Positions 1 through 64,000 of a stretch of DNA of 64,000 nt are shown piece by piece. Position 1 is the stretch's first letter; each line of letters starts with the position of its first letter. The position numbers and the translations under genes are program-made. Location: positions 620,001 to 684,000 of the forward strand of contig NZ_JAJTWU010000002.1 in the NCBI RefSeq assembly GCF_021353265.1, in the 5' to 3' direction. The notes beneath the pieces are model-generated. The model was not told the DNA's origin, searched no databases, and worked only from the letters and a program-made list of their open reading frames with translations. Source of the stretch: Pelomonas cellulosilytica (GTDB taxonomy: Bacteria; Pseudomonadota; Gammaproteobacteria; Burkholderiales; Burkholderiaceae_C).

Positions 1-144
1 ACGCAGCTCAACGCGCTGCTTAACGGCACGGAGCTGTACACGCAGGGCGCCAAGCGCATCGCCGAGGTCACCGAGCGCGCCGGCGAGATTGACGCCGAGC
101 TGCTGGGGCTGATGGAACGCTGGGAAGAGCTGGAGGCCAAGTGA
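1..144 (+). CDS. ABC-F family ATPase, C-terminal fragment
   Basis: The frame is open from the window edge and ends in TGA at 142-144, giving 47 residues. The tail is charged and helical and ends RWEELEAK. Ala/Glu-rich helices with an Arg-Trp-Glu-Glu-Leu ending are typical of the C-terminal end of Uup/EttA/YheS-like ABC-F proteins, which act on ribosomes rather than in transport. No nucleotide-binding motif is visible because the gene starts outside the window, so the subfamily cannot be assigned. Confidence 0.7.
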   Translation, partial: TQLNALLNGTELYTQGAKRIAEVTERAGEIDAELLGLMERWEELEAK

Positions 145-195
145 GGATGCGCTTCGCCCAGCCGCGGTTTCCTGCCTATTCCCTGGAGTCTTGAA

Positions 196-576
196 GTGAA
201 CGCTTTGCAGCAGGAATGGCTGGCACTGCAGAGTCAGCATGAGCGGTACGAAGCGCTGGCGCTCGCCGTGAAGCTGGTGGCTTTTGCGGCCACGGTACTG
301 GTTTCGGACAACACGCTGGCCCTCGCGCTGCTGGTGCTGCTGTGGCTGCAGGAGGCCGTGCTCAAGACTTTCCAGGGCCGGCTGGGCGATCGGCTGCTGC
401 GGGTCGAGGCCGCGTTGAAGGCCGGCACGGAATTGCCAGCGATGCAACTGCACAGCGATTGGCTGGCCATCCGCCCTCAGGGTGTCGGCCTCGCGACGCA
501 ATACTTGAAGAGCGCGCTGCGTCCGACCGTTGCGCTGCCGTACCCACTGCTGATGCTGTTGATCGTGCTGGCCTGA
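196..576 (+). CDS. small hypothetical membrane protein
   Basis: 126 residues from a GTG start; the preceding bases CTGGAGTCTTGAA give a weak ribosome site. Residues about 20-55 form one or two hydrophobic helices and residues about 107-126 another, so it is probably a polytopic inner-membrane protein with a short polar middle. It lies 51 bp after the ABC-F gene on the same strand and could be cotranscribed. I do not recognise a family. Codon use looks like that of its neighbours. It converges with the receiver-domain gene, whose stop is only 18 bp away. Confidence 0.6.
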   Translation: MNALQQEWLALQSQHERYEALALAVKLVAFAATVLVSDNTLALALLVLLWLQEAVLKTFQGRLGDRLLRVEAALKAGTELPAMQLHSDWLAIRPQGVGLATQYLKSALRPTVALPYPLLMLLIVLA

Positions 577-594
577 CGGCCTGGCAGCCGGCGT

Positions 595-1215
595 TCACGC
601 CGGTTGCAGCTTCTCCAGCGGCACGAAGCTGTTCTGGCCCTTGAGCTGCACGACGGTTTCGCCGGATCTGTGAACGACGTACTGCGCCACATGTACGGCG
701 CCGTTGAAGTGCACCTTGTCGCCCGGCTTGATGAGCGGCAGCGGGGGCATGACGGGCAGCTGCGCGCGCGGTGTTGGCCGTGCGCTGCGCACCACATCGC
801 GTACCTGGCTGTGCAGGCCAGGCGCGCTCCTCGCCAGTGCGTCCAGTGAGCGGCTCACTTCCGCCTTGAGCTGCTCGGCTGTGAAGGGTTTCTTCAGCAG
901 GAAATGCGCGCCGTGGGCTTCGGCCTCAAGTTGGCGCTCGGGCGTCACGTCGAAGCTCAGCAGTGACAGCTGCAGCGCCGGCTGCACCTCGCGCAGCCGC
1001 TGGAACAGTTGCAGCCCCGTCAGCGGGGCCTTGGCGAACCAGTCGGTGATGAGGAACTGGGGCTTGAAGACCAAGCCTTGCGCCAGCGCGGTGTCACTGT
1101 CGGCGCAGCACAGGATTCTGTCTGCCGCGAAGCCGTGGCCCTGCAGCAGTTGGCGTGCAAAGGCCTGGACACCGGCCAGAGGATCTACAACAAGGAATTT
1201 CAACGGGTCGCGCAT
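595..1215 (-). CDS. response regulator receiver protein with unusual C-terminal domain
   Basis: 206 residues. Residues 5-125 are a CheY-like receiver: a single acidic residue after the first strand (Asp11), the phospho-acceptor candidate Asp58 in LITDW, and Lys108/Lys109 in LLKKPF. The usual Asp-Asp pair of the acidic pocket is reduced to one Asp, so metal binding may be weaker. After an Ala/Arg/Pro-rich linker the last 50 or so residues form a small beta-rich stretch (KPGDKVHFNG, then VVQLKGQ) that resembles no common DNA-binding output domain. No kinase gene is adjacent, so this looks like an orphan regulator, perhaps acting by protein contact. Confidence 0.75.
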   Translation of the reverse strand: MRDPLKFLVVDPLAGVQAFARQLLQGHGFAADRILCCADSDTALAQGLVFKPQFLITDWFAKAPLTGLQLFQRLREVQPALQLSLLSFDVTPERQLEAEAHGAHFLLKKPFTAEQLKAEVSRSLDALARSAPGLHSQVRDVVRSARPTPRAQLPVMPPLPLIKPGDKVHFNGAVHVAQYVVHRSGETVVQLKGQNSFVPLEKLQPA

Positions 1216-1319
1216 GTCACATCGGGGGCCGCAGCCGGTTGCGGTGCCTGAGGCGACTTATTTTGCGGGCAGCTTGTGCGGGTTCCGTCGAAAAGCAGCG
1301 GGGCGCCGGGAATTTTTTG

Positions 1320-1682
1320 TCAGCACTGATAGCGGCAGAAGTCCGCCCGGAGTCCGCTCGATGTGCGAGCCAGGTAGAGCAGTACGGGTTCTCCCGTGTC
1401 TCCTGTTAGCGTGTGCAGGCCGTCGCGAATGTCGTCCGGCAGCAGGCCCTCGAAGCCGAGGCTGAACTGCTCGCCCGGCTGGTTTCCATGCTGCGTGTCC
1501 ACTGATTTCAGCGTAACCATATGGCCTTCCACCGCAAACGCTTGGCCCAGGTGAGCCTGCCAACTGGCCTGCCCGGACAGGCCTCCCAGGCTGGGGCGCG
1601 TGGCCGCCAGTGCAGTGGACGCACCGGCGGCGGCAGCCAGCACGCTCGCGCTGCTTTTCAGGAAATTGCGTTTGTTCATCAT
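1320..1682 (-). CDS. exported DUF6916-like protein
   Basis: About 120 residues. The N-terminus reads MMNKRNFLKSS and is followed by an Ala-rich hydrophobic stretch ending in ALA, which is a signal peptide with a Tat-like KR-x-FLK motif. The mature part has a GEQFSLGFEG motif that matches GRAPFSLMFEA in the 105-residue protein encoded at 3773-4090, so I regard the two as paralogues of the DUF6916 type. The ATG at 1682 overlaps the GNAT stop in an ATGA arrangement; a second ATG follows at 1679. It is the last gene of the seven-gene operon and the only one apart from the PEP-CTERM gene with an export signal. Molecular function is unknown. Confidence 0.7.
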   Translation of the reverse strand: MMNKRNFLKSSASVLAAAAGASTALAATRPSLGGLSGQASWQAHLGQAFAVEGHMVTLKSVDTQHGNQPGEQFSLGFEGLLPDDIRDGLHTLTGDTGEPVLLYLARTSSGLRADFCRYQC

Positions 1683-2176
1683 GGCAGGCACTCCTCGGGC
1701 TGCGGGGCTGGGGCCGGCCGGAGCATGGGCTGGTACAGGCCCTGTGGCTCGCCCTCGGGAAGAAAGCCGAGCCGCTCGTAGAGCCGCCGGGCGGGGTTGT
1801 GGATCTCGACCTGGATGCCCAGGTGACGGCCCGACGGAGCCGCCTCGTCCATCAGCGCGCGCAGGCAGCGTGTTCCGAGACCCTGGCCGCGCCAGTCGGG
1901 CAGCAACGTGATGTCCAGCACGTGCAGGCGGTCGGGCCGGGCGTCGACCCACAGCCGCCCGGCCACCGCGTCGTCTACGAGGATGAGTTGGCAGAGGGCG
2001 TGCGGGAAATGCCTCCGGTAGTGCTGTTGCTGGGCCTGATGCTGCTGGGTGACGAAGGCCTCGCACTGCGCGCGTGGCCAGCCTGTCAGTGCCAGTTCGT
2101 CGGTGCGAGTGCTGGCGTAGATGGCCAGTTGCCAGGGGTCGTCGCCGGGCGTCGCGGTGCGCAGTCGGTAGTCCAT
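1679..2176 (-). CDS. GNAT family N-acetyltransferase
   Basis: 165 residues. The acetyl-CoA pyrophosphate-binding motif RGQGLG is at 96-101 and is followed by an Asn at 127 and the RLYERLGF helix at 131-138, the standard GNAT C-terminal motifs. Known family role: transfer of an acetyl group from acetyl-CoA to an amine. The substrate cannot be read from sequence. It sits 17 bp after the third collar protein and overlaps the exported DUF6916-like gene by 4 bp, so it is translationally coupled inside the operon. It may modify a product of that operon, which is inference. Confidence 0.85.
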   Translation of the reverse strand: MDYRLRTATPGDDPWQLAIYASTRTDELALTGWPRAQCEAFVTQQHQAQQQHYRRHFPHALCQLILVDDAVAGRLWVDARPDRLHVLDITLLPDWRGQGLGTRCLRALMDEAAPSGRHLGIQVEIHNPARRLYERLGFLPEGEPQGLYQPMLRPAPAPQPEECLP

Positions 2177-2193
2177 GGCGCCTCGCCCCGCGT

Positions 2194-2709
2194 TCAGCCG
2201 CGGGGCGGGAAGACGCCCTGCATCGCGATGCAGAAACTCAGCGCCTGGAAGGGCTGCCGGTTCTCATGCGCCTGACTGCTGCCGACCGCGCCGATGGCGG
2301 AAGCATCCATCGGCGCTGCCGCTCCAGGAAGGTGGTACAGATTGCCGCTACTGCCGGGCGCCATCAGCATGCCCGTCGGGGTGGTTGCCGAGGGTGTGAT
2401 GCCGGCCATCAGCGCGTGGCTGTGGCTGGGCATCTCCTGCGGCAGCAGCGTTACGGAGGGCGCGCCTGCCGTCTCGCCGAGCACCCGGTCGCTGAGGCCC
2501 GGACCCTGGCCCTGGCCCATCGCGAAGCTGCCGTCCAGGTTGGGAAGCGCGAAGTTGGACATGCCATTTCCGCCGTAAGTGGTGCCGAGCAGCGAAAAGA
2601 GAGCCGTGTTCTGGCTGATGGGCAGCAACTGGCCATCGCAACGCGCCCAGCCCTTGGGTGCGAAGTTGTAGGGCATGACGCGGATTTCGGCGACGAAGGG
2701 GTTGGACAT
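2194..2709 (-). CDS. phage tail collar domain protein (microcystin-dependent protein family), copy 3
   Basis: 171 residues. The N-terminus carries the family features: a strand-rich FAPKGWARCDGQ segment at 16-27, then SLLGTTYGGNG at 39-49 and a FALPNLDG strand at 53-60. The C-terminal half holds a SHSHALMAG region and ends in LSFCIAMQGVFPPRG, the typical hydrophobic closing strand. The family is named for the collar domain of short tail fibres, but many bacterial members lie outside prophages, as here. There is no signal peptide. Compared with copies 1 and 2 it has NLDGSFAM in place of the usual DLRGR, so the domain core has diverged. Function is unknown. Confidence 0.85.
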   Translation of the reverse strand: MSNPFVAEIRVMPYNFAPKGWARCDGQLLPISQNTALFSLLGTTYGGNGMSNFALPNLDGSFAMGQGQGPGLSDRVLGETAGAPSVTLLPQEMPSHSHALMAGITPSATTPTGMLMAPGSSGNLYHLPGAAAPMDASAIGAVGSSQAHENRQPFQALSFCIAMQGVFPPRG

Positions 2710-2719
2710 GCCACGCTCC

Positions 2720-3238
2720 TCAAGTGGGTGACGGGTAGATGCCGTACAGCGAGATGATGTAGTTGACGGTCAGCGTCGGCGCCATGTTTTCGTGGGGCTG
2801 CTGACCACCCCAGACGCTGGTAATGGCGCCGCTGGCCATCGGCGTCGTGGCCGGACCGGGGCCGTAAGTGGCTCCCGTTGTGGTCGCCAGCAAGTTGCCA
2901 CCGGGCGCCCCTAGGTTGGCTGCCGCCGTGCTGGCGATTGCGGGATGGCTGTGCGCGGGCGTCTGGCCGGACTGCAGAGTCACGCTCTCGGTGCCGCCAA
3001 TCTGGCCGATGGTTCGCGGTGACAGTCCGGGCCCCTGGCCTTGGTGAACCGGCACGCGGCCGCGCAGGTCTGGCAGCGCGAACGTGTTCTGGCCGTCACC
3101 GCCATAAGTGGTGCCGATCAGGTTGTACAGCGTCTCGTTTTCGGCAATCGCCACCAGCTGTCCCTGGCATAGCGCCCAGCGGTCGGGCGCAAAGTTGCCG
3201 GCGAAGAGGCGGATCTCGCCTAGGTAGGGGTTCGACAT
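2720..3238 (-). CDS. phage tail collar domain protein (microcystin-dependent protein family), copy 2
   Basis: 172 residues with the same plan as its neighbours: MSNPYLGEIR start, FAPDRWALCQGQ, LIGTTYGGDG, ALPDLRGRVPVH, a PAHSHPAI histidine motif in the middle and a closing VNYIISLYGIYP. The gaps to the flanking copies are only 15 and 10 bp. No signal peptide or membrane helix is visible, so the protein is made in the cytoplasm or exported by a route that needs no cleavable signal. It is clearly a paralogue of the products at 2194-2709 and 3254-3763, but the variable middle differs, suggesting different partners for each copy. Confidence 0.87.
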   Translation of the reverse strand: MSNPYLGEIRLFAGNFAPDRWALCQGQLVAIAENETLYNLIGTTYGGDGQNTFALPDLRGRVPVHQGQGPGLSPRTIGQIGGTESVTLQSGQTPAHSHPAIASTAAANLGAPGGNLLATTTGATYGPGPATTPMASGAITSVWGGQQPHENMAPTLTVNYIISLYGIYPSPT

Positions 3239-3253
3239 GTCGATCTCCTCGGG

Positions 3254-3763
3254 TCAGTCGCGGCTGGGGAACATGCCGACCAGTGCGATGGCCCAGCTGA
3301 GCACCTGAAAGGGCTGCATGTTGGGATGCGGTTGGCCGCCCACGTTGGGGGCGATGGTGCCCGGGTCCATCACGGTGGCGCTACCGGCCGTCGCATAGCG
3401 GTCGACACCGCCGCGCCCTTTGGTGGCGGGTACGGCGTTGCCCGGGGCGTTGGCGTTGGCCAGTTCGCTGGTAGCGACCAGCGTGTGCGTATGGGGGGGG
3501 ATCTGGCTGGTGCTCAGCGTGACGGCTTCCTGCCCGCTCGACAAGCCGAGCGGCAGGTCCGTACTGGAGTGAAGGGGCGCGCGGCCGCGCAGGTCGGGCA
3601 GCTTGAAATTGGTCACGCCGTTGCCGCCGTAGGTGGTGCCCAGAAGCGAGAAGAGGGCCTGGTTCTGCTGTATTGGCAGGATCTGGCCATTGCAAAGCGC
3701 CCAGCCCTTGGGTGCGTAGTTGAAGCTCATCAACCGAAGCTCGCCGAGGAATTGATCGGACAT
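3254..3763 (-). CDS. phage tail collar domain protein (microcystin-dependent protein family), copy 1
   Basis: 169 residues and first of the three copies in transcription order. It starts MSDQFLGELRL, then has NYAPKGWALCNGQ, SLLGTTYGGNG, KLPDLRGRAPLH, an IPPHTHTL histidine motif and a closing LSWAIALVGMFPSRD. The PxHTH motif is characteristic of collar and microcystin-dependent proteins and may bind metal at a trimer axis, as in short tail fibres (family knowledge, not shown here). The preceding bases AGGAGACCTTC give a good ribosome site for the ATG at 3763. There are no phage structural genes nearby. Confidence 0.87.
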   Translation of the reverse strand: MSDQFLGELRLMSFNYAPKGWALCNGQILPIQQNQALFSLLGTTYGGNGVTNFKLPDLRGRAPLHSSTDLPLGLSSGQEAVTLSTSQIPPHTHTLVATSELANANAPGNAVPATKGRGGVDRYATAGSATVMDPGTIAPNVGGQPHPNMQPFQVLSWAIALVGMFPSRD

Positions 3764-3772
3764 GAAGGTCTC

Positions 3773-4090
3773 CTAGCCGAACACGGCTTCGTATTGCACG
3801 CCCGTCGCGGTCCGCGCGATGGGCACGAGGAAGATGTCCATGCTGCCCATCTGCGCGTGCTCCAGCCGATAGATGCGCTGTGGCAACGCGGGCTCGGGCG
3901 CTTCGAACATGAGGCTGAAAGGGGCGCGTCCTTCGGGAGGCGCCCATTGGCCCGGCTTGGCTTCGATGAGTCGGGCGGTCAGGCGGCCAGCTTCGCCGAG
4001 TTGCAGCGTGAACACGCTGCCAACGAGGGGCTCGAACTGTGCCAGCGTGATCGTGCCGTCAGGCACGTCGGCGCGCCGCGCCAGCGCCAA
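3773..4090 (-). CDS. DUF6916-like protein, cytoplasmic form
   Basis: 105 residues without an export signal. It reads as a compact beta-rich domain with PFSLMFEAPEPA in the middle, YRLEHAQMG and IFLVPIART near the end and a YEAVFG terminus, matching the pattern of DUF6916 proteins. The annotated ATG overlaps the PEP-CTERM gene by 32 bp; a GTG at 4066 would reduce the overlap to 8 bp and is a plausible alternative start. It lies 9 bp before collar copy 1. Such small domains often accompany collar-protein triplets, in my recollection. The biochemical role is unknown. Confidence 0.7.
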   Translation of the reverse strand: MALARRADVPDGTITLAQFEPLVGSVFTLQLGEAGRLTARLIEAKPGQWAPPEGRAPFSLMFEAPEPALPQRIYRLEHAQMGSMDIFLVPIARTATGVQYEAVFG

Positions 4091-4778
4091 GAGCTGCCAC
4101 CAGGAACAACGCGAGCGAGGCGGGTTCCGGCACCCTGTTGCCCGGGTCTGTGGGGCCTGGCCCGTTGCCGTTGTCCTGGGTGATCAGCGTGATTAGGAAG
4201 TCGGCGTGATCCTCGCTGCTGCCGATGTTGATACCCCGGTCCCTGAAGAGAATGTCGTCGAGGTAGAGGCTGACGGTGTCGGCGTCGATGAGATTGACGA
4301 GGCTGGCCGCCGAGACGGAGGGGGCCAGGCCGCTGACGCCGCTGTCGGCGAAGCCGTCGAAGGTGGTGACGCTGAGGCCGACAATGGTCTTTCCGGCAAT
4401 GCTGAGCCCGTCAAACTCGTAGCGTGCGTGGTCAAAGGGCAAGCCCAGGTAGCCGGTGATGCTGCCTGCAAGGGTGACGTCTCCCGCAAAGGCGCGTACG
4501 CGGATGGTCTCGCCAACGAAGGTGACCTCCTCGCCGGCCAGCATCCAGGTGCTTACTGCCCCACCGTCGCCGGTGTGGATGCCCGTGGCCAAATTGGCCG
4601 CGCTGACCAACTGGGACACGTTGATCGGCGTCGAGTCGCCCACGACGCCGAGTGGAGCAATCAGCTTGACGGTGATGTCGCTCTGGAAGCCGGCGAGCGC
4701 CGGTGGGGCGCACATCGCGATCACCGAGCCAATGAGGGCGCCGAGCAGTCGGCGGGCGGAAGATGAATCGGGTCTCAT
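4059..4778 (-). CDS. PEP-CTERM sorting domain protein
   Basis: 239 residues. Residues 1-29 form a signal peptide ending in PALAG. The C-terminus holds VPEPASLALF, a hydrophobic helix and the basic tail ARRRA: the PEP-CTERM signal recognised by exosortase/EpsH-type sorting enzymes in bacteria that make exopolysaccharide. The middle is beta-rich and low in Cys, as expected for a surface or biofilm-matrix protein. The start is well placed behind GGGAGGCGCC. It is the first gene of the operon carrying the collar proteins, 99 bp downstream of the MocR stop. The exosortase gene itself is not in the window. Confidence 0.85.
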   Translation of the reverse strand: MRPDSSSARRLLGALIGSVIAMCAPPALAGFQSDITVKLIAPLGVVGDSTPINVSQLVSAANLATGIHTGDGGAVSTWMLAGEEVTFVGETIRVRAFAGDVTLAGSITGYLGLPFDHARYEFDGLSIAGKTIVGLSVTTFDGFADSGVSGLAPSVSAASLVNLIDADTVSLYLDDILFRDRGINIGSSEDHADFLITLITQDNGNGPGPTDPGNRVPEPASLALFLVAALGAGAARRRA

Positions 4779-4877
4779 GGCGCCTCCCTAGATATGGGCT
4801 GGCCCGGAGTTGACTCGCCTTGGAGGCCCTTCGCCAGTGGCCTTCCCCGCGATTGAGGGGGCTGAGATGCGCAGAAA

Positions 4878-6311
4878 TTAGGGAGTCGCCGAGTGCCCCG
4901 AGATGTCGTCCGCGCACGCGCGCAAAAGACGCCAAAAGGCCGGGTCTTGCGACGTGGCCATGTTGATGCGCATCAGTGATCCGGGGCATCGCGTGGCGCT
5001 GAACAGCGCGCCGGGAGCCGTCAGCCAGCCGGCGTCCAGCAGCGGCTGGGCGAGGCGTTCGGTGTCGACGCCGGCGTCCAGCCAGCCGAACAGCCCGTCG
5101 GGCGGCGCTGCCCACCGGAAGCCCTGCCTGGCCGCGAGCGTGGCCACACGCTGGCGTGCCTGCGCCAGGCGCTCCCGCAAGCGCTGGGCATGTCGGCGCA
5201 AACGCCCCTGTTCCAGGCACAGCGCCACGGCGCGCTCCATCACCGGCGAGCTGGTCAGCCCGTCCAGCAGCTTGGCGTCGGTCAGCGCACCCAGCCGCTC
5301 GGGTGCTGCAGCCAGGTAGCCCACGCGCCAGGCCGGCGTCAGCACCTTGGAGAAGCCGCTGACGTAGACGACGCGGCGCAGCCCGTCCAGCGCGGCCAGC
5401 CGGGGCACGTGCTCGGCGGCGAGGAAGCCGTAGCTGTCGTCCTCGACGATGGAGAAGTCGTGCTCGTCGGCCAGGCGAAGCAGCTTGTGGGCGGTGGCCA
5501 GGTCCAGGCTGTGACCCGTGGGGTTGTGCAGCACCGGCACGGTCAGGTACAGGCGCGGTGCGTGCTCGGCGGCCAGCGTGGCCAGCACGCCCAGGTCCGG
5601 GCCGTGCACGCCGCGTGGCACCGGCAGCAGCCGGATGCCGGCCTGCGTCAGCCGCGCAAAGATGATGGCCCAGCCGGGGTCGTCGACGAGCACGGCGTCG
5701 CCCGGCTGCAGTTGGGTGCGAATCAGCAGGTCCAGCGCGTGCGTGGCGCCATTCGTCGTCAAGATTTGCGCCGGGCTCGCGTGGATGCCCAGGTCGGCCA
5801 GCCGCTGCGACAGCGCCGCGCGCAGCCGTTCGTCGCCGCTGGGGTCGCCGTAGCTGACCTGCAGCGACTGCGAGTCGGCCTGGTTGAGCCGGCGCAGCGC
5901 GGACTGCAGCAGCACCGGGTCCAGCCACTCGGCGGGCAGCGTGCCGAGGCCCGGCGAGCGGCCTGCGTCGGCTTCGAACATGCCGCGGATGAGGGCCGTC
6001 GCGTCGACCGGCGCTTGGCGTGTGGTGGCGAGCGGCTTGGGGCTGCGCGAGGCGGCAGGCCGCGTCTCGCGCACGAAGAAGCCGCGCTGGCGGCGCGCCT
6101 CCAGCAGGCCGGCAGCCTGCAGCTGGTCGTAGGCGGCAACGACGGTGTGCGGGCTCACGCCATGCTGGCGCGCGCAGTCGCGCACCGAGGGCAGCCGGGC
6201 GCCGGGCAGCAGCAGCCGCTCGCGGATGCGCTGGGCGAACCGCTCGGCCAGTTGGCCCGCTAGGGGCTCGCTGGCGCCGCGTTGCAGCGGCGGGTGTGTA
6301 CCGGTGGGCAT
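4878..6311 (-). CDS. MocR-type regulator (GntR HTH fused to aminotransferase fold)
   Basis: 477 residues. Residues 15-80 are a GntR winged helix (LPSVRDCARQHGVS at 40-53, then the recognition helix). Residues about 105-470 are an aminotransferase class I/II domain with LHNPTG at 261-266, EDDSYGF at 290-296 and the PLP lysine Lys322 in GFSKVLTPAWR. This is the MocR/PdxR architecture, in which PLP or an amino acid adduct tunes DNA binding. The ATG at 6311 was chosen because the GntR domain begins right after it; upstream in-frame codons read through the operator region. It diverges from the DUF2917/racemase/aminotransferase genes and probably controls them and itself through the palindrome at 6314-6351. 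Confidence 0.88.
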   Translation of the reverse strand: MPTGTHPPLQRGASEPLAGQLAERFAQRIRERLLLPGARLPSVRDCARQHGVSPHTVVAAYDQLQAAGLLEARRQRGFFVRETRPAASRSPKPLATTRQAPVDATALIRGMFEADAGRSPGLGTLPAEWLDPVLLQSALRRLNQADSQSLQVSYGDPSGDERLRAALSQRLADLGIHASPAQILTTNGATHALDLLIRTQLQPGDAVLVDDPGWAIIFARLTQAGIRLLPVPRGVHGPDLGVLATLAAEHAPRLYLTVPVLHNPTGHSLDLATAHKLLRLADEHDFSIVEDDSYGFLAAEHVPRLAALDGLRRVVYVSGFSKVLTPAWRVGYLAAAPERLGALTDAKLLDGLTSSPVMERAVALCLEQGRLRRHAQRLRERLAQARQRVATLAARQGFRWAAPPDGLFGWLDAGVDTERLAQPLLDAGWLTAPGALFSATRCPGSLMRINMATSQDPAFWRLLRACADDISGHSATP

Positions 6312-6313
6312 GG

Positions 6314-6351
6314 CAGTACAGATTCGGCGTGTGATGCAGTGGACTGTACTG
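6314..6351. promoter_or_regulatory. inverted repeat, candidate MocR operator
   Basis: CAGTACAG at 6314-6321 and CTGTACTG at 6344-6351 are perfect 8-bp inverted arms separated by 22 bp, so their centres are 30 bp apart, near three helical turns. The element lies 2-40 bp upstream of the MocR start and 69-106 bp upstream of the divergent DUF2917 start. Paired half-sites of this kind are usual for dimeric GntR/MocR regulators. Binding is inferred from position and symmetry. Confidence 0.6.
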
Positions 6352-6419
6352 TTGGTGTATCGGTGCGTGTTCCTAGACTGAGCGCACGCCGGGGGTATCC
6401 GCCGGCGCATTGAATCTGC

Positions 6420-6725
6420 ATGGAGGCGCTCGCGATGGACGAACGATTCACGACCCGGCTGGGTCCCGGCCAGGCGCTCACGCTGGCCGCCGGCCGCACG
6501 CCGCGGCGCCTTGTCGTGACCTGCGGCCGGCTGTGGCTTACGGTTGGCGGCAGCGCGGACGACCACTGGCTGCTGGCCGGCGATGGGTTGACGCTGGAGG
6601 CCGGCCAGCCGGCCGTCGTCGAGGGCTGGCCCGAGGCTGCGTTCCACCTATTGCATCCGGTGGCGCAGCGCCGCGCCCCCGGGCTGCGGACCGGCATGGG
6701 CCTGCCGCTGGGGCAGGGCGCATGA
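6420..6725 (+). CDS. DUF2917 domain protein
   Basis: 101 residues; a second ATG at 6435 (MDERFTTRLG) is an alternative start. The sequence is a cupin-like beta stretch: RRLVVTCGRLWLTVGG, then DDHWLLAGDGLTLEAG and a closing VVEGWPEAAFHLL. This matches DUF2917 proteins, which often sit beside MocR-type regulators and amino acid genes in Burkholderiales; function is not established. Its stop overlaps the racemase start in an ATGA junction, so the two are translationally coupled. Confidence 0.75.
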   Translation: MEALAMDERFTTRLGPGQALTLAAGRTPRRLVVTCGRLWLTVGGSADDHWLLAGDGLTLEAGQPAVVEGWPEAAFHLLHPVAQRRAPGLRTGMGLPLGQGA

Positions 6726-7417
6726 AGACGCTCGGCATTCTTGGCGGCATGGGCTGGGAGTCGACCCAGCACCTCTATACCCTCATAAACCGCGGCGTGG
6801 CGGCGCGGCTGGGCGGCCTGCACAGCGCCGAGCTGCTGTTGCACAGCGTGGACTTCGCCGCCATCGAGGCGCTGCAGAAGGCGGGCGACTGGGCCGGCGC
6901 CGCGGCCTGCCTGGGCGAGGCCGGTGCCCGGCTGCGCGTTGCGGGTGCCGAGGCGCTCGTCATCGCGTCGAACACGATGCACCTCGTCGCCAATGACGTG
7001 GAGCGCGCCGCGGGCCTGCCCGTGCTGCATATCGTCGACGCGACCGCCGAGGCGCTGCGGGCGGCCGGCGTGCGGCGCGCCGGCCTGCTGGGCACGCGCT
7101 TCACGATGGAGCACGGCTTCTACCGCGAGCGGATGTGGGAGCGCTTCGGCATCGAGCTGGTCGTGCCCGACGAGGCGGGGCGCGCCGAGCTGCACCGTGT
7201 CATCTTTGACGAGTTGTGCCGTGGCCGCTTCGTGCCCGACTCGCGCGAATGGATGCGCGCCGAGGTGGCCGCGCTGGCCGACCGCGGCGCGCAGGCCGCC
7301 ATCCTCGGCTGCACCGAGCTTGGCCTGCTGCTGCCGGCGGGTTCACCGGCCGCGCTGCCGCTCTTCGACTCCACCGAGCTGCAGGCCCGCGCTGCCGTCG
7401 AGTGGATGCTAGGCTGA
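6722..7417 (+). CDS. aspartate/glutamate racemase family protein
   Basis: 231 residues, typical family length. The N-terminus MKTLGILGGMGWEST is the family signature. Two-base racemases use a residue in the first half and a Cys in the second: here Ser83 precedes Asn84-Thr85-Met-His and Cys197 lies in ILGCTEL. Canonical members have Cys at the first position, while E. coli YgeA has Thr83 with Cys197, so this Ser83/Cys197 pair resembles the one-Cys subgroup, which would favour one direction or act on Asp/Glu with low turnover. It is coupled to DUF2917 upstream and followed 19 bp later by an aminotransferase gene. Confidence 0.87.
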   Translation: MKTLGILGGMGWESTQHLYTLINRGVAARLGGLHSAELLLHSVDFAAIEALQKAGDWAGAAACLGEAGARLRVAGAEALVIASNTMHLVANDVERAAGLPVLHIVDATAEALRAAGVRRAGLLGTRFTMEHGFYRERMWERFGIELVVPDEAGRAELHRVIFDELCRGRFVPDSREWMRAEVAALADRGAQAAILGCTELGLLLPAGSPAALPLFDSTELQARAAVEWMLG

Positions 7418-7436
7418 CCGTTTCCTCCTCGCCGAG

Positions 7437-8651
7437 ATGCCCATGACCACGCTCTGGACCCAAGCCCGCCGTGCCGCGCGGATGAACCCGTCCATCATTC
7501 GCGAAATCCTCAAGGTCACCGAGAAGCCAGGCATCCTGTCCATGGCCGGTGGCCTGCCGAGCGCGGATACGTTCCCGGTCGACGCGCTCAAGGCCGCCTG
7601 CGACCGCGTGCTGACCGCGTCGCCGCGCGAGGCGCTGCAGTACGCGCCGAGCGAAGGCTACGGCCCGCTACGCGAATGGGTGGCGGCCCGCGTGGCGGCG
7701 TTGGGCGTGCGGGCGCATCCGGAGCAGGTGCTCATCACCAGCGGCTCGCAGCAGGGCCTGGACCTGGTCGGCAAGGTGCTGTGCGACGCCGGCGCGCCGG
7801 TGGCCGTCGAGACGCCTACCTACCTCGGTGCGCTGCAGGCCTTCGCGCCGTGCGAGCCCCTTTTCACGAGCCTGGTCAGTGACCATGAAGGCCCGCGTCC
7901 CGAAGCCATCGCCGCGCTGCCGCATGACGCGCCTGGCACCCGCTTCAGCTACCTGCTGCCCAACTATCAGAACCCCACCGGCCGGGTCATGAGCGCGCAG
8001 CGCCGCGAGGACGTCGTGGCCGCGTCGCAGCGCGCCCGGGTGCCCATCGTCGAGGACAACCCCTATGGCGACCTCTGGTTCGACGAGCCGCCACCGCCCG
8101 CGCTGGCTAGCCTGTGGCCGGAGGGCACGCTCTACCTGGGTTCGTTCTCCAAGGTGCTGACGCCGGGGTTCCGCCTGGGCTATCTGATTGCGCCGAAGGA
8201 ACTCTTCCCCAAGTTGCTGCAGGCCAAGCAGGCGGCGGACCTGCACACGCCGGGCTTCAACCAGCGCGTCGTGCACGAGGTCGTTCAGGACGGGTTCCTG
8301 GACGGGCACATTCCCGCCATCCGTGCCCGCTACAAGGCCAACCGCGATGCGATGGCCGAGGCGCTGCGCAAGCACCTGCCGCCCGGCTGCGACTGGCTGT
8401 CGCCGCAGGGCGGCATGTTCTTCTGGCTTCGGCTGCCCGAAGGGCTGGATGCGATGGCGCTGCTGCCGCAGGCGGTGGAAGCCGGCATCGCCTTTGTACC
8501 GGGCGCCGCCTTCTATGCACACCAGCCGGACGCCCGCACGCTGCGGCTGTCCTTCGTCACGCTCACGCCGCCGCTGATCCGCGAAGGCGTCGAGAAGCTC
8601 GGCCGGCTGCTGCACGCTGCGCTGGCCATCGCGGCGGAAGCGACGCCGTAG
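7437..8651 (+). CDS. PLP-dependent aminotransferase, 2-aminoadipate/LysN-like
   Basis: 404 residues, class I/II fold. Visible motifs: GGLPSADTFP at 38-47, LPNYQNPTG at 174-182, VEDNPYGDLWF at 205-215 and the Schiff-base lysine Lys239 in GSFSKVLTPGFRLG. This set is typical of the LysN/aromatic aminotransferase group, close relatives of MocR effector domains but without the GntR part. An ATG at 7443 is also possible. It belongs to the set controlled, by inference, by the divergent MocR. The substrate could be 2-aminoadipate, an aromatic or a branched-chain amino acid; sequence alone does not decide. Confidence 0.88.
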   Translation: MPMTTLWTQARRAARMNPSIIREILKVTEKPGILSMAGGLPSADTFPVDALKAACDRVLTASPREALQYAPSEGYGPLREWVAARVAALGVRAHPEQVLITSGSQQGLDLVGKVLCDAGAPVAVETPTYLGALQAFAPCEPLFTSLVSDHEGPRPEAIAALPHDAPGTRFSYLLPNYQNPTGRVMSAQRREDVVAASQRARVPIVEDNPYGDLWFDEPPPPALASLWPEGTLYLGSFSKVLTPGFRLGYLIAPKELFPKLLQAKQAADLHTPGFNQRVVHEVVQDGFLDGHIPAIRARYKANRDAMAEALRKHLPPGCDWLSPQGGMFFWLRLPEGLDAMALLPQAVEAGIAFVPGAAFYAHQPDARTLRLSFVTLTPPLIREGVEKLGRLLHAALAIAAEATP

Positions 8652-8792
8652 CGCCGAAGCCTGACGCCATCCTGAAGCGCGGACCCAGGCCGGTTTCCGG
8701 GTTTCCATATCCCCAAGTCGCTGCCGCTCTGGCATCGTATGCAGCCAGCCCCTGGCACGGCCGCCGGGGTGGATGCATAACGGAGACAGGCA

Positions 8793-10025
8793 ATGACCAA
8801 GCACATCTGGACGGCCGTGGCCCTCGCGGCCATGGCATGGAGCGCGCAAGCCGCGGAGCCGATCAAGATCGGCGTGTCGGGGCCCTTCACCGGGGGCTCC
8901 TCGTCCATGGGCGTCAGCATGCGCGACGGCGTGCGGCTGGCGGCCGAGGAGATCAACAAGGCCGGCGGCGTGCTGGGCCGCCAGCTGCTGCTGGTGGAGC
9001 GCGACGACGAAGCCAAGAACGAGCGGGGCGTGCAGATCGCCCAGGAGCTCATCAACAAGGAAAAGGTCGTCGCCACCGTCGGCTACATCAACACCGGCGT
9101 GGCGCTGGCGTCGCAACGTTTCTACCAGGACGCCAAGATCCCGGTCATGAATAACGTGGCCACGGGTTCGGCCATCACGCTGCAGTTCAAGAGTGCGCCG
9201 GAGAACTACATCTTCCGCAATTCGGCGCACGACAGCATCCAGGCGCCGATGATCGTGGAGGAGGCCATCACCAAGCGGGGCTTCAAGAAGGTCGCCATCC
9301 TGGCCGACAGCACGAACTACGGCCAGTTGGGCCGCGCCGACCTGGAGGCCGCGCTGAAGCTCAAGGGCATCACGCCGGTCGCCATCGAGAAGTTCAACAT
9401 CAAGGACGTCGACATGACGGCCCAGCTGCTCAAGGCGAAGGAAGCCGGCGCCGAGGCCGTGCTGACCTACGGCATCGGCCCTGAGCTCGCGCAGATCGCC
9501 AACGGCATGACCAAGCTGGGCTGGAAGGTGCCGATGATCGGCTCGTGGACGCTGTCCATGGCCAACTACATCGACAACGCCGGCCCGGGCGGCGAGGGCG
9601 CGCGCATGCCGCAGACCTTCATCCAGGAGCCCACGACGCCCAAGCGCCAGAGCTTCATCATCAACTACCTGCGCACCTTCAACCCGAAGAACTCGCGCAT
9701 CGACTCGCCGGTGTCTGCCGCGCAGGGCTATGACTCGGTCTACCTGCTGGCCGCCGCCATCAAGCAGGCCGGAGGCACCGAAGGCCCCAAGATCAAGGCC
9801 GCGCTGGAGGACCTGAAGACGCCGGTAGAAGGGGTGGTCACGACTTACAACAAGCCCTTCTCCAAGGCCGACCACGAGGCCATCACGGCCAACATCCCGG
9901 TCATGGGCGAGGTCAAGGGCCAGCGCGTCGTCTACGCCTATCCCGAGGACTTCAAGAAAGCCTCCGAGGTGCGCGTCAAGGACGTGAACGCCAAGGGCGC
10001 CATCGAGCAGAAGAAACGGCAATAA
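8793..10025 (+). CDS. branched-chain amino acid ABC transporter substrate-binding protein
   Basis: 410 residues. A signal peptide ends about residue 21 (WSAQAAEP), after which IKIGVSGPFTGG starts the periplasmic-binding fold of the LivK/AmiC class (Peripla_BP_6). The RBS GGAGACAGG precedes the ATG. It opens a four-gene cluster with a permease, a permease-ATPase fusion and an ATPase gene, so it delivers a substrate to that importer. Family members bind leucine/isoleucine/valine but also amides, aromatic acids or urea, so the substrate is uncertain. The aminotransferase and racemase genes upstream make an amino acid the likely ligand. Confidence 0.9.
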   Translation: MTKHIWTAVALAAMAWSAQAAEPIKIGVSGPFTGGSSSMGVSMRDGVRLAAEEINKAGGVLGRQLLLVERDDEAKNERGVQIAQELINKEKVVATVGYINTGVALASQRFYQDAKIPVMNNVATGSAITLQFKSAPENYIFRNSAHDSIQAPMIVEEAITKRGFKKVAILADSTNYGQLGRADLEAALKLKGITPVAIEKFNIKDVDMTAQLLKAKEAGAEAVLTYGIGPELAQIANGMTKLGWKVPMIGSWTLSMANYIDNAGPGGEGARMPQTFIQEPTTPKRQSFIINYLRTFNPKNSRIDSPVSAAQGYDSVYLLAAAIKQAGGTEGPKIKAALEDLKTPVEGVVTTYNKPFSKADHEAITANIPVMGEVKGQRVVYAYPEDFKKASEVRVKDVNAKGAIEQKKRQ

Positions 10026-10043
10026 CGGCCGCCTGGAGGTCGC

Positions 10044-10919
10044 ATGCAGATCCTGACCCAGCTTGTGTTCAGCGGCATCGCGCTGGGCATGATCTACGCC
10101 GTCATCGCCTTCGGCTACCAGCTCACCTTCGCCACCAGCGACACACTGAACTTCGGTCAGGGCGAGTCGCTGATGCTGGGTGCGCTGGTGGGCCTCAGCC
10201 TCGTCGGCTGGGGCGTGAACTACTGGCTGATGATCCCGCTGGTGTGCCTGTTCGGCGCTTTCCAGGGTGCGGTCGTCGAGCGCATCGGCGTGCGGCCCGC
10301 CATCAAGATGAAGAGCGAGTTCGGCTGGATCATGTCCACCATCGCGTTGGGCATCATCTTCAAGAACGTGGCCGAGAACGTGTGGGGCCGCGACGACCTG
10401 AAGTTCCCGTCGCCGCTGCCCGAGGCGCCGATGGAGTTCCTCGGCGCCAACGTGTTGCCGATGGAGCTGCTGGTCATCTTCGGCGCGGTCGGCATGATGC
10501 TGGCGGTCGAGGTGTTCAACCGCAAGAGCATCTACGGCAAGGCTGTCGTCGCGACGTTCAACGACCGTGACGCGGCCAAGCTGATGGGCATCAACACGGG
10601 CCTGGTCATTACGTTCAGCTACGCGCTGTCGTCGCTGACGGCGTCGTTCGCCGGCGTGCTGATCGCGCCGCTGACGCTGACCGGCGCCACGATGGGCGCG
10701 GTGCTGGGCCTCAAGGCGTTCGCGGTGGCCATCATCGGTGGGCTCACCAGCGGTATGGGCATCATCGTCGGCGGCATCATCCTCGGCGTGGCCGAGACGA
10801 CGACGGGGTTCTATATCTCCACCGGATACAAGGATGTGCCTGGCCTCGTGTTGCTGCTGATCGTTCTGGCCGTGAAGCCGGCCGGCCTGTTTGGCAAGAC
10901 GGCCATCAAGAAGGTCTGA
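10044..10919 (+). CDS. livH: branched-chain amino acid ABC transporter permease (LivH type)
   Basis: 291 residues with about eight hydrophobic segments. The N-terminus LVFSGIALGMIYAVIA is the LivH hallmark, and the coupling loop in the second half (AVLGLKAFAVAIIGGL) that contacts the ATPase is present. It follows the binding-protein gene by 18 bp and precedes the fused LivM-LivG gene by 14 bp, so it is the second subunit of one importer in the inner membrane. Full-length, with no odd residues seen. Confidence 0.9.
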   Translation: MQILTQLVFSGIALGMIYAVIAFGYQLTFATSDTLNFGQGESLMLGALVGLSLVGWGVNYWLMIPLVCLFGAFQGAVVERIGVRPAIKMKSEFGWIMSTIALGIIFKNVAENVWGRDDLKFPSPLPEAPMEFLGANVLPMELLVIFGAVGMMLAVEVFNRKSIYGKAVVATFNDRDAAKLMGINTGLVITFSYALSSLTASFAGVLIAPLTLTGATMGAVLGLKAFAVAIIGGLTSGMGIIVGGIILGVAETTTGFYISTGYKDVPGLVLLLIVLAVKPAGLFGKTAIKKV

Positions 10920-10933
10920 GGGAAGGCCCACAC

Positions 10934-12847
10934 GTGAACCTCAAGAAAGCAGCCCTCGGCGCGCTCGCCATCGCAGCCGTCGCCGGCTTCCCCCTTGCCT
11001 CGGGCAATCCGTACTACATCCACCTGGTCGAGACGATCATGATCTACGCGATCGTGCTGTTCGGCCTGGACATCGTGGTGGGCTACACCGGCCAGGTGTC
11101 GCTAGGCCACGCGGGCCTGTTCGGCATCGGCGCGTACACGGCCGGCGTGCTGATCCTCAAGATCGACGCGCCGGTCTACTTGACTCTGCCTGCCGCCATC
11201 GCGGTGACGGCGGTGTTCGGCGCCATGCTGGCGCTGCCGGCGTTGCGCGTGACCGGCCCCTACCTCGCGATGGTGACGCTGGCCTTCGGCACCATCATCC
11301 AGATCCTCATCAACGAGATGACCTTCCTGACCGAAGGCCCGATGGGCATCACGCTGACCAAGCCCGAGCTGTTCGGCCATCAGCTCGACGAGACCGAGTA
11401 CTACTGGCTCGTCATGGTCTGCCTCATTGCGTCGCTCGCTTTCGTGCACCGGCTGCTGCACAGTCAGCTGGGCCGAGCGTTCGAGGCGCTGCGTGGCAGC
11501 CCCGTCGCGTCCGACTGCATGGGCGTCTCGGTCTACCGCTACAAGGTCTACGCCTTCGTCATCTCGGCCGCGCTGGCGGGCCTGGCCGGCTCGCTCTACG
11601 CCTACTCCGAGCAGTACATCAGCCCCAACACCTACAACTTCGAGCTGACGGTGATGTTCCTGCTGGCCATCATCATGGGCGGCCGCAAGACGCGCACCGG
11701 CGCGCTGCTCGGCGCAGCCATCATCGTCATGCTGCCCAAGTTGCTGGACGACCTGGAGGTCTTCCGCGTCGGCGCCATCGTGCTGGCCTTCATCGTCGCC
11801 GTGTCGGTCGCCGTCGCAATGAAGCGAGGCAAGATGAACGGCCAGGTCGCAGCCATCCCCGTCATCGGCACGCTGGCGCTGGCGGGCGTGTCGTTCAAGC
11901 TAGAGACGATGACCGACTGGCGGCTGTCCATCTTCGGCCTCATCACGCTGTTCGTCGTCTACTACCTGCAGGACGGCATCGTCGGTTTTGTGCGCCAGGC
12001 GCTCAACCTCAAGGTGCGCACCGAGCGCGACACGACCGGTGCCGCCGCGGCCGCCTTGACCCGTGCCAATTCGCAGGGCGAGCAGGAGCTGCTGAAGGCC
12101 AGCGGCGTGCTGATGCAGTTCGGCGGCCTGAAGGCGCTGAACAACGTCGACCTTGTCGTGCAGCGCGGCAGCATCCATGGCCTCATCGGTCCGAATGGTT
12201 CCGGCAAGAGCACGATGATGAATGTGCTGACGGGCATCTATCAGCCGACCGCTGGCTCGGTGGTGTTCGCGGGCCGCGCGGTGAACGGCCGGACCTCGTC
12301 GGACATCGCGCTGTCGGGCATCGCCCGCACCTTCCAGAACGTGCAATTGTTCGGCGAGATGACCGCGCTGCAGAACGTGCTGGTGGGCCTGCATCACAGC
12401 TTCAAGAGCAATCTGCTCGACGTGGCGCTGCACTTGCCGCGCTACAAGCGCGAGGACCGCGAACAGCGCGCCCGCGCGCACGCGTTGCTGGACTTTGTCG
12501 GCCTCGGCGATCTGGCCGGCGAGGAGGCCCGCAACCTGCCGTACGGCAAGCAGCGCCTGCTGGAGATCGCCCGCGCGCTTGCGTTGGACCCCCAGTTGCT
12601 GCTGCTCGACGAGCCCGCCGCCGGGCTCACCGCGCCGGACATCAAGGAGCTGCTGGAGATCATCCGCAAGATCCGCGATGCCGGCGTCACCGTCATCCTC
12701 ATCGAGCACCACATGGATGTCGTCATGACGCTGTGCGATCGCGTCTCGGTGCTGGACTTTGGCCAGAAGATCGCCGAGGGTCTGCCGGCCGAGGTGCGGG
12801 CCGACGAGAAGGTCATCGAGGCCTACCTGGGCGGCCAGGCGAGCTGA
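10934..12847 (+). CDS. fused branched-chain amino acid ABC permease and ATPase (LivM-LivG)
   Basis: 637 residues from a GTG start 14 bp after livH. Residues 1-295 are a LivM permease (VGYTGQVSLGHAGLFGIGAY at 49-68). Residues 305-355 add two further hydrophobic segments, then a polar linker leads into a LivG ATPase at about 386-637 with Walker A GPNGSGKS at 419-426, a LPYGKQR signature and LLLLDEP. The two proteins are normally separate, so the fusion fixes one ATPase to the LivM half while LivF serves the other. Fusions of this kind occur in Burkholderiales. The frame is uninterrupted, so this is not a sequencing artefact by appearance. Confidence 0.92.
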   Translation: MNLKKAALGALAIAAVAGFPLASGNPYYIHLVETIMIYAIVLFGLDIVVGYTGQVSLGHAGLFGIGAYTAGVLILKIDAPVYLTLPAAIAVTAVFGAMLALPALRVTGPYLAMVTLAFGTIIQILINEMTFLTEGPMGITLTKPELFGHQLDETEYYWLVMVCLIASLAFVHRLLHSQLGRAFEALRGSPVASDCMGVSVYRYKVYAFVISAALAGLAGSLYAYSEQYISPNTYNFELTVMFLLAIIMGGRKTRTGALLGAAIIVMLPKLLDDLEVFRVGAIVLAFIVAVSVAVAMKRGKMNGQVAAIPVIGTLALAGVSFKLETMTDWRLSIFGLITLFVVYYLQDGIVGFVRQALNLKVRTERDTTGAAAAALTRANSQGEQELLKASGVLMQFGGLKALNNVDLVVQRGSIHGLIGPNGSGKSTMMNVLTGIYQPTAGSVVFAGRAVNGRTSSDIALSGIARTFQNVQLFGEMTALQNVLVGLHHSFKSNLLDVALHLPRYKREDREQRARAHALLDFVGLGDLAGEEARNLPYGKQRLLEIARALALDPQLLLLDEPAAGLTAPDIKELLEIIRKIRDAGVTVILIEHHMDVVMTLCDRVSVLDFGQKIAEGLPAEVRADEKVIEAYLGGQAS

Positions 12848-12857
12848 GGACAGGAAG

Positions 12858-13580
12858 ATGCTCACCATCAACAACCTCAGCGCCGGCTACGGCAAGGTCC
12901 AGGTCCTGCACGGCATCTCGCTGGAGGTGCCCAAGGGGCAGGTCGTGACGCTCATCGGCTCCAACGGAGCCGGCAAGACGACGACGATGCGCGCCGTGAG
13001 CGGCATGATCAAGCCTACCGGCGGGGAGATCAAGCTCAACGACCGCCGCATCGACGGCCTGGAGAGTTATCACATCGCCCGCCGCGGCCTGGCCCACTCT
13101 CCCGAAGGCCGGCGCGTGTTCGCGACGATGACGGTGACCGACAACCTGCGGCTGGGTGCGTTCCCACGCTACACCGGTGAGCGGCCCAAGGGCGACATCG
13201 CGGGTGACCTGGAGCGCGCGTTGGAACTCTTCCCGCGCCTGAAGGAGCGGCGGCTGCAGCTGGCTGGCACGCTGTCCGGCGGCGAGCAGCAGATGCTTGC
13301 GATGGCCCGCGCCGTCATGCTGAATCCCGAGGTCGTGCTGCTGGACGAGCCGTCCATGGGTCTGGCGCCCATCCTCGTCGAGGAGGTGTTCCGCATCATC
13401 GAGAGCCTGAAGGCGCGGGGCGTGACGATGCTGCTCGTCGAGCAGTTCGCCGCCGCCGCGCTGAAGGTGGCCGACTACGGCTATGTGCTGGAGAACGGCC
13501 GCATCGCCGTCCATGGACCGGCCGAGAGGCTGCGCAGCGACCCCGCCGTGCAGGCCGCCTACCTTGGCGGTGGCCACTGA
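12858..13580 (+). CDS. livF: branched-chain amino acid ABC transporter ATPase (LivF type)
   Basis: 240 residues starting at the ATG after GGACAGGAAG. Walker A GSNGAGKT lies near 36-43, signature LSGGEQQM near 138 and Walker B VVLLDEPSMGLAP near 155. The HSPEGRRVF motif identifies it as LivF rather than LivG. It starts 10 bp after the LivM-LivG gene stop and completes the importer. Ends with the usual short C-terminal YLGGGH. Confidence 0.92.
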   Translation: MLTINNLSAGYGKVQVLHGISLEVPKGQVVTLIGSNGAGKTTTMRAVSGMIKPTGGEIKLNDRRIDGLESYHIARRGLAHSPEGRRVFATMTVTDNLRLGAFPRYTGERPKGDIAGDLERALELFPRLKERRLQLAGTLSGGEQQMLAMARAVMLNPEVVLLDEPSMGLAPILVEEVFRIIESLKARGVTMLLVEQFAAAALKVADYGYVLENGRIAVHGPAERLRSDPAVQAAYLGGGH

Positions 13581-13582
13581 AC

Positions 13583-14032
13583 GTGCACAGGCCGGGCTAT
13601 CGCCTCAGCTTCGACGACATCGACGTCGCCGCGGCTCATGCATTCCTGAGCACCGCGTACTGGTGCGAGGGCATCCCGCGGGCGACGCTGCAGCGCGCCA
13701 TCGAGCACTCGCTGTGCATAGCGCTGCATGCCGACACGCAAGGTCAGGTGGGCTTCGCCCGCGTGGTGACCGACCGGGCGACCTTCGCGTATCTCTGTGA
13801 TGTCTACGTGCTGCAAGACCACAGAGGACAGGGCATGGCGGATTGGATGCTTCAATCGCTGTTCGCCCATCCGGACCTGCACGGCCTGCGCCGCTTCATG
13901 CTGTTCACGCGAGACGCACACCGCCTCTACGCCCGCCACGGCTTCCAGCCGCTGGCGACGCCGGACCGCGGCATGGAGATCGTGCGGCCCGGGATCTATC
14001 GCCAGTCCGCCATATCTCCTCCCGATGCCTGA
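13583..14032 (+). CDS. GNAT family N-acetyltransferase
   Basis: 149 residues from a GTG directly after the livF stop. The acetyl-CoA motif appears as DHRGQGMADWML, followed by the AHRLYARHGF helix. The family acetylates amines; this sequence resembles small GNATs with the WCEGIPRATLQRAI substrate region. Its last 8 bp overlap the PhzF-like gene, so translation is coupled. Whether it belongs functionally to the Liv operon is unclear. Confidence 0.85.
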   Translation: MHRPGYRLSFDDIDVAAAHAFLSTAYWCEGIPRATLQRAIEHSLCIALHADTQGQVGFARVVTDRATFAYLCDVYVLQDHRGQGMADWMLQSLFAHPDLHGLRRFMLFTRDAHRLYARHGFQPLATPDRGMEIVRPGIYRQSAISPPDA

Positions 14033-14867
14033 ACTCCGCCGCTTCGTCCAGGTCGACGTCTTCACTGCCACGCCGCTAAAGGGCAACCCCCTCGCTGTCG
14101 TGATCGACGCGGCCGGCCTGTCCGAGGCCGACATGGCCGACTTCGCCCGCTGGACCCATCTCAGCGAAACCACCTTCCTGCTGCCGCCCACCGACCCGGC
14201 GGCCGACTACCGCGTGCGCATCTTCACGCCCGGCGGCGAGCTGCCGTTCGCGGGCCATCCGACGCTGGGCAGTGCGCATGCCTTCCTGGCCAGCGGTGGA
14301 GATGCGAAAAAGCCCGGCGAGGTCATGCAGCAATGCGCCATCGGCTTGGTGCGTGTGAAGCGCGATGGCGCCCGCCTGGCGTTCGCCGCGCCACCGCTGC
14401 TGCGCAGCGGCCCGATCGATGATCCGGCGCTGCTCGCGCAGGCGGCCGCGTCGCTGCGCGTGGCGCCGGATGCGGTGCTGGACCTGGTCTGGGTCGACAA
14501 CGGTCCGGGCTGGCTGGCGGTGCGCCTGGCCGATGCCGCCAGCGTGCTGGCGCTGAAGCCTGACTTTGCGGCGATGGGCAGTTTGAAGGTGGGCGTTGTC
14601 GGTGCGTATCCGGCGGGCAGCGAATGTCAGTTCGAGGTGCGTGCCTTCGTGCCGGGCATTGGCGTGCCCGAGGACCCGGTCACGGGCAGCCTCAACGCGG
14701 GCCTCGCGCTGTGGCTGCAGGGCGCCGGCCTGGCGGGGGATCGCTACGTGGCGGCGCAAGGCGCGGCACTGGGTCGCGCGGGCCGGGTGCATGTCGCGCG
14801 CGACGCCGAGGGCACGTGGATTGGCGGCGACGTGACGCCGTTGATTCACGGCCAAGTGAGGCTGTGA
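14025..14867 (+). CDS. PhzF family isomerase-like protein
   Basis: 280 residues from the ATG at 14025. The sequence shows the two-halved PhzF fold: VDVFTATPLKGNPLAVV at the start, Glu48 in LSETTF at the position of the catalytic acid of PhzF, TPGGELPFAGHPTLG in the first half and GVPEDPVTGSLN in the second. Enzymes of this family catalyse proton shifts (trans-2,3-dihydro-3-hydroxyanthranilate isomerase in phenazine producers), but most genomic members have unknown substrates and there are no phenazine genes here. It overlaps the GNAT before it and the AlaX gene after it. Confidence 0.87.
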   Translation: MPELRRFVQVDVFTATPLKGNPLAVVIDAAGLSEADMADFARWTHLSETTFLLPPTDPAADYRVRIFTPGGELPFAGHPTLGSAHAFLASGGDAKKPGEVMQQCAIGLVRVKRDGARLAFAAPPLLRSGPIDDPALLAQAAASLRVAPDAVLDLVWVDNGPGWLAVRLADAASVLALKPDFAAMGSLKVGVVGAYPAGSECQFEVRAFVPGIGVPEDPVTGSLNAGLALWLQGAGLAGDRYVAAQGAALGRAGRVHVARDAEGTWIGGDVTPLIHGQVRL

Positions 14868-15568
14868 TGACGCAAGAGCTGTTCCGCGAAGACGCCATGC
14901 TGCTGCACTGCGATGCGACCGTGACCGGCGTGGGCGAGGGCGGCGTGCTGCTCGACCGCACCGTGTGCTATCCGCTCGGCGGCGGGCAGGCGGGCGATAC
15001 CGGCTGGCTCATCGCCGGCGAGCAGCGATGGCGCGTGACCGACACGCGCAAGAGCAAGGAGCAGCCCGGCGCCATCGTGCACCTGATCGACGGCGATCCG
15101 CCGGCTTTGGGCGCAGCGGTGCGCGTCGAGGTCGATGCTGCGCGCCGCGAGGCACACCGTCGCTTCCACACGGCCACGCACCTGCTGTGCGCGCTGCTGC
15201 CGTATCCGGTCGACGGCTGCTCCATCACAGAAACCTATGCACGGCTGGACTTCCACACCGACGAACCGTTCGACAAGGACGCCATTCAGGCCGGGCTGGA
15301 CCGTCTCGTGGCCGAGGCACATCCGGTTCGCCATCGCTGGATCACCGAAGCCGAACTCGATGCCAACCCCGGCCTCGTCCGCTCGATGAGCGTGCAGCCG
15401 CCGAGGGGCCTCGGGCGCGTGCGGGTGCTGGAGATCGACGGCGTGGACCTTCAGCCCTGCGGCGGTACGCATGTGTCGAACACGGCGCAGATCGGCGCGG
15501 TGGTGGTGACGAGGATCGAGAAGAAGGCGGCGAAGACGCGGCGTGTGGTCCTGGGATTCGCCGGCTGA
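14867..15568 (+). CDS. alanyl-tRNA editing protein, AlaX type
   Basis: 233 residues; the ATG shares one base with the PhzF stop (TGATG). The zinc site of the editing domain is complete: His101 and His105 in HTATHLL, Cys198 and His202 in PCGGTHV. The N-terminal part (CYPLGGGQAGDTG) is the beta-barrel found next to the editing domain in AlaRS and long AlaX proteins. Known role: free-standing hydrolysis of Ser-tRNA(Ala) or Gly-tRNA(Ala). No aminoacylation domain is present. Pairing with a PhzF-like gene has no evident biochemical link. Confidence 0.9.
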   Translation: MTQELFREDAMLLHCDATVTGVGEGGVLLDRTVCYPLGGGQAGDTGWLIAGEQRWRVTDTRKSKEQPGAIVHLIDGDPPALGAAVRVEVDAARREAHRRFHTATHLLCALLPYPVDGCSITETYARLDFHTDEPFDKDAIQAGLDRLVAEAHPVRHRWITEAELDANPGLVRSMSVQPPRGLGRVRVLEIDGVDLQPCGGTHVSNTAQIGAVVVTRIEKKAAKTRRVVLGFAG

Positions 15569-15594
15569 CCACCGCTCGCTAAACTTCGCTGCCT

Positions 15595-16110
15595 ATGTCC
15601 GGCCCCGACATCCAGCTGATCACGCCCGAGTCCGCAGAGGACTGGCGGGAAACCCGGCTCATCCTGCGCGAGTACGCGGCCAGCCTGAATGTCGACCTCT
15701 GTTTCCAGGGCTTCGAGCAGGAGCTCGCTGAGCTGCCCGGGCCCTATTGCGCGCCGGGCGGGCTGCTGCTCATTGCGACTGTCGATGGCGCCGTGGCCGG
15801 CAGTGGTGCCTTTCGGCCGCTGCCCGAGTCGGACTACGCCAACGCCTGCGAAATGAAGCGCCTGTTCGTCCGCCCGGCATTCCGCCGCTTCGGGCTGGGG
15901 CGCATGCTGGCGCAGGCGCTGATGGACCGCGCCACCGAGGCCGGCTACTCCTGCATGCTGCTCGACACGCTCGACGACATGGAAGCGGCACGGGGCCTGT
16001 ACGAGAGCCTGGGCTTCGTCGACGTGCCGCCGTACTACTACAACCCCATCCCGGGCGCGCATTACCTCAAGGCCGAGCTGGGAGCGTTCGCGCAGAGTTA
16101 CTTCGGATAA
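15595..16110 (+). CDS. GNAT family N-acetyltransferase
   Basis: 171 residues. CEMKRLFVRPAFRRFGLGR holds the beta4 strand and acetyl-CoA loop (RRFGLG in place of the usual RGxGxG/A), and ARGLYESLGF is the closing helix. The IPGAHYLKAEL ending is typical of a large group of uncharacterised proteobacterial GNATs. It is 26 bp after alaX and 17 bp before the SMP-30 gene on the same strand, so it may be cotranscribed. Substrate unknown. Confidence 0.86.
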   Translation: MSGPDIQLITPESAEDWRETRLILREYAASLNVDLCFQGFEQELAELPGPYCAPGGLLLIATVDGAVAGSGAFRPLPESDYANACEMKRLFVRPAFRRFGLGRMLAQALMDRATEAGYSCMLLDTLDDMEAARGLYESLGFVDVPPYYYNPIPGAHYLKAELGAFAQSYFG

Positions 16111-16127
16111 CCGCCTAGAGTCCTGGG

Positions 16128-17018
16128 ATGGCCTCCCACGATATCCAAGCCCTCGGGGCTTACCGTTGCCTGCTCGGCGAATCGCCGCTGTGGCATCCCA
16201 CCGAACAAGCGCTCTACGCGGTCGACATTCCCGGCCGGCAGGTGCTGCGCTGGCGCAGCGACGCCGACCTGCCCGACGTGTGGCCGCAGGACGCCGAGCC
16301 TGGCTGCATCGCGGCGCGCGCGAGCGGCGGCCTGCTGGTTGCGCGGCGTGATGGCCTGTGGGCGCTCGACACGACGACTGGGGCCCAGTCGCGACTGGCG
16401 CCGCCGCCTTACGACGCCACCCGGCTGCGCTTCAATGACGGCAAGGTCGACCCCGCTGGCCGGCTGTGGATCGGCAGCATCTCCGACGCCCGCGAGCCCG
16501 AGGCGGCGCTGTACCGTTTCGACGATGCGGCGTTCGCCGCGCAAGTCCAGGGCCTGACGACATCCAACGGCCTGGCCTGGAGCCCGGATGGGCGCCGCGT
16601 GCACTGGTCCGACACCAAGGCGCATCGCATCTACGTGGCGGATTTCGACATGGCCACTGGCGCGTTGTCGGCGCCTCGCACCTTCGCCGAGTTCGCCAGC
16701 AGGACACCCGGCGAGCCCTACGGTGGCCGGCCCGACGGCGCAGCCATGGACGTGGAAGGCCACTACTGGGCGGCGATGTTCGAGGGTGGTGCGGTCGTGC
16801 GCATCGCGCCGAGCGGCGAGGTCGTGCAGCGCATCGAGTTGCCGGTCTCCTGTCCGACGATGCCCACGTTCGGCGGCCCGGACTTGCGCACGCTCTTAGT
16901 CACGACGGCCCGAGACAAGCGGCCCGCCGACGAACTCGCACGCGAGCCGCTGGCCGGCGCCGTGCTGCAGCTGCGTGTTGACGTTCCGGGCTTGCCTGCC
17001 ACGCTGACACGCAGCTGA
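16128..17018 (+). CDS. SMP-30/gluconolactonase family protein
   Basis: 296 residues. The six-bladed propeller pattern is clear: LGESPLWHPTEQALYAVDI at the start with the metal-binding Glu, RFNDGKVDPAGRLWIGS in the first third, SNGLAWSPDGRRVHWSDT in the middle and RPDGAAMDVEGHYWAAMF near the end. These carry the Glu/Asn/Asp calcium ligands of SMP-30 and gluconolactonases. Likely reaction: hydrolysis of a sugar lactone in the cytoplasm. No sugar genes flank it, so the substrate is open. It ends 147 bp before the ATP synthase operon and on the same strand. Confidence 0.88.
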   Translation: MASHDIQALGAYRCLLGESPLWHPTEQALYAVDIPGRQVLRWRSDADLPDVWPQDAEPGCIAARASGGLLVARRDGLWALDTTTGAQSRLAPPPYDATRLRFNDGKVDPAGRLWIGSISDAREPEAALYRFDDAAFAAQVQGLTTSNGLAWSPDGRRVHWSDTKAHRIYVADFDMATGALSAPRTFAEFASRTPGEPYGGRPDGAAMDVEGHYWAAMFEGGAVVRIAPSGEVVQRIELPVSCPTMPTFGGPDLRTLLVTTARDKRPADELAREPLAGAVLQLRVDVPGLPATLTRS

Positions 17019-17042
17019 ATGTCGCTGCGTAGGACGTGCAGA

Positions 17043-17072
17043 TTTACCGCCGTGTAACTCGTCACCTATAAT
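17043..17072 (+). promoter_or_regulatory. sigma70-like promoter of the ATP synthase operon
   Basis: A perfect TATAAT at 17067-17072 lies 18 bp after TTTACC at 17043-17048. In DNA this GC-rich a perfect -10 hexamer is unlikely by chance, and it sits 93 bp upstream of atpI at the head of the operon. Transcription should begin near 17079. I see no clear operator around it. Confidence 0.7.
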
Positions 17073-17165
17073 GAGGGGCTTTGTGGATGGCGCAACTGCG
17101 TCATCCAGGTGCACGGCCTCTCGGCAGTTCGGAGAGGCCGGGTCGCCCATCCAGGATCTGGCGCC

Positions 17166-17657
17166 ATGACCGACAACGGCCCCCGCAAGCCCTGGCCCCC
17201 CGCTGCTTCAGCAGCCGGCGGCTGGGACGACGACAACGAGGAGCCGCCCGTCAAGGCCCTGAGCCCGGAAGAGGCGGCCGCACTCAAGTCCACGTTGCCG
17301 ATGCTGTCGCCCTGGCGTGTGCTGGGGATGCAGCTGGTGGCAGGTCTGCTGTGCGCGGTCGTGATTCGGCTGTGGACGGCATCCGGCGTGGCCACGGTCT
17401 CGGCGCTGTATGGCGTCGCGGCGGTGGTCGTGCCCAACCTGTTGCTGGTTCGGGGCATGACGAAGCGTGTGGGTTCGGCTGCGGGCGCCGCGGTCGGATT
17501 CATGACCTGGGAATTTTTGAAGATTGGTGCATCGATCGCGATGCTGGTGCTGGCGCCAAAGGTGGTGCCAGGCTTGAGCTGGCCGGCCCTGCTGGTCACC
17601 CTCGCGGTCTGCATCAAGGTGAACTGGCTCGCGCTCGCGTGGCGCGGCCGCAGATAG
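17166..17657 (+). CDS. atpI: ATP synthase subunit I (AtpI-like)
   Basis: 163 residues from the ATG at 17166 (MTDNGPRKP); an upstream in-frame ATG at 17109 is less likely because the region before 17166 looks like leader. After a polar, acidic N-terminal 50 residues there are four hydrophobic segments. Small four-helix proteins at this position are AtpI, which helps assemble the c-ring and may move Mg2+. Sequence of AtpI proteins is weakly conserved, so the call rests on position, size and topology. Confidence 0.8.
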
Positions 17658-17679
17658 GACTGACGAGGCAGATCGAAAC

Positions 17680-18534
17680 ATGGCAGCAGAAGGCCACGAA
17701 ACCGCAGCCCCGACGGCGGGTGAATACATCATTCACCACCTGCAGCATCTGCAGAACGGCACGCAGAACGGCATCGCCGACTTCTCGGTCGTCAACATGG
17801 ACTCGTTGTTCTTCAGCATCCTGCTCGGGGTGTTGGGGTGCTTCTTCCTCTGGCGTGCGGCCAAGTCCGCCACGTCGGGCGTCCCAGGCCGTTTTCAAGC
17901 TGCCGTCGAAATCCTTGTCGAAGTCGTCGCCGACCAGGCCAAGGGCATCGTCCACAACGCCAACAGCCGCAAGCTCGTCGCTCCGCTGGCGCTGACCGTC
18001 TTCGTCTGGATCTTCCTGATGAACGCGATGGACTTGTTGCCGGTCGACCTGCTGCCCTGGATCTGGCAGCAGATCACCGGCGACCATCACGCCAAGCTGC
18101 GCGTCGTGCCGACCGCCGACCTGTCCATGACGATGGGCCTGTCCGTCGGCGTGCTGATCACGTGCCTCATCTACAACGTGAAGATGAAGGGGGCCGGCGG
18201 CTGGGCCCACGAGCTGGTGGCCGCGCCTTTCGGCGACAAGGTCTGGCTCTACCCGGTCAACTTCGCGATGCAGCTCATCGAGTTCGTCGCCAAGACCGTC
18301 TCGCACGGCATGCGGCTGTTCGGCAACATGTATGCCGGCGAGCTGATCTTCATGCTGATCGCCCTGATGGGCGGTGCCTGGAGCCTGTCGGCGACCGGCA
18401 TCGGCCTGGCGATCGGCCACATCATCGCGGGTTCGGTGTGGGCCATCTTCCACATCCTGATCATCACGTTGCAGGCCTTCGTCTTCATGATGCTGACGCT
18501 GGTCTACATCGGTCAGGCCCACGACGCGCACTGA
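17680..18534 (+). CDS. atpB: F1Fo ATP synthase subunit a
   Basis: 284 residues. The N-terminus is long and polar (about 40 residues), as in betaproteobacteria, and five or six membrane segments follow. The essential channel arginine is Arg212 in [14 protein letters not shown]. The Gln/His-rich closing helix ends in QAHDAH. With the c-ring it forms the proton path through the membrane. It follows atpI by 22 bp. Confidence 0.97.
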
Positions 18535-18593
18535 TAGCGGCGCAACAACCTCAGCAGTTCCTTTTCAACCCTCTCCCTCTCTAAATCCCTTAA

Positions 18594-18869
<276 letters not shown>

Positions 18870-18877
18870 TTCGACGC

Positions 18878-18910
18878 TGCCGCCCCGCCCTCGGACTCCT
18901 GGGGGCGGCA
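18878..18910 (+). promoter_or_regulatory. stem-loop between atpE and atpF
   Basis: TGCCGCCCC at 18878-18886 pairs perfectly with GGGGCGGCA at 18902-18910 around a 15-nt loop. No T-run follows and the operon continues, so it is not a standard terminator. It begins 8 bp after the atpE stop and could protect the atpE 3' end from exonucleases or act as a processing site, helping the c subunit to be made in excess. Confidence 0.55.
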
Positions 18911-18940
18911 TCCGCACTCGAAACTTTGTGAGGCACCACC

Positions 18941-19411
18941 GTGTTTATTAACGCGTCGCTCATCGTTCAGATGATCGTGTTCCTGATCCTGGTCGGGTTC
19001 ACGATGAAGTATGTGTGGCCGCCGATCATCAAGGCGCTCGACGAGCGTGCCGCGAAGATCGCTGCTGGCCTGTCCGCCGCCGACAAGGCCAAGGCCGAGC
19101 TGGCTGGCGCCGAGGCCCAGATCGCCAAGGAACTCGCCGCCACCAAGGCCGAGTCCGGCAAGCTGATCTCCGACGCTGAAAAGCGTGCTGCAGCCATCGT
19201 CGACGAGGCCAAGAAGCGCGCCGAAGACGAAGGCGCCAAGATCCTCGCCGCCGCCAAGGCCGATGCCGAGCAGCAAGTGGGCCGCGCCCGCGAAGCGCTG
19301 CGCGAGCAGGTCGCCGCGCTGGCCGTCAAGGGTGCCGAGCAGATCCTGCAGAAGGAAGTCAACGCCGGTGTTCACGCCGACCTGCTGGCTCGCCTGAAGA
19401 CGGAGCTGTAA
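18941..19411 (+). CDS. atpF: F1Fo ATP synthase subunit b
   Basis: 156 residues from a GTG start ([10 protein letters not shown]). One membrane helix spans about residues 5-25, then an Ala/Lys/Glu-rich coiled coil runs to the C-terminus, as expected for the peripheral stalk dimer. Length is the usual 156. The stop codon abuts the atpH start with no spacer. Confidence 0.96.
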
Positions 19412-19945
19412 ATGGCCGAGATCGCCACCATCGCCCGCCCCTACGCGGAAGCCCTGTTCCAGGTCGCCAAGTCGCAGGACCTGGTGGCTTGGGGCCAGCA
19501 GCTCGACGCGCTGGCCCAGGTGGCGCAGGACGCCGATCTGCGCCAGTTCGCCGATCACCCCAAGGCACAGCCCGAGCAGGTCGTCGCGGTCATGACCGCG
19601 GCAGCCAAGCAGACGTTGGCCCCTGGCGTGCTGAACTTCCTGCGCACCGTCGTCGATAACGGTCGCCTGGCCGCGCTGCCCGAGATCGTGGCCCAGTACC
19701 ACGTGCTGGCCAACGCCGCCTCCGGCGTGTCCGACGCGCAGATCTACAGCGCCTTCGAGATCAGCGACGCGCAGCTCGCCGACCTCAAGGCCACGCTGGA
19801 GAAGCGCTTCGGCCGCAAGCTCGAAGCCCATGTGCAGCTGGAGCCCAGCCTGATCGGCGGCGTTCGCGTCGTCGTCGGCGACGAGGTGCTGGACACCTCC
19901 GTCAAGGCCCGCCTCGAGCGCATGAAGGTCGCACTGACTGCCTGA
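19412..19945 (+). CDS. atpH: F1Fo ATP synthase subunit delta
   Basis: 177 residues beginning directly after the atpF stop, so translation is probably coupled. The N-terminal six-helix part starts [15 protein letters not shown], the hallmark of the OSCP/delta family, and the C-terminal part contains [18 protein letters not shown]. It links the F1 head to the b-subunit stalk. Confidence 0.96.
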
Positions 19946-20030
19946 TCACCCGCAAGACATTCCATCGATTCACCCCGCGTCTGACCCCGCCCTTGATCCG
20001 GCGACGGAACGGCCACCTGGGAGACCAAGC

Positions 20031-21584
20031 ATGCAACTGAATCCCGCTGAAATTTCCGAACTGATCAAGAGCCGCATCGAGGGTCTTGGTGGCAGCACGG
20101 ACATCCGCAACCAGGGCACCGTCGTGTCCGTTTCCGACGGCATCGTCCGCGTCCACGGCCTGTCGGACGTGATGCAGGGCGAAATGCTCGAGTTCCCGCC
20201 TGCAGCCGACGGCACGCAGACGTTCGGTCTGGCCCTGAACCTCGAGCGCGACTCCGTCGGCGCCGTGATTCTGGGTGCCTACGAGCACGTCTCGGAAGGC
20301 GACACCGTCAAGTGCACGGGCCGCATCCTGGAAGTGCCCGTCGGCCCCGAGCTGATCGGCCGCGTCGTCAACGCGCTGGGCCAGCCTATCGACGGCAAGG
20401 GTCCGATCAACGCCAAGATGACCGACGTCATCGAGAAGGTCGCCCCGGGCGTGATCGCGCGCAAGAGCGTGGACCAGCCCGTGCAGACCGGCCTGAAGTC
20501 CATCGACTCCATGGTGCCCGTCGGCCGCGGCCAGCGCGAGCTGATCATTGGTGACCGTCAGACCGGCAAGACCGCCGTGGCCATCGACGCGATCATCAAC
20601 CAGAAGGGTCAGAACATGACCTGCGTGTACGTCGCCATCGGCCAGAAGGCGTCGTCCATCAAGAACGTCGTGCGCTCGCTGGAGCAAGCCGGCGCGATGG
20701 AGTACACCATCGTCGTCGCGGCTTCCGCTTCGGAATCCGCGGCCATGCAGTACGTGTCGGCCTACTCCGGCTGCACGATGGGCGAATACTTCCGCGATCG
20801 CGGCCAGGACGCGCTGATCGTCTATGACGACCTGTCCAAGCAGGCCGTGGCCTACCGCCAGGTCTCGCTGTTGCTGCGCCGCCCGCCGGGCCGTGAAGCC
20901 TTCCCCGGCGACGTGTTCTATCTCCACAGCCGCCTGCTGGAGCGTGCCGCCCGCGTGAACGCCGACTACGTTGAAGCCTTCACGAAGGGTGAGGTCAAGG
21001 GCAAGACCGGTTCGCTGACGGCCCTGCCGATCATCGAAACGCAGGCCGGCGACGTGTCCGCCTTCGTGCCGACCAACGTGATCTCGATCACCGACGGCCA
21101 GATCTTCCTGGAAACCAACCTGTTCAACGCCGGTATCCGCCCCGCCATCAACGCCGGTATCTCGGTGTCGCGCGTCGGTGGTGCTGCACAGACCAAGCTG
21201 ATCAAGTCGCTGTCCGGCGGTATCCGTACCGACCTGGCCCAGTACCGCGAGCTGGCCGCGTTCGCGCAGTTCGCGTCCGACCTGGACGAAGCCACCCGCA
21301 AGCAGCTGGACCGCGGTGCCCGCGTGACTGAACTGCTGAAGCAGGCCCAGTACTCGCCGCTGTCCATCTCGCTGATGGCCGCGTCGCTGTACGCCGCCAA
21401 CAAGGGCTTCATGGACAGCATCGAAGTGAAGAAGGTCCTGGCCTTCGAACACGGTCTGCACCAGTACCTCAAGACCAGCCACGCCGCGCTTCTCGCCAAG
21501 CTCGAGAACGACAAGGCGATGGACAAGGACGCCGAGGCCGAGTTGAACGCCGCGATCACTTCCTTCAAGAAGTCCTTCGCCTAA
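20031..21584 (+). CDS. atpA: F1Fo ATP synthase subunit alpha
   Basis: 517 residues. Starts [16 protein letters not shown]. Walker A GDRQTGKT lies at 174-181, and the [20 protein letters not shown] segment and the [10 protein letters not shown] loop of non-catalytic nucleotide sites are intact. It begins 85 bp after atpH with a GGGAGACC ribosome site. Codon use is strongly biased to C/G endings, as expected for a highly expressed gene. Confidence 0.98.
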
Positions 21585-21596
21585 AGCCACGGAATC

Positions 21597-21626
21597 GCGG
21601 GGCCGAGCCTCACCGCCAAGCCCCGC
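21597..21626 (+). promoter_or_regulatory. stem-loop between atpA and atpG
   Basis: GCGGGGC at 21597-21603 pairs with GCCCCGC at 21620-21626 around a 16-nt loop, filling half of the 60-bp gap between atpA and atpG. There is no T-run, so it probably acts in mRNA stability or processing, if at all. Chance pairing is possible in DNA this GC-rich. Confidence 0.35.
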
Positions 21627-21644
21627 ACTGAACTAGGAGTTCGA

Positions 21645-22529
21645 ATGGCTTCAAGCAAAGAAATCCGCGGCAAGATCAAGTCGGTCGAGAACACCAAGAA
21701 GATCACCAAGGCGATGGAGATGGTCGCCGCATCCAAGATGCGCAAGGCGCAGGAACGGATGCGCTCGGCCCGCCCGTACGCCGAGAAGATCGGCAACATC
21801 GCCGCCGCCCTGGCGCATGCCAACCCCGAGTACCGCCATCCCTTCCTCGTGAAGAACGAGAAGGCGGCCGGTGCCGGCATGGTCGTCGTCACGACGGACA
21901 AGGGCCTGTGCGGTGGTCTCAACACCAACCTGCTGCGCGCTGCGACCAACAAGCTCAAGGAGCTTGAGTCTGCCGGCCAGAAGACCGACGTCGTCGCCAT
22001 CGGCGGCAAGGGCTTCGGCTTCATGAACCGCATCGGCGCCAAGGTCGTGGCCCACGCCACGCAGCTCGGCGACCAGCCGCACATCGAGACGCTGATCGGC
22101 CCCGTCAAGGTGTTGCTCGACGCCTACGCCGAGGGCAAGCTCTCAGCCGTCTACCTCTGCTACACGAAGTTCATCAACACGATGAAGCAGGAAGTGGTCG
22201 TGCAGCAGCTGCTGCCGCTGAAGGCCAGCGACATGGCGACCGCCAGCTCGGACGCAAAGCCGGCACACTCGTGGGACTACATCTACGAGCCCGATGCCGC
22301 CACCGTCATCGACGAACTGCTCGTGCGCTACACCGAGGCCCTGGTCTTCCAGGCGGTTGCCGAGAACATGGCCAGCGAGCAGTCCGCCCGCATGGTGGCC
22401 ATGAAGGCAGCGACCGACAACGCCGGCACGCTGATCGGGGAGCTGAAGCTGGTCTACAACAAGACCCGTCAGGCCGCGATCACGAAGGAACTCTCCGAGA
22501 TCGTCAGCGGCGCAGCCGCTGTGGGTTGA
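21645..22529 (+). CDS. atpG: F1Fo ATP synthase subunit gamma
   Basis: 294 residues. The N-terminal rotor helix starts [31 protein letters not shown] is in the Rossmann-like centre and the C-terminal helix ends with [15 protein letters not shown], both typical. It forms the rotating shaft in the alpha-beta ring. Preceded by AGGAGTTCG. Confidence 0.97.
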
Positions 22530-22560
22530 TCGAGTTCGGCACGCACAAGATTTGAATTGA

Positions 22561-23997
<1,437 letters not shown>

Positions 23998-24131
23998 AGC
24001 TTCGTAGACGGCGCGCTGGCGTTGTTGCCGTGCTCGGTGGGCGTGAATCCACCTCCGTGCGATGCCTGGCCAGCCCACCGTCTGCTCGTTTACTGAACCT
24101 TCTTCAACTGGTTAGCTAAGGAAGATTGAAC

Positions 24132-24545
24132 ATGGCAACCCTCCACGTCGACGTGGTCTCCGCCGAAGAGCAGATCTTCTCCGGCGAGGCCAAGTTCGTC
24201 GCCCTGCCGGGCGAAGGCGGTGAGCTCGGCATCCTGCCGAAGCACACGCCGCTGATCACGCGCATCAAGCCGGGTGCCGTGCGCATCGAGCGTGCCGATG
24301 GTGGCGAAGAGTTCGTCTTCGTCGCCGGCGGCATCCTCGAGGTGCAGCCCGACCGCGTGACCGTGCTGGCCGACACTGCCATCCGCGGCAAGGACCTCGA
24401 CGAGGCCAAGGCGCTCGAGGCAAAGAAGCTCGCCGAAGAGTCTCTGCGCAACGCCAAGGACAAGATCGACCAGGCCGCCATCCAGAGCGAACTGGCCATT
24501 CAGGCCGCGCAGATCGCGGCGCTGCGCAAGTTCCTGAAGAAGTAA
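24132..24545 (+). CDS. atpC: F1Fo ATP synthase subunit epsilon
   Basis: 137 residues from the ATG at 24132 ([16 protein letters not shown]). A TTG two codons upstream is possible but AAGGAAG sits at the right distance for the ATG. N-terminal beta-sandwich ([20 protein letters not shown]) and a C-terminal Ala/Lys helical hairpin, the regulatory part that inhibits hydrolysis. Last gene of the operon; a terminator follows. Confidence 0.96.
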
Positions 24546-24576
24546 GTCGCCCCCGTCACCCGACGGTGCGACGATC

Positions 24577-24606
24577 ACGGCAGGCCGCGCGCCTGCCGTT
24601 TTCGTT
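24577..24606 (+). terminator. rho-independent terminator of the ATP synthase operon
   Basis: ACGGCAGGC at 24577-24585, a 5-nt loop, then GCCTGCCGT at 24591-24599 form a perfect 9-bp stem followed by TTTCGTTT. It lies 31 bp after the atpC stop and ends 20 bp before the mutarotase start. Confidence 0.85.
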
Positions 24607-24625
24607 TCCAAGCCCGGTAGTTGCC

Positions 24626-25468
24626 ATGACCCCGAACGACACCATCCGACTGACCGCGCCCGACGGCGCCACGGCCACCGTGGCATTGCATGGCGGCCAT
24701 GTGCTGTCGTGGGTGCCGGCCCGCGGCGTCGAGCAGCTGTACCTGTCGCCGCGCAGCGAGTACGCGCCCGGCAAGGCCATCCGCGGCGGCGTACCGGTGT
24801 GCTTCCCGCAGTTCGCGGAGCGGGGTCCGCTGCCCAAGCATGGCTTCGCCCGCACGATGGCCTGGGAGCTGATGAGCCAGGAGCAGGGCAAGGACGACGC
24901 GCTGGCCGTGCTGCGCCTGCGCGACAGCGAAGCGACGCGGGCAATCTGGCCGCATGCCTTCGAGCTGGAGCTCAGCGTGCGCGTTAGCGGCCGCACGCTG
25001 GACATCGAGCTGGCCTGCGAAAACACCGGCCAGGAAGGCGATGCGCCGTTGCGGTTCACCACGGCGCTGCACACCTACCTACGCGTCGGCGACCTGGACG
25101 CCGTCAGCGTCGAGGGGCTGTCCGGCCTGCGCTACTTCGACAGCATCAAGCAGGCCGAGGCGCTGCAGCGCATGGACCTGCTGCTGACCGGCGAAAAGGG
25201 CGTGCTGGACCTGGACCGCATCTATTTCGACCTCAAGGAGCGCCCGCTGCTCGTGACCGAGGATCGCCGGCAGGTCGTCATCCAGCAGCAGGGCTTCGAC
25301 GACGCCGTCGTGTGGAACCCCGGCCCCGAGCGCTGCGCGAAGCTGGCTGACATGCCGCCGGAGGGCTGGTCCGAGATGCTGTGCGTTGAGGCGGCCAACG
25401 TCGGTCGACCGGTCGAACTGGCACCGGGCGAGAGCTGGGTGGGACGCCAGAGCCTGTCCTTGCCTTGA
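24626..25468 (+). CDS. D-hexose-6-phosphate mutarotase (aldose 1-epimerase family)
   Basis: 280 residues. HGGHVLSW and [10 protein letters not shown] near the start, LPKHGFART with the candidate catalytic His, and AAN...[11 protein letters not shown] at the end match the YeaD group, which interconverts anomers of glucose 6-phosphate. The catalytic Glu candidate lies in CVEAANV. It follows the atp terminator, so it should have its own promoter within a short gap or depend on read-through. Soluble, cytoplasmic. Confidence 0.88.
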
Positions 25469-25506
25469 ATCAGAGGCTGCCGCCAGGCGCCGCTGATAAT
25501 CCGCCG

Positions 25507-26586
25507 ATGTTCGCCCCTCTGCAAAACGACAGCTTCCTGCGCGCCTGTCTGCGCCAGCCCACCGAGCACACGCCCATCTGGCTGATGCGCCAGGCCGGCC
25601 GCTACCTGCCGGAGTACCGCGCGACGCGCGACAAGGCTGGCAGCTTCATGGGCCTCGCGACGAACACGGACTACGCCACCGAAGTGACGCTGCAGCCGCT
25701 GGAGCGTTTCCCGCTCGACGCCGCCATCCTGTTCAGCGACATCCTGACAGTACCCGACGCGATGGGTCTGGGCCTGAGCTTCCAGCAAGGCGAGGGGCCG
25801 AAGTTCGCCAAGGTCGTGCGCGAAGAAGCGGCCGTGGCGGCCCTCGAAGTGCCCGACATGGACAAACTGCGCTACGTCTTCGACGCCGTCACGTCCATCC
25901 GCCGCGCACTGAATGGCCGCGTGCCACTGATCGGCTTCTCCGGCAGCCCGTGGACGCTGGCCTGCTACATGGTCGAGGGCGGCGGCTCCGACGACTACCG
26001 GCTCGTCAAGAGCCTCATGTACTCGCGCCCGGACCTGATGCACCGCATCCTGGACGTCAATGCGCGCGCCGTCGCGGCCTACCTGAACACGCAGATCGAA
26101 GCCGGCGCGCAGGCTGTCATGGTGTTCGATTCGTGGGGCGGCGTGCTGGCCGATGGCGCTTTCCAGCAGTTCAGCCTCGCCTATTCGCGGCAGGTGCTCG
26201 CCGCGGTGAAGACCGAGCACGAGGGCCAGCGCATCCCGCGCATCCTGTTCACGAAGGGCGGCGGCCTGTGGCTCGACGAGATCGCCGATGCCGGGGCCGA
26301 CGTCGTTGGCCTGGACTGGACGGTGAACCTCGGCCAGGCGCGCGCGCGCGTGGGTGATCGCGTCGCGTTGCAGGGCAACCTGGACCCGAACGTGCTGTTC
26401 GCGCCGCCCGACGCCGTGCGCGCCCAGGCCCGTGCCGTGCTGGACAGTTTCGGTGCGCCGTTGGCGGGCAGCGGCCACGTCTTCAACCTCGGCCACGGCA
26501 TCAGCCAGTTCACACCGCCCGAGCATGTCGCGGCGCTCGTGGATGAAGTCCACAGCCACTCGCGTCGGCTGCGCGGCCTGCCCTGA
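25507..26586 (+). CDS. hemE: uroporphyrinogen decarboxylase
   Basis: 359 residues from the ATG at 25507 (MFAPLQND). The signature [16 protein letters not shown] near residues 22-37 supplies the two arginines that hold the substrate, and [15 protein letters not shown] holds the catalytic Asp. It removes four carboxyl groups from uroporphyrinogen III to give coproporphyrinogen III in haem synthesis. An in-frame ATG at 25465 lies inside the mutarotase stop region and would add 14 unconserved residues, so I prefer 25507. Confidence 0.96.
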
Positions 26587-26904
26587 GGCCCTGCCAAATC
26601 TGCACCTTTCAGGCGACTTATCCCCAAAAAAAGGGATACGAGCAGCGCCGTTGAGGAATGGTGCAGCGCAAATTGGCGTTTTCCCGAGGCGCCGCTAAGT
26701 TGTTGATTTTGAAAGACGGCCCCAAAACGATGCAGCGCGCCAGTTCAGGGCGGCCCGCGCGGACCTTGAGCGCCCTGTGGGGCGTGGGGCCGATTTGCTC
26801 ACAAAGTTATCCACAGATTTTGTGGGCAACCCGAGAAGCCTTGTCGATCATGCACTTGGGCGTGTTTCCTGAGCTGCAGCTTCAAGAAACGACGGGAGCG
26901 CTGC
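26587..26904. promoter_or_regulatory. 318-bp intergenic region with DnaA-box-like sites upstream of priA
   Basis: This is the only gene-free stretch over 300 bp. It is visibly less GC-rich than its flanks. It has a perfect DnaA box TTATCCACA at 26807-26815, a one-mismatch TTATCCCCA at 26618-26626, and an inverted TGTGGGCAA at 26821-26829 (two mismatches to TGTGGATAA). A small ATCCC/GGGAT hairpin lies at 26620-26635. No ORF, tRNA or convincing terminator is visible. It must contain the priA promoter. DnaA control of priA is inference. Confidence 0.55.
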
Positions 26905-28968
26905 GTGGCTGAATCTCAGCTGCCCGAGACTGTGCGCGTGGCGGTCGACGCGCCGCAGCACAGCGGGCTGACGGCGCCACTTGACTATGCGAGTGAGCAG
27001 GCGCTCGCCCCCGGCTCGTTGGTGCGGGTGCCGCTGGGCAGGCGAGAGCTGCTGGGCGTCGTCTGGCCTGGCGAGGCCGCCGCGCCGGACGTGGCCTTGC
27101 GACCCGTCGCCGCCGTGTTCGACGCCCTGCCTCCGCTGGGGCAGGACTGGTGCCGGTTGCTGGAGTTCGCCGCCGGCTATTACCAGCGCAGCGTTGGCGA
27201 GCTGTCCAGCGCCGTGCTGCCGCCGCAGCTGCGCGAGTTATCGCCGGATCAGCTCGCCGCGAGGCTGCGCAAGCTGGAGCGCAAGGCGGCCAAGAGTGCG
27301 GCGCCCACCGAGCCAGCCCGGCCGGTGCTGAACGGCGAACAGGCCGAGGCCGTTGCCCGCATCGAGGCACAGCGGGCCTCCGCCGTGCCGAAGCCGCTGC
27401 TGCTGTTTGGCGTGACCGGCAGCGGCAAGACCGAGGTCTACCTGCGCGCGGCCGAGGCAGCGCTGGCCGCCGGCCGGCAGGTGCTCGTGCTCGTGCCCGA
27501 GATCAACCTGACGCCGCAGCTCGAGGCGCGCTTCACCGAGCGCTTCGCGGCGCTGCTGCCCGAGCCGCTGGCCATCGTGTCGCTGCACAGCGCGCTGACG
27601 CCGGCACAGCGCCTGCAGAACTGGCTGGCGGCCCACCTCGGTCGGGCACGCCTGGTGCTGGGCACGCGGCTGGCCGTCTTCGCCTCGCTGCCGGATCTGG
27701 GCCTCATCGTCGTCGACGAGGAGCATGATCCCTCGTACAAGCAGCAGGACGGCGCCCGCTACTCCGCGCGAGACCTGGCCGTGTGGCGCGCGCATGACCT
27801 GAAGGTTCCCGTCGTGCTGGGCTCGGCCACGCCGTCGCTGGAGAGCTGGCAGCACGCGGAGTCGGGCCGTTATGAACGGCTGACAATGAAGCTGCGCGCG
27901 GCCGGGGGCGACTTGCCTCGGGTGCGGCTGTTCGATATGAAATCGCTGGCGGCCACACCCGGCGTCACGACGGCGCTGACCGCGCCGCTGCTGGGGGCAC
28001 TGCGAGAACGACTGGACCGCGGCGAGCAAAGCCTCGTGTTCCTGAACCGACGGGGCTACGCCCCGGTGCTGCACTGCGGCGAGTGCCAGTGGAAGAGCGA
28101 CTGCCCGCACTGCAGCGCGTGGCGTGTCTTCCACAAGCGCGACCGCACGCTGCGCTGCCACCATTGCGGCTTCACCGAGCGCGTGCCGAGCGCCTGCCCC
28201 AACTGCGGCAACCACGACATCGCGCCCATCGGCCGCGGCACCGAGCGGCTGGAGGAGCAGCTGGCCGAGGCCCTGCCCGGCGCACGTGTGCTGCGCATCG
28301 ACGCCGACTCCACGCGTCGCAAGGGTGAGCTGGAGGCCCAGTTGAAGGCCGTGCATGACGGCGATGTGGACATCCTCGTCGGCACACAGATGATCACCAA
28401 GGGGCACGACTTCCAGCGCATCCGCTTCGTCGCCGCGGTGAACCCGGACGGCGCGCTGTTCAGCAGCGATTTCCGCGCGCCTGAGCGGCTGTTCGCGCTG
28501 CTGATGCAGGCCGGCGGGCGGGCTGGGCGGGGCGCCTCCGGCGAGCATCCGGCCGAGATGTGGGTGCAGACCTGGCATCGCGACCATGCGCTTTACCAGG
28601 CGCTGGCGCGGCACGACTACGTGCGCTTCGCGACCGACCAACTGGCCGAACGCCGCTCGGCCAGCCTGCCGCCGTTCTCACATCTGGCGTTGCTGCGGGC
28701 CGAGGCGCGGACCGCGGAAGCGGCGCAGGCCTTCCTGGCGGCCGCGGCTGAGCTGGTGCAGGACGCCGAGGTGCTGGTCTACCCGCCGGTGCCTCATGCC
28801 GTCGCGCGCGTCGCCGACGTGGAGCGCATGCAGATGCTGGTGGAGGCGGGGCAGCGCGCGCGGTTGCAGGCCCGGCTTCGGGCCTGGATGCCGGCGCTGA
28901 TCGCGCTGAAGAAGGAGCACAAGGCCGTGCTCCGGTGGGCCGTGGATGTGGATCCGCTGGCTATCTGA
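26905..28968 (+). CDS. priA: primosomal protein N', replication restart helicase
   Basis: 687 residues from a GTG start. The N-terminal DNA-binding part starts VRVAVDAPQHSGLTAPLDY. Walker A GVTGSGKT at 169-176 and the DEEHD box follow. Two zinc clusters are built from CGECQWKSDCPHC and CHHCGF with CPNCGN. FQRIRFVAAVNPDGAL and the AGRAGRG motif VI are present. PriA reloads the replisome at stalled forks. It is slightly shorter than the 730-residue E. coli protein, mainly at the N-terminus. Ends 10 bp from the convergent gene. Confidence 0.95.
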   Translation: MAESQLPETVRVAVDAPQHSGLTAPLDYASEQALAPGSLVRVPLGRRELLGVVWPGEAAAPDVALRPVAAVFDALPPLGQDWCRLLEFAAGYYQRSVGELSSAVLPPQLRELSPDQLAARLRKLERKAAKSAAPTEPARPVLNGEQAEAVARIEAQRASAVPKPLLLFGVTGSGKTEVYLRAAEAALAAGRQVLVLVPEINLTPQLEARFTERFAALLPEPLAIVSLHSALTPAQRLQNWLAAHLGRARLVLGTRLAVFASLPDLGLIVVDEEHDPSYKQQDGARYSARDLAVWRAHDLKVPVVLGSATPSLESWQHAESGRYERLTMKLRAAGGDLPRVRLFDMKSLAATPGVTTALTAPLLGALRERLDRGEQSLVFLNRRGYAPVLHCGECQWKSDCPHCSAWRVFHKRDRTLRCHHCGFTERVPSACPNCGNHDIAPIGRGTERLEEQLAEALPGARVLRIDADSTRRKGELEAQLKAVHDGDVDILVGTQMITKGHDFQRIRFVAAVNPDGALFSSDFRAPERLFALLMQAGGRAGRGASGEHPAEMWVQTWHRDHALYQALARHDYVRFATDQLAERRSASLPPFSHLALLRAEARTAEAAQAFLAAAAELVQDAEVLVYPPVPHAVARVADVERMQMLVEAGQRARLQARLRAWMPALIALKKEHKAVLRWAVDVDPLAI

Positions 28969-28978
28969 CGGCGGGTGA

Positions 28979-29332
28979 TCAGCGGCGCGGGGCTTGTCCC
29001 AGCGTGCTGGCGAGTGCCGCGGCGCGGCGTTGCTGTTCCTGGCGGCGCAGCGCGCGGCCGACGGGGCGGTAGAGGGCGAGGGCCAGTGCACCCAGGCCGA
29101 TGGCCAGCGTGCCGGCATCAAGGTCCATCGGCAGGCCGGTGGCGTCGGTGTCGACCGGCGCTTCGGCCGGTTCCCAGCGGCGGTTGTTCAGCGCGCCGAA
29201 GCCGCCGCCCAGGCGGCCGGCGTCGGCCATGACGACGGCGGCACCGTCACTCGCGGCGTGGGGCTCACGAGTGGCGCCGGCGAAGGTGGACGAGCTCAGG
29301 GCAGCGAGGGCAGCAAGGAGAACGGCTTTCAT
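28979..29332 (-). CDS. hypothetical exported protein with C-terminal membrane helix
   Basis: 117 residues. The N-terminal 18 residues form a signal peptide (MKAVLLAALAALSSSTFAG). A polar middle with GRLGGGFGALNNRRWEP follows, then a hydrophobic helix near 73-90 (DAGTLAIGLGALALALYRP) and a basic Arg/Gln tail. The helix-plus-arginine end is reminiscent of a sorting tail but no PEP motif is present. I do not recognise a family. It runs convergently to priA and upstream of it lies a 114-bp gap to rep. Confidence 0.6.
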   Translation of the reverse strand: MKAVLLAALAALSSSTFAGATREPHAASDGAAVVMADAGRLGGGFGALNNRRWEPAEAPVDTDATGLPMDLDAGTLAIGLGALALALYRPVGRALRRQEQQRRAAALASTLGQAPRR

Positions 29333-29446
29333 GATGCGGGGCCTACCGTGAGGAAGAGGAAGAACTGAAACGGATTGTTCCCAGCCTAGCGCGGCAAGGC
29401 TGTGAAGACTTCACACGCTTCGGGGGATCCCCCGTGAATGGGCGAT

Positions 29447-31507
29447 TCAGCCGCTCTTTTCGTCGTCTCGCGCCGCGGCCTTGGCGGCAAATTCGGCGCG
29501 AATCCGTTTCAGCTTCTCACGCGGGTCCTCGCGGTTGCCGGCCTCGTGAAGCTTCATTTCGGCCAGGAAGCGGCTCGGAATCCCCACGACGGTGTCGCGG
29601 CCTTTCTTGCGCCGGCGCAGTGTGGAGACCGCCAGTGTCGTGCGCGCCCGCGTGATACCCACGTACATGAGCCGCCGCTCCTCCTGCAGCGCCTCGGCCG
29701 TCATCTCTTCCTCATCCCGTTTGAACGGCAGCAGGCCCTCGTTGACGCCCGCCAGCACGACGTGCGGCCATTCCAGCCCCTTGGACGCGTGCAGCGTCGT
29801 CAGCGTCACTTGATCCTGCTCCTCGCCACGCTCGGCAAGCGACAGGATGACGGAGATCGTCTGCGCCACGTCCAGCACGCTCTGCTTGGGCTCGGTGAAG
29901 CTGACGCCGCCTTCCTCGCTGTGCTGACCGCCGCAGCGCTTGGCGATCCAGTCGACGAAGTCCAGCACATTGCCCCAGCGCGCCTGCGCGACCTTCTCGT
30001 TCTCCTCGCTGTCGATGAGGTGGGCCTCGTAGCCGATGTCCTTCAGCCACTCGGTCAGCATCGCATGCGCGGCGGTGTGGCCTTCGGTGTGCTTGGCCTT
30101 GTACTGCAGCTCGTTCACGGTGCGGCCGAACTCGTGCAGCTGCGCCAGCGCCCGTGCCGTGACGGCCGTGGCCAGGCTCTCGGAGAACAGCGCCTCGAAC
30201 ATGCTGCACTTCCACTGCGCCGAGAAGGTGCCCAGGGCGCCCAGCGTCGTATGGCCGATGCCGCGCTTCGGGGTCGTCACCGCGCGCAGGAAGGCCGGGT
30301 CATCGTCCTGGTTCACCAGCAGGCGCAGCCAGGCGCACAAGTCCTTGATCTCGGCCTTGTCGAAGAAGCTCTGGCCGCCCGACACCTTGTACGGGATCTG
30401 CGCGCGGCGCAGCGCCTGCTCGAACACGCGGGCCTGGTGGTTGGCGCGGTAGAGGATGGCGAAATCCTTGAAGGCCGGACCCTTGCCATCGGCGCGCAGC
30501 TGCTGGATGCGGGCCACAGCGCGCTCGGCCTCGTGCTCCTCGCCGTCGGCCTCCAGCAGCGCGATGGGCTCGCCGTCGCCATATTCGCTCCACAGCTTCT
30601 TCTCGAACAGCTTGGGGTTGCCGGCGATGACGTTGTTGGCCGCGCGCAGGATGCTGCCCGTCGAGCGGTAGTTCTGCTCCAGCGGGATGACCTTGAGCGC
30701 CGGGTAGTCCTGCGGCAGCCGCTTCAGGTTTTCGATCGTCGCGCCGCGCCAGCCGTAGATGGACTGGTCGTCATCGCCCACGGCGGTGAACATGCCGCGC
30801 TCGCCCACCAGCGCCTTCAGCAGTTCGTACTGCACGGCGTTGGTGTCCTGGTATTCGTCCACCAGTACGTAGCGCAGCTTGTCCCGCCATTTGTCGCGCG
30901 CTTCGGCGTCGGTCGTCAGCAGCTTCAGCGGCAGCGTGATGAGGTCGTCGAAGTCCACTGCCTGGTAGGCGGCGAGGCGTTCCTGGTAACGAACCATCAC
31001 TGCGGCGGCCGAACGCTCGTCCTCGTCCGCGGCGATCTGCGCGGCCTGAAGCGGGCCGATGCCCTGGTTCTTCCACAGCGAGATCGTCCACTGCCAGCGC
31101 TGCGCCTGCTTGGCGTCCGTCGTGCTGCCGGCGTCCTTCAGCACGTTCAGCACGTCGTCGCTGTCCAGGATGGAGAACTGCTCCTTCAACCCGAGCCGCG
31201 TGCCCTCCTCGCGCAGCAGCCGCACGCCCAGTGAGTGGAAGGTCGAGATCGCCAGGTCCTTGGCCGCCCTGTTGCCGACGAGCTGCTTGGCCCGCTCGCG
31301 CATCTCCTGCGCGGCCTTGTTCGTGAACGTGATGGCGGCGATCTGGCTTGATCGGTAGCCCGACGCGAGCAGCTGGGCGATCTTCGTCGTGATGACGCGC
31401 GTCTTGCCCGAGCCCGCGCCGGCGATGACGAGGCAGGGGCCGCTCAGATGGTGGACGGCTTCGAGCTGGGCCGGGTTGAGGCCGGCGGCCGGGGGTGCTG
31501 CGGACAT
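29447..31507 (-). CDS. rep: UvrD/Rep-type ATP-dependent DNA helicase
   Basis: 686 residues. NPAQLEAV Q-motif equivalent at 11-18, Walker A AGAGSGKT at 29-36, DEYQDTN, the GDDDQSIYGWRGA motif III and the C-terminal LTTLHASKGLEW with RRLMYVGITRA are in order. Length and the very compact N-terminus match betaproteobacterial Rep rather than UvrD (about 750-780 residues). A superfamily 1 helicase moving 3' to 5' that clears protein roadblocks ahead of forks. Rep works with PriA in restart, and the two genes lie near each other here. Confidence 0.92.
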   Translation of the reverse strand: MSAAPPAAGLNPAQLEAVHHLSGPCLVIAGAGSGKTRVITTKIAQLLASGYRSSQIAAITFTNKAAQEMRERAKQLVGNRAAKDLAISTFHSLGVRLLREEGTRLGLKEQFSILDSDDVLNVLKDAGSTTDAKQAQRWQWTISLWKNQGIGPLQAAQIAADEDERSAAAVMVRYQERLAAYQAVDFDDLITLPLKLLTTDAEARDKWRDKLRYVLVDEYQDTNAVQYELLKALVGERGMFTAVGDDDQSIYGWRGATIENLKRLPQDYPALKVIPLEQNYRSTGSILRAANNVIAGNPKLFEKKLWSEYGDGEPIALLEADGEEHEAERAVARIQQLRADGKGPAFKDFAILYRANHQARVFEQALRRAQIPYKVSGGQSFFDKAEIKDLCAWLRLLVNQDDDPAFLRAVTTPKRGIGHTTLGALGTFSAQWKCSMFEALFSESLATAVTARALAQLHEFGRTVNELQYKAKHTEGHTAAHAMLTEWLKDIGYEAHLIDSEENEKVAQARWGNVLDFVDWIAKRCGGQHSEEGGVSFTEPKQSVLDVAQTISVILSLAERGEEQDQVTLTTLHASKGLEWPHVVLAGVNEGLLPFKRDEEEMTAEALQEERRLMYVGITRARTTLAVSTLRRRKKGRDTVVGIPSRFLAEMKLHEAGNREDPREKLKRIRAEFAAKAAARDDEKSG

Positions 31508-31524
31508 GGGGCGCGGATCATAGG

Positions 31525-31821
31525 ATGGCTCAGCATCTGGGCGCGAAGTCGCTGCCTGACGTTCAGGAGATCTTCAAATGCGCCTCGAACGCCCTTGGAA
31601 CCGATGCCTACGGACGGCCACGCTTGCCCAGCGGTCATGAGCCGGGCGACCTTCCGCTCAACTATCTAAAGTCGTTGTGGCCCGCGCTCCTGCCCGCGGT
31701 TCGAATGCTTTGCGAGGAGCCGAAGAACTGGCACATCCTCTGTGGCCTGGCCATTCAGCAGGCGCTGGAGTGGGGCAAGGGGGTGATCGACCCGGAGCTC
31801 GAGCTGCGCATTGTCATGTAG
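31525..31821 (+). CDS. small hypothetical protein
   Basis: 98 residues from the ATG at 31525. The sequence is amphipathic with no export signal; LKSLWPALLPAVRMLCEEP and HILCGLAIQQALEWGKGV look like two helices. I recognise no family. Codon composition is less GC-biased than its neighbours but the composition is protein-like. Its start codon is only 17 bp from the divergent rep start, which leaves no room for two promoters, so the true start may be further in. No ribosome site stands out. Confidence 0.45.
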   Translation: MAQHLGAKSLPDVQEIFKCASNALGTDAYGRPRLPSGHEPGDLPLNYLKSLWPALLPAVRMLCEEPKNWHILCGLAIQQALEWGKGVIDPELELRIVM

Positions 31822-31884
31822 AGCGCTATTCCGAGGTCGAAGGTGGATATCGGCAGTCTGGCAGGTTAGGTGCATGCGGGGCGG

Positions 31885-34485
31885 TCAGGCCACTCGGGCA
31901 ACACCTTCCCCGGGCAATGCCCTCAACCCCAACCCCAGCAGCAGTAGCGTGAAGAACAGGAAGCCGATGCGCGCGGCATCGAGCTGGCTGTCGAACGCGC
32001 CGACCGTGCCGAAGCCGATCAGCGCAGCGAAGATGGCCGGCGCCAGCGGGTGGTCGCGGCCGCGGCCGAAGCTCAGTCGCGCCAGCGCCAGCACGTAGAT
32101 GCTGCCCATCAGCGCCAGTCCCAGCAGGCCTTGCTCGAACAGCACATGCAGCGCCACGTTCTTGATGTGCCAGGGCAGGTGGTGGCGGTCGCTGGAGAAG
32201 AACCAACGGGCCATCTCGCGGTTGAAGTCGCCATTGACGAGCAACGCATGGCCTTGCGCGTCCTGCACCGCCACGCGCGCGATGTCGACGCGCGCGCCCT
32301 GCGTGTCCAGCGCCATCGAGAACGTGACGAAGCGCGGCGCCCACCAGTCGCCACCCATGGCCGGCGCGTTGCCGAGCTGCACCTGGCGCGTCTCCCAGCC
32401 GGGCGGGCTGCCGGTCGGGCTGCCCTCCTGGCGCAGCGGCTTGAGCAGCTGTTCCGTGCCGATGCAATCGGCCGGGTAGATCAGGTTCTTCTCGCAGATC
32501 TGCAGCACGATCTGCGCATCGCTCGCCGTGCGGCTGACCAGCGTCAGCGTGACCGGGCCGGGCGATGGCGCCGCGATGCGCTGGCTGACGCGGAACTGCT
32601 CGCCGCTGCCCAGCATGTGCTGGCCGGCGGTCAGCGCGAGGTAGGCCTCGCCCTCGTCGGTGCGCAGCCGGTAGTCGCCCGCCCGGGAGCTGAGCGGTCC
32701 TTCGTACAGGTTGCTGCTGACGAAACGGCCCGTGCCCTTGCCAAACAGCCATTGCCGCCCGCCGTGTAGCAGGCGCAGGCTCTCGTGCCAGTGCGTCAGC
32801 CGGGTCTGGCCGTCTTCCTTCCAGCTGGCGAGGCGGTCCCGCAGGTAGCCACCGCCGCCCAGTGCCGCGACGACCGACAGCACCAGCAGCAAGCCCGTCA
32901 CTAGCAGCGCCCGCTTGCGCCAGCCGGCCTTGCCGCGGTGGCCGGCGCCCTGCAGCGGCCACAGGCGTGGCTCCACCAGCATGGCCGCCCACAGGCCGCC
33001 AAGGGCCAGGCCCGCGGCCAGCGACGTCCAGCGGCCTGCCGTGCCGCCCCAGTAGTCCGCCACGATGACCATCGTGGCCAGCAGCCAGAACCAGCACGTC
33101 GTCACGAGCAGCACGTAGACGGGACGTGTCTGCGTGGGCTCGTCGCGCCAGCGCAGCGCGGCACAGCACATCAGCGCGACGGCGTTGAGTACGTAGGCGG
33201 CCTTGGGCACCGCCATCGACAGCGCCCAGCTCGCACCGCCCAGCAGCAGCGCCAGCACGCCGCCCATCAGCACCGCCATGATGCGTTGGCCCAGGCTAGG
33301 CCGCCAGAGGCTGGCCGGCATGGTCAGCAGGATGATCATGACGAAGAACAGCGCCAGCAGCCCGCGGTAGCCGCCCCCGCCGAACACCAGCATGGCGGCC
33401 AGGCCAAAGGCACCCGCCATCGCCAGCGCGCCGAGCTTGGCCAGGCGCGGCAGCGGCTCGTCCACCGGCCCCAACGTGCTGTCAATGTGGCTGCTCTCGG
33501 CGCCCGAGGCCGCGGCGCGACGGCGTTGCGCATCGGCCAGCAGCACCATGGGCACCAGGCCCAGCGGCAGCGCCAGGTAGACGCCGCGCGAGAACGTCGT
33601 CAGCACCGCATAGGCCGCCAGCAGCGCGATGCCCAGGCCGATGGCGAAGCGCCACGGCGAGCGCGTGCGCAGCAACGCCAGCAGCGCGAACGGCAGCGTC
33701 ATGACGAGGAAGCCGTCCAGCGCGGCGCCTCCCACATGCATTTCCCAGAACAGCGCCGTCGTGCGGTAGTCGGTGGAGAAGTCCAGCAGGCCCGTGTAGG
33801 CCAGGCGCTCCCACAGTGCCGACGCGCTGCCGCCGGCCAGTGCGAGCACCAGCCCCAGCAGCAGGCCGCGCGAGAAGCCCCGGGGCCGCGCGGCGGCGGC
33901 GGCCGTCCACAGCGGCAGCAGCGCCAGCACGAGGAACAGCGCCTTGGCGTTGCGCACCGAGTTCATCGCCTCGTGGTAACCGTGAAACCAGCCGAAGTGG
34001 AAGCCGCCGGCGTCGGCAAAGCCGCGCTTGACGCTCCACAGCAGCGACAGCGCGAGTGCGCCGACCAGTACGACGGTGGCCGTCGAATACACCAGCCCGT
34101 GTCGCCACGCCGGCGCGCGGTCGCGGGCGTTGAGCTGCAGCGCATAGGCCAGGTAGCCGCCGCAGCCGCAGGCGGTGACGAGCAGGTCCTGCTCCTCGAA
34201 CGTGATCCAGCCGCTCCACGGCGCCAGGCCGATCAGCGGCAGCGGCGCCAGCAGCAACACTGGAGTCTTCACCCAGAAGACGGCGGCCGCCAGCGCGCAC
34301 GCGCCCCAGGCCGTCAGCGCCAGCGGGCCGGACAACGGGTGGTGCCAGGCCAGCACCAGACCCAGCAGGCCGAGCGCCAGCCCCGCCATGAGGGCGAACC
34401 ACTGTGTCTTGGAGGCGGGCAGGCGCAGCTGCAGCTCTCCGAGGCCCATCAGGCCCGCTACGGGCGCCATGCCGACGGCTGCCAT
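31885..34485 (-). CDS. O-antigen ligase / Wzy polymerase-like large membrane protein
   Basis: 866 residues. About twelve hydrophobic segments occupy residues 25-530, including the LTTFSRGVYLAL motif that marks the Wzy_C/O-antigen-ligase family. A large hydrophilic, beta-rich domain follows at about 540-755, then KNVALHVLFEQGLLGL (the family's second motif) and two or three closing helices to residue 850. The order fits a ligase with an enlarged periplasmic loop. It probably joins or exports a surface polysaccharide, which would suit the PEP-CTERM proteins in the window. Ordinary ligases have 400-500 residues, so this one is double size. Confidence 0.75.
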   Translation of the reverse strand: MAAVGMAPVAGLMGLGELQLRLPASKTQWFALMAGLALGLLGLVLAWHHPLSGPLALTAWGACALAAAVFWVKTPVLLLAPLPLIGLAPWSGWITFEEQDLLVTACGCGGYLAYALQLNARDRAPAWRHGLVYSTATVVLVGALALSLLWSVKRGFADAGGFHFGWFHGYHEAMNSVRNAKALFLVLALLPLWTAAAAARPRGFSRGLLLGLVLALAGGSASALWERLAYTGLLDFSTDYRTTALFWEMHVGGAALDGFLVMTLPFALLALLRTRSPWRFAIGLGIALLAAYAVLTTFSRGVYLALPLGLVPMVLLADAQRRRAAASGAESSHIDSTLGPVDEPLPRLAKLGALAMAGAFGLAAMLVFGGGGYRGLLALFFVMIILLTMPASLWRPSLGQRIMAVLMGGVLALLLGGASWALSMAVPKAAYVLNAVALMCCAALRWRDEPTQTRPVYVLLVTTCWFWLLATMVIVADYWGGTAGRWTSLAAGLALGGLWAAMLVEPRLWPLQGAGHRGKAGWRKRALLVTGLLLVLSVVAALGGGGYLRDRLASWKEDGQTRLTHWHESLRLLHGGRQWLFGKGTGRFVSSNLYEGPLSSRAGDYRLRTDEGEAYLALTAGQHMLGSGEQFRVSQRIAAPSPGPVTLTLVSRTASDAQIVLQICEKNLIYPADCIGTEQLLKPLRQEGSPTGSPPGWETRQVQLGNAPAMGGDWWAPRFVTFSMALDTQGARVDIARVAVQDAQGHALLVNGDFNREMARWFFSSDRHHLPWHIKNVALHVLFEQGLLGLALMGSIYVLALARLSFGRGRDHPLAPAIFAALIGFGTVGAFDSQLDAARIGFLFFTLLLLGLGLRALPGEGVARVA

Positions 34486-34674
34486 CAGGCCGCGTGCCGC
34501 TGTCCGGCGTTGCGCGTCACGGCCGCCGGATCGTCAGCGACCTGTCGGCGGGCGTTGACCAGGGGAGCGAGCAGCGGCGTACGGCGGGCCATGGCGGATC
34601 CGGAAGTGGGGACCGCATTGTTGCCCAGCACCCCGGTCAGGCGCATCCCGGAAACCCCGTTGCCGGGCGGCAGG

Positions 34675-35625
34675 TCAGGCGCGTCTCTGCACCGGCCAGA
34701 ACCAGCGCTTCCACCACGCCGGCCGCGGTGCGGACTCGGTCGTGGCGGTGCGCGGCGGGCTCAGGCGCAGCCAGTCCCGCAGTTCGTCGGCCAGCCCCTC
34801 GGCGCCGCGCGTGCGCAGGTCGGGAGACTCGGCCATCGTGGCGTAAAGCAGTGCATCGAGCTTGACGCGTTGCTCCTCGCCCAGCGACGGCCAGGCCTGA
34901 GTCACGCTGGCGCGCAGAGGCGCCAGGCCGCGCGGCGTGTCCTCCCAGCCGCAGATCACCATGCGGGCGAACGCGCCGAGCCCGTAGACCTCGCTGGCCA
35001 GGCTGGGCGGCCCGCCAGCACGCCGCTCCGGCGCGACGAAGGCTGGCGCGGCACCCAGGCTCAGGCCGCGGTCGAAGGGGTCGGTGGGGTCCGGGATGCG
35101 GGCCAGACCCAGCCCCATCAGGCGAACGCTGCCGTGCGGCCCCAGCCACACCATGGCCGGGTCCAGCTCGGTCAGCAGCCAGCCCTGTTGGTGCGCCGAG
35201 CGCAGCGCCTCGCAGAGCTGGATCAGCAGCTCGATGCGCTCGCGCAGGCCCAGCTGCGGCAGGCGCGGCAGCAGCGGCTCGCCGTGTTCGCCTTCGACGA
35301 TCAGGTACGGATGGGCGTCGGGTGTCACGCCGCTGTCACTGGGCACGGCGATGTGAGCGTGTTGCAGCCGGGCCAGGTCGCCCGCCTGGTCGGCGTAGCG
35401 GAGCATGACGCCCGCGCCCTGATCGCTGCGGTCCAGCACCAGCACGGCCGCCTTCTGCGTGGTGGCCAGCGCATGGTGGGCGCTGTACCACTGCCCCGCG
35501 TGGGCCTGCTCGCCATCGGCCAGCGGCCGCTCCAGCCGCCACACGCCGAGCACCTGGCCTTCGTCCAAGGGAGCGGCGGCAGCGGGCGGCGGCAGTGAGA
35601 GGTTGGGCATGCGCATGCGCGGCAT
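34675..35625 (-). CDS. degenerate serine/threonine protein kinase (pseudokinase-like)
   Basis: 316 residues. The fold order of an Hanks-type kinase can be traced, but the catalytic residues are gone: HRDLKPxN is LTELDPAM at 151-158, DFG is GLG at 171-173, and the beta3 lysine region reads VLVLD. The activation-segment end FVAPE at 196-200 and helix F (SEVYGLG) remain. Residues 300-311 (RPAWWKRWFWPV) are basic and aromatic, which may bind the membrane surface. It lies 190 bp upstream of the ligase-like gene on the same strand. Phosphotransfer is improbable; a binding or scaffold role is the inference. Confidence 0.72.
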   Translation of the reverse strand: MPRMRMPNLSLPPPAAAAPLDEGQVLGVWRLERPLADGEQAHAGQWYSAHHALATTQKAAVLVLDRSDQGAGVMLRYADQAGDLARLQHAHIAVPSDSGVTPDAHPYLIVEGEHGEPLLPRLPQLGLRERIELLIQLCEALRSAHQQGWLLTELDPAMVWLGPHGSVRLMGLGLARIPDPTDPFDRGLSLGAAPAFVAPERRAGGPPSLASEVYGLGAFARMVICGWEDTPRGLAPLRASVTQAWPSLGEEQRVKLDALLYATMAESPDLRTRGAEGLADELRDWLRLSPPRTATTESAPRPAWWKRWFWPVQRRA

Positions 35626-35790
35626 ATTAGGGGTGACCCGTAGCCCCGGCCATCCCCCAGCTGCGGCAAAGCCTTCCGGCTGCGGATTCGCTCACGGCCA
35701 GGATGCGTCGTCTTTGTGACGATGCGTTGCGGCTGCTTGCGCTCGCCCGGTGGCCGACCCGCCGAACGTCAGCCCGCGACGCGCACGGCT

Positions 35791-37146
35791 TCAGTGCGCC
35801 GGCCGCGCGGCTTGCCGGGGCAGGCCGACGGCCACGCGCAGGCCGCCGCCCTCGCGATTGGCCAGCGTGATGCGGCCGTCGTGCGCCTCGGCGATCTCCC
35901 GCACCAGCGCCAGTCCCAGGCCGGTGCCGCCCTGGCTGCCGGGCTCCGTCCTCTTGGTCGAATAGAACGGCAGCAGCGCGTGAGCCAGCACGGTCTCGCT
36001 CATGCCGGGGCCGCGGTCCAGCACCTCGATGCGCAACTCGCCGCCGTGCACGCCCAGCTGCAGCGCGACCTCGGCCGGGTCGCTGCCGGACTCGTGCGCG
36101 TTCTTGATGAGGTTCAGCAGCGCCTGCTCGACCTGCGCCGCATCGAACCAGCCCGCCTCGGCGGGCAGCGCGCCTTCGACGCGGAACTGGCCCAGCGTGG
36201 CCAGCCGGGCCAGGAAGGCCGCTAGGTCCACCGTTTCGCGCCTCGGTGCCGGCAGCTTCGCGAAGCGTGCGTAGCCTGACAGGAAACCGTGCAGGTGCGC
36301 GGCCCGTTCGCCGATGCTGGCCAGCACCTGCAGCAGCCGCGGGGTGTCGCCGCGCCGCGCGAGCTCGGCGCTGCTGTGGGCCAGCGACGAGATCGGCGCC
36401 AGAGAGTTGTTCAGCTCGTGGCTCAGCACGCGGATGACGCGCTTCCACGTCGCGACCTCGGCGCGTGACAGCTCGCGCGTCATGCGCCGCAGCAGCCGCA
36501 GCCGGTGCGGCTGGCCCTGCAGCCGGAATGTGCGGGTGCTGTGGTGAAACGTCTCCTCGGCGCCATCGGGCAGCGTGACGGTGAACAGCCGGTCGCCGTC
36601 ACCCGCCAGCGCTTCGCGCAGCGTCTCGGGCTGGGCTGCGATGACGGTGGCGAAGTCCAGCCCCACCAGGCTGCGCCCTTCGCCCAGCAGCTGTCGCGCG
36701 GCCAGGTTGGCGATCGCGATGCGCTCGCTCGGTGCCGTCAGTACCAGTGCCACAGGCGTGTTCTGCACGACAGTGTCCAGCAGCAGCTCGCGCTGGGCCA
36801 GGTGCTGGCGCTGCTCCCGCAGGCTCAGGCCCAGCTCGGCGTGCAGCCGCATCAGCTGCGCCAGCTCGCGCGGCCCGTCGGCGGCCAGGCTGAGGCTGAA
36901 GTCGCCGTCACGGTAGCTGAGCACAGCGCCTTCGAGTGCACGTGTCAGCCGCCGCAGCGGCGCCAGCCACAGCGCGGCCAGCCAGGCCAGCAGCGGCAGC
37001 ATGACCACCACGGCCGCAGCGAAGGCGAGCTCGCTCGCCAGGCCCAGGCGGCGCAACACGAGCACGACGAGTGGCGGCGCCGCGGCGGAGGCGGCCAGCG
37101 CCAGCAGCGCCCGCGCTCGTAGCGACATCGACCCCGGCCGCTTCAT
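35791..37146 (-). CDS. sensor histidine kinase, NtrY-like
   Basis: 451 residues. Two membrane helices near 15-30 and 40-62, then a HAMP-like linker, a PAS domain (about 120-215) and the HisKA/HATPase core with His243 in LSHELNNSL. The ATPase part shows NLIKNAHES, DRGPGMSE and GGTGLGLA. The arrangement is that of NtrY-type kinases. Its ATG shares one base with the regulator's stop codon, so they are made together. The signal is unknown; the periplasmic loop is very short, so the input is probably membrane or cytoplasmic. Confidence 0.9.
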   Translation of the reverse strand: MKRPGSMSLRARALLALAASAAAPPLVVLVLRRLGLASELAFAAAVVVMLPLLAWLAALWLAPLRRLTRALEGAVLSYRDGDFSLSLAADGPRELAQLMRLHAELGLSLREQRQHLAQRELLLDTVVQNTPVALVLTAPSERIAIANLAARQLLGEGRSLVGLDFATVIAAQPETLREALAGDGDRLFTVTLPDGAEETFHHSTRTFRLQGQPHRLRLLRRMTRELSRAEVATWKRVIRVLSHELNNSLAPISSLAHSSAELARRGDTPRLLQVLASIGERAAHLHGFLSGYARFAKLPAPRRETVDLAAFLARLATLGQFRVEGALPAEAGWFDAAQVEQALLNLIKNAHESGSDPAEVALQLGVHGGELRIEVLDRGPGMSETVLAHALLPFYSTKRTEPGSQGGTGLGLALVREIAEAHDGRITLANREGGGLRVAVGLPRQAARPAH

Positions 37147-38489
37147 CAGGGTGCGATCCCGTAACGCTCCAGCCGCCGGTACAGCGCCTGGCGCGACAGC
37201 CCCAGCTGCGTCGCCGCGCGGCTGACGACGCCGCCGGCCGCATGCAGTGCCGCGATGACGGCGTCGCGGCTCGGCTCGTCGAGGTTGCGCCATGCCCCGG
37301 CGCCGCCGGCCGCTGCGTCCTCCAGCCCCAGCAGCGCTGGCGTGATCTCGCCGCCCTGGCCCAGCAGCGCGGCGCGCTCGACGGCGTTCTTCAGCTCGCG
37401 CACGTTGCCCGGCCAACGATGGGCCAGCAGCGCGTCGCGCGCGGCGTCGCCCAGCCGCGCACGGCCGGCCAGGAAGTGCTCCGCCAGCGGCAGCACATCG
37501 TCGCGGCGGTCGGCGAGCGGAGGCAGCTTCAGCTCGATGAGGTTGAGACGGTAGAACAGGTCCTCGCGGAACGCGCCTGACTTCACCATCGCGCGCAGGT
37601 CGGCGTTCGTCGCGCTCAGCACGCGCACGTGCGTCTGCCGGGTCTTGCTGGAGCCCAGGCGCTCGAACTGGCCGGTCTCCAGAACGCGCAGCAGCTTCAC
37701 CTGGCCGGCCAGCGGCAGGTTGCCGATCTCGTCAAGGAACAGCGTGCCGCCGTTCGCCGCCTCGAAGCGGCCCATGCGCGCCTTGGCAGCGCCGGTGTAG
37801 GCGCCCGTGTCGCTGCCGAACAGCTCGGCCTCGATCAGTTCGGCCGGCAGCGCGCCGCAGTTCAGCGCGACGAAGGGGCCTTCTCCGGTGGTGGAGTTGG
37901 CGTGTACGAAGGCCGCAATGCGCTCCTTGCCGGCGCCGTTGGGACCGGTGATGAGCACTGGCACCGGCGCCGCGGCGATCTGCCCGGCCAGCTCCAGCAG
38001 GTTGGCCATCGCGTCCGACGCGAACACGACGCCGGCCAGGTCGAAGCGCCGCGCCAGCGCGGCGTGCCGGGCGGCCCGCGCCTCGCGCAGCTGTGCGATC
38101 TCTCGGTTGGCCTCGCCCAGTTCCAGCAGGTTCTCGACGGTGGCCAGCAGCTTGGCGTCGTCCCACGGCTTGGCGAGGTAGTCGGCCGCGCCGGCCTTGA
38201 CGAGCGCGACCGCCGCGTCCAGCCGCGTCCAGGCGGTCAGCAGGATGACGGGTAGGTCCGGCCGCTTCGCGCGGATGGCGCGGAACAGCGCCTCGCCTTC
38301 CTCGCCGGACGTCGTGTCGGCGGTGAAGTTCATGTCCTGGATGACGAGGCCGAACGGCTGCGCGTCGAGCAGCGCCAGTCCCTCGGCGGGGCTGGCGGCC
38401 ATGCGGGCCTCGATGTCGTGCAGGGACAGCAGCAGCTCAAGCGCCTGGCCCACGCCAGGGTGGTCGTCAATGATCAATACACGTCGCAT
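37146..38489 (-). CDS. sigma54-dependent response regulator, NtrC/NtrX family
   Basis: 447 residues. Receiver with Asp8-Asp9, phospho-acceptor Asp52 and Lys107. AAA+ domain with Walker A GPNGAGKE at 182-189, GTLFLDEIG Walker B and the sigma54-contact loop as GAYTGA at 229-234 (usual GAFTGA, a conservative change). Fis-type HTH at the C-terminus: SRAATQLGLSRQALYRRL. Pair with the kinase gene just downstream. Divergent from the OFA transporter gene across 205 bp, so it may regulate that gene; I saw no good -24/-12 promoter in the gap. Confidence 0.9.
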   Translation of the reverse strand: MRRVLIIDDHPGVGQALELLLSLHDIEARMAASPAEGLALLDAQPFGLVIQDMNFTADTTSGEEGEALFRAIRAKRPDLPVILLTAWTRLDAAVALVKAGAADYLAKPWDDAKLLATVENLLELGEANREIAQLREARAARHAALARRFDLAGVVFASDAMANLLELAGQIAAAPVPVLITGPNGAGKERIAAFVHANSTTGEGPFVALNCGALPAELIEAELFGSDTGAYTGAAKARMGRFEAANGGTLFLDEIGNLPLAGQVKLLRVLETGQFERLGSSKTRQTHVRVLSATNADLRAMVKSGAFREDLFYRLNLIELKLPPLADRRDDVLPLAEHFLAGRARLGDAARDALLAHRWPGNVRELKNAVERAALLGQGGEITPALLGLEDAAAGGAGAWRNLDEPSRDAVIAALHAAGGVVSRAATQLGLSRQALYRRLERYGIAP

Positions 38490-38539
38490 GGCGGTTGAGG
38501 ATAGGGGCGTTTCGCACCGTCGCCGGCATTAACGACCCG

Positions 38540-38557
38540 TTACCACGCGCCCGGTAA
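38540..38557. promoter_or_regulatory. small inverted repeat between regulator and OFA transporter
   Basis: TTACC at 38540-38544 and GGTAA at 38553-38557 form five-base inverted arms around an 8-bp spacer, 50 bp upstream of the regulator start and about 140 bp upstream of the transporter start. It might be an operator of the adjacent regulator, but arms this short arise readily by chance. Confidence 0.25.
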
Positions 38558-38622
38558 GACTAGGTGTTTACACGGCCGACCAAACGTGACCATGACACGG
38601 AGTGACTCCTATCCTCCCCCGG

Positions 38623-38649
38623 CGCCCGTGCACCCCTGCGGGCGTCTTT
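38623..38649 (+). terminator. terminator-like hairpin in the leader of the OFA transporter gene
   Basis: CGCCCG at 38623-38628 pairs with CGGGCG at 38639-38644 over a 10-nt loop, followed by TCTTT. It lies about 46 bp upstream of the transporter ATG and inside its presumed leader, so it may be an attenuator rather than the terminator of an upstream gene, which points the other way. Confidence 0.4.
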
Positions 38650-38694
38650 CGTCGCCGCGACCGCGGCCTGTAATCATCGTCTGAGGGAATCGAC

Positions 38695-40365
38695 ATGTCT
38701 TCTGTGGGAATCGATGCCGTGCCCGGTCCGGGCCGGAGCGCCGGCTGGCTCGACAAGGAGCACACCATCGCCGGCGCCGGGTTCAACCGCTGGCTCGTGC
38801 CGCCGGCCGCACTGGCCATCCACCTGTGCATCGGCATGGCCTATGGCTTCTCCGTGTTCTGGCTGCCGCTGAGCAAGGCGCTCGGCATCAAGGAGTCCAT
38901 CAAGTGCGGTCCGGACGTGGGCTTCTTCCAGGAGCTATTCATCACGAGTTGCGACTGGAAGGTCTCGACGCTGGGCTGGATGTACACGCTGTTCTTCGTC
39001 TTCCTCGGCTGCTCTGCCGCGCTGTGGGGTGGCTGGCTGGAGCGCGCCGGCCCGCGCAAGGCGGGTGTCGTGTCGGCGCTGTGCTGGTGCGGCGGCATGC
39101 TGATCTCGGCACTCGGCATCCACAGCCACCAGTTCTGGCTGATGATCCTCGGCAGCGGGGTCATCGGCGGCATCGGCCTGGGGCTGGGCTACATCAGCCC
39201 GGTGTCCACGCTGATCAAGTGGTTCCCCGACAGGCGCGGCATGGCCACCGGCATGGCCATCATGGGCTTCGGCGGTGGCGCGATGATCGGTTCGCCGCTC
39301 GCGGCCGAGCTGATGAAGTCCTTCGCCACGTCTACGGATGTCGGCGTCACGCAGACCTTCGTCGTCATGGCGCTGGTCTATTTCGTCTTCATGATGGGCG
39401 GCGCACTGGGCTACCGCGTGCCGCCCACCGGCTGGAAGCCCGAGGGCTGGACACCGCCGGCCGCGCAGACCGGCAACGCGATGATCACGCAGCGCCACGT
39501 GCACGTGAAGAAGGTCTGGGGCATCCCGCAGTTCTGGCTCGTGTGGGTCGTGCTGTGCATGAACGTGTCGGCCGGCATCGGCGTCATCGGCATGGCCAGC
39601 CCGATGCTGCAGGAGGTATTCGGCGGCTCGCTGATCGGCGTGCCCGCAAAGTTCGTCGAGCTGGACAAGGCGCAGCTGGCGACCATCGCCGGCGTGGCCG
39701 CGGGCTTCACGGCGCTGCTGAGCCTGTTCAACATCGGCGGCCGTTTCTTCTGGGCGAGCCTGTCCGACAAGCTGGGCCGCAAGATGACCTACGTCGTCTT
39801 CTTCGTGCTGGGCGGCCTGCTGTACGCCAGCATCCCGAGCAGCGCCGCGGCCGGCTCCACGCTGCTGTTCGTCGGCGCCATCTGCGTCATCCTGAGCATG
39901 TACGGCGGCGGCTTCGCCACGGTGCCGGCCTACCTGGCCGACCTGTTCGGCACGCAGATGGTCGGTGCCATCCATGGCCGGCTGCTGACGGCCTGGGCCA
40001 CGGCCGGCATCCTCGGCCCGGTCGTCGTGAACTACATGCGCGACTACCAGCTGGGCCTGGGCCTGCCGCGCGAGCAGGTCTACAACCAGACGATGTACAT
40101 CCTCGTCGGGATGCTTGCCGTGGGACTCGTCGCCAACCTGATGGTGAAGCCCGTGGACGCGCGTCATTTCATGAGCGACGAGGAACTGGCGCAGGAAAAG
40201 AAGCTGGCCCGCGAGCGCGCCGCTGCCTCTGAGGCCGGCATGGTCGCAGGCACGTCCGCGGCGACCTCGCCGGTGATCGTCGTGCTCGCATGGGCGGCCG
40301 TCGGCATCCCACTGGCCTGGGGCGTCTACAAGACCCTCATCAACGTCGGCAAGTTCTTCCACTGA
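38695..40365 (+). CDS. OFA family MFS transporter (oxalate/formate antiporter-like)
   Basis: 556 residues with about twelve hydrophobic segments plus an extra C-terminal helix (residues 525-547). The start RWLVPPAALAIHLCIGMAYG and the GLGLGYISPVSTLIKWFPDR loop are OFA family marks. The N-terminal half holds a longer external loop with Cys residues (IKCGPDVG and SCDWK). The molybdoenzyme gene 69 bp downstream suggests exchange of a small carboxylate such as formate or oxalate. Substrate is inferred from family and context. Confidence 0.87.
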   Translation: MSSVGIDAVPGPGRSAGWLDKEHTIAGAGFNRWLVPPAALAIHLCIGMAYGFSVFWLPLSKALGIKESIKCGPDVGFFQELFITSCDWKVSTLGWMYTLFFVFLGCSAALWGGWLERAGPRKAGVVSALCWCGGMLISALGIHSHQFWLMILGSGVIGGIGLGLGYISPVSTLIKWFPDRRGMATGMAIMGFGGGAMIGSPLAAELMKSFATSTDVGVTQTFVVMALVYFVFMMGGALGYRVPPTGWKPEGWTPPAAQTGNAMITQRHVHVKKVWGIPQFWLVWVVLCMNVSAGIGVIGMASPMLQEVFGGSLIGVPAKFVELDKAQLATIAGVAAGFTALLSLFNIGGRFFWASLSDKLGRKMTYVVFFVLGGLLYASIPSSAAAGSTLLFVGAICVILSMYGGGFATVPAYLADLFGTQMVGAIHGRLLTAWATAGILGPVVVNYMRDYQLGLGLPREQVYNQTMYILVGMLAVGLVANLMVKPVDARHFMSDEELAQEKKLARERAAASEAGMVAGTSAATSPVIVVLAWAAVGIPLAWGVYKTLINVGKFFH

Positions 40366-40389
40366 GCGCCGGCCCTGATAGGCTGACCA

Positions 40390-40424
40390 GCCCCGCTGCC
40401 ATCCCAGGCGCGGGGCCATTTTTT
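40390..40424 (+). terminator. rho-independent terminator between OFA transporter and molybdoenzyme
   Basis: GCCCCGC at 40390-40396 pairs with GCGGGGC at 40410-40416 around 13 nt, then CA and six T at 40419-40424. It ends only 10 bp before the next start codon, which has no obvious Shine-Dalgarno, so it must stop or attenuate transcription right at the head of the molybdoenzyme gene. Confidence 0.75.
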
Positions 40425-40434
40425 CGACGACGAC

Positions 40435-42717
40435 ATGAGCGAACAGAAGATCGAGTGGTACGACGGCCCGGCTGGGGGCTGGGCGGCGCTGAAGAGCGTG
40501 GCCCACCACCTCAGCGAGCAGGGCGTGGCCGTCAAGGGCGCCAAGACGCTACTGCATGCCAACCAGGCCGACGGCTTCGACTGCCCCGGCTGCGCCTGGC
40601 CCGACCGCGATCACCGCTCGACGTTCGAGTTCTGCGAGAACGGCGCCAAGGCCGTGGCCAACGAGGCCACCGCCCGGCGGGCGACGCCGGAGGTCATCGG
40701 CGCGAAGACGTTGCGTGAGTGGACCGAGGCATCGGATTTCGAGCTGGAGGCCACCGGCCGGCTGACCGAGCCCATGGTCTACGACGCTGACAGCGACCGG
40801 TACCGCCGCACGACGTGGGACGACGCCTTCGCGCTGATCGCGCGCGAGCTGCAGGCCCTGCCGGACCCCAACCAGGCCATCTTCTACACGTCGGGCCGCA
40901 CCAGCAATGAGGCCGCTTTCCTGTACCAGCTGTTCGTCCGGGAGTACGGCACGAACAACTTCCCCGACTGCTCCAACATGTGCCACGAGCCCAGCGGCTC
41001 GGGCCTGCGGCCCACCATCGGCGTGGGCAAGGGCACGGTCACGCTGCAGGACTTCGAGCAGGCCGACTGCATCCTCGTCTTCGGCCAGAACCCCGGCACC
41101 AACCATCCGCGCATGCTGGGCGAGCTGCGTGCGGCCCGAAAGCGCGGCGCGCGCATCGTCAGCTTCAACCCGCTGCGCGAGCGCGGTCTGGAGCGCTTCG
41201 CCGACCCGCAGAACGCGCTGGAGATGGCGACGCTGGGCGATTCGCCGATCAGCAGCCACTACTTCCAGCTGAAGGTCGGTGGTGACTTCGCGCTGCTCAA
41301 GGGCATGTGCAAACGCGTCGTCGAGCGCGATGCGCTGGACACCGCCTTCATCAGCGAACACACGCAAGGCATCGACAGCTTCCTCGCCGACCTGCGCTCC
41401 CAGCCCTGGGAGCCGCTGGTCGAGGCCTCAGGCCTGACGCGTGAGCAGATCGAGCAGGCGGCAGACCTCTACATTGCCAGCGAACGCGTCATCGCCTGCT
41501 GGGGCATGGGCATCACGCAGCACCGGCATTCGGTTGCGACGATCCAGATGATCGTCAACCTCTTGCTGCTGCGCGGCAACCTTGGCCGGCCCGGGGCGGG
41601 CGCCTGCCCGGTGCGCGGCCACAGCAACGTGCAGGGCGACCGCACGATGGGCATCTTCGAGCGGCCCGCGCCGGCTTTCCTCGACCGTCTGGGCGAGGTC
41701 TTCGGTTTCGAGCCGCCGCGCGAGCATGGCGTCGACACCGTCGGCGCCATCCAGGCTATGCTGGACGGCCAGGGCAAGGTCTTCATCGCGATGGGCGGCA
41801 ACTTCGCCGCCGCGACGCCCGACACGGCGGCGACCTGGCGCGCGCTGCGCCAGTGCGAGCTGACCGTGCACATCACGACCAAGTTCAACCGCAGCCACGT
41901 CGTGCACGGCCGGCAGGCGCTGGTGCTGCCGGTGCTGGGCCGCACCGAGATCGACATGCAGGCCACCGGCCCGCAGGGCGTCACGGTGGAAGACTCGATG
42001 AGCATGGTGCACCTGTCGATGGGCATGAACGCGCCGGCCAGCGAGCACCTGCTGTCCGAGCCGATGGTCGTAGCCCGCATGGCCGCCGCGACGTTGCCGG
42101 CCAGCCGCACGCCGTGGCCGCAGCTCGCGGGCGACTACGCGGCCATCCGCGACAAGATTGAGGCCGTGCTGCCGGACTTCGCCGGCTTCAACGAGAAGGT
42201 CAGGGCGCCCGGCGGCTTCCGGCTGCGCAACACCGCCAGCGAACGCGTGTGGGCCACGCCGGGTGGCAGGGCGCAGTTCACGACGCACGCGCTGCCCACC
42301 GACAACGCCATCGCGCGTGTCGCCGAGCGGCAGCGGGACGTGCGCGTCTTCACTCTGACGACGCTGCGCTCGCACGACCAGTACAACACGACGATCTACG
42401 GCCTGGACGATCGCTACCGCGGCGTCTACGGGCACCGCCGCGTCGTCTTCATCCATGCCGACGACCTGAAGGACCTGGGCCTGCAGGCCGGCGAGTGGGT
42501 CGACATCACGAGCCTTTACGTCGCAGAGGGCGGCACGGAGGTGCAGCAGCGCCGTGCCGAGCGCTTCCTGCTTGTGGCCTATGACATCCCGCGCGGTTGC
42601 CTGGCCAGCTACTACCCCGAGACCAACCCGCTGGTGCCGCTAGAGAGCTTCTCCGTCACCGCGCGCACGCCCACCAGCAAGTCCATCCCCGTCGTGCTGA
42701 GCCCGCATGCCGGATGA
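40435..42717 (+). CDS. FdhF/YdeP family molybdopterin oxidoreductase
   Basis: 760 residues. Cys50, Cys53 (DCPGC) and Cys67 (FCENG) are the iron-sulfur candidates of this family; the metal ligand position is Cys183 in NMCHEPSG, so no selenocysteine is needed. Molybdopterin-binding regions around GQNPGTNHP and ARIVSFNP, and a C-terminal dinucleotide domain with SHDQYNTTIYG are intact. The family includes formate-dehydrogenase-H-like enzymes and YdeP of acid resistance, so formate oxidation is likely but not certain. Gene neighbours support a carboxylate role. Confidence 0.9.
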   Translation: MSEQKIEWYDGPAGGWAALKSVAHHLSEQGVAVKGAKTLLHANQADGFDCPGCAWPDRDHRSTFEFCENGAKAVANEATARRATPEVIGAKTLREWTEASDFELEATGRLTEPMVYDADSDRYRRTTWDDAFALIARELQALPDPNQAIFYTSGRTSNEAAFLYQLFVREYGTNNFPDCSNMCHEPSGSGLRPTIGVGKGTVTLQDFEQADCILVFGQNPGTNHPRMLGELRAARKRGARIVSFNPLRERGLERFADPQNALEMATLGDSPISSHYFQLKVGGDFALLKGMCKRVVERDALDTAFISEHTQGIDSFLADLRSQPWEPLVEASGLTREQIEQAADLYIASERVIACWGMGITQHRHSVATIQMIVNLLLLRGNLGRPGAGACPVRGHSNVQGDRTMGIFERPAPAFLDRLGEVFGFEPPREHGVDTVGAIQAMLDGQGKVFIAMGGNFAAATPDTAATWRALRQCELTVHITTKFNRSHVVHGRQALVLPVLGRTEIDMQATGPQGVTVEDSMSMVHLSMGMNAPASEHLLSEPMVVARMAAATLPASRTPWPQLAGDYAAIRDKIEAVLPDFAGFNEKVRAPGGFRLRNTASERVWATPGGRAQFTTHALPTDNAIARVAERQRDVRVFTLTTLRSHDQYNTTIYGLDDRYRGVYGHRRVVFIHADDLKDLGLQAGEWVDITSLYVAEGGTEVQQRRAERFLLVAYDIPRGCLASYYPETNPLVPLESFSVTARTPTSKSIPVVLSPHAG

Positions 42718-42955
42718 CGGGGTGCTGCGGCTTCTGCAGGCGCTGGACGAAGGCGAGGGGGTGGCCCTTACGCGCCTGGCCAAGCGGCGTGGCGAGCGTG
42801 TCAGCGTGCTGCTGCGCGAGCTGACGCTGTTCAGCGAAGCGACGCTCGGCGGTGTGACGGGACCGGGCTGGGTGGTGCTGCAGGTGGATGACGGCGGCCG
42901 ATGGACCGCCCGATTGACCCCTGCGGGCCGTGCGGCGATCGGCCCTGGCGGATGA
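42707..42955 (+). CDS. small winged-helix-like protein overlapping the molybdoenzyme gene
   Basis: 82 residues; its ATG lies 11 bp before the molybdoenzyme stop, so translation is coupled. TRLAKRRGERVSVLLREL could be a helix-turn-helix pair and GWVVLQVDDGGRWTARLTPAG a wing, which gives a winged-helix fold of the ROK/MarR-like small type. Proteins of this kind at the end of YdeP operons could be regulators or assembly factors. I cannot name a family. Confidence 0.6.
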   Translation: MPDDGVLRLLQALDEGEGVALTRLAKRRGERVSVLLRELTLFSEATLGGVTGPGWVVLQVDDGGRWTARLTPAGRAAIGPGG

Positions 42956-42987
42956 TGGGACTTTGACCTCCTCACTGAGCTGATTCC

Positions 42988-43602
42988 ATGAAACTTCTCG
43001 GCCGCCTGACCTCCATCAACGTCCGAAAGGTGATGTGGACCGTTGCGCAGCTCGGGCTGTCGCTCGATCGCGAGGACTGGGGCACGGGTTTCCGTACCAC
43101 GCAGGATCCAGCCTACCTGGCGCTCAACCCCAACGGGTTGATCCCGGTGCTCATCGACGGCGACTTCGTGCTGTGGGAGAGCAACAGCATCTGTCGCTAC
43201 CTTGCAAACAAGCTGCATGCCACGACGCTACTGCCCACCGAGCCGCAGGCGCGAGCCCGTGTCGAGCAGTGGATGGACTGGCAGGCTGGGGAGCTCAACA
43301 ACAGCTGGCGCGTCGCCTTCATGGCGCTGGTACGCGGCCAGCCGGCGGCGCCGGAGAGCATCGCCGCCAGCGTCGGAAGCTGGAACCGCTACATGGCCAT
43401 GCTGGACGCGCAGCTGGAGCGTACCGGCGCCTGTGTGACGGGTGACGACTTCACTTTGGCCGACGTGGTGTTGGGGCTCTCCACGCAGCGGTGGAAGAAC
43501 GCGCCGATCGAGCGCGTTTCATTGCCGGCAGTTGACGCCTGGATGTCGCGGCTGACCACTCGACCCGGGTTCGCGGATTACGTGGACAACGGGATGGCAT
43601 GA
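42988..43602 (+). CDS. glutathione S-transferase family protein
   Basis: 204 residues. Thioredoxin-like N-terminal domain MKLLGRLTSINVRKVMW with Ser in the active-site loop, NPNGLIPVLIDGDFVLWESNSI with the cis-Pro and the Glu-Ser glutathione contact, then an all-helical C-terminal domain with GDDFTLADVVLG. Typical length. It conjugates or reduces substrates with glutathione. The gene follows the winged-helix gene by 32 bp. Confidence 0.9.
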   Translation: MKLLGRLTSINVRKVMWTVAQLGLSLDREDWGTGFRTTQDPAYLALNPNGLIPVLIDGDFVLWESNSICRYLANKLHATTLLPTEPQARARVEQWMDWQAGELNNSWRVAFMALVRGQPAAPESIAASVGSWNRYMAMLDAQLERTGACVTGDDFTLADVVLGLSTQRWKNAPIERVSLPAVDAWMSRLTTRPGFADYVDNGMA

Positions 43603-43717
43603 GGCGCGCTCTGGAGGGCAGCGGCGTTCCGGTGCTTGATGTGAGCTCCTGCCGACAACGCTCGCCAGAGCCTGGATGCTCAGGCACCGTGCTGGCGCAT
43701 TAAGTTCGTGGCGACGA

Positions 43718-44101
43718 ATGGCCGTTCCCTACGCTTGGCGATGTTTCGTTTGTGAGGCCTCTTGTGCTGCGGGAACTGACCGCTGCATCGCTTGTGGTTT
43801 CCCGGCCTGCGCGACCGGAGCCGAGATCGACGCGGCGCGTCGCGGGAGTTTGCCGCCTGCCCCCTCTGGTGCGCGGACCTTGACGCCCGGTTTGACGCAG
43901 GCGCTCAATGACCTCGACGGGTTGCCGGCATGGCGCCGCCTGCTGGTGCTGTGCGGCGCCGTGTTGGGCATCGGTGGGGGCATCGGCTTGAAGACTGCCT
44001 GGTCATTCGCGATGCTTGGAACGAGCGCCGCTGCAGTTGTCGCCGGCGTGTTCTTGATGACTCTGGCTCTGCGACGGCAGGGCGGTAGTGAGAGGTGGTG
44101 A
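43718..44101 (+). CDS. zinc-ribbon membrane protein, hypothetical
   Basis: 127 residues from the ATG at 43718. CFVCEASC and CIACGFPAC near residues 8-29 make two CxxC pairs of a zinc ribbon. Two hydrophobic segments lie near 70-110. Such N-terminal ribbons with a membrane tail are seen in small proteins of unknown role. A longer frame from 43676 is possible but lacks a ribosome site. The region just upstream (43603-43717) contains nothing recognisable. Confidence 0.5.
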   Translation: MAVPYAWRCFVCEASCAAGTDRCIACGFPACATGAEIDAARRGSLPPAPSGARTLTPGLTQALNDLDGLPAWRRLLVLCGAVLGIGGGIGLKTAWSFAMLGTSAAAVVAGVFLMTLALRRQGGSERW

Positions 44102-44195
44102 ACGACGGGCCGCATCGCCCCGCGGGCGACGCTGACCCGCTATATGGAAAGGCGGAACGGCCGTCGCGTGCAGGTCGCGCCGGCCACTCTTCGCG

Positions 44196-45722
44196 TCAGC
44201 CCAGCCGCACCGGCACAAAGATCTGCTGACCGTCGCGCGCGACGAGCAGCGCCACCTGCTTGGGCTTGTCCTTCATGACGTCGCGCACCTGGTCGATGTC
44301 GTTGACCGGCTTGCCGTTCAAGGCCAGCAGCACGTCGCCCGGCTGCACGCCGGCCAGTTGCGCGGGGCCGCCGACGCGTTCGATGAGCAGACCGTGGTCC
44401 AGGCCGGAGCCGCGCAGCTCCTGCTTCTCCAGCGGGCGCAGCGCCAGGCCCAGTTGGCCGCCCTCGGGCGCGGCGGCGGCCTGCTCGGCGTCCTTGTCGG
44501 CGCGGCCCAGCGCCACGGTTTCGCTGTGGCGGTTCTTGTCGCGCCACAGGTCCAGCCTGATCTTGTCGCCCGGGCGTGCCAGGCCCACGCGGCTGGACAC
44601 GTCGCCCGCCACTCGCACCGGCTCGCCGTCGATGCCGGTGATGACGTCGCCCGCCTTGAGGCCCGCCTTGGCCGCGGCGCTGCCGGGCTGAACGCTGGAG
44701 ACGAGGGCGCCGTCCGGTGCTTCCAGGCCGAAGGACGCGGCCAGGGGCGCGGACAGGTCCTGCAGCGTGACGCCCAGCCGTGCGTGCTCCACCTTGCCGT
44801 GGGCGACGATCTGCTCCTTCACCTTCAGCGCCACGTCGACCGGGATGGAGAACGCCAGGCCTTGGAAGCCGCCGCTCTGCGAGTAGATCTGTGCATTCAC
44901 GCCGACCACGCGGCCGGCCGCGTCGAACAGCGGGCCTCCCGAGTTGCCGGGGTTCACGGCCGCGTCGGTCTGGATGAAGGGCACGACGCTGTCTCCCGGC
45001 AGGCTGCGGCCCTTCGCGCTGACGATGCCTTGTGTGGCCGTCTGCTCGAAGCCGAACGGCGCGCCGATGGCCAGCACGTAGTCGCCCACCTGCACCTGTT
45101 TCGGGTCGCCCAGCTGCACCGTGGGCAGGCCCTTGGCGTCGACTTTCAGCACGGCGATGTCGGTGGCCGGGTCGCTGCCCAGCACCTGGGCCGAGAACTC
45201 GCGACGGTCGTTGAGCTTGACGGTCACCTGCTTGGCGTCGCGCACGACGTGGGCGTTGGTCAGGATCAGGCCGTCGGTGCTGATGATGAAGCCCGAGCCC
45301 TGGCCGCGGAACGGCTGGGCGCCCGGGTTCATCTGTTGCGGCATGCGCAGGCCCGGGATGCCGCGGAAGAAGCGGAAGAACGGGTCGTCGTCGTCCGCGC
45401 CGGGGCCTTGCATGACGGCTGGCCCGTCCACCTTGTGCAGGCCGGCGACGGTGATGCCCACCACCGCCGGACCCTGCGTCTGCACGATGGCGCGGTAGTT
45501 GGGCAGTTGGGCCGGCGGCATGGCCAAGGCCGGCGTGGCCACGGTCGCCGCCGTGGCGGTCGCGCCGACGCTTGCCGTGTCGCCGGCTGGCGCGGCGACG
45601 AGGGGCTTGTCCTTGAACAGGCCAGGCACCGTCCAGCCCGAAGCGGTGGTGCTCAGCGTCACGCCTGCGCCCAGCAGGGCGGCAGCGGCCGCAGTCAACG
45701 TCAACTTGGCAGTCTGGGTCAT
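44196..45722 (-). CDS. periplasmic serine protease Do-like (HtrA/DegP family)
   Basis: 508 residues from the ATG at 45722. A signal or anchor helix at 5-25, then a trypsin-like domain with His158 (TNAHVV), Asp188 (TDIAVL) and Ser261 (NPGNSGGP), then two PDZ domains (about 310-400 and 425-505). A linker rich in Asp and Phe at 108-122 is in the position of the LA loop. It degrades or refolds damaged envelope proteins. Divergent from the first chemoreceptor gene across 279 bp, where its promoter must lie. Confidence 0.93.
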   Translation of the reverse strand: MTQTAKLTLTAAAAALLGAGVTLSTTASGWTVPGLFKDKPLVAAPAGDTASVGATATAATVATPALAMPPAQLPNYRAIVQTQGPAVVGITVAGLHKVDGPAVMQGPGADDDDPFFRFFRGIPGLRMPQQMNPGAQPFRGQGSGFIISTDGLILTNAHVVRDAKQVTVKLNDRREFSAQVLGSDPATDIAVLKVDAKGLPTVQLGDPKQVQVGDYVLAIGAPFGFEQTATQGIVSAKGRSLPGDSVVPFIQTDAAVNPGNSGGPLFDAAGRVVGVNAQIYSQSGGFQGLAFSIPVDVALKVKEQIVAHGKVEHARLGVTLQDLSAPLAASFGLEAPDGALVSSVQPGSAAAKAGLKAGDVITGIDGEPVRVAGDVSSRVGLARPGDKIRLDLWRDKNRHSETVALGRADKDAEQAAAAPEGGQLGLALRPLEKQELRGSGLDHGLLIERVGGPAQLAGVQPGDVLLALNGKPVNDIDQVRDVMKDKPKQVALLVARDGQQIFVPVRLG

Positions 45723-46001
45723 GAAGTTCTCCTCAGCCGGCTGCGGTGCAGCCGTTGAGGCGGACTCTAGAAACGGCCGGTGAGGGCTGCATGAGGCCAA
45801 GGTGAGGCGAGGGTTAAGGCGCTGCCTTGCACCGGCCGCCATGGAGAGACGCGAACTAATGCGCCGCGGAAGCGGCTTCCGGTGCATGGCACTTGAATTG
45901 ATAAATTTGCGAGGTGAAACTAGGCGTAATCAGAACTTCCGGCGCTTGCGCTGCCGCCGGCCATTTCTCACTGCGGCGCTCAACTTCAGGGATCGGACAT
46001 C

Positions 46002-47735
46002 ATGTTCAACCACCTCAGGATCGGGGCGCGGCTCGCCTTGGGTTTTGCGCTGCTGCTGCTGCTGTGCACCATCGCGGGTCTCGGCATGTACCAGTCGTCA
46101 CGACTCAACGCCAATGCGATCGATTTGGCAGACAACTGGTTGCCCAGCGTTCGGTCGTTAGGCGATCTGCGCGCGAAGGTCAACGGGTTGAGGCGTGCCT
46201 CGATGCGCCATGTGCTGGAGGAAAGCGATGCGGGCAAGGCGACACAGCTTGCCACCCACGACCAACTGCTGAACAAAGATATTCCGGCTGTGCTCGCCGA
46301 GTATGAAAAGCTGGTGTCCTCTGCTGAGGAGGCGGCGTTGCTCGAACAGATCAAGACGCTGTGGGCGGCGCACCTGAAAGATGACAAGCAGCTCATCGCG
46401 CTGTCTAGTGGTGGCGTTGAGCACTTCGCAGAGGCGCGCAGCTACTCGACTCATCAAGCCTCAACATCCTTTTCCGCGCTCCTCAAGGCGATCGAGCAGG
46501 ATGTTGAACTGAATGTGAAGGGGGCCGTCGCAAGCGGAGACGCGGCAGCGGCTACTTATCGCTCGGTGCTCTGGGTCAATGCGGTGGCCATCGCCATCGC
46601 TCTGCTCAGCGGCATTGCGCTTGCGGTGGTCATCTCGCGCAGCATCGTCCGGCCGCTGCATGAGGCCGTGGGGGTGGCCAAGGCCGTGGCTGGCGGTGAC
46701 CTCACGTCCGCCATCCACGTACAGGGCAAGGACGAAACCGCCGATCTGCTCGGCGCGCTGGGCGACATGAACGACAACCTTGCCCGCATCGTCGGCCAGG
46801 TGCGCAACAGCAGCGAGAACATCGCCACCGGCTCGGCCCAAATTGCCACCGGCAACCAGGACCTGAGCCAGCGCACCGAAGAGCAGGCGAGCAACCTGCA
46901 GCAGACGGCGGCGTCGATGGAAGAGATGGCCGGCACCGTGCGGCACAACGCCGACACGACGCAGCAGGCCAGCGCACTGGCCCAGCAGGCCTCGGCCGCG
47001 GCGGTGAAGGGAGGCGAGGCCGTCGGTGCTGTCGTCAGCACGATGCAGGACATCTCCGCCGCGCCGCGCAAGATCGTCGACATCATCGGTGTCATCGACG
47101 GCATCGCGTTCCAGACCAACATCCTTGCGCTGAACGCAGCGGTGGAGGCGGCGCGCGCCGGCGAACAGGGCCGCGGCTTCGCCGTCGTGGCCAGCGAGGT
47201 GCGCAGCTTGGCCGGCCGATCGGCCGATGCGGCCAAGGAGATCAAGTCGCTGATCAGCGCCAGCGTCGAGAAGGTCGAAATGGGCACGCGCCAGGTGGAT
47301 GAAGCTGGCAGCTCAATGACCGACATCGTCACCCAGGTGCAGGGCGTCAACCAGCTCATCTCTGAGATCGCCAACGCGACGGCCGAGCAGTCCAAGGGCA
47401 TCAGCCAGGTGGGCGAAGCCGTGAACCAGCTCGACCAGGTGACGCAGCAGAACGCCGCCCTGGTGGAAGAAAGCGCCGCCGCGGCAGATAGCCTGAAGCA
47501 CCAGGCCGCCGCGCTGGCAGAGGCCGTGCGCGTCTTCAAGCTGGCTGATCAGCGGGCTGTCGCGCCTGCCGCGCCGGTGGTGCGCAAGGCCCTCCTCGCG
47601 CCGTTGCCCGTCCGCAAGCCTGGCGGGGCGCTAAAGGCCGCCAGCACCGCGAAGGCTGCACCGGCTCGTCCAGCTCAGGCAAAACCGGCTGGTGCACTCG
47701 CACTGGCGGGCTCCGACAACTGGGAATCCTTCTGA
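46002..47735 (+). CDS. methyl-accepting chemotaxis protein 1
   Basis: 577 residues. Helix at 8-28, a four-helix-bundle sensor ([15 protein letters not shown] region), a second helix near 190-212, HAMP and a long signalling coiled coil. The hairpin tip contains [21 protein letters not shown]. The C-terminal pentapeptide NWESF matches the CheR/CheB docking motif NWETF. Residue 355 is Pro where the paralogue has Ser (ISAAPRK against ISAASRK). The signalling part is almost identical to the second receptor at DNA level. Ligand unknown. Confidence 0.93.
46755..47578 (+). repeat. direct repeat copy A: chemoreceptor signalling region
   Basis: This 824-bp stretch aligns without gaps to 48741-49564 at a constant offset of 1986 bp and is near-identical by eye, while the sensor regions upstream of each copy differ much more. 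The boundaries are where similarity falls off after the HAMP segment and after the CCGGT near 47578. Confidence 0.75.
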
Positions 47736-47780
47736 GCCCCAGCCCTTCGTCGTCTCACCCTTCCTTCAGCGCTGTGGGAG

Positions 47781-47804
47781 CAGGCTCGATTCTCAGCGAG
47801 CCTG
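47781..47804 (+). promoter_or_regulatory. stem-loop after chemoreceptor 1
   Basis: CAGGCTCG at 47781-47788 and CGAGCCTG at 47797-47804 are perfect 8-bp arms around 8 nt, 46 bp after the gene stop. No T-run follows, so it is either a rho-dependent or processing signal, or a weak terminator. Confidence 0.4.
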
Positions 47805-47860
47805 ACTGCTGCCTGTCGGCGGCCCGTCCTGGAGGTCGGCGTTGTGAACTACTCCGCCGC

Positions 47861-47950
47861 CCTGGTGTTAACCCGATGTTGTGCTCTTGATTTGACGCAT
47901 CTTCTATCGAAGAATTCGAAAATATCAAATCAAACGTTTGCAGATTCGCC
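47861..47950 (+). promoter_or_regulatory. AT-rich upstream region of chemoreceptor 2
   Basis: This stretch is markedly more AT-rich than the rest of the window. It holds TTGATTTGAC at 47887-47896, a GAATTC and the palindrome CAAACGTTTG at 47931-47940, 45 bp upstream of the start. A promoter probably lies here, but I cannot pick out clear -35 and -10 boxes, nor a convincing sigma28 site. Confidence 0.4.
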
Positions 47951-47984
47951 CAGCGCTTCTGTGAATCCTTTTAAGGACGACATC

Positions 47985-49709
47985 ATGTTTAACCAACTCA
48001 GGATCGGCGCGCGACTCGCCTTGGGTTTCGGGACCCTGTTGCTGTTGCTCAGTGCAGTTGCCGGCTTCGGCATGTACCAGACCTCGAACATCAACAACAA
48101 CGTGCTCGATCTCTCTGACAACTGGGTGCCGAGCATCAAGACACTCGGCGACCTGCGTGCACGGGCCAATCGACTGCGCCGGGCCACGATCAACCACCTA
48201 CTGGCGGACACGCCAGAGGGCAAGGCGGCGCAGGCCGCCATCCACGACAAGCTGGTGCAAAAAGACTGGCCCGAGATCATGGCCGCTTACGAGAAGCTGG
48301 TGTCCTCTGCCGAGGAAGCCGCGCTGCTGGAGCAGATGAAGACGTTGTGGGCCGATCACCTGAAGGATGACCTGCGTCTGATCGAACTCTCCAACGGCGG
48401 CGATGCCACCTTCGTCGAAGCCCGCAAGCTCGCAACCGGTGCTTCTGCTGCGTCGTTCACGAAGCTGTTGAAGGTCATCGAGCAGGACGTCGAGCTCAAC
48501 AACAAGGGGGCGGCCTCCAGCGGCGAAGCCGCGGCCGTCAACTACCGCTCGGTCATGCAGAGCAACGTCGTGGCGATCGTCGTGGTGCTGCTGACAGGCG
48601 TCGTGCTGGCGATCGTCATCTCGCGCAGCATCACGCGGCCGCTGCGGCAGGCCGTCGATGTGGCCAAGGCAGTGGCTGCCGGGGACCTGACGTCTTCTGT
48701 CAAGGTGCAGGGGCGCGACGAAACGGCTGAACTGCTCAGCGCGCTGGGCGACATGAACGACAACCTTGCCCGCATCGTCGGCCAGGTGCGCAACAGCAGC
48801 GAGAACATCGCCACCGGCTCGGCCGAGATTGCCACTGGCAACCAGGACCTGAGCCAGCGCACGGAGGAGCAGGCCAGCAACCTGCAGCAGACGGCCGCGT
48901 CGATGGAGGAGATGGCCGGCACCGTGCGGCACAACGCCGACACGACACAGCAGGCTACCAAGCTGGCCCAGCAGGCGTCGACCGCCGCGGTGAAGGGAGG
49001 CGAGGCCGTCGGTGCTGTCGTCAGCACGATGCAGGACATCTCCGCCGCGTCGCGCAAGATCGTCGACATCATCGGTGTCATCGATGGCATCGCGTTCCAG
49101 ACCAACATCCTTGCGCTGAACGCAGCGGTGGAGGCGGCGCGCGCCGGCGAACAGGGGCGCGGCTTCGCCGTCGTGGCCAGTGAAGTGCGCAGCCTCGCCG
49201 GCCGCTCTGCCGACGCGGCCAAGGAGATCAAGTCGCTGATCAGCGCCAGCGTCGAGAAGGTCGAGATGGGCACGCGCCGGGTGGATGAAGCCGGCAGCTC
49301 GATGACCGACATCGTCACGCAGGTGCAGGGCGTCAACCAGCTGATCGCGGAGATCGCGATTGCGACGGCCGAGCAGTCCAAGGGCATCAGCCAGGTGGGT
49401 GATGCGGTGAACCAGCTCGACCAGGTTACGCAGCAGAACGCCGCCCTGGTGGAAGAAAGCGCCGCCGCTGCCGACAGCCTGAAGCACCAGGCCGCCGCGC
49501 TGGCGGAGGCTGTGCGCGTGTTCAAGCTGGCTGATCAGCGGGCTGTCGCGCCTGCCGCGCCGGTCGCCGTCGTTGCGCCGGAGCCGGCACCCGCCGCCGC
49601 GCCGCGCTCAGCCGCCCGCGCCGCGCGGCCCGCGCGTGCAAGCGCGCCGCTGGTATCGCCCGTCGGCGGGCTCGCACTGGCCGGCGCGGACCATTGGGAA
49701 TCCTTCTGA
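47985..49709 (+). CDS. methyl-accepting chemotaxis protein 2
   Basis: 574 residues from the ATG at 47985; the frame is open back to 47844, but the first membrane helix and the [11 protein letters not shown] start match receptor 1 only from 47985. Same plan as its paralogue: four-helix-bundle sensor, HAMP, signalling helix pair and C-terminal pentapeptide HWESF (His in place of Asn). The sensor domain differs clearly from receptor 1, so it should bind a different ligand. The cheW gene follows 47 bp later. Confidence 0.93.
48741..49564 (+). repeat. direct repeat copy B: chemoreceptor signalling region
   Basis: Second copy of the 824-bp region described at 46755-47578, same orientation, 1986 bp away. 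The absence of indels over this length, against the divergent sensor parts, points to recent duplication with sensor divergence or to gene conversion. Confidence 0.75.
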
Positions 49710-49756
49710 ACCGTCGCCCGGCTCACCCCTTATTTCGCCCAATACAAGGAAGCGAC

Positions 49757-50305
49757 ATGACTGCGCTCATCACCCAGACTTCATCCCTCACCCAGCCCGC
49801 TGTGGCCCAGGACCTGATACCCCTGACGCGCGCCAACATGGCGCTGCCCAGCGAATTTCTAAGCTTCCGGCTAGGCCGCGAGGAATACGGCATCGACATC
49901 CTGCGCGTGCAGGAGATCCGCCGTTACGTCGAACCCACGCGCATCGCCAACGCACCGGCGTTCATCCGTGGTGTCATCAACCTGCGCGGCGTCATCGTCC
50001 CCATCGTCGACCTGCGCCTGAAGCTCTCGTGCAACGCTGAGTACACCGAGTTCACGGTCGTCATCGTGCTGAACCTGGGAGCGCGCATCATCGGCATCGT
50101 CGTGGACGCGGTATCCGACGTCGTCGCGCTGGACGCGGCCGACATCAAACCCGCGCCTTCCATGAGCGCCGCCGTCGACGCGGGCTTCATCCTCGGCATC
50201 AGCAGCATCCGCCATGGTGACGACGAGCGCATGCTCATCCTGGCCGACATCGACACCCTGATGGCCGGCATGGGGCTGGGGCTCGCTGACGCGACACTGC
50301 ATTGA
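49757..50305 (+). CDS. cheW: chemotaxis coupling protein CheW
   Basis: 182 residues from the ATG at 49757, behind AAGGAAG. FRLGREEYGIDILRVQEI, NLRGVIVPIVDLRLKL and ARIIGIVVDAVSDVV are family strands. It couples receptors to the kinase CheA. The N-terminal 35 residues are a polar extension not usual in E. coli CheW. No cheA lies in the window, so this receptor-receptor-cheW set serves a kinase elsewhere. Confidence 0.93.
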   Translation: MTALITQTSSLTQPAVAQDLIPLTRANMALPSEFLSFRLGREEYGIDILRVQEIRRYVEPTRIANAPAFIRGVINLRGVIVPIVDLRLKLSCNAEYTEFTVVIVLNLGARIIGIVVDAVSDVVALDAADIKPAPSMSAAVDAGFILGISSIRHGDDERMLILADIDTLMAGMGLGLADATLH

Positions 50306-50320
50306 GACAGCCGCGGGCCG

Positions 50321-51640
50321 CTACCAGCCTGCGTCAGCCCACATCAGCTCGGCCCGCAGCCCGCCCAGCGGCGAGTCCGCCAGCGACACGCTGGCGCCAT
50401 GCTGGCGCGCCGCTGCGCGCACGATGGCCAGGCCCAGGCCGCTGCCTTCCACCGTCATGTCCTCTCCGCGCTGGAAGCGGTCGAATACGCGTTCGCGCAG
50501 CGCTGGCGGAATGCCGGGGCCATCGTCGTCCACGCGCAGCAGCGGCGCACCGCCGCGGCCGCGCAATGCGCTCACCTGGACCGTTCGGGCACCGTACTTG
50601 ACGGCGTTGTCGACGAGGTTGCGCAGCGCGCTGCGCAGGGCCTGCGGGTTGCCGCTGACCGGCAGCGGGTCGGGGGCCGTGAGCGTCAACACCACGCCGG
50701 CGCGCTCGGCCAGCGGCTGCACGTCGGCGAGCGCCTGGCGGGCGAGCTCGGCCAGATCCAGCGGCAACCTGGTGGCTTCCGCGCCGGGCTCGGCACGGGC
50801 CAGCGCCAGCAACTGCTCGACGAGGTGCACGGCGCGGTCGATGCCGCCACGCAACCGGGCGATGCCTTCCTCCTGCTGCGGGCCCGGCGCCGAATCGCGC
50901 AGCAGGCCCAGCTGCAGCTTCAGCGCCGTCAGCGGTGAGCGCAGCTCATGCGCTGCGTCGGCGACAAAGCTCCGCTGCGCCTCGAACGCCTCGGCCAGCC
51001 GCGCCAGCAAGCCGTTGAAGGCATCCACCAGCGGCGCCACCTCGCCCGGCAGGTCGGCGGTGGGAAGCGGGTCCATCGCGTTGGCGCCGCCGGCCTGCGC
51101 GGCGCGCGTGACACGGGCCAGCGGCGCCAGCGACACGCCCAGCAGCCACCACACGGCCGCGGCCACCAGCGGCAGCGCTACGGCCACCGGCACGATGCTG
51201 CGCAGCGCCGCCAGCGCCGCCAGCCGCTGACGCACGCTTAGCGGCTGCGCCACCTGCACGACGCGCAGCGGCGTGGCCGCACCGAACACTCGCCAGTCCT
51301 GACCGCCCAGCCGCAGGTTGGAGAAGCCCAGCACCGCGCGCGGCGGCAGCGGCTCGGTCATGCCCTGCGGCCGGCTGGAGTACAGCTCCAGCCCTTGCAG
51401 CGACCAGATCTGCACGACGTAGTCGAAGCTCGGGTCGGCGAGCACGGCGGCTTCGTCACTGGCCACGCGGCCCTGGTCGCGCAGCGACAGCGCGGTCTGG
51501 CGTAGCTGGTAGTCGAACAGCTGGTCCGCCTCGGCGCGCACGCTCACATACGTGGCGCCGCCCACGGCAAGCGCCGTGACCGCACCGAGCAGGGCGAGCA
51601 GCGCGAAGAGTCGACCGCGCAGCGTTGTCAGCAGCTTCAC
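50321..51640 (-). CDS. sensor histidine kinase, QseC/TctE type
   Basis: 439 residues. Membrane helices at 10-30 and 150-170 enclose a periplasmic domain of about 115 residues. HAMP follows, then HisKA with His231 in DAAHELRSPL and an ATPase domain with NLVDNAVKYG, DDGPGI and GSGLGLAI. Ends 16 bp from cheW convergently. Its start overlaps the regulator gene's end by 4 bp (ATGA), so they form a pair. Metal, polyamine or envelope stress are possible signals. Confidence 0.92.
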   Translation of the reverse strand: MKLLTTLRGRLFALLALLGAVTALAVGGATYVSVRAEADQLFDYQLRQTALSLRDQGRVASDEAAVLADPSFDYVVQIWSLQGLELYSSRPQGMTEPLPPRAVLGFSNLRLGGQDWRVFGAATPLRVVQVAQPLSVRQRLAALAALRSIVPVAVALPLVAAAVWWLLGVSLAPLARVTRAAQAGGANAMDPLPTADLPGEVAPLVDAFNGLLARLAEAFEAQRSFVADAAHELRSPLTALKLQLGLLRDSAPGPQQEEGIARLRGGIDRAVHLVEQLLALARAEPGAEATRLPLDLAELARQALADVQPLAERAGVVLTLTAPDPLPVSGNPQALRSALRNLVDNAVKYGARTVQVSALRGRGGAPLLRVDDDGPGIPPALRERVFDRFQRGEDMTVEGSGLGLAIVRAAARQHGASVSLADSPLGGLRAELMWADAGW

Positions 51641-52311
51641 ATGCCGCCCTTTTCAGGACCGGCGTAGTAGCCCAAGCCGCGCACCGTGTGCAGCAGGTCG
51701 GCGCCCAGCTTCTTGCGCAGCTGGTGCATGTAGACGCTGATCGCGTTGCTCTCCAGCTCTTCGCCCCAGCCGTAAAGGCGGTCTTCCAGCTGCGCGCGCG
51801 ACACGATGGCGCCGGGCCGCTCCAGCAGCGCCTCCAGCAGCGCGAACTCGCGCGCCGACAGCAGGATCGGCCGCCCCGCGCGCGTGACCTCTCGCGTGGC
51901 CGGATCCAGCCGCAGGTCCGCCACGGCGAGGGCGGTGTCGGTGCGGCCGCCCATGCGACGCGTGACGGCGCGCAGCCGCGCCAGCAGCTCGTCCAGCTCG
52001 AAGGGCTTGACGAGGTAGTCGTCAGCCCCGGCGTCCAGCCCGGCGACCTTGTCGCTGAGCGCGTCGCGCGCCGTCAGCACGATGACGGGCGTGGCGTCGC
52101 CGCGCGCGCGCAGCGACCGCAGCACGTCCACGCCGTTCTTCTTGGGCAGGCCCAGGTCCAGCAGCACGGCGTCGAAGCGCTCGCCGCTGGCCAGCACGGT
52201 GTCGGCGGCCTGGCCGTCGCGCACCCAGTCGGCTGCGAAGCCCTGGCGGCGCAGCGCCTCGCGCAGGCTCTCGCCGATCATCGAGTCGTCTTCCACGAGC
52301 AGCAGTCGCAT
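51637..52311 (-). CDS. OmpR/PhoB-type response regulator
   Basis: 224 residues. Receiver with Glu-Asp-Asp near residue 7-9, Asp52 in LLDLGLPKKNG and the VKPFELDEL region; C-terminal winged helix ending HTVRGLGYYAG. It is the partner of the adjacent kinase and presumably controls the same locus. The gene starts 13 bp downstream of the isochorismatase-like gene on the same strand. Confidence 0.93.
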   Translation of the reverse strand: MRLLLVEDDSMIGESLREALRRQGFAADWVRDGQAADTVLASGERFDAVLLDLGLPKKNGVDVLRSLRARGDATPVIVLTARDALSDKVAGLDAGADDYLVKPFELDELLARLRAVTRRMGGRTDTALAVADLRLDPATREVTRAGRPILLSAREFALLEALLERPGAIVSRAQLEDRLYGWGEELESNAISVYMHQLRKKLGADLLHTVRGLGYYAGPEKGGM

Positions 52312-52324
52312 GGCGGAACGAGCC

Positions 52325-52870
52325 CTAGGACAGCAGCGCGAGAGCCGCGCCGGTGTCGACGATCGACGCGTACTCGCCCTGCAGATTGGCCAGCGCCATC
52401 TGGTGAACTTCCTCGGCCGCGTGGCGGACGCCGCGCAGGTCGGTCTGGTCGAACGTGAAGCAGGCGTCCGACACGACGCGGGTGCAAAAGCCGAGGTTGC
52501 CGGCGCTGCGCGCGGTGGCTTCCACCGAGTTGTTGGTGCTGACGCCGCAGACGACCAGCTCGCGCAGGCCGCGGGCGTGCAGCCAGCGTTCCAGACCGCT
52601 GTGCGTGAAGGCGTCGGTCACATGCTTGTCGACGACGTGCTCGTCGTCGCGCGGTGCCAGCGCGGGTTGGAACTCGGCGCCGGGCTGACCCGGCCAGAAC
52701 GGCGAACCGGGCGTGCGCGACAGGTGGCGCACGTGCACGACCGGCTCGCCGGCGCGCCGCCAGGCGTCCAGCAGGCGCGCGATGCGGGCCTCGGCGTCGA
52801 GGTTGTTGCGCACGTCGGCCTGGGGCCAGGTCATGCCGACCTGCATGTCGATGATGAGAAGCACGGGCAT
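52325..52870 (-). CDS. isochorismatase-like cysteine hydrolase
   Basis: 181 residues from the ATG at 52870. The catalytic triad of the family is complete: Asp8 in LLIIDMQ, Lys82 in VDKHVTDAF and Cys108 in VVCGVSTNNSV, with the expected cis-peptide residue before it. The family hydrolyses amides such as nicotinamide or N-carbamoyl compounds. Its substrate is not evident. First gene of a possible operon with the OmpR-type pair. Confidence 0.9.
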   Translation of the reverse strand: MPVLLIIDMQVGMTWPQADVRNNLDAEARIARLLDAWRRAGEPVVHVRHLSRTPGSPFWPGQPGAEFQPALAPRDDEHVVDKHVTDAFTHSGLERWLHARGLRELVVCGVSTNNSVEATARSAGNLGFCTRVVSDACFTFDQTDLRGVRHAAEEVHQMALANLQGEYASIVDTGAALALLS

Positions 52871-53003
52871 GTGGCAAGCGTAACGCGGCGGCGCCGCAGC
52901 CCCGGGGCCGTCACACGGCTGCCATGCGCGCGCCACAAACGCTGACCAAAATTTGCCGAACCGGCAGCGCCCCGGGCTGACGACGCAACCAAGGACACAG
53001 GAC

Positions 53004-55223
53004 ATGACGAAGATCGACCGCCGCGCCATGCTGCGCGGCCTGGCTGGCGCGGGCGCGGTGGCAGCCCTCCCCGACAGCATCCAGCAGGCGCTGGCCATCT
53101 CGCCGCAGGGCAGCACCGGCACGATCAACGACGTGCAGCACATCGTCGTACTGATGCAGGAGAACCGGTCCTTCGATCATTACTTCGGCACGCTGCGTGG
53201 CGTGCGCGGATTCAGCGACCCGCGTGCCGTCAAGCAGTACGGCACGGGCAAGAGCATCTTCGAGCAGCCCAACCTGAGCTCGGCCGGCGTGACGCAGAGC
53301 CCGCCGACGCTGCTGCCCTTCCACCCGACAGCCGCCAATCTCGGTCAGCAGTTCCTGACCGGCCTGCCGCATGCGTGGGCCGACGCGCACAAGGCCTGGA
53401 ACAACGGCCACAACGACCGCTGGGTGCCCGCCAAGGGCAAGGTCACGATGGCCTACATGCAGCGCAGCGACATCCCGTTCTATTACGCGCTGGCCGACGC
53501 CTTCACGATCTGCGACGCCTACCACTGCTCCATCATGGCGTCGACCGATCCCAACCGCTACTACCTGTGGAGCGGCTGGTGCGGCCAGAACGGCACGCTG
53601 CCCGGCGGTATCGACGTGAGCAACACCGGCAGCACGCAGGGCAAGCTGGCGCTCAACGCCAGCGGTGGCAGCGCCGGCAACGGCACGCCGCCCTACGGCC
53701 CGGTCGTCAACAACGCCGAGCAGGGCTACAACTGGACCACCTACCCGGAGCGCCTGCAGCAGGCTGGCATCACGTGGAAGGTCTACCAGGACGTAGGCCA
53801 CGGCTTGGACAGCAACGGCAACTGGGGCTGGGACGGCGCCAATCCCTACATCGGCAACTACGGTGACAACTCGCTGCTGTACTTCAACCAGTACCGCAAC
53901 GCCCAGCCCGGCAGCCCGCTGTACGAGCGGGCCCGCACCGGCACCAACCTGCTCAACGGCGGCGCGTTCGACAACGGCACGTTGTTCGACCAGCTGCGCG
54001 CCGACGTGATGAACGGCACGCTGCCGCAGGTGTCGTGGATTGCCGCGCCCGAGGCCTACAGCGAGCACTCCAACTGGCCCACGAGCTACGGCACCTGGTA
54101 TGTGCAGAACGTGTTGAACGCGCTGACCGCCAACCCGGCCGTCTGGGCGCGCACCGTCTTCATCATCTGTTTCGACGAGAACGACGGCTTCTTCGACCAC
54201 ATCGTGCCGCCCACGCCGCCGGGCTCGCCCGCGCAGGGCAAGTCCACGGTCAGCACCGTCAATGAGCTCTACCCCGGTGCCGGCAGCTACGCGGCCGGCC
54301 CGTACGGCCTGGGCGCTCGCGTGCCGATGCTCGTCATCTCGCCGTGGAGCAAGGGGGGCTGGGTCTGCTCCGAGACCTTCGACCACACGTCCATCATCCG
54401 CTTCATCGAGAAGCGCTTCGGCGTCATGGAGCCCAACATCTCGCCGTGGCGCCGCGCCGTGTGCGGCGACCTGACCTCCACGCTGGACTTCACGCTGGCC
54501 AATGCCGCCGCCGCGCGCCTGCCCAGCACGGCTGCGTACGCGCCGCCGCTGGCCGACATCGTCAGCGGCAGGAAGTACGGCACCTACACGCCGCCCGTGC
54601 CGTCCAACCAGGTCATGCCGGTGCAGGAGCCCGGCGTACGGCTGGCCCGCCCGCTGCCCTACGAGCTGCAGGCCGACTGGACGCCGGCTGCCGACGGCGC
54701 GAGCTTCAACCTCGACTTCGCCAACACCGGCACGGCCGGCGCCTGGCTGCATGTGCGCACGGCCAACGGCTGCACGGCCGGCGGCAGCACGGGCCCCTGG
54801 GGCTACACGGTGGAAGCCGGCAAGACGCTAGCCGACACCTGGCAGACGCCGGCTGGCGCTGTCTATGACGTGTCCGTGCACGGGCCCAACGGCTTCTTCC
54901 GCCGCTATGCCGGCAGCCTCGCGGCAGGTGCGGCGCGGCTGGTCGTGCGCACTCGCTACGACCGCGCGACGGGCGGCCTGTCGCTGACCGTCACCAACGC
55001 AGGCGCCACGGCGACCGACGTCACTGTGACCGACCGCTACACCAACGCCGCCACGCACCAACTGCTGCAGCCGGGCGCCAGCTTCCGCTCCGACTGGACG
55101 CTGCAGACCAGCGCGCGCTGGTACGACCTGCTCGTCAGCGCGGCCGGCGACGCGGGCTTCGTCGCGGCAGTCGCCGGACACGTCGAGACCGGTGCCGCCG
55201 GTACCAGCGATCCGCTGCTGTAA
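53004..55223 (+). CDS. phosphocholine-type phospholipase C, Tat-exported
   Basis: 739 residues from the ATG at 53004. The Tat signal is DRRAMLRGLAGAG with the twin arginine at 6-7. VLMQENRSFDHYFGT holds the metal-site Asn-Glu region of the family, FDENDGFFDHIVPP the second metal region and GLGARVPMLVISPWS the third. The last 200 residues form two DUF756-like beta domains, as in PlcN/PlcH. It cleaves phosphatidylcholine or phosphatidylserine in the periplasm or outside, releasing phosphate esters. A 7-bp GC hairpin follows at 55236-55253. Confidence 0.92.
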   Translation: MTKIDRRAMLRGLAGAGAVAALPDSIQQALAISPQGSTGTINDVQHIVVLMQENRSFDHYFGTLRGVRGFSDPRAVKQYGTGKSIFEQPNLSSAGVTQSPPTLLPFHPTAANLGQQFLTGLPHAWADAHKAWNNGHNDRWVPAKGKVTMAYMQRSDIPFYYALADAFTICDAYHCSIMASTDPNRYYLWSGWCGQNGTLPGGIDVSNTGSTQGKLALNASGGSAGNGTPPYGPVVNNAEQGYNWTTYPERLQQAGITWKVYQDVGHGLDSNGNWGWDGANPYIGNYGDNSLLYFNQYRNAQPGSPLYERARTGTNLLNGGAFDNGTLFDQLRADVMNGTLPQVSWIAAPEAYSEHSNWPTSYGTWYVQNVLNALTANPAVWARTVFIICFDENDGFFDHIVPPTPPGSPAQGKSTVSTVNELYPGAGSYAAGPYGLGARVPMLVISPWSKGGWVCSETFDHTSIIRFIEKRFGVMEPNISPWRRAVCGDLTSTLDFTLANAAAARLPSTAAYAPPLADIVSGRKYGTYTPPVPSNQVMPVQEPGVRLARPLPYELQADWTPAADGASFNLDFANTGTAGAWLHVRTANGCTAGGSTGPWGYTVEAGKTLADTWQTPAGAVYDVSVHGPNGFFRRYAGSLAAGAARLVVRTRYDRATGGLSLTVTNAGATATDVTVTDRYTNAATHQLLQPGASFRSDWTLQTSARWYDLLVSAAGDAGFVAAVAGHVETGAAGTSDPLL

Positions 55224-55235
55224 CGCCTGCCGAAC

Positions 55236-55253
55236 GCCCGGCGCCTGCCGGGC
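55236..55253 (+). promoter_or_regulatory. short hairpin between phospholipase C and PEP-CTERM gene
   Basis: GCCCGGC at 55236-55242 and GCCGGGC at 55247-55253 pair over a 4-nt loop, 13 bp after the phospholipase stop and 10 bp before the next ATG. Without a T-run it is probably not a simple terminator. Confidence 0.4.
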
Positions 55254-55262
55254 ACGACCCCA

Positions 55263-55907
55263 ATGATGTTTCCAGGACTCTCCATGCGCCGCTTCCAACC
55301 TCTGCTGCTCGCCGCCCTGATCGCTATCGCCCTGCCGGCCGCCGCCGCGACGACCGTGTTCGACAACCTCGGTTCGGTCGAAGGCGCCGACCCGCTTCTG
55401 GGTTATGGCCCGCTGGCCGATTCCTTCCAGACCGGTGACGGCGGCCAGCTCGTGCTGTCGCAGGTGACGGCCTTGCTGAAGAGTGGCAGTGCCGATGTCG
55501 TCGGTGACCTGCGTGTGAGCCTGCTGGCCGACAACGCCGGCAGCCCGGGCAGCTGGCTGGCGACCGTGGGCTCGTTGTCCAGCGCGGCCGTGTCGACCGC
55601 CGGTTTCAGCGCCTACAGCTTCAAGCCGGCGGCGGCCGTGCAGCTGGCGGCCCACACGACCTACTGGGTGCAGATCGAGGCCTTGAAGCCCAATGCGGTG
55701 GAATGGGCCTGGTCGTCGGACCTGAGCGGCATCGGCGTGGCCGGCGGCGCGAATGCCAACGCGTTGCTGGGCGTCAGCTCGAACCTCGCCGCCGCGCCTT
55801 ACCAGATGTCGGTCAGCGTGCAGGCCGTTCCCGAGCCGGCGTCGCTGGCGCTGATGCTGAGCGGCGTCGGCCTCGTGGCTGCCGCCGCACGCCGTCGCCA
55901 GCGCTGA
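55263..55907 (+). CDS. PEP-CTERM sorting domain protein
   Basis: 214 residues; a start at residue 8 (MRRFQPLL) is also possible. A signal peptide ends about residue 28 (PAAAATTV). The mature part is a beta-rich choice-of-anchor domain with HTTYWVQIEAL. The end is VPEPASLALMLSGVG, a hydrophobic helix and RRRQR: the exosortase recognition tail. Function is probably structural at the cell surface. The gene starts 39 bp after phospholipase C. Confidence 0.85.
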   Translation: MMFPGLSMRRFQPLLLAALIAIALPAAAATTVFDNLGSVEGADPLLGYGPLADSFQTGDGGQLVLSQVTALLKSGSADVVGDLRVSLLADNAGSPGSWLATVGSLSSAAVSTAGFSAYSFKPAAAVQLAAHTTYWVQIEALKPNAVEWAWSSDLSGIGVAGGANANALLGVSSNLAAAPYQMSVSVQAVPEPASLALMLSGVGLVAAAARRRQR

Positions 55908-56043
55908 ACCCCTTCATCGCCGGGGCCTTGCGCCGGACGGATGCGCTCTTGCGCGGCCAGGCGCCGGCTTGTGGCTCACGGCGCCAGCAACTGCGGTCGT
56001 GGCGACGCCGTGGCGGGCCGGCGCACTGCGAGCCTTGCCAGCC

Positions 56044-56937
56044 TCAGAGCATCGTCGAGCGGTGCGCACCGAAGCCGGCCATCACGCCATCGCCCACGGC
56101 CAAAGCGACGTTGCCAGTCGCGCGCGCCGCATCGCCACACGCGAAGACGTTCGGCACGCTGGTCTCCTGCATCGGCGTGACCTGGATGAACGGCCCCATC
56201 GGTCCTTCGGTCATCGCACAACCGAGCTGGCTTGCGACCGGGCTGGACATGGCCGTGCGGGGTTGCGTGAACAGGCCGGCCATGTGCAGCACACGGCCGT
56301 CGGCAAGCACCACGTCGGCCTCGCCGTCGATGCGGACGACCGGTACGTGCTCGACCCGCGTGCCGCGCCGCGCGAGATGGGCGCGCTCCTCGTCGCTCGG
56401 CGTGTAGACGCCGTTGAGGAACAGGGTTGTTCGCCCCCAGTCGGGCAGCATGAGGGCATGGTGCTGCGCCTGCGGCGTGGCGGCGATGATGCCGATGTCG
56501 CCGGCATCCAGCTCGTAGCCATGGCAGTACGGGCAATGGAAGACGCTGCGGCCCCAACGCTCGGCGAGGCCGGACAGCGGCGGCAGGATGTCTCGCACGC
56601 CGGTGGCCAGGATGAGACGGCCGGCGCCAATGGCGGTATCGCCGACGCGGAACGTGAGCCGGCCGTCCGCACTGACGCGGGCGTCATCGGCCGTGCCGTC
56701 CAGCCATTGCACGCTGGGGTAGCGCAGCAACTGGGCCCGCGCTTGCGCCACGATGTCTGCCGGCGCGACGCCGTCCTGCGATAGGAAGCCCTGCGACGTC
56801 AGGCCCGCCGCATCGACAAAGCGGTTGCGGCGCTGGCCGGCATCGACGACCAGTACCTGGCGACGTGCCCGCGCCAGTTGCAGCGCGGCGGACAGGCCGG
56901 CAAAGCTGCCACCGATGACGGCGAAATCAATCTGCAT
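56044..56937 (-). CDS. thioredoxin-reductase-like FAD protein with CPYC active site
   Basis: 297 residues. FAD-binding GGSFAGLSAALQLARA at 9-24 and LATGVRDILP at 110-119. The redox site is Cys135-Pro-Tyr-Cys138 followed by His-Gly, unlike the CATC of thioredoxin reductases. The place where the NADPH Gly-rich loop should follow reads IGIIAATPQAQ, without GxGxxA. CPYC/CPFC-HG flavoproteins include dithiol oxidases of the GliT/HlmI/DepH type that make disulfides, so an oxidase is a real alternative. Coupled to the Rrf2 gene (11-bp overlap). Confidence 0.82.
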   Translation of the reverse strand: MQIDFAVIGGSFAGLSAALQLARARRQVLVVDAGQRRNRFVDAAGLTSQGFLSQDGVAPADIVAQARAQLLRYPSVQWLDGTADDARVSADGRLTFRVGDTAIGAGRLILATGVRDILPPLSGLAERWGRSVFHCPYCHGYELDAGDIGIIAATPQAQHHALMLPDWGRTTLFLNGVYTPSDEERAHLARRGTRVEHVPVVRIDGEADVVLADGRVLHMAGLFTQPRTAMSSPVASQLGCAMTEGPMGPFIQVTPMQETSVPNVFACGDAARATGNVALAVGDGVMAGFGAHRSTML

Positions 56938-57403
56938 GACGGTGCTCCTCGAGAAGGTGGCGCCGTTCGGTGTCGCGGTGGCTGCCCAGGCGACGATGGA
57001 AGTCCTGCGACAGCGCAGCCAACGTCACGGCGCCCAGCCGACGCAGCAGCAGCGCCTCGGCGTCGCGCACGGCGACGCCCAGCGCGTCGTTGACGGCCTG
57101 GGCGACGAGGCATTGGGGGCGGTCCTCCCGGAACCCCAATGACACGAAGGCGGGCGCTCCGAGCGCTTCATGCACGTCGCGCAACGTGATGTGGTCCAGT
57201 GGGCAGCACAGCACCCAGCCGCCGCCATGCCCTTTGGATGACGCGACGAGGCCGGCCTCGCGCAACCCCGTCATCAGGCGTCGCAGCACGACGGGGTTCG
57301 TCTGCATCGCCGCGGCGAGGGTCTCGGAGGTGGCCGGGCCGTCACCCTCGGCCATGTGCAGCAGCACGTGCAGCACGTCGGACAGCTGGCTGTTCTGTTT
57401 CAT
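56927..57403 (-). CDS. Rrf2 family transcriptional regulator
   Basis: 158 residues. Winged helix with TSETLAAAMQTNPVVLRRLM as the recognition region and GHGGGWVL wing. The three evenly spaced Cys of iron-sulfur Rrf2 proteins (IscR, NsrR) are not present; only Cys66, Cys67 and Cys98 are found. It therefore belongs with Rrf2 proteins that sense redox state or a small molecule by other means. It opens a two-gene operon with the CPYC flavoprotein and probably controls it. Confidence 0.85.
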   Translation of the reverse strand: MKQNSQLSDVLHVLLHMAEGDGPATSETLAAAMQTNPVVLRRLMTGLREAGLVASSKGHGGGWVLCCPLDHITLRDVHEALGAPAFVSLGFREDRPQCLVAQAVNDALGVAVRDAEALLLRRLGAVTLAALSQDFHRRLGSHRDTERRHLLEEHRHAD

Positions 57404-57481
57404 GCAACATTATTAGTTGCATGAAATTTCACCCAGCCACTGTAGGGTTGTCGTCTGCAAGCACGGCCGATGCCACCGGCG

Positions 57482-58267
57482 CTAGAACGCACTCTTGGTC
57501 GTGCCGCCGTCCACGCGCAGCGCGGCTCCCGTCGTCGCCGAGGCCAGCGGGCTGGCGACATAGGTCACCAGCGCAGCCACCTCCTCGGGCGTCGAGAAGC
57601 GCTTGATGAGTGACGTGGGCCTGACTTTCTCGAAGAACTCGGTCTCGAACTCGGCGAACGACTTGCCCTTCGAAACCTGCTCGACGAAGTCGTTCACGCC
57701 ACGCGAGCGCGTCGGGCCGGGAAGCACGCTGTTGACCGTGATGCCGGTCCCGGCCAGTGACTCGGCCAGGCCACGGGACACGGCCAGCTGGGCCGTCTTC
57801 GTCATGCCGTAGTGCACCATCTCGGCGGGGATCTGCACGGCGCTCTCGCTGGAGATGAAGATGACGCGGCCCCAGTTGGCGGCCTTCATGGCGGGCAATA
57901 CCAGCCGCGCCAGCCGAACGCCGCTGAGCACATTGACATCGAAGAAGCGCTGCCAGTCGGCGTCGGGGATGTCCTCGAACGGCTTGGCCTCGAAGATGCC
58001 GAGGTTGTTGACGAGGATTTCGATGCCCGGGTGCGTCCGCACCAGGGCCTCGGCCGCTTCGGCCTGGCTGAGGTCGCCCGCAAAGCCGAGCGGCCGGTTG
58101 CCCGTGGCGGCCTCGATGGCGGCCACGGCTGCCTCGACGGCAGGTTGCGTGCGCCCGTTGACGATGACGCGGGCACCCTCGGCGGCGAGAGATTGTGCGA
58201 TCGCGTGGCCGATGCCGGCGGTGCTGCCGGAGACGAGGGCCAGGCGGTTCTTCAATTGAAGGTCCAT
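57482..58267 (-). CDS. short-chain dehydrogenase/reductase
   Basis: 261 residues from the ATG at 58267 (MDLQLKNRLAL). Nucleotide-binding GSTAGIG at 14-20, Asn112, Ser140, Tyr153 and Lys157 complete the classical catalytic tetrad. The C-terminal DFVEQVSKGKSFAEFE region forms the substrate cover. It reduces or oxidises a keto/alcohol group with NAD(P)H. It diverges from the GntR gene, which could control it too through the operator at 58396. Confidence 0.9.
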   Translation of the reverse strand: MDLQLKNRLALVSGSTAGIGHAIAQSLAAEGARVIVNGRTQPAVEAAVAAIEAATGNRPLGFAGDLSQAEAAEALVRTHPGIEILVNNLGIFEAKPFEDIPDADWQRFFDVNVLSGVRLARLVLPAMKAANWGRVIFISSESAVQIPAEMVHYGMTKTAQLAVSRGLAESLAGTGITVNSVLPGPTRSRGVNDFVEQVSKGKSFAEFETEFFEKVRPTSLIKRFSTPEEVAALVTYVASPLASATTGAALRVDGGTTKSAF

Positions 58268-58395
58268 GGTGCGGTTCCTGAGTGGGGGCGGGACATCGGG
58301 TGTAGCCGATCCGCAGCGACCCGACTGGCGTTGGGGCTGCTCGGCACCGTGGCAGTGCAGATGGCTCGCGCGCCGGTACGAATTGGTGCACAGCG

Positions 58396-58407
58396 CTTGC
58401 ATACAAG
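58396..58407. promoter_or_regulatory. palindromic GntR/FCD operator candidate
   Basis: CTTGCATACAAG at 58396-58407 is a near-palindrome (one mismatched pair) of the CTTGTATACAAG form that FCD-type GntR proteins such as VanR and FadR relatives use. It lies 39 bp upstream of the gntR start and 128 bp upstream of the SDR start, in the 179-bp divergent gap. Assigned by form and place. Confidence 0.6.
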
Positions 58408-58446
58408 CCAGATAAACGCTGGCACGGAAGCTGCGAAGAGCTTGCC

Positions 58447-59187
58447 ATGGGCATCTCGGCCACCGACATCAGCCAGCGCATCGTTGAAGCGGTGCTCGCG
58501 CAGAAGCTCGCGCCCGGCGCGCGGCTGGGCGAGCAGCAGCTGGCGATGCTGTTCGACTGCAGCCGCACCATCGTCCGCGAAGCGCTCACGCGGCTGGCTG
58601 CGCGCGGCATCGTCACCGTCAGCGCACGGCGCGGCTGGTACCTCATCGCGCCGTCGCCCGACGAGGTTCGCGAGGCCTTCGAGGCCCGCCGCGTCATCGA
58701 GCTGGGGCTGATCCGCGGCGAGGGCCAGCTGCCGCCCGCCGCCATCGAGCGCCTGAACCAGCACCTGCAGCAGGAGCATGCCGCGCTGCAGAGTGACGAC
58801 GTCGGCACGCGCAGCTTTCTGCTGGGTGACTTCCATGTCTGCCTCGCCGAGTGCCTGGGCAACGGCCTGCTGGCCGATACGTTGCGCGACTTCACTGCGA
58901 GGACGACGTTGATCGCGATGCGCTACCAGTCGTCCCACGACGCGGCGCGGTCCTGCCAGGACCATGTCGCCATCGTCGCCGCGCTGGCCGTCGGCGACCG
59001 CGACCGCGCCGAGACCTTGATGGCCCAGCACCTCGCCAGCGTGCAGGCCGCGCTGCGCCTGCCGGCCGACGACGACCCGCTGCAGCGGCTGCGAGAGGCG
59101 CTTGCGCCGCTGCCACCGCTGGCCACCGAACCCATCGTCCCCCCTGACAGCCCCACCGACAGTCCCTATCTAGGAGCCCTGCTATGA
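58447..59187 (+). CDS. GntR family regulator, FCD domain
   Basis: 246 residues. N-terminal winged helix with GARLGEQQLAMLFDCSRTIVREALTRLAARG at about 20-52 written across two segments here, then an all-helical FCD ligand-binding domain (DFHVCLAE and SSHDAARSCQDH with the His/Asp metal ligands). FCD proteins respond to small acids or amino acids. The stop overlaps the transporter binding-protein ATG by 4 bp, so it is in the same operon and should regulate it. Confidence 0.9.
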   Translation: MGISATDISQRIVEAVLAQKLAPGARLGEQQLAMLFDCSRTIVREALTRLAARGIVTVSARRGWYLIAPSPDEVREAFEARRVIELGLIRGEGQLPPAAIERLNQHLQQEHAALQSDDVGTRSFLLGDFHVCLAECLGNGLLADTLRDFTARTTLIAMRYQSSHDAARSCQDHVAIVAALAVGDRDRAETLMAQHLASVQAALRLPADDDPLQRLREALAPLPPLATEPIVPPDSPTDSPYLGALL

Positions 59188-59969
59188 CGACCTTATCCCG
59201 CCGCCTGCTGCTGGCCTGCGCCGCAGGCCTGTTCACTCTGGGCGCTCAGGCCCAGACCGCGCTGGACGGCATCCTGAAGAGCAAGACGGTCAAGATCGCG
59301 ATCCCGACCGACTACCCACCCTACGGCTTCGTCGGCCCGGACATGAAGCCGCAGGGCCTGGACGTGGCGATGGCCGAGCTGATCGCCGCCAAGCTGGGCG
59401 CCAAGGTCGAGCTGGTGCCGGTGACCAGCGCCAACCGCATTCCCTACCTGCAGACGAAGAAGGCCGACCTCGTCATCTCCACGCTGGGCAAGAACCCTGA
59501 GCGCGAGAAGGTCATCAACTTCAGCGCGGCCTACGCGCCGTTCTACCAGGCGGTGTTCGCCGCCAAGAGCCTGCCCATCAAGAGCTGGGCAGACCTGGCC
59601 GGCAAGAGCGTGGCCGTCACGCGCGGCGCGATGGAAGACCAGGAGCTGAGCAAGGTGGCCCCGTCGACGCTGGAGTTCAAGCGCTTCGAGGACAACAACG
59701 CCACCATTGCCGCCTTCGCCGCAGGCCAGACGCAGCTGCTGGCCACCAGCGCGGCCGTCGCTGGCAACCTGATGTACCGCAACCCCGGCCTCAACACCGA
59801 ATACAAGCTGCTGCTGAAGGACAGCCCCTGCTATGTCGGCGTGGCCAAGGGCGAGGACGCGCTGCTGGCCAAGGTCAACGAGATCATCGCGGCGGCCAAG
59901 GCGGCGGGCGAGCTGGAAGCGCTGTCGAAGAAATGGCTGGGCCGCGGCTCCGGCGAACTGCCGTTGTGA
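59184..59969 (+). CDS. polar amino acid ABC transporter substrate-binding protein
   Basis: 261 residues. A signal peptide with SRRLLLACAAG ends near residue 23 (AQAQT). The mature protein starts LDGILKSKTVKIAIPTDYPPYGFVG across the binding site (Tyr and Phe/Tyr pair), typical of Bac_bp SBP_bac_3 proteins that bind polar or basic amino acids or opines. It is coupled to gntR upstream and followed 20 bp later by the first permease. Confidence 0.92.
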   Translation: MTTLSRRLLLACAAGLFTLGAQAQTALDGILKSKTVKIAIPTDYPPYGFVGPDMKPQGLDVAMAELIAAKLGAKVELVPVTSANRIPYLQTKKADLVISTLGKNPEREKVINFSAAYAPFYQAVFAAKSLPIKSWADLAGKSVAVTRGAMEDQELSKVAPSTLEFKRFEDNNATIAAFAAGQTQLLATSAAVAGNLMYRNPGLNTEYKLLLKDSPCYVGVAKGEDALLAKVNEIIAAAKAAGELEALSKKWLGRGSGELPL

Positions 59970-59989
59970 GTTGAGCGCGGAGCGAGGCC

Positions 59990-60658
59990 ATGATCAGCTT
60001 CGACTTCATGGCAGTGCTGGCCGAATGGCCGCTGCTGCTCAAGGGCCTGGCGTGGACGCTGGGACTCACGTTGGTCTCGACGCCGCTCGGGCTGGCCATC
60101 GCGGTGCTGGGCGCCTGGTCCCGTGCCTGCGGGCCGGTGTGGCTGCGGCGCATGCTGGGCCTCTACGTGGAGCTGCTGCGCAACACGCCGTTCATCGTGC
60201 AGCTTTTCTTCGTGTTCTTCGGCCTGCCGGCGCTCGGCATCAAGCTGTCGCCGGAGCTGGCCTCGGTCATCGCGATGACGCTGAACCTCGGTGCCTACGG
60301 CACCGAGATCCTGCGCGCCGGCATCCAGGCAACGCCGCGTGGCCAGTGGGAGGCGGCGCAGAGTCTCGCGCTGAGCCGCATGCAGACGTTCACCCGCGTC
60401 GTGCTGCCGCCGGCGCTGCAGCGCGTGTGGCCGGCGATGACGAGCCAGATCATCATCGTCATGCTCGGCTCGGCCGTCTGCGGCCAGATCTCCACCGAGG
60501 AACTGAGCTACGCGGTCAACCTCATCCACAGTCGCAACTTCCGTGCGTTCGAGGCGGTCTTCATCGCGACGGCCACCTACTTGCTGCTGGCCATCCTCGC
60601 CCGCAAGCTGCTGATGTGGGCCGGCCCGCGCTTCGTGTTCGGCAGGAGGTCCGCATGA
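59990..60658 (+). CDS. polar amino acid ABC transporter permease 1
   Basis: 222 residues and about five membrane segments. LRNTPFIVQLFFVFF and EILRAGIQATPRGQWEAAQSLALS are the HisM/GltK-type signatures; the latter contains the EAA loop that docks on the ATPase. Overlaps permease 2 by 4 bp. Confidence 0.92.
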   Translation: MISFDFMAVLAEWPLLLKGLAWTLGLTLVSTPLGLAIAVLGAWSRACGPVWLRRMLGLYVELLRNTPFIVQLFFVFFGLPALGIKLSPELASVIAMTLNLGAYGTEILRAGIQATPRGQWEAAQSLALSRMQTFTRVVLPPALQRVWPAMTSQIIIVMLGSAVCGQISTEELSYAVNLIHSRNFRAFEAVFIATATYLLLAILARKLLMWAGPRFVFGRRSA

Positions 60659-61291
60659 TCGAGTTCACGCTGTGGGACATAGTGCGCAACCTGCTGCTGG
60701 CGCTGCGCTGGACGGTCGCGCTGTCGCTGATCGCCTTCATCGGTGGCGGCCTCGTGGGCGGCCTGTTGCTGACGCTGCGGCTGGGCCTGGGCAGCGGCGC
60801 GCGGCGGCTGATCGGCTGGTATGTGCAGCTGTTCCAGGGCACGCCGCTGCTGATGCAGCTCTTCCTCGCCTACTTCGGCCTCGCGCTGCTGGGGATCGAG
60901 GTGTCGGCCTGGACTGCCGCGGCGCTGGCGCTGACGCTCTACACCAGCGCCTATCTCGTCGAGATCTGGCGCGGCTGCGTCGAGGCCGTGCCGCGCGGCC
61001 AGTGGGAGGCGGCCCGGAGTCTGGCGCTGTCATTTGGCGAGCAACTGCGTCACGTCATCCTGCCGCAGGCGTCGCGCCTGGCCATTGCGCCGACAGTGGG
61101 CTTCCTCGTGCAGGTCATCAAGGGCACGGCGCTGGCGTCGGTCATCGGATTCGTCGAGCTGACCAAGGCCGGCGGCATGATCGCCAACGCCAGCTTCAAG
61201 CCTTTCCTCGTCTTCGGTTGCGTGGCGCTGCTGTATTTCGCGCTGTGCTTCCCCGTCAGCCTGTTCGCCCAACGTTTGGAGCGCCGCATCC

Positions 61292-61302
<11 letters not shown>
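60655..61302 (+). CDS. polar amino acid ABC transporter permease 2
   Basis: 215 residues. QLFQGTPLLMQLFLAYF and CVEAVPRGQWEAARSLALS repeat the family motifs of permease 1. Start ATG at 60655 is inside the preceding stop (ATGA). Its last 11 bp overlap the ATPase gene. The two permeases probably form a heterodimer. Confidence 0.92.
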
Positions 61303-62047
<745 letters not shown>

Positions 62048-62137
62048 AGGGGCTGCCGGCGAGCCGATCAGGTTTCAAGAAGCCGCCGTCCGGCGCCGGC
62101 GTTAGGCTCGTGGCTGTCTCCACCTTGCTGCCGCGCC

Positions 62138-62512
62138 ATGAGCACCACACCCGCCTCCGCCCTCATCGACGAGCGCATCGCCACCCTCGGCGGCTGGCGC
62201 GGCGATACGCTGGCTGCGCTACGTGCGCTGCTGCACGATGCCGTGCCCAACATCGTCGAGGAGTGGAAGTGGAGCAACCCCGTCTGGTCGCTCGACGGGA
62301 TCGTCTGCACCGGCGAGGCCTACAAGAGCGCTGTCAAGATGACCTTCCCGCGCGGCGCTGCGCTGCCCGACCCCAAGGGACTGTTCAATGCCAGCCTGGA
62401 AGGCAAGGTGCGGCGGGCCATCGACTTCCACGAAGGCGGCAAGCTCGACAAACCCGCGCTGAAGGCGCTGTTCCGCGCCGCGGTGGCGGCCAACCAGGCC
62501 GCGCGGCGCTGA
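62138..62512 (+). CDS. DUF1801 domain protein
   Basis: 124 residues. NIVEEWKWSNPVWSLDGIVCTGEAY and the KMTFPRGAAL region are characteristic of DUF1801, a small alpha/beta YdhG-like family of unknown biochemical role, often annotated near stress genes. No signal peptide. It is separated from the transporter by 90 bp with nothing recognisable in it. Confidence 0.8.
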   Translation: MSTTPASALIDERIATLGGWRGDTLAALRALLHDAVPNIVEEWKWSNPVWSLDGIVCTGEAYKSAVKMTFPRGAALPDPKGLFNASLEGKVRRAIDFHEGGKLDKPALKALFRAAVAANQAARR

Positions 62513-62527
62513 GCGGCGCCGGCGGCT

Positions 62528-64000
62528 TCAGGCGGCCAGCTCGTCCAGCTGCGCTGCCGGCAGCACCAGCGTGATGACCGCGCCGCCTCCCACGCGGTTG
62601 GCGGCCCAGATGCGTCCGCCATGGGCGCGGGCCAGCCGGCGGCAGATGGCCAGGCCCAGGCCCGTGCCGCCGGCCGCGCTCCTCGTGGCACTGGACTGCA
62701 CAAAGGCCTCGAAGATGCTCTCCAGTTCGTCCGGTGGTATGCCCGGGCCGCGGTCGGCCACCTCGATGCGCACGTCGCCCCGTTCGTCCAGGCCGGCCAC
62801 CAGTTCGATGCGCCCGCCTTCGGGCGAGAAGCGGATGGCGTTGGCCAACAGGTTGCGCACCAGTTGCTGCAGCCGTGGCGGGTCGGCCATCACCAGCAGC
62901 AGCCCGTCGCCGAGGTTGGCCTCCAGCTCCAGGCGGCGCGCGGCCAACAGCGGCGACAGCTCGTGTGTCACCTCGATGGCCAGCGGTCGCAGGTCCAGCC
63001 GCTGCAGCGTCAGCGGCTCGGCGCCACGCTCGATCTTGCTGAGGTCCAGCAGGTCGTTGACGAGGCTGAGCATGCGCTGCCCGGCGCGGTGCACGTCGGC
63101 GAACATCTCGGCCAGCCGCGGGTCGTGGCGGGAGCGCAGCGTGCCCAGTTCCGAAAAGCCGAGGATGGACTGCAGCGGCGTGCGCAGCTCGTGGCTGACG
63201 TTGGCGATGAAGTCGGACTTTGCCCGTGACGACTCCACCGCGGCGTCGCGCGCCGCGCGCGTGGCGCGCTCGGCCTCGCGGAAGTCGCTGATGTCCATGA
63301 AGCAGACGACGATGCCGGCCGGCCGGCCCTGGGCGTCGGGGAAGGTGGCCTTGCTGATGAACAGGTCGCGCCGTCGCCCATCGGCGGCGTGCCACACCGC
63401 CTCGTAGCTCAGCTCTCCGCCGTTGGCCAGCAGCGCAGCGTCGCGCGCGTCATGGGCGGCCGCCTCTTCTGCGCGCAGATAGCTGGCGGCGCGCCGGCCC
63501 AGCACGTCGCCGCGGCTGCGGCCGGTGAACTGCTCCCACGCGCGGTTCACGTCCACATAGCGGTTCTCGCGGTCTAGCACCGACATCGGCAGCGGGCTGC
63601 TGGCCAGCAGCGAGCGCGCCAGCCCCAGCTGCGCGCTCAGCTCGGCCTGCGCCTGCATCAGGCTGCTCACGTCGGCCGCACTGCCCACCCATTCCAACTG
63701 GTCGGGACCCCGGCGCAGCGGCACGACATGGATCTCGAAGCTGAAGGCACGGCCCTCGGGGCTCATCCAGTCGGCATGCGCCTGTCGGGGCTGGGGGACG
63801 GCACCGTGCGAGGGCTCGAACAGCGCGGCGACGCTCGGCGCCCCGCCGAACAAGTCCTGCAAGGGCCGGCCCAGCACGCGCTGCACGTCGTGGCCCCATT
63901 GCTGCGCATAGCCCTCATTGATGAAGGTCACATGGCCCCGGGCGTCGGTGCGGAACAGCAGGTCCTGCACGCTGCCGAAGATGGCGCTCAGCTCGTGCTC
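62528..64000 (-). CDS. PAS-domain sensor histidine kinase, N-terminal part outside window
   Basis: Reads from the window end (open frame through base 64000) to a stop at 62528, 490 residues visible. Two PAS domains can be traced: VTFINEGYAQQWG with the following F/Y region, and RENRYVDVNRAWEQFTGRSRGD with its PAC strand VCFMDISDF. Then HisKA NVSHELRTPLQSILGFSE with the phospho-acceptor His and an ATPase domain with NLLANAIRFS, DRGPGIPP and GTGLGLAI. No receiver or HTH is visible at this end. Cytoplasmic by appearance. The signal is unknown. Confidence 0.9.
   Translation of the reverse strand, partial: EHELSAIFGSVQDLLFRTDARGHVTFINEGYAQQWGHDVQRVLGRPLQDLFGGAPSVAALFEPSHGAVPQPRQAHADWMSPEGRAFSFEIHVVPLRRGPDQLEWVGSAADVSSLMQAQAELSAQLGLARSLLASSPLPMSVLDRENRYVDVNRAWEQFTGRSRGDVLGRRAASYLRAEEAAAHDARDAALLANGGELSYEAVWHAADGRRRDLFISKATFPDAQGRPAGIVVCFMDISDFREAERATRAARDAAVESSRAKSDFIANVSHELRTPLQSILGFSELGTLRSRHDPRLAEMFADVHRAGQRMLSLVNDLLDLSKIERGAEPLTLQRLDLRPLAIEVTHELSPLLAARRLELEANLGDGLLLVMADPPRLQQLVRNLLANAIRFSPEGGRIELVAGLDERGDVRIEVADRGPGIPPDELESIFEAFVQSSATRSAAGGTGLGLAICRRLARAHGGRIWAANRVGGGAVITLVLPAAQLDELAA

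Follow-up and report, generated by a model that had tools for sequence, protein, structure and literature searches.

A conserved bacterial gene cassette combining three tail-collar proteins with DUF6916 proteins, an acetyltransferase and an exosortase-sorted protein: a candidate surface-display system in Pelomonas cellulosilytica

Phage fibres are trimers that bear a shaft and are carried on virions. The Collar domain (PF07484) is common to the receptor-binding domain of the T4 short tail fibre gp12 (1OCY), to the phage long tail fibre 8KEC and to the gene cassette described here; profile matches of the collar reach E 7e-10 for 8KEC, with the HxH motif aligned, and E 1.6e-5 for 1OCY. Unlike phage fibres, the cassette comprises three different shaftless chains encoded in a bacterial operon, together with a GNAT acetyltransferase, DUF6916 proteins and a surface protein. 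Exosortase/PEP-CTERM sorting is a further point of likeness, in that the first gene of the cassette has a sorting tail and the genome encodes exosortases; we are aware of no description that links PEP-CTERM genes with collar genes. Likewise, the choice-of-anchor Z repeat (NCBIfam) is matched by giant neighbours of the collars at two other loci, and choice-of-anchor D is the annotation of one plasmid neighbour. The likeness is that of one module held by different anchors, although to our knowledge the definition of the choice-of-anchor families takes in just the large protein and no collar triplet. RhiB of the Rhizobium leguminosarum rhiABC operon is also a bacterial collar protein encoded in an operon, and is assigned to COG4675 with a collar domain in the available text of two reports (PMC6969944; PMC13133039). 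That operon differs in having a single collar gene and in being regulated by quorum sensing, and the portions of the reports at hand make no mention of a triplet, a GNAT or DUF6916. No description of the gene set as such was found in the literature searched, which leaves out most subscription papers.

The window (the whole 64,000 nt stretch of P. cellulosilytica DNA analysed) carries the seven cassette genes on the minus strand, from 4778 down to 1320. They are collinear and tightly packed, with intergenic distances in transcription order of -8, 9, 15, 10, 17 and -4 bases when the first DUF6916 gene (D1) is started at GTG 4066 instead of TTG 4090. The ORF coordinates confirm the original prediction of seven same-strand genes with small gaps or overlaps, and the claim that these form one unit is supported by the retention of the full seven-gene order in 11 of the 15 carrier genomes described below. 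By eye, five of the seven genes, namely PEP-CTERM, C1, C2, C3 and D2, have an AGGAG-like sequence ahead of the start. Within 1150–4960, weak tests detected neither terminator-like sites on the minus strand nor promoter-like sites on either strand, and no Rfam match was found in 500–6500. Amino-acid-changing differences are rarer than silent ones in all seven genes (pN 0.16–0.33, pS 0.34–0.41), the contrast being least clear for the PEP-CTERM gene.

The three collar proteins, C1 (class A; 3254..3763, 169 aa), C2 (class B; 2720..3238, 172 aa) and C3 (class C; 2194..2709, 171 aa), match PF07484 with 97.7, 96.3 and 89.4 bits, respectively, against a cut-off of 24. Since the Collar domain begins at residue 7 or 8, the collars lack an export signal, as had been stated for all three, and no N-terminal shaft was found in these proteins of 169–172 aa; each is a single tip-like domain. 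The HxH motif is HTH at residues 91–93 of C1 and lies at residue 96 in both C2 and C3, and H91 and H93 of C1 are invariant among 78 aligned collars. For comparison, the best 80 of 92 loci found with the class A collar and six peptide patterns were fetched. As one of these patterns held HTH, the collar that retrieved each locus may be biased towards this motif, whereas the other two collars of each triplet are free of such bias. With hits of >30 bits and >350 bases counted, the 80 loci and the window contain 82 collar runs, of which 66 are exact triplets; HxH is present in 198 of the 198 triplet collars, compared with 7 % in shuffles. Judged by sequence, this motif resembles the histidines that bind metal in phage fibre tips.

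By sequence, the triplet collars also divide into three old classes. Profiles built from four Burkholderiales triplets assign one A, one B and one C collar to 44 of the 62 other triplets, where 5000 shuffles gave a mean of 13.2 and a maximum of 26. A second profile set, built from four triplets of Bacillota (three Paenibacillus and one Tumebacillus, picked since the first profiles had called them BAC), gave one of each in 38 of 62 (shuffle mean 13.9, maximum 26), and the two profile sets agree on the label of 152 of the 198 collars. After hub correction, best matches across phyla are one-to-one in 572 of 1350 pairs (0.424), as against a mean of 0.203 and a maximum of 0.228 in 30 re-deals under a within-phylum null; the uncorrected best-hit test is weak (0.263 across phyla versus 0.222 by chance). 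Iteratively rebuilt profiles drifted, with one-of-each assignments falling from 48 to 15–31 of 66, a weakness of the classification, and were replaced by the fixed-seed profiles.

The two DUF6916 genes lie at opposite ends of the collar–acetyltransferase segment. D1 (3773..4066, 97 aa), the gene of which overlaps the PEP-CTERM gene by 8 bases, matches PF21880 with 104 bits (cut-off 27), and no signal sequences were seen by eye on D1-like proteins. Its predicted fold is a helix and six strands (pLDDT 91.5, pTM 0.82). No solved relative of D1 was found by sequence, and no PDB fold reached E 0.001 against the model; the best, a norovirus protease barrel, is not significant (E 0.15, TM 0.52), and no function of DUF6916 is read from it. 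D2 (1320..1682, 120 aa) matches the same family weakly, at 31.3 bits, yet over the cut-off, and carries a twin-arginine-like leader (MMNKRNFLK...ALA, a KRNFLK variant, by eye). Such leaders with RR, KR or RK were seen by eye in 10 of 11 D2-like proteins. In the comparison of gene order between loci, the leaders of L106, L107 and L112 were not counted. The Tat-like copy occurs in a minority of loci only. The acetyltransferase (1679..2176, 165 aa) has an RGQGLG acetyl-CoA-type motif and matches PF00583 with 51 bits (cut-off 20.7). RimI identity was considered and rejected, the NCBIfam rimI equivalog scoring 33.6 bits against a cut-off of 86.4.

The distribution of the cassette was surveyed in 60 genomes, including that of the window and with 20 from its genus. 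DUF6916 occurs in 15 genomes, all 15 of which carry a tandem collar triplet, and the triplet is found in none of the 45 genomes without DUF6916; the genomes are related, so these do not amount to 60 independent cases. Within the genus, the cassette occupies one chromosomal site in 11 carriers and the same site is empty in the 9 non-carriers (flank protein AspRac_6410, which holds a stop, was left out of this comparison). Within the genus, the predicted gene order is kept, including both DUF6916 genes. Outside the family the second copy is mostly absent (11 D2-like versus 43 D1-like proteins in the loci compared). Genome G008 keeps the collars in the absence of both D1 and the GNAT, hence neither is strictly required. 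Further afield, single-domain collars in exact triplets are found again in at least 10 phyla, among them Pseudomonadota, Bacillota, Actinomycetota, Planctomycetota, Chloroflexota, Deinococcota and Bacteroidota; a GNAT of one subfamily and a DUF6916 protein often accompany them. A member of the GNAT subfamily lies near the collars in 50 of the 67 loci with three or more collars. None of the nine Bacteroidota loci has this GNAT subfamily or DUF6916, and the 12 loci without a triplet have the GNAT in 6 and DUF6916 in 5.

The first gene of the cassette (4059..4778) encodes a surface protein of 239 aa, with an N-terminal signal-like stretch by eye and the tail VPEPASLALFLVAALGAGAARRRA. The tail matches TIGR02595 with 22 bits (cut-off 16) and falls just below the Pfam cut-off for PF07589 (20.4 versus 20.7 bits). 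Twelve other carriers have a homologue in this position, which with the window makes 13 of 15, and an exosortase was found in all 13, the window's genome having two. This supports the surface link originally proposed. The co-occurrence with exosortases had likewise been put forward as a check; it holds for every carrier of the PEP-CTERM gene, but exosortases are found in 19 of the 20 genus genomes whether or not the cassette is present. The claim that an exosortase-sorted protein belongs to the cassette stands in the window's lineage and is not universal: among the loci examined, a PEP-CTERM protein was detected with the cassette in the window's genus, in two further genera of the family and on an Aquabacterium contig, and nowhere else (the tails of L112 and L113 were not counted). 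The exosortase-sorted protein is thus a lineage-specific part of the cassette.

Elsewhere the triplet often adjoins a giant protein of Ig/cadherin/TIG repeats that bears S-layer domains, an autotransporter barrel or an IPTL-CTERM tail, and this extends the support for a surface link beyond the window's lineage. Surface-like genes were flagged by a composition rule of the author's own, which 1 of the window's 24 long ORFs satisfies. Among genes encoding 400 aa or more, the surface-repeat-like ones number 25 of 80 within 1 kb of the cassette, compared with 1 of 32 beyond 2.5 kb; the 6 kb flanks shorten the distal bin, an effect that restriction to genes of this length reduces without removing. 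The test was passed next door in only 27 of the 67 loci. The flagged neighbours carry Ig, cadherin, TIG, SLH or autotransporter domains, and one has an IPTL-CTERM tail; the tail of at least one of the 28 (L028:8439-10541) suggests a spurious ORF. Of ten plasmid records, chosen by taxon from the 40 listed among 72 matches, nine have a neighbour of about 900 aa or more, and nine have a GNAT, the tenth having a formyltransferase.

These observations would fit a host-owned surface-display cassette, in which a three-subunit, metal-bound tip is combined with a lineage-specific surface protein, GNAT modification and help from DUF6916 in assembly or export; the probability of this reading is put at roughly 0.5. 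The original interpretation is supported in part. The three single-domain collars, one of each class, would fold and assemble in the cytoplasm as a small complex, which is most likely a heterotrimer sharing a six-histidine metal site and comparable to a phage tail fibre tip minus its shaft. The tip, which would have a binding role, would be displayed at the cell surface together with an anchored partner, here probably the exosortase-sorted PEP-CTERM protein and elsewhere the giant Ig/cadherin/TIG proteins with their various anchors. The GNAT may acylate a component of the cassette, the likeliest target being the collar N-termini, which are often Met-Ser or Met-Ala. DUF6916 proteins may act as assembly or export adaptors, and the Tat-like leader on one copy would suit export of a folded, metal-loaded complex. 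A stronger form, in which a widespread appendage tip is an obligate A+B+C heterotrimer with a six-histidine metal site, N-terminally acylated, exported folded with help from DUF6916 and mounted on a host-specific anchor, is tentative and rather unlikely.

The absence of signal sequences from the collars and, by eye, from D1-like proteins would also suit a complex acting inside the cell, for example as a metal-dependent sensor or store, with the surface neighbours coincidental or only co-regulated. RhiA, whose gene shares an operon with that of the collar protein RhiB, serves as a cytoplasmic marker and was not detected in the supernatant, in the available part of one report (PMC2275737). Against this stand the enrichment of surface neighbours, the PEP-CTERM linkage, the Tat-like leader on one DUF6916 copy and a Ruegeria pomeroyi collar protein found in the exoproteome, as given in the accessible text (PMC4949626); an intracellular role is therefore regarded as unlikely. 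Much less probable is a role in peptide natural-product pathways, with the collars as carriers or immunity factors for modified peptides. It would account for nine alphaproteobacterial loci and an Azospirillum plasmid in which asparagine-synthetase/lasso-peptide-type genes replace the surface protein beside the triplet. Eight of the nine asparagine-synthetase genes have a family match, HPr-kinase-like and sulfotransferase genes occur at some of these loci, and the plasmid has PqqD, lasso B2, oxygenase and asparagine synthetase B genes. Such genes were, however, encountered in some alphaproteobacteria only, and in neither the window's lineage nor the other nine plasmid records.

Two further readings start from phage. 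The collars could serve as the tips of fibres that belong to a contractile injection system or tailocin with its genes elsewhere in the genome: the Collar domain is a typical feature of phage fibres, most PHROGs matches are to tail families, and genes of Acaryochloris marina annotated as tail sheath and baseplate share one condition-dependent table with collar genes in the part of the report available (PMC11633204). Tail-sheath matches occur in 11 of the 15 triplet carriers versus 16 of the 45 non-carriers, but within the genus the association is gone (8/11 versus 8/9). Among the 15 carriers, four lack a sheath match and a fifth (G026) falls below the cut-off, both matches in the window's genome are weak and on other contigs, and no D1 relative was found in 50,697 phage records. 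By ORFs and family matches, no tail genes lie beside the collars within the window. Injection-system tips are regarded as quite improbable. A prophage remnant, or a domesticated piece without a function of its own, is more improbable still. It would agree with three collar genes described within a phage region of Caulobacter K31 in the available excerpt (PMC4221894), with relatives of C1 in 355 of the 50,697 phage records, all at <60 % identity, and with a short viral-collection contig (L125, 5.5 kb) bearing a full-length relative at 48 %. A pattern scan of IMG/VR yielded seven relatives, however, and the order conserved over genera, the clean presence or absence at one site and the pN/pS contrast all argue against it. 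No capsid, terminase, portal, packaging or lysis families are among the top 25 listed for 81 neighbouring genes (of 86 non-flagged neighbours, five ORFs that overlap the PEP genes or a further gene were excluded), and two tail-fibre PHROGs match one neighbouring gene each. The prophage remnant was thus rejected, as the original prediction had anticipated, and collar triplets found only inside prophages, which it had named as evidence to the contrary, did not occur.

If the surface-display reading is correct, a set annotated as ‘tail fiber protein’ and easily mistaken for prophage debris would be a bacterial surface structure, widespread across phyla yet unstudied. It would unite the Rhizobium rhiB gene, the Ruegeria exoprotein and the light-regulated Acaryochloris genes in one testable system, and would raise the questions of the tip's ligand, the exit route of a signal-less complex and the target of the acetyltransferase. 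Collar (COG4675) proteins are listed in a soil metaproteome, in the portion of that report available (PMC5579227), and therefore some of them appear to be expressed in nature.

The seven genes at 1320–4778 of the window form a compact cassette, as originally predicted; they lie on the minus strand, with successive gaps of −8, 9, 15, 10, 17 and −4 bases at the six junctions. Read from 4778 to 1320 they encode a PEP-CTERM protein, D1 (a signal-less DUF6916 protein), the collar proteins C1, C2 and C3, a GNAT acetyltransferase and D2, a DUF6916-like protein with a twin-arginine-like leader that scores 31.3 bits against the DUF6916 profile. The individual parts are known domains. No published description of the cassette was found in the literature searched, and to our knowledge a three-class collar triplet with a GNAT, DUF6916 and exchangeable surface anchors belongs to no known system. 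The cassette is read here as a host-owned, conserved, surface-linked system, with moderate confidence in the mechanism.

Among 60 genomes, the window's own and 59 related ones, DUF6916 is present in 15 (from five genera), and all 15 have a tandem collar triplet, a co-occurrence that overstates independence because the genomes are kin. Some collar match occurs in 8 of the 45 genomes lacking DUF6916; by profile matches, none of the 45 has a tandem triplet. The proposed search for the same gene set elsewhere recovered the complete order PEP–D1–C–C–C–GNAT–D2 in 11/15 carriers and a single site in the genus. One of the other carriers is without D1 and GNAT (G008), one is without D2 (G018), and in two the PEP gene is missing and the genes are arranged differently (G042, G049). 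The cassette is found in 11 of 20 genomes of the genus. In the ten further genus carriers it is flanked by homologues of the window's GntR-type regulator (4878–6377) and response regulator (595–1215), and in the nine non-carriers matches to both flank genes are separated by 133 to 285 bases. Thus, within the genus, the cassette is gained or lost as one unit at a single site. For every gene of the cassette, uncorrected comparisons of 10 or 11 sequences put mean pN below mean pS, although the difference is small in the PEP gene (0.33 vs 0.41), the least clear case. Across the genus the GntR-type regulator (81–87 % identity; 66 % for a contig-edge fragment in G011) is better conserved than the cassette (mean pairwise 52–73 %), and the response regulator (58–80 %) is about as variable.

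Collar triplets extend well beyond these relatives. A C1 scan of 84,980 species, from which the best 80 of 92 loci were taken, gives together with the window 82 runs of adjacent collar genes, 66 of them exact triplets, with a median spacing of 30 bases between collar domains. Going by record titles, many of metagenome bins, the triplets fall in Pseudomonadota, Bacillota, Bacteroidota, Planctomycetota, Acidobacteriota, Actinomycetota, Verrucomicrobiota, Chloroflexota, Thermodesulfobacteriota and Myxococcota, and Deinococcus plasmids add Deinococcota. Within the window's phylum, DUF6916 occurs in 44 of 398 sampled genomes. Near loci with at least three collars, the GNAT subfamily is found in 50/67 and DUF6916 in 41/67; neither is found in any of the nine Bacteroidota loci. 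In 12 triplet-less loci GNAT is present in 6 and DUF6916 in 5, so both accompany single or paired collars too. A Cytophagales contig (L054, 3040–11051) has at least 13 collar genes in a row, the final one cut by the contig end.

Position within the triplet clusters on the collar tree (41 changes vs 93.9 in shuffles). Profiles built from four Burkholderiales triplets sort 44 of 62 other triplets into one each of classes A, B and C, to which C1, C2 and C3 respectively belong (shuffle null: mean 13.2, maximum 26). Class order is ABC in 24/35 Pseudomonadota triplets and BAC in 4/9 from Bacillota; two consecutive ABC triplets occur in each of two loci (L065, L048; Novispirillum and an unclassified proteobacterium). 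Profiles from four Bacillota triplets, picked among those labelled BAC by the first profiles, sort 38/62 as one of each and match the first labels in 152/198 collars. Hub-corrected one-to-one matching across phyla reaches 0.424 vs 0.203 in the null. However, the uncorrected value is just 0.263 vs 0.222 by chance and iterated profiles drifted, both of which count against three classes. From these comparisons, we read the collars as three old classes, blurred later. A heterotrimer would explain the three classes; three different roles of the collars would do so too.

A phage origin has some points in its favour. The collar triplet of Caulobacter K31 is labelled a phage region in PMC4221894, and C1 relatives occur in 355 of 50,697 phage records. 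Identity is below 60 % in every such record, D1 has no relative among them, and a pattern scan of IMG/VR gave seven C1 relatives, one full-length (48 %, on a 5.5 kb contig). Capsid, portal and terminase families are absent from the top 25 listed for 81 neighbour genes of other loci; tail-fibre families of PHROGs account for two matches there, each to a single gene. In line with the earlier view that a prophage remnant is not supported, the cassette as a phage piece is disfavoured. Tail-sheath matches, a mark of injection systems, occur in 11/15 carriers (one under the cut-off) vs 16/45 non-carriers, but within the genus in 8/11 vs 8/9; four of the 15 carriers have none.

Unlike phage tail fibres, the window's collar proteins begin directly at the collar domain, a tip with no shaft. 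The collar profile has a match in 8kec, the long tail fibre of a phage (E 7e-10), in which the HxH motifs align; it also matches T4 gp12 (1ocy, E 1.6e-5) through the collar. The corresponding histidines in gp12 and gp37 bind metal on the trimer axis. HxH lies near residue 90 in 198/198 collars of the 66 triplets (7 % in shuffled sequences), although one of six locus-search patterns held the motif, which may bias one collar per locus and not the other two. Both histidines are invariant in a 78-collar alignment. Met-Ser, Met-Ala or Met-Thr N-termini are seen in 132/173 collar rows starting with Met (starts assigned by rule), which fits a putative role of the GNAT in acylating N-termini. A formyltransferase adjoins the triplet of some Bacteroidota in the usual place of the GNAT (L041, L056, L073, L140 (Spirosoma)), a hint of N-acylation as the common chemistry; in another (L080) its gene is about 2 kb away.

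DUF6916 is predicted to fold as a single helix with six strands (pLDDT 91.5, pTM 0.82), and no PDB relative was found by sequence, nor a significant one by fold search. As judged by eye, D1-like copies mostly begin just ahead of the domain, and 10/11 D2-like copies have a Tat-like RR, KR or RK leader. The Tat pathway exports folded proteins, and partners without a signal may travel along; a Tat-borne DUF6916 could therefore be a putative helper in the export of folded collar complexes. No other part of the proposal is as bold, and loci holding just the signal-less copy would need a different export route.

Published traces of the parts are scattered. A table in PMC11633204 groups Acaryochloris marina AM1_3684 and AM1_3686–3690 among genes with raised levels in low far-red light (log2 −3.2 to −4.0). 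Three of them are annotated as phage tail collar proteins, one as a putative acetyltransferase and the others as conserved hypotheticals; by annotation, the group looks like a version of this operon that is jointly controlled. Elsewhere, a Ruegeria pomeroyi collar protein is detected in the exoproteome (PMC4949626), a soil metaproteome includes COG4675 proteins (PMC5579227), Rhizobium RhiB is a collar protein (PMC13133039, PMC6969944) whose operon partner RhiA is cytoplasmic (PMC2275737), and Solibacter collar paralogues have a positive-selection signal (PMC3174227).

The original prediction of a surface system outside any prophage was for the most part sound. The gene set is conserved, and the first gene is a PEP-CTERM homologue in 13/15 carriers. 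The suggested exosortase co-occurrence holds in all 13 of these but does not discriminate, since 19/20 genus genomes, carriers and non-carriers alike, have an exosortase; the link is consistency and not proof. Outside the family the neighbour varies, yet surface proteins are frequent in this place. For genes encoding 400 aa or more, a composition rule of our own for repeat-rich surface proteins is passed by 25/80 within 1 kb of the cassette, 4/47 at 1–2.5 kb and 1/32 beyond (Fisher p 0.001, near vs far); it is passed at 27/67 loci, and many loci fail it. The 28 flagged genes include, with overlaps, 9 Big_9, 7 He_PIG, 7 SLH, 7 Cadherin_4, 6 TIG and 3 Autotransporter; one product ends with an IPTL-CTERM sorting tail and two have choice-of-anchor Z repeats. 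Ten annotated plasmid records were also compared, selected by taxon among the 40 listed out of 72. In 9 of them the triplet adjoins a gene for a large protein (about 900 aa or longer), annotated as YDG, choice-of-anchor D, Ig-like, putative Ig (2), cellulose-binding, beta-helix or hypothetical (2). The Deinococcus gobiensis record annotates just two of its collar genes. The anchor differs by lineage and the triplet is constant.

At nine alphaproteobacterial loci an asparagine-synthetase-like gene replaces the giant surface gene beside the triplet (L012, L020, L030, L032, L038, L045, L064, L072, L081); some of these loci also have HPr-kinase-like or sulfotransferase genes. An Azospirillum oryzae plasmid (L138) has such a gene together with PqqD, lasso B2 and oxygenase genes. 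Directly after the collars, an ABC-transporter-type substrate-binding protein gene is found in Bacteroidota (L017, L059, L062, L080) and Deinococcus (L132, L141).
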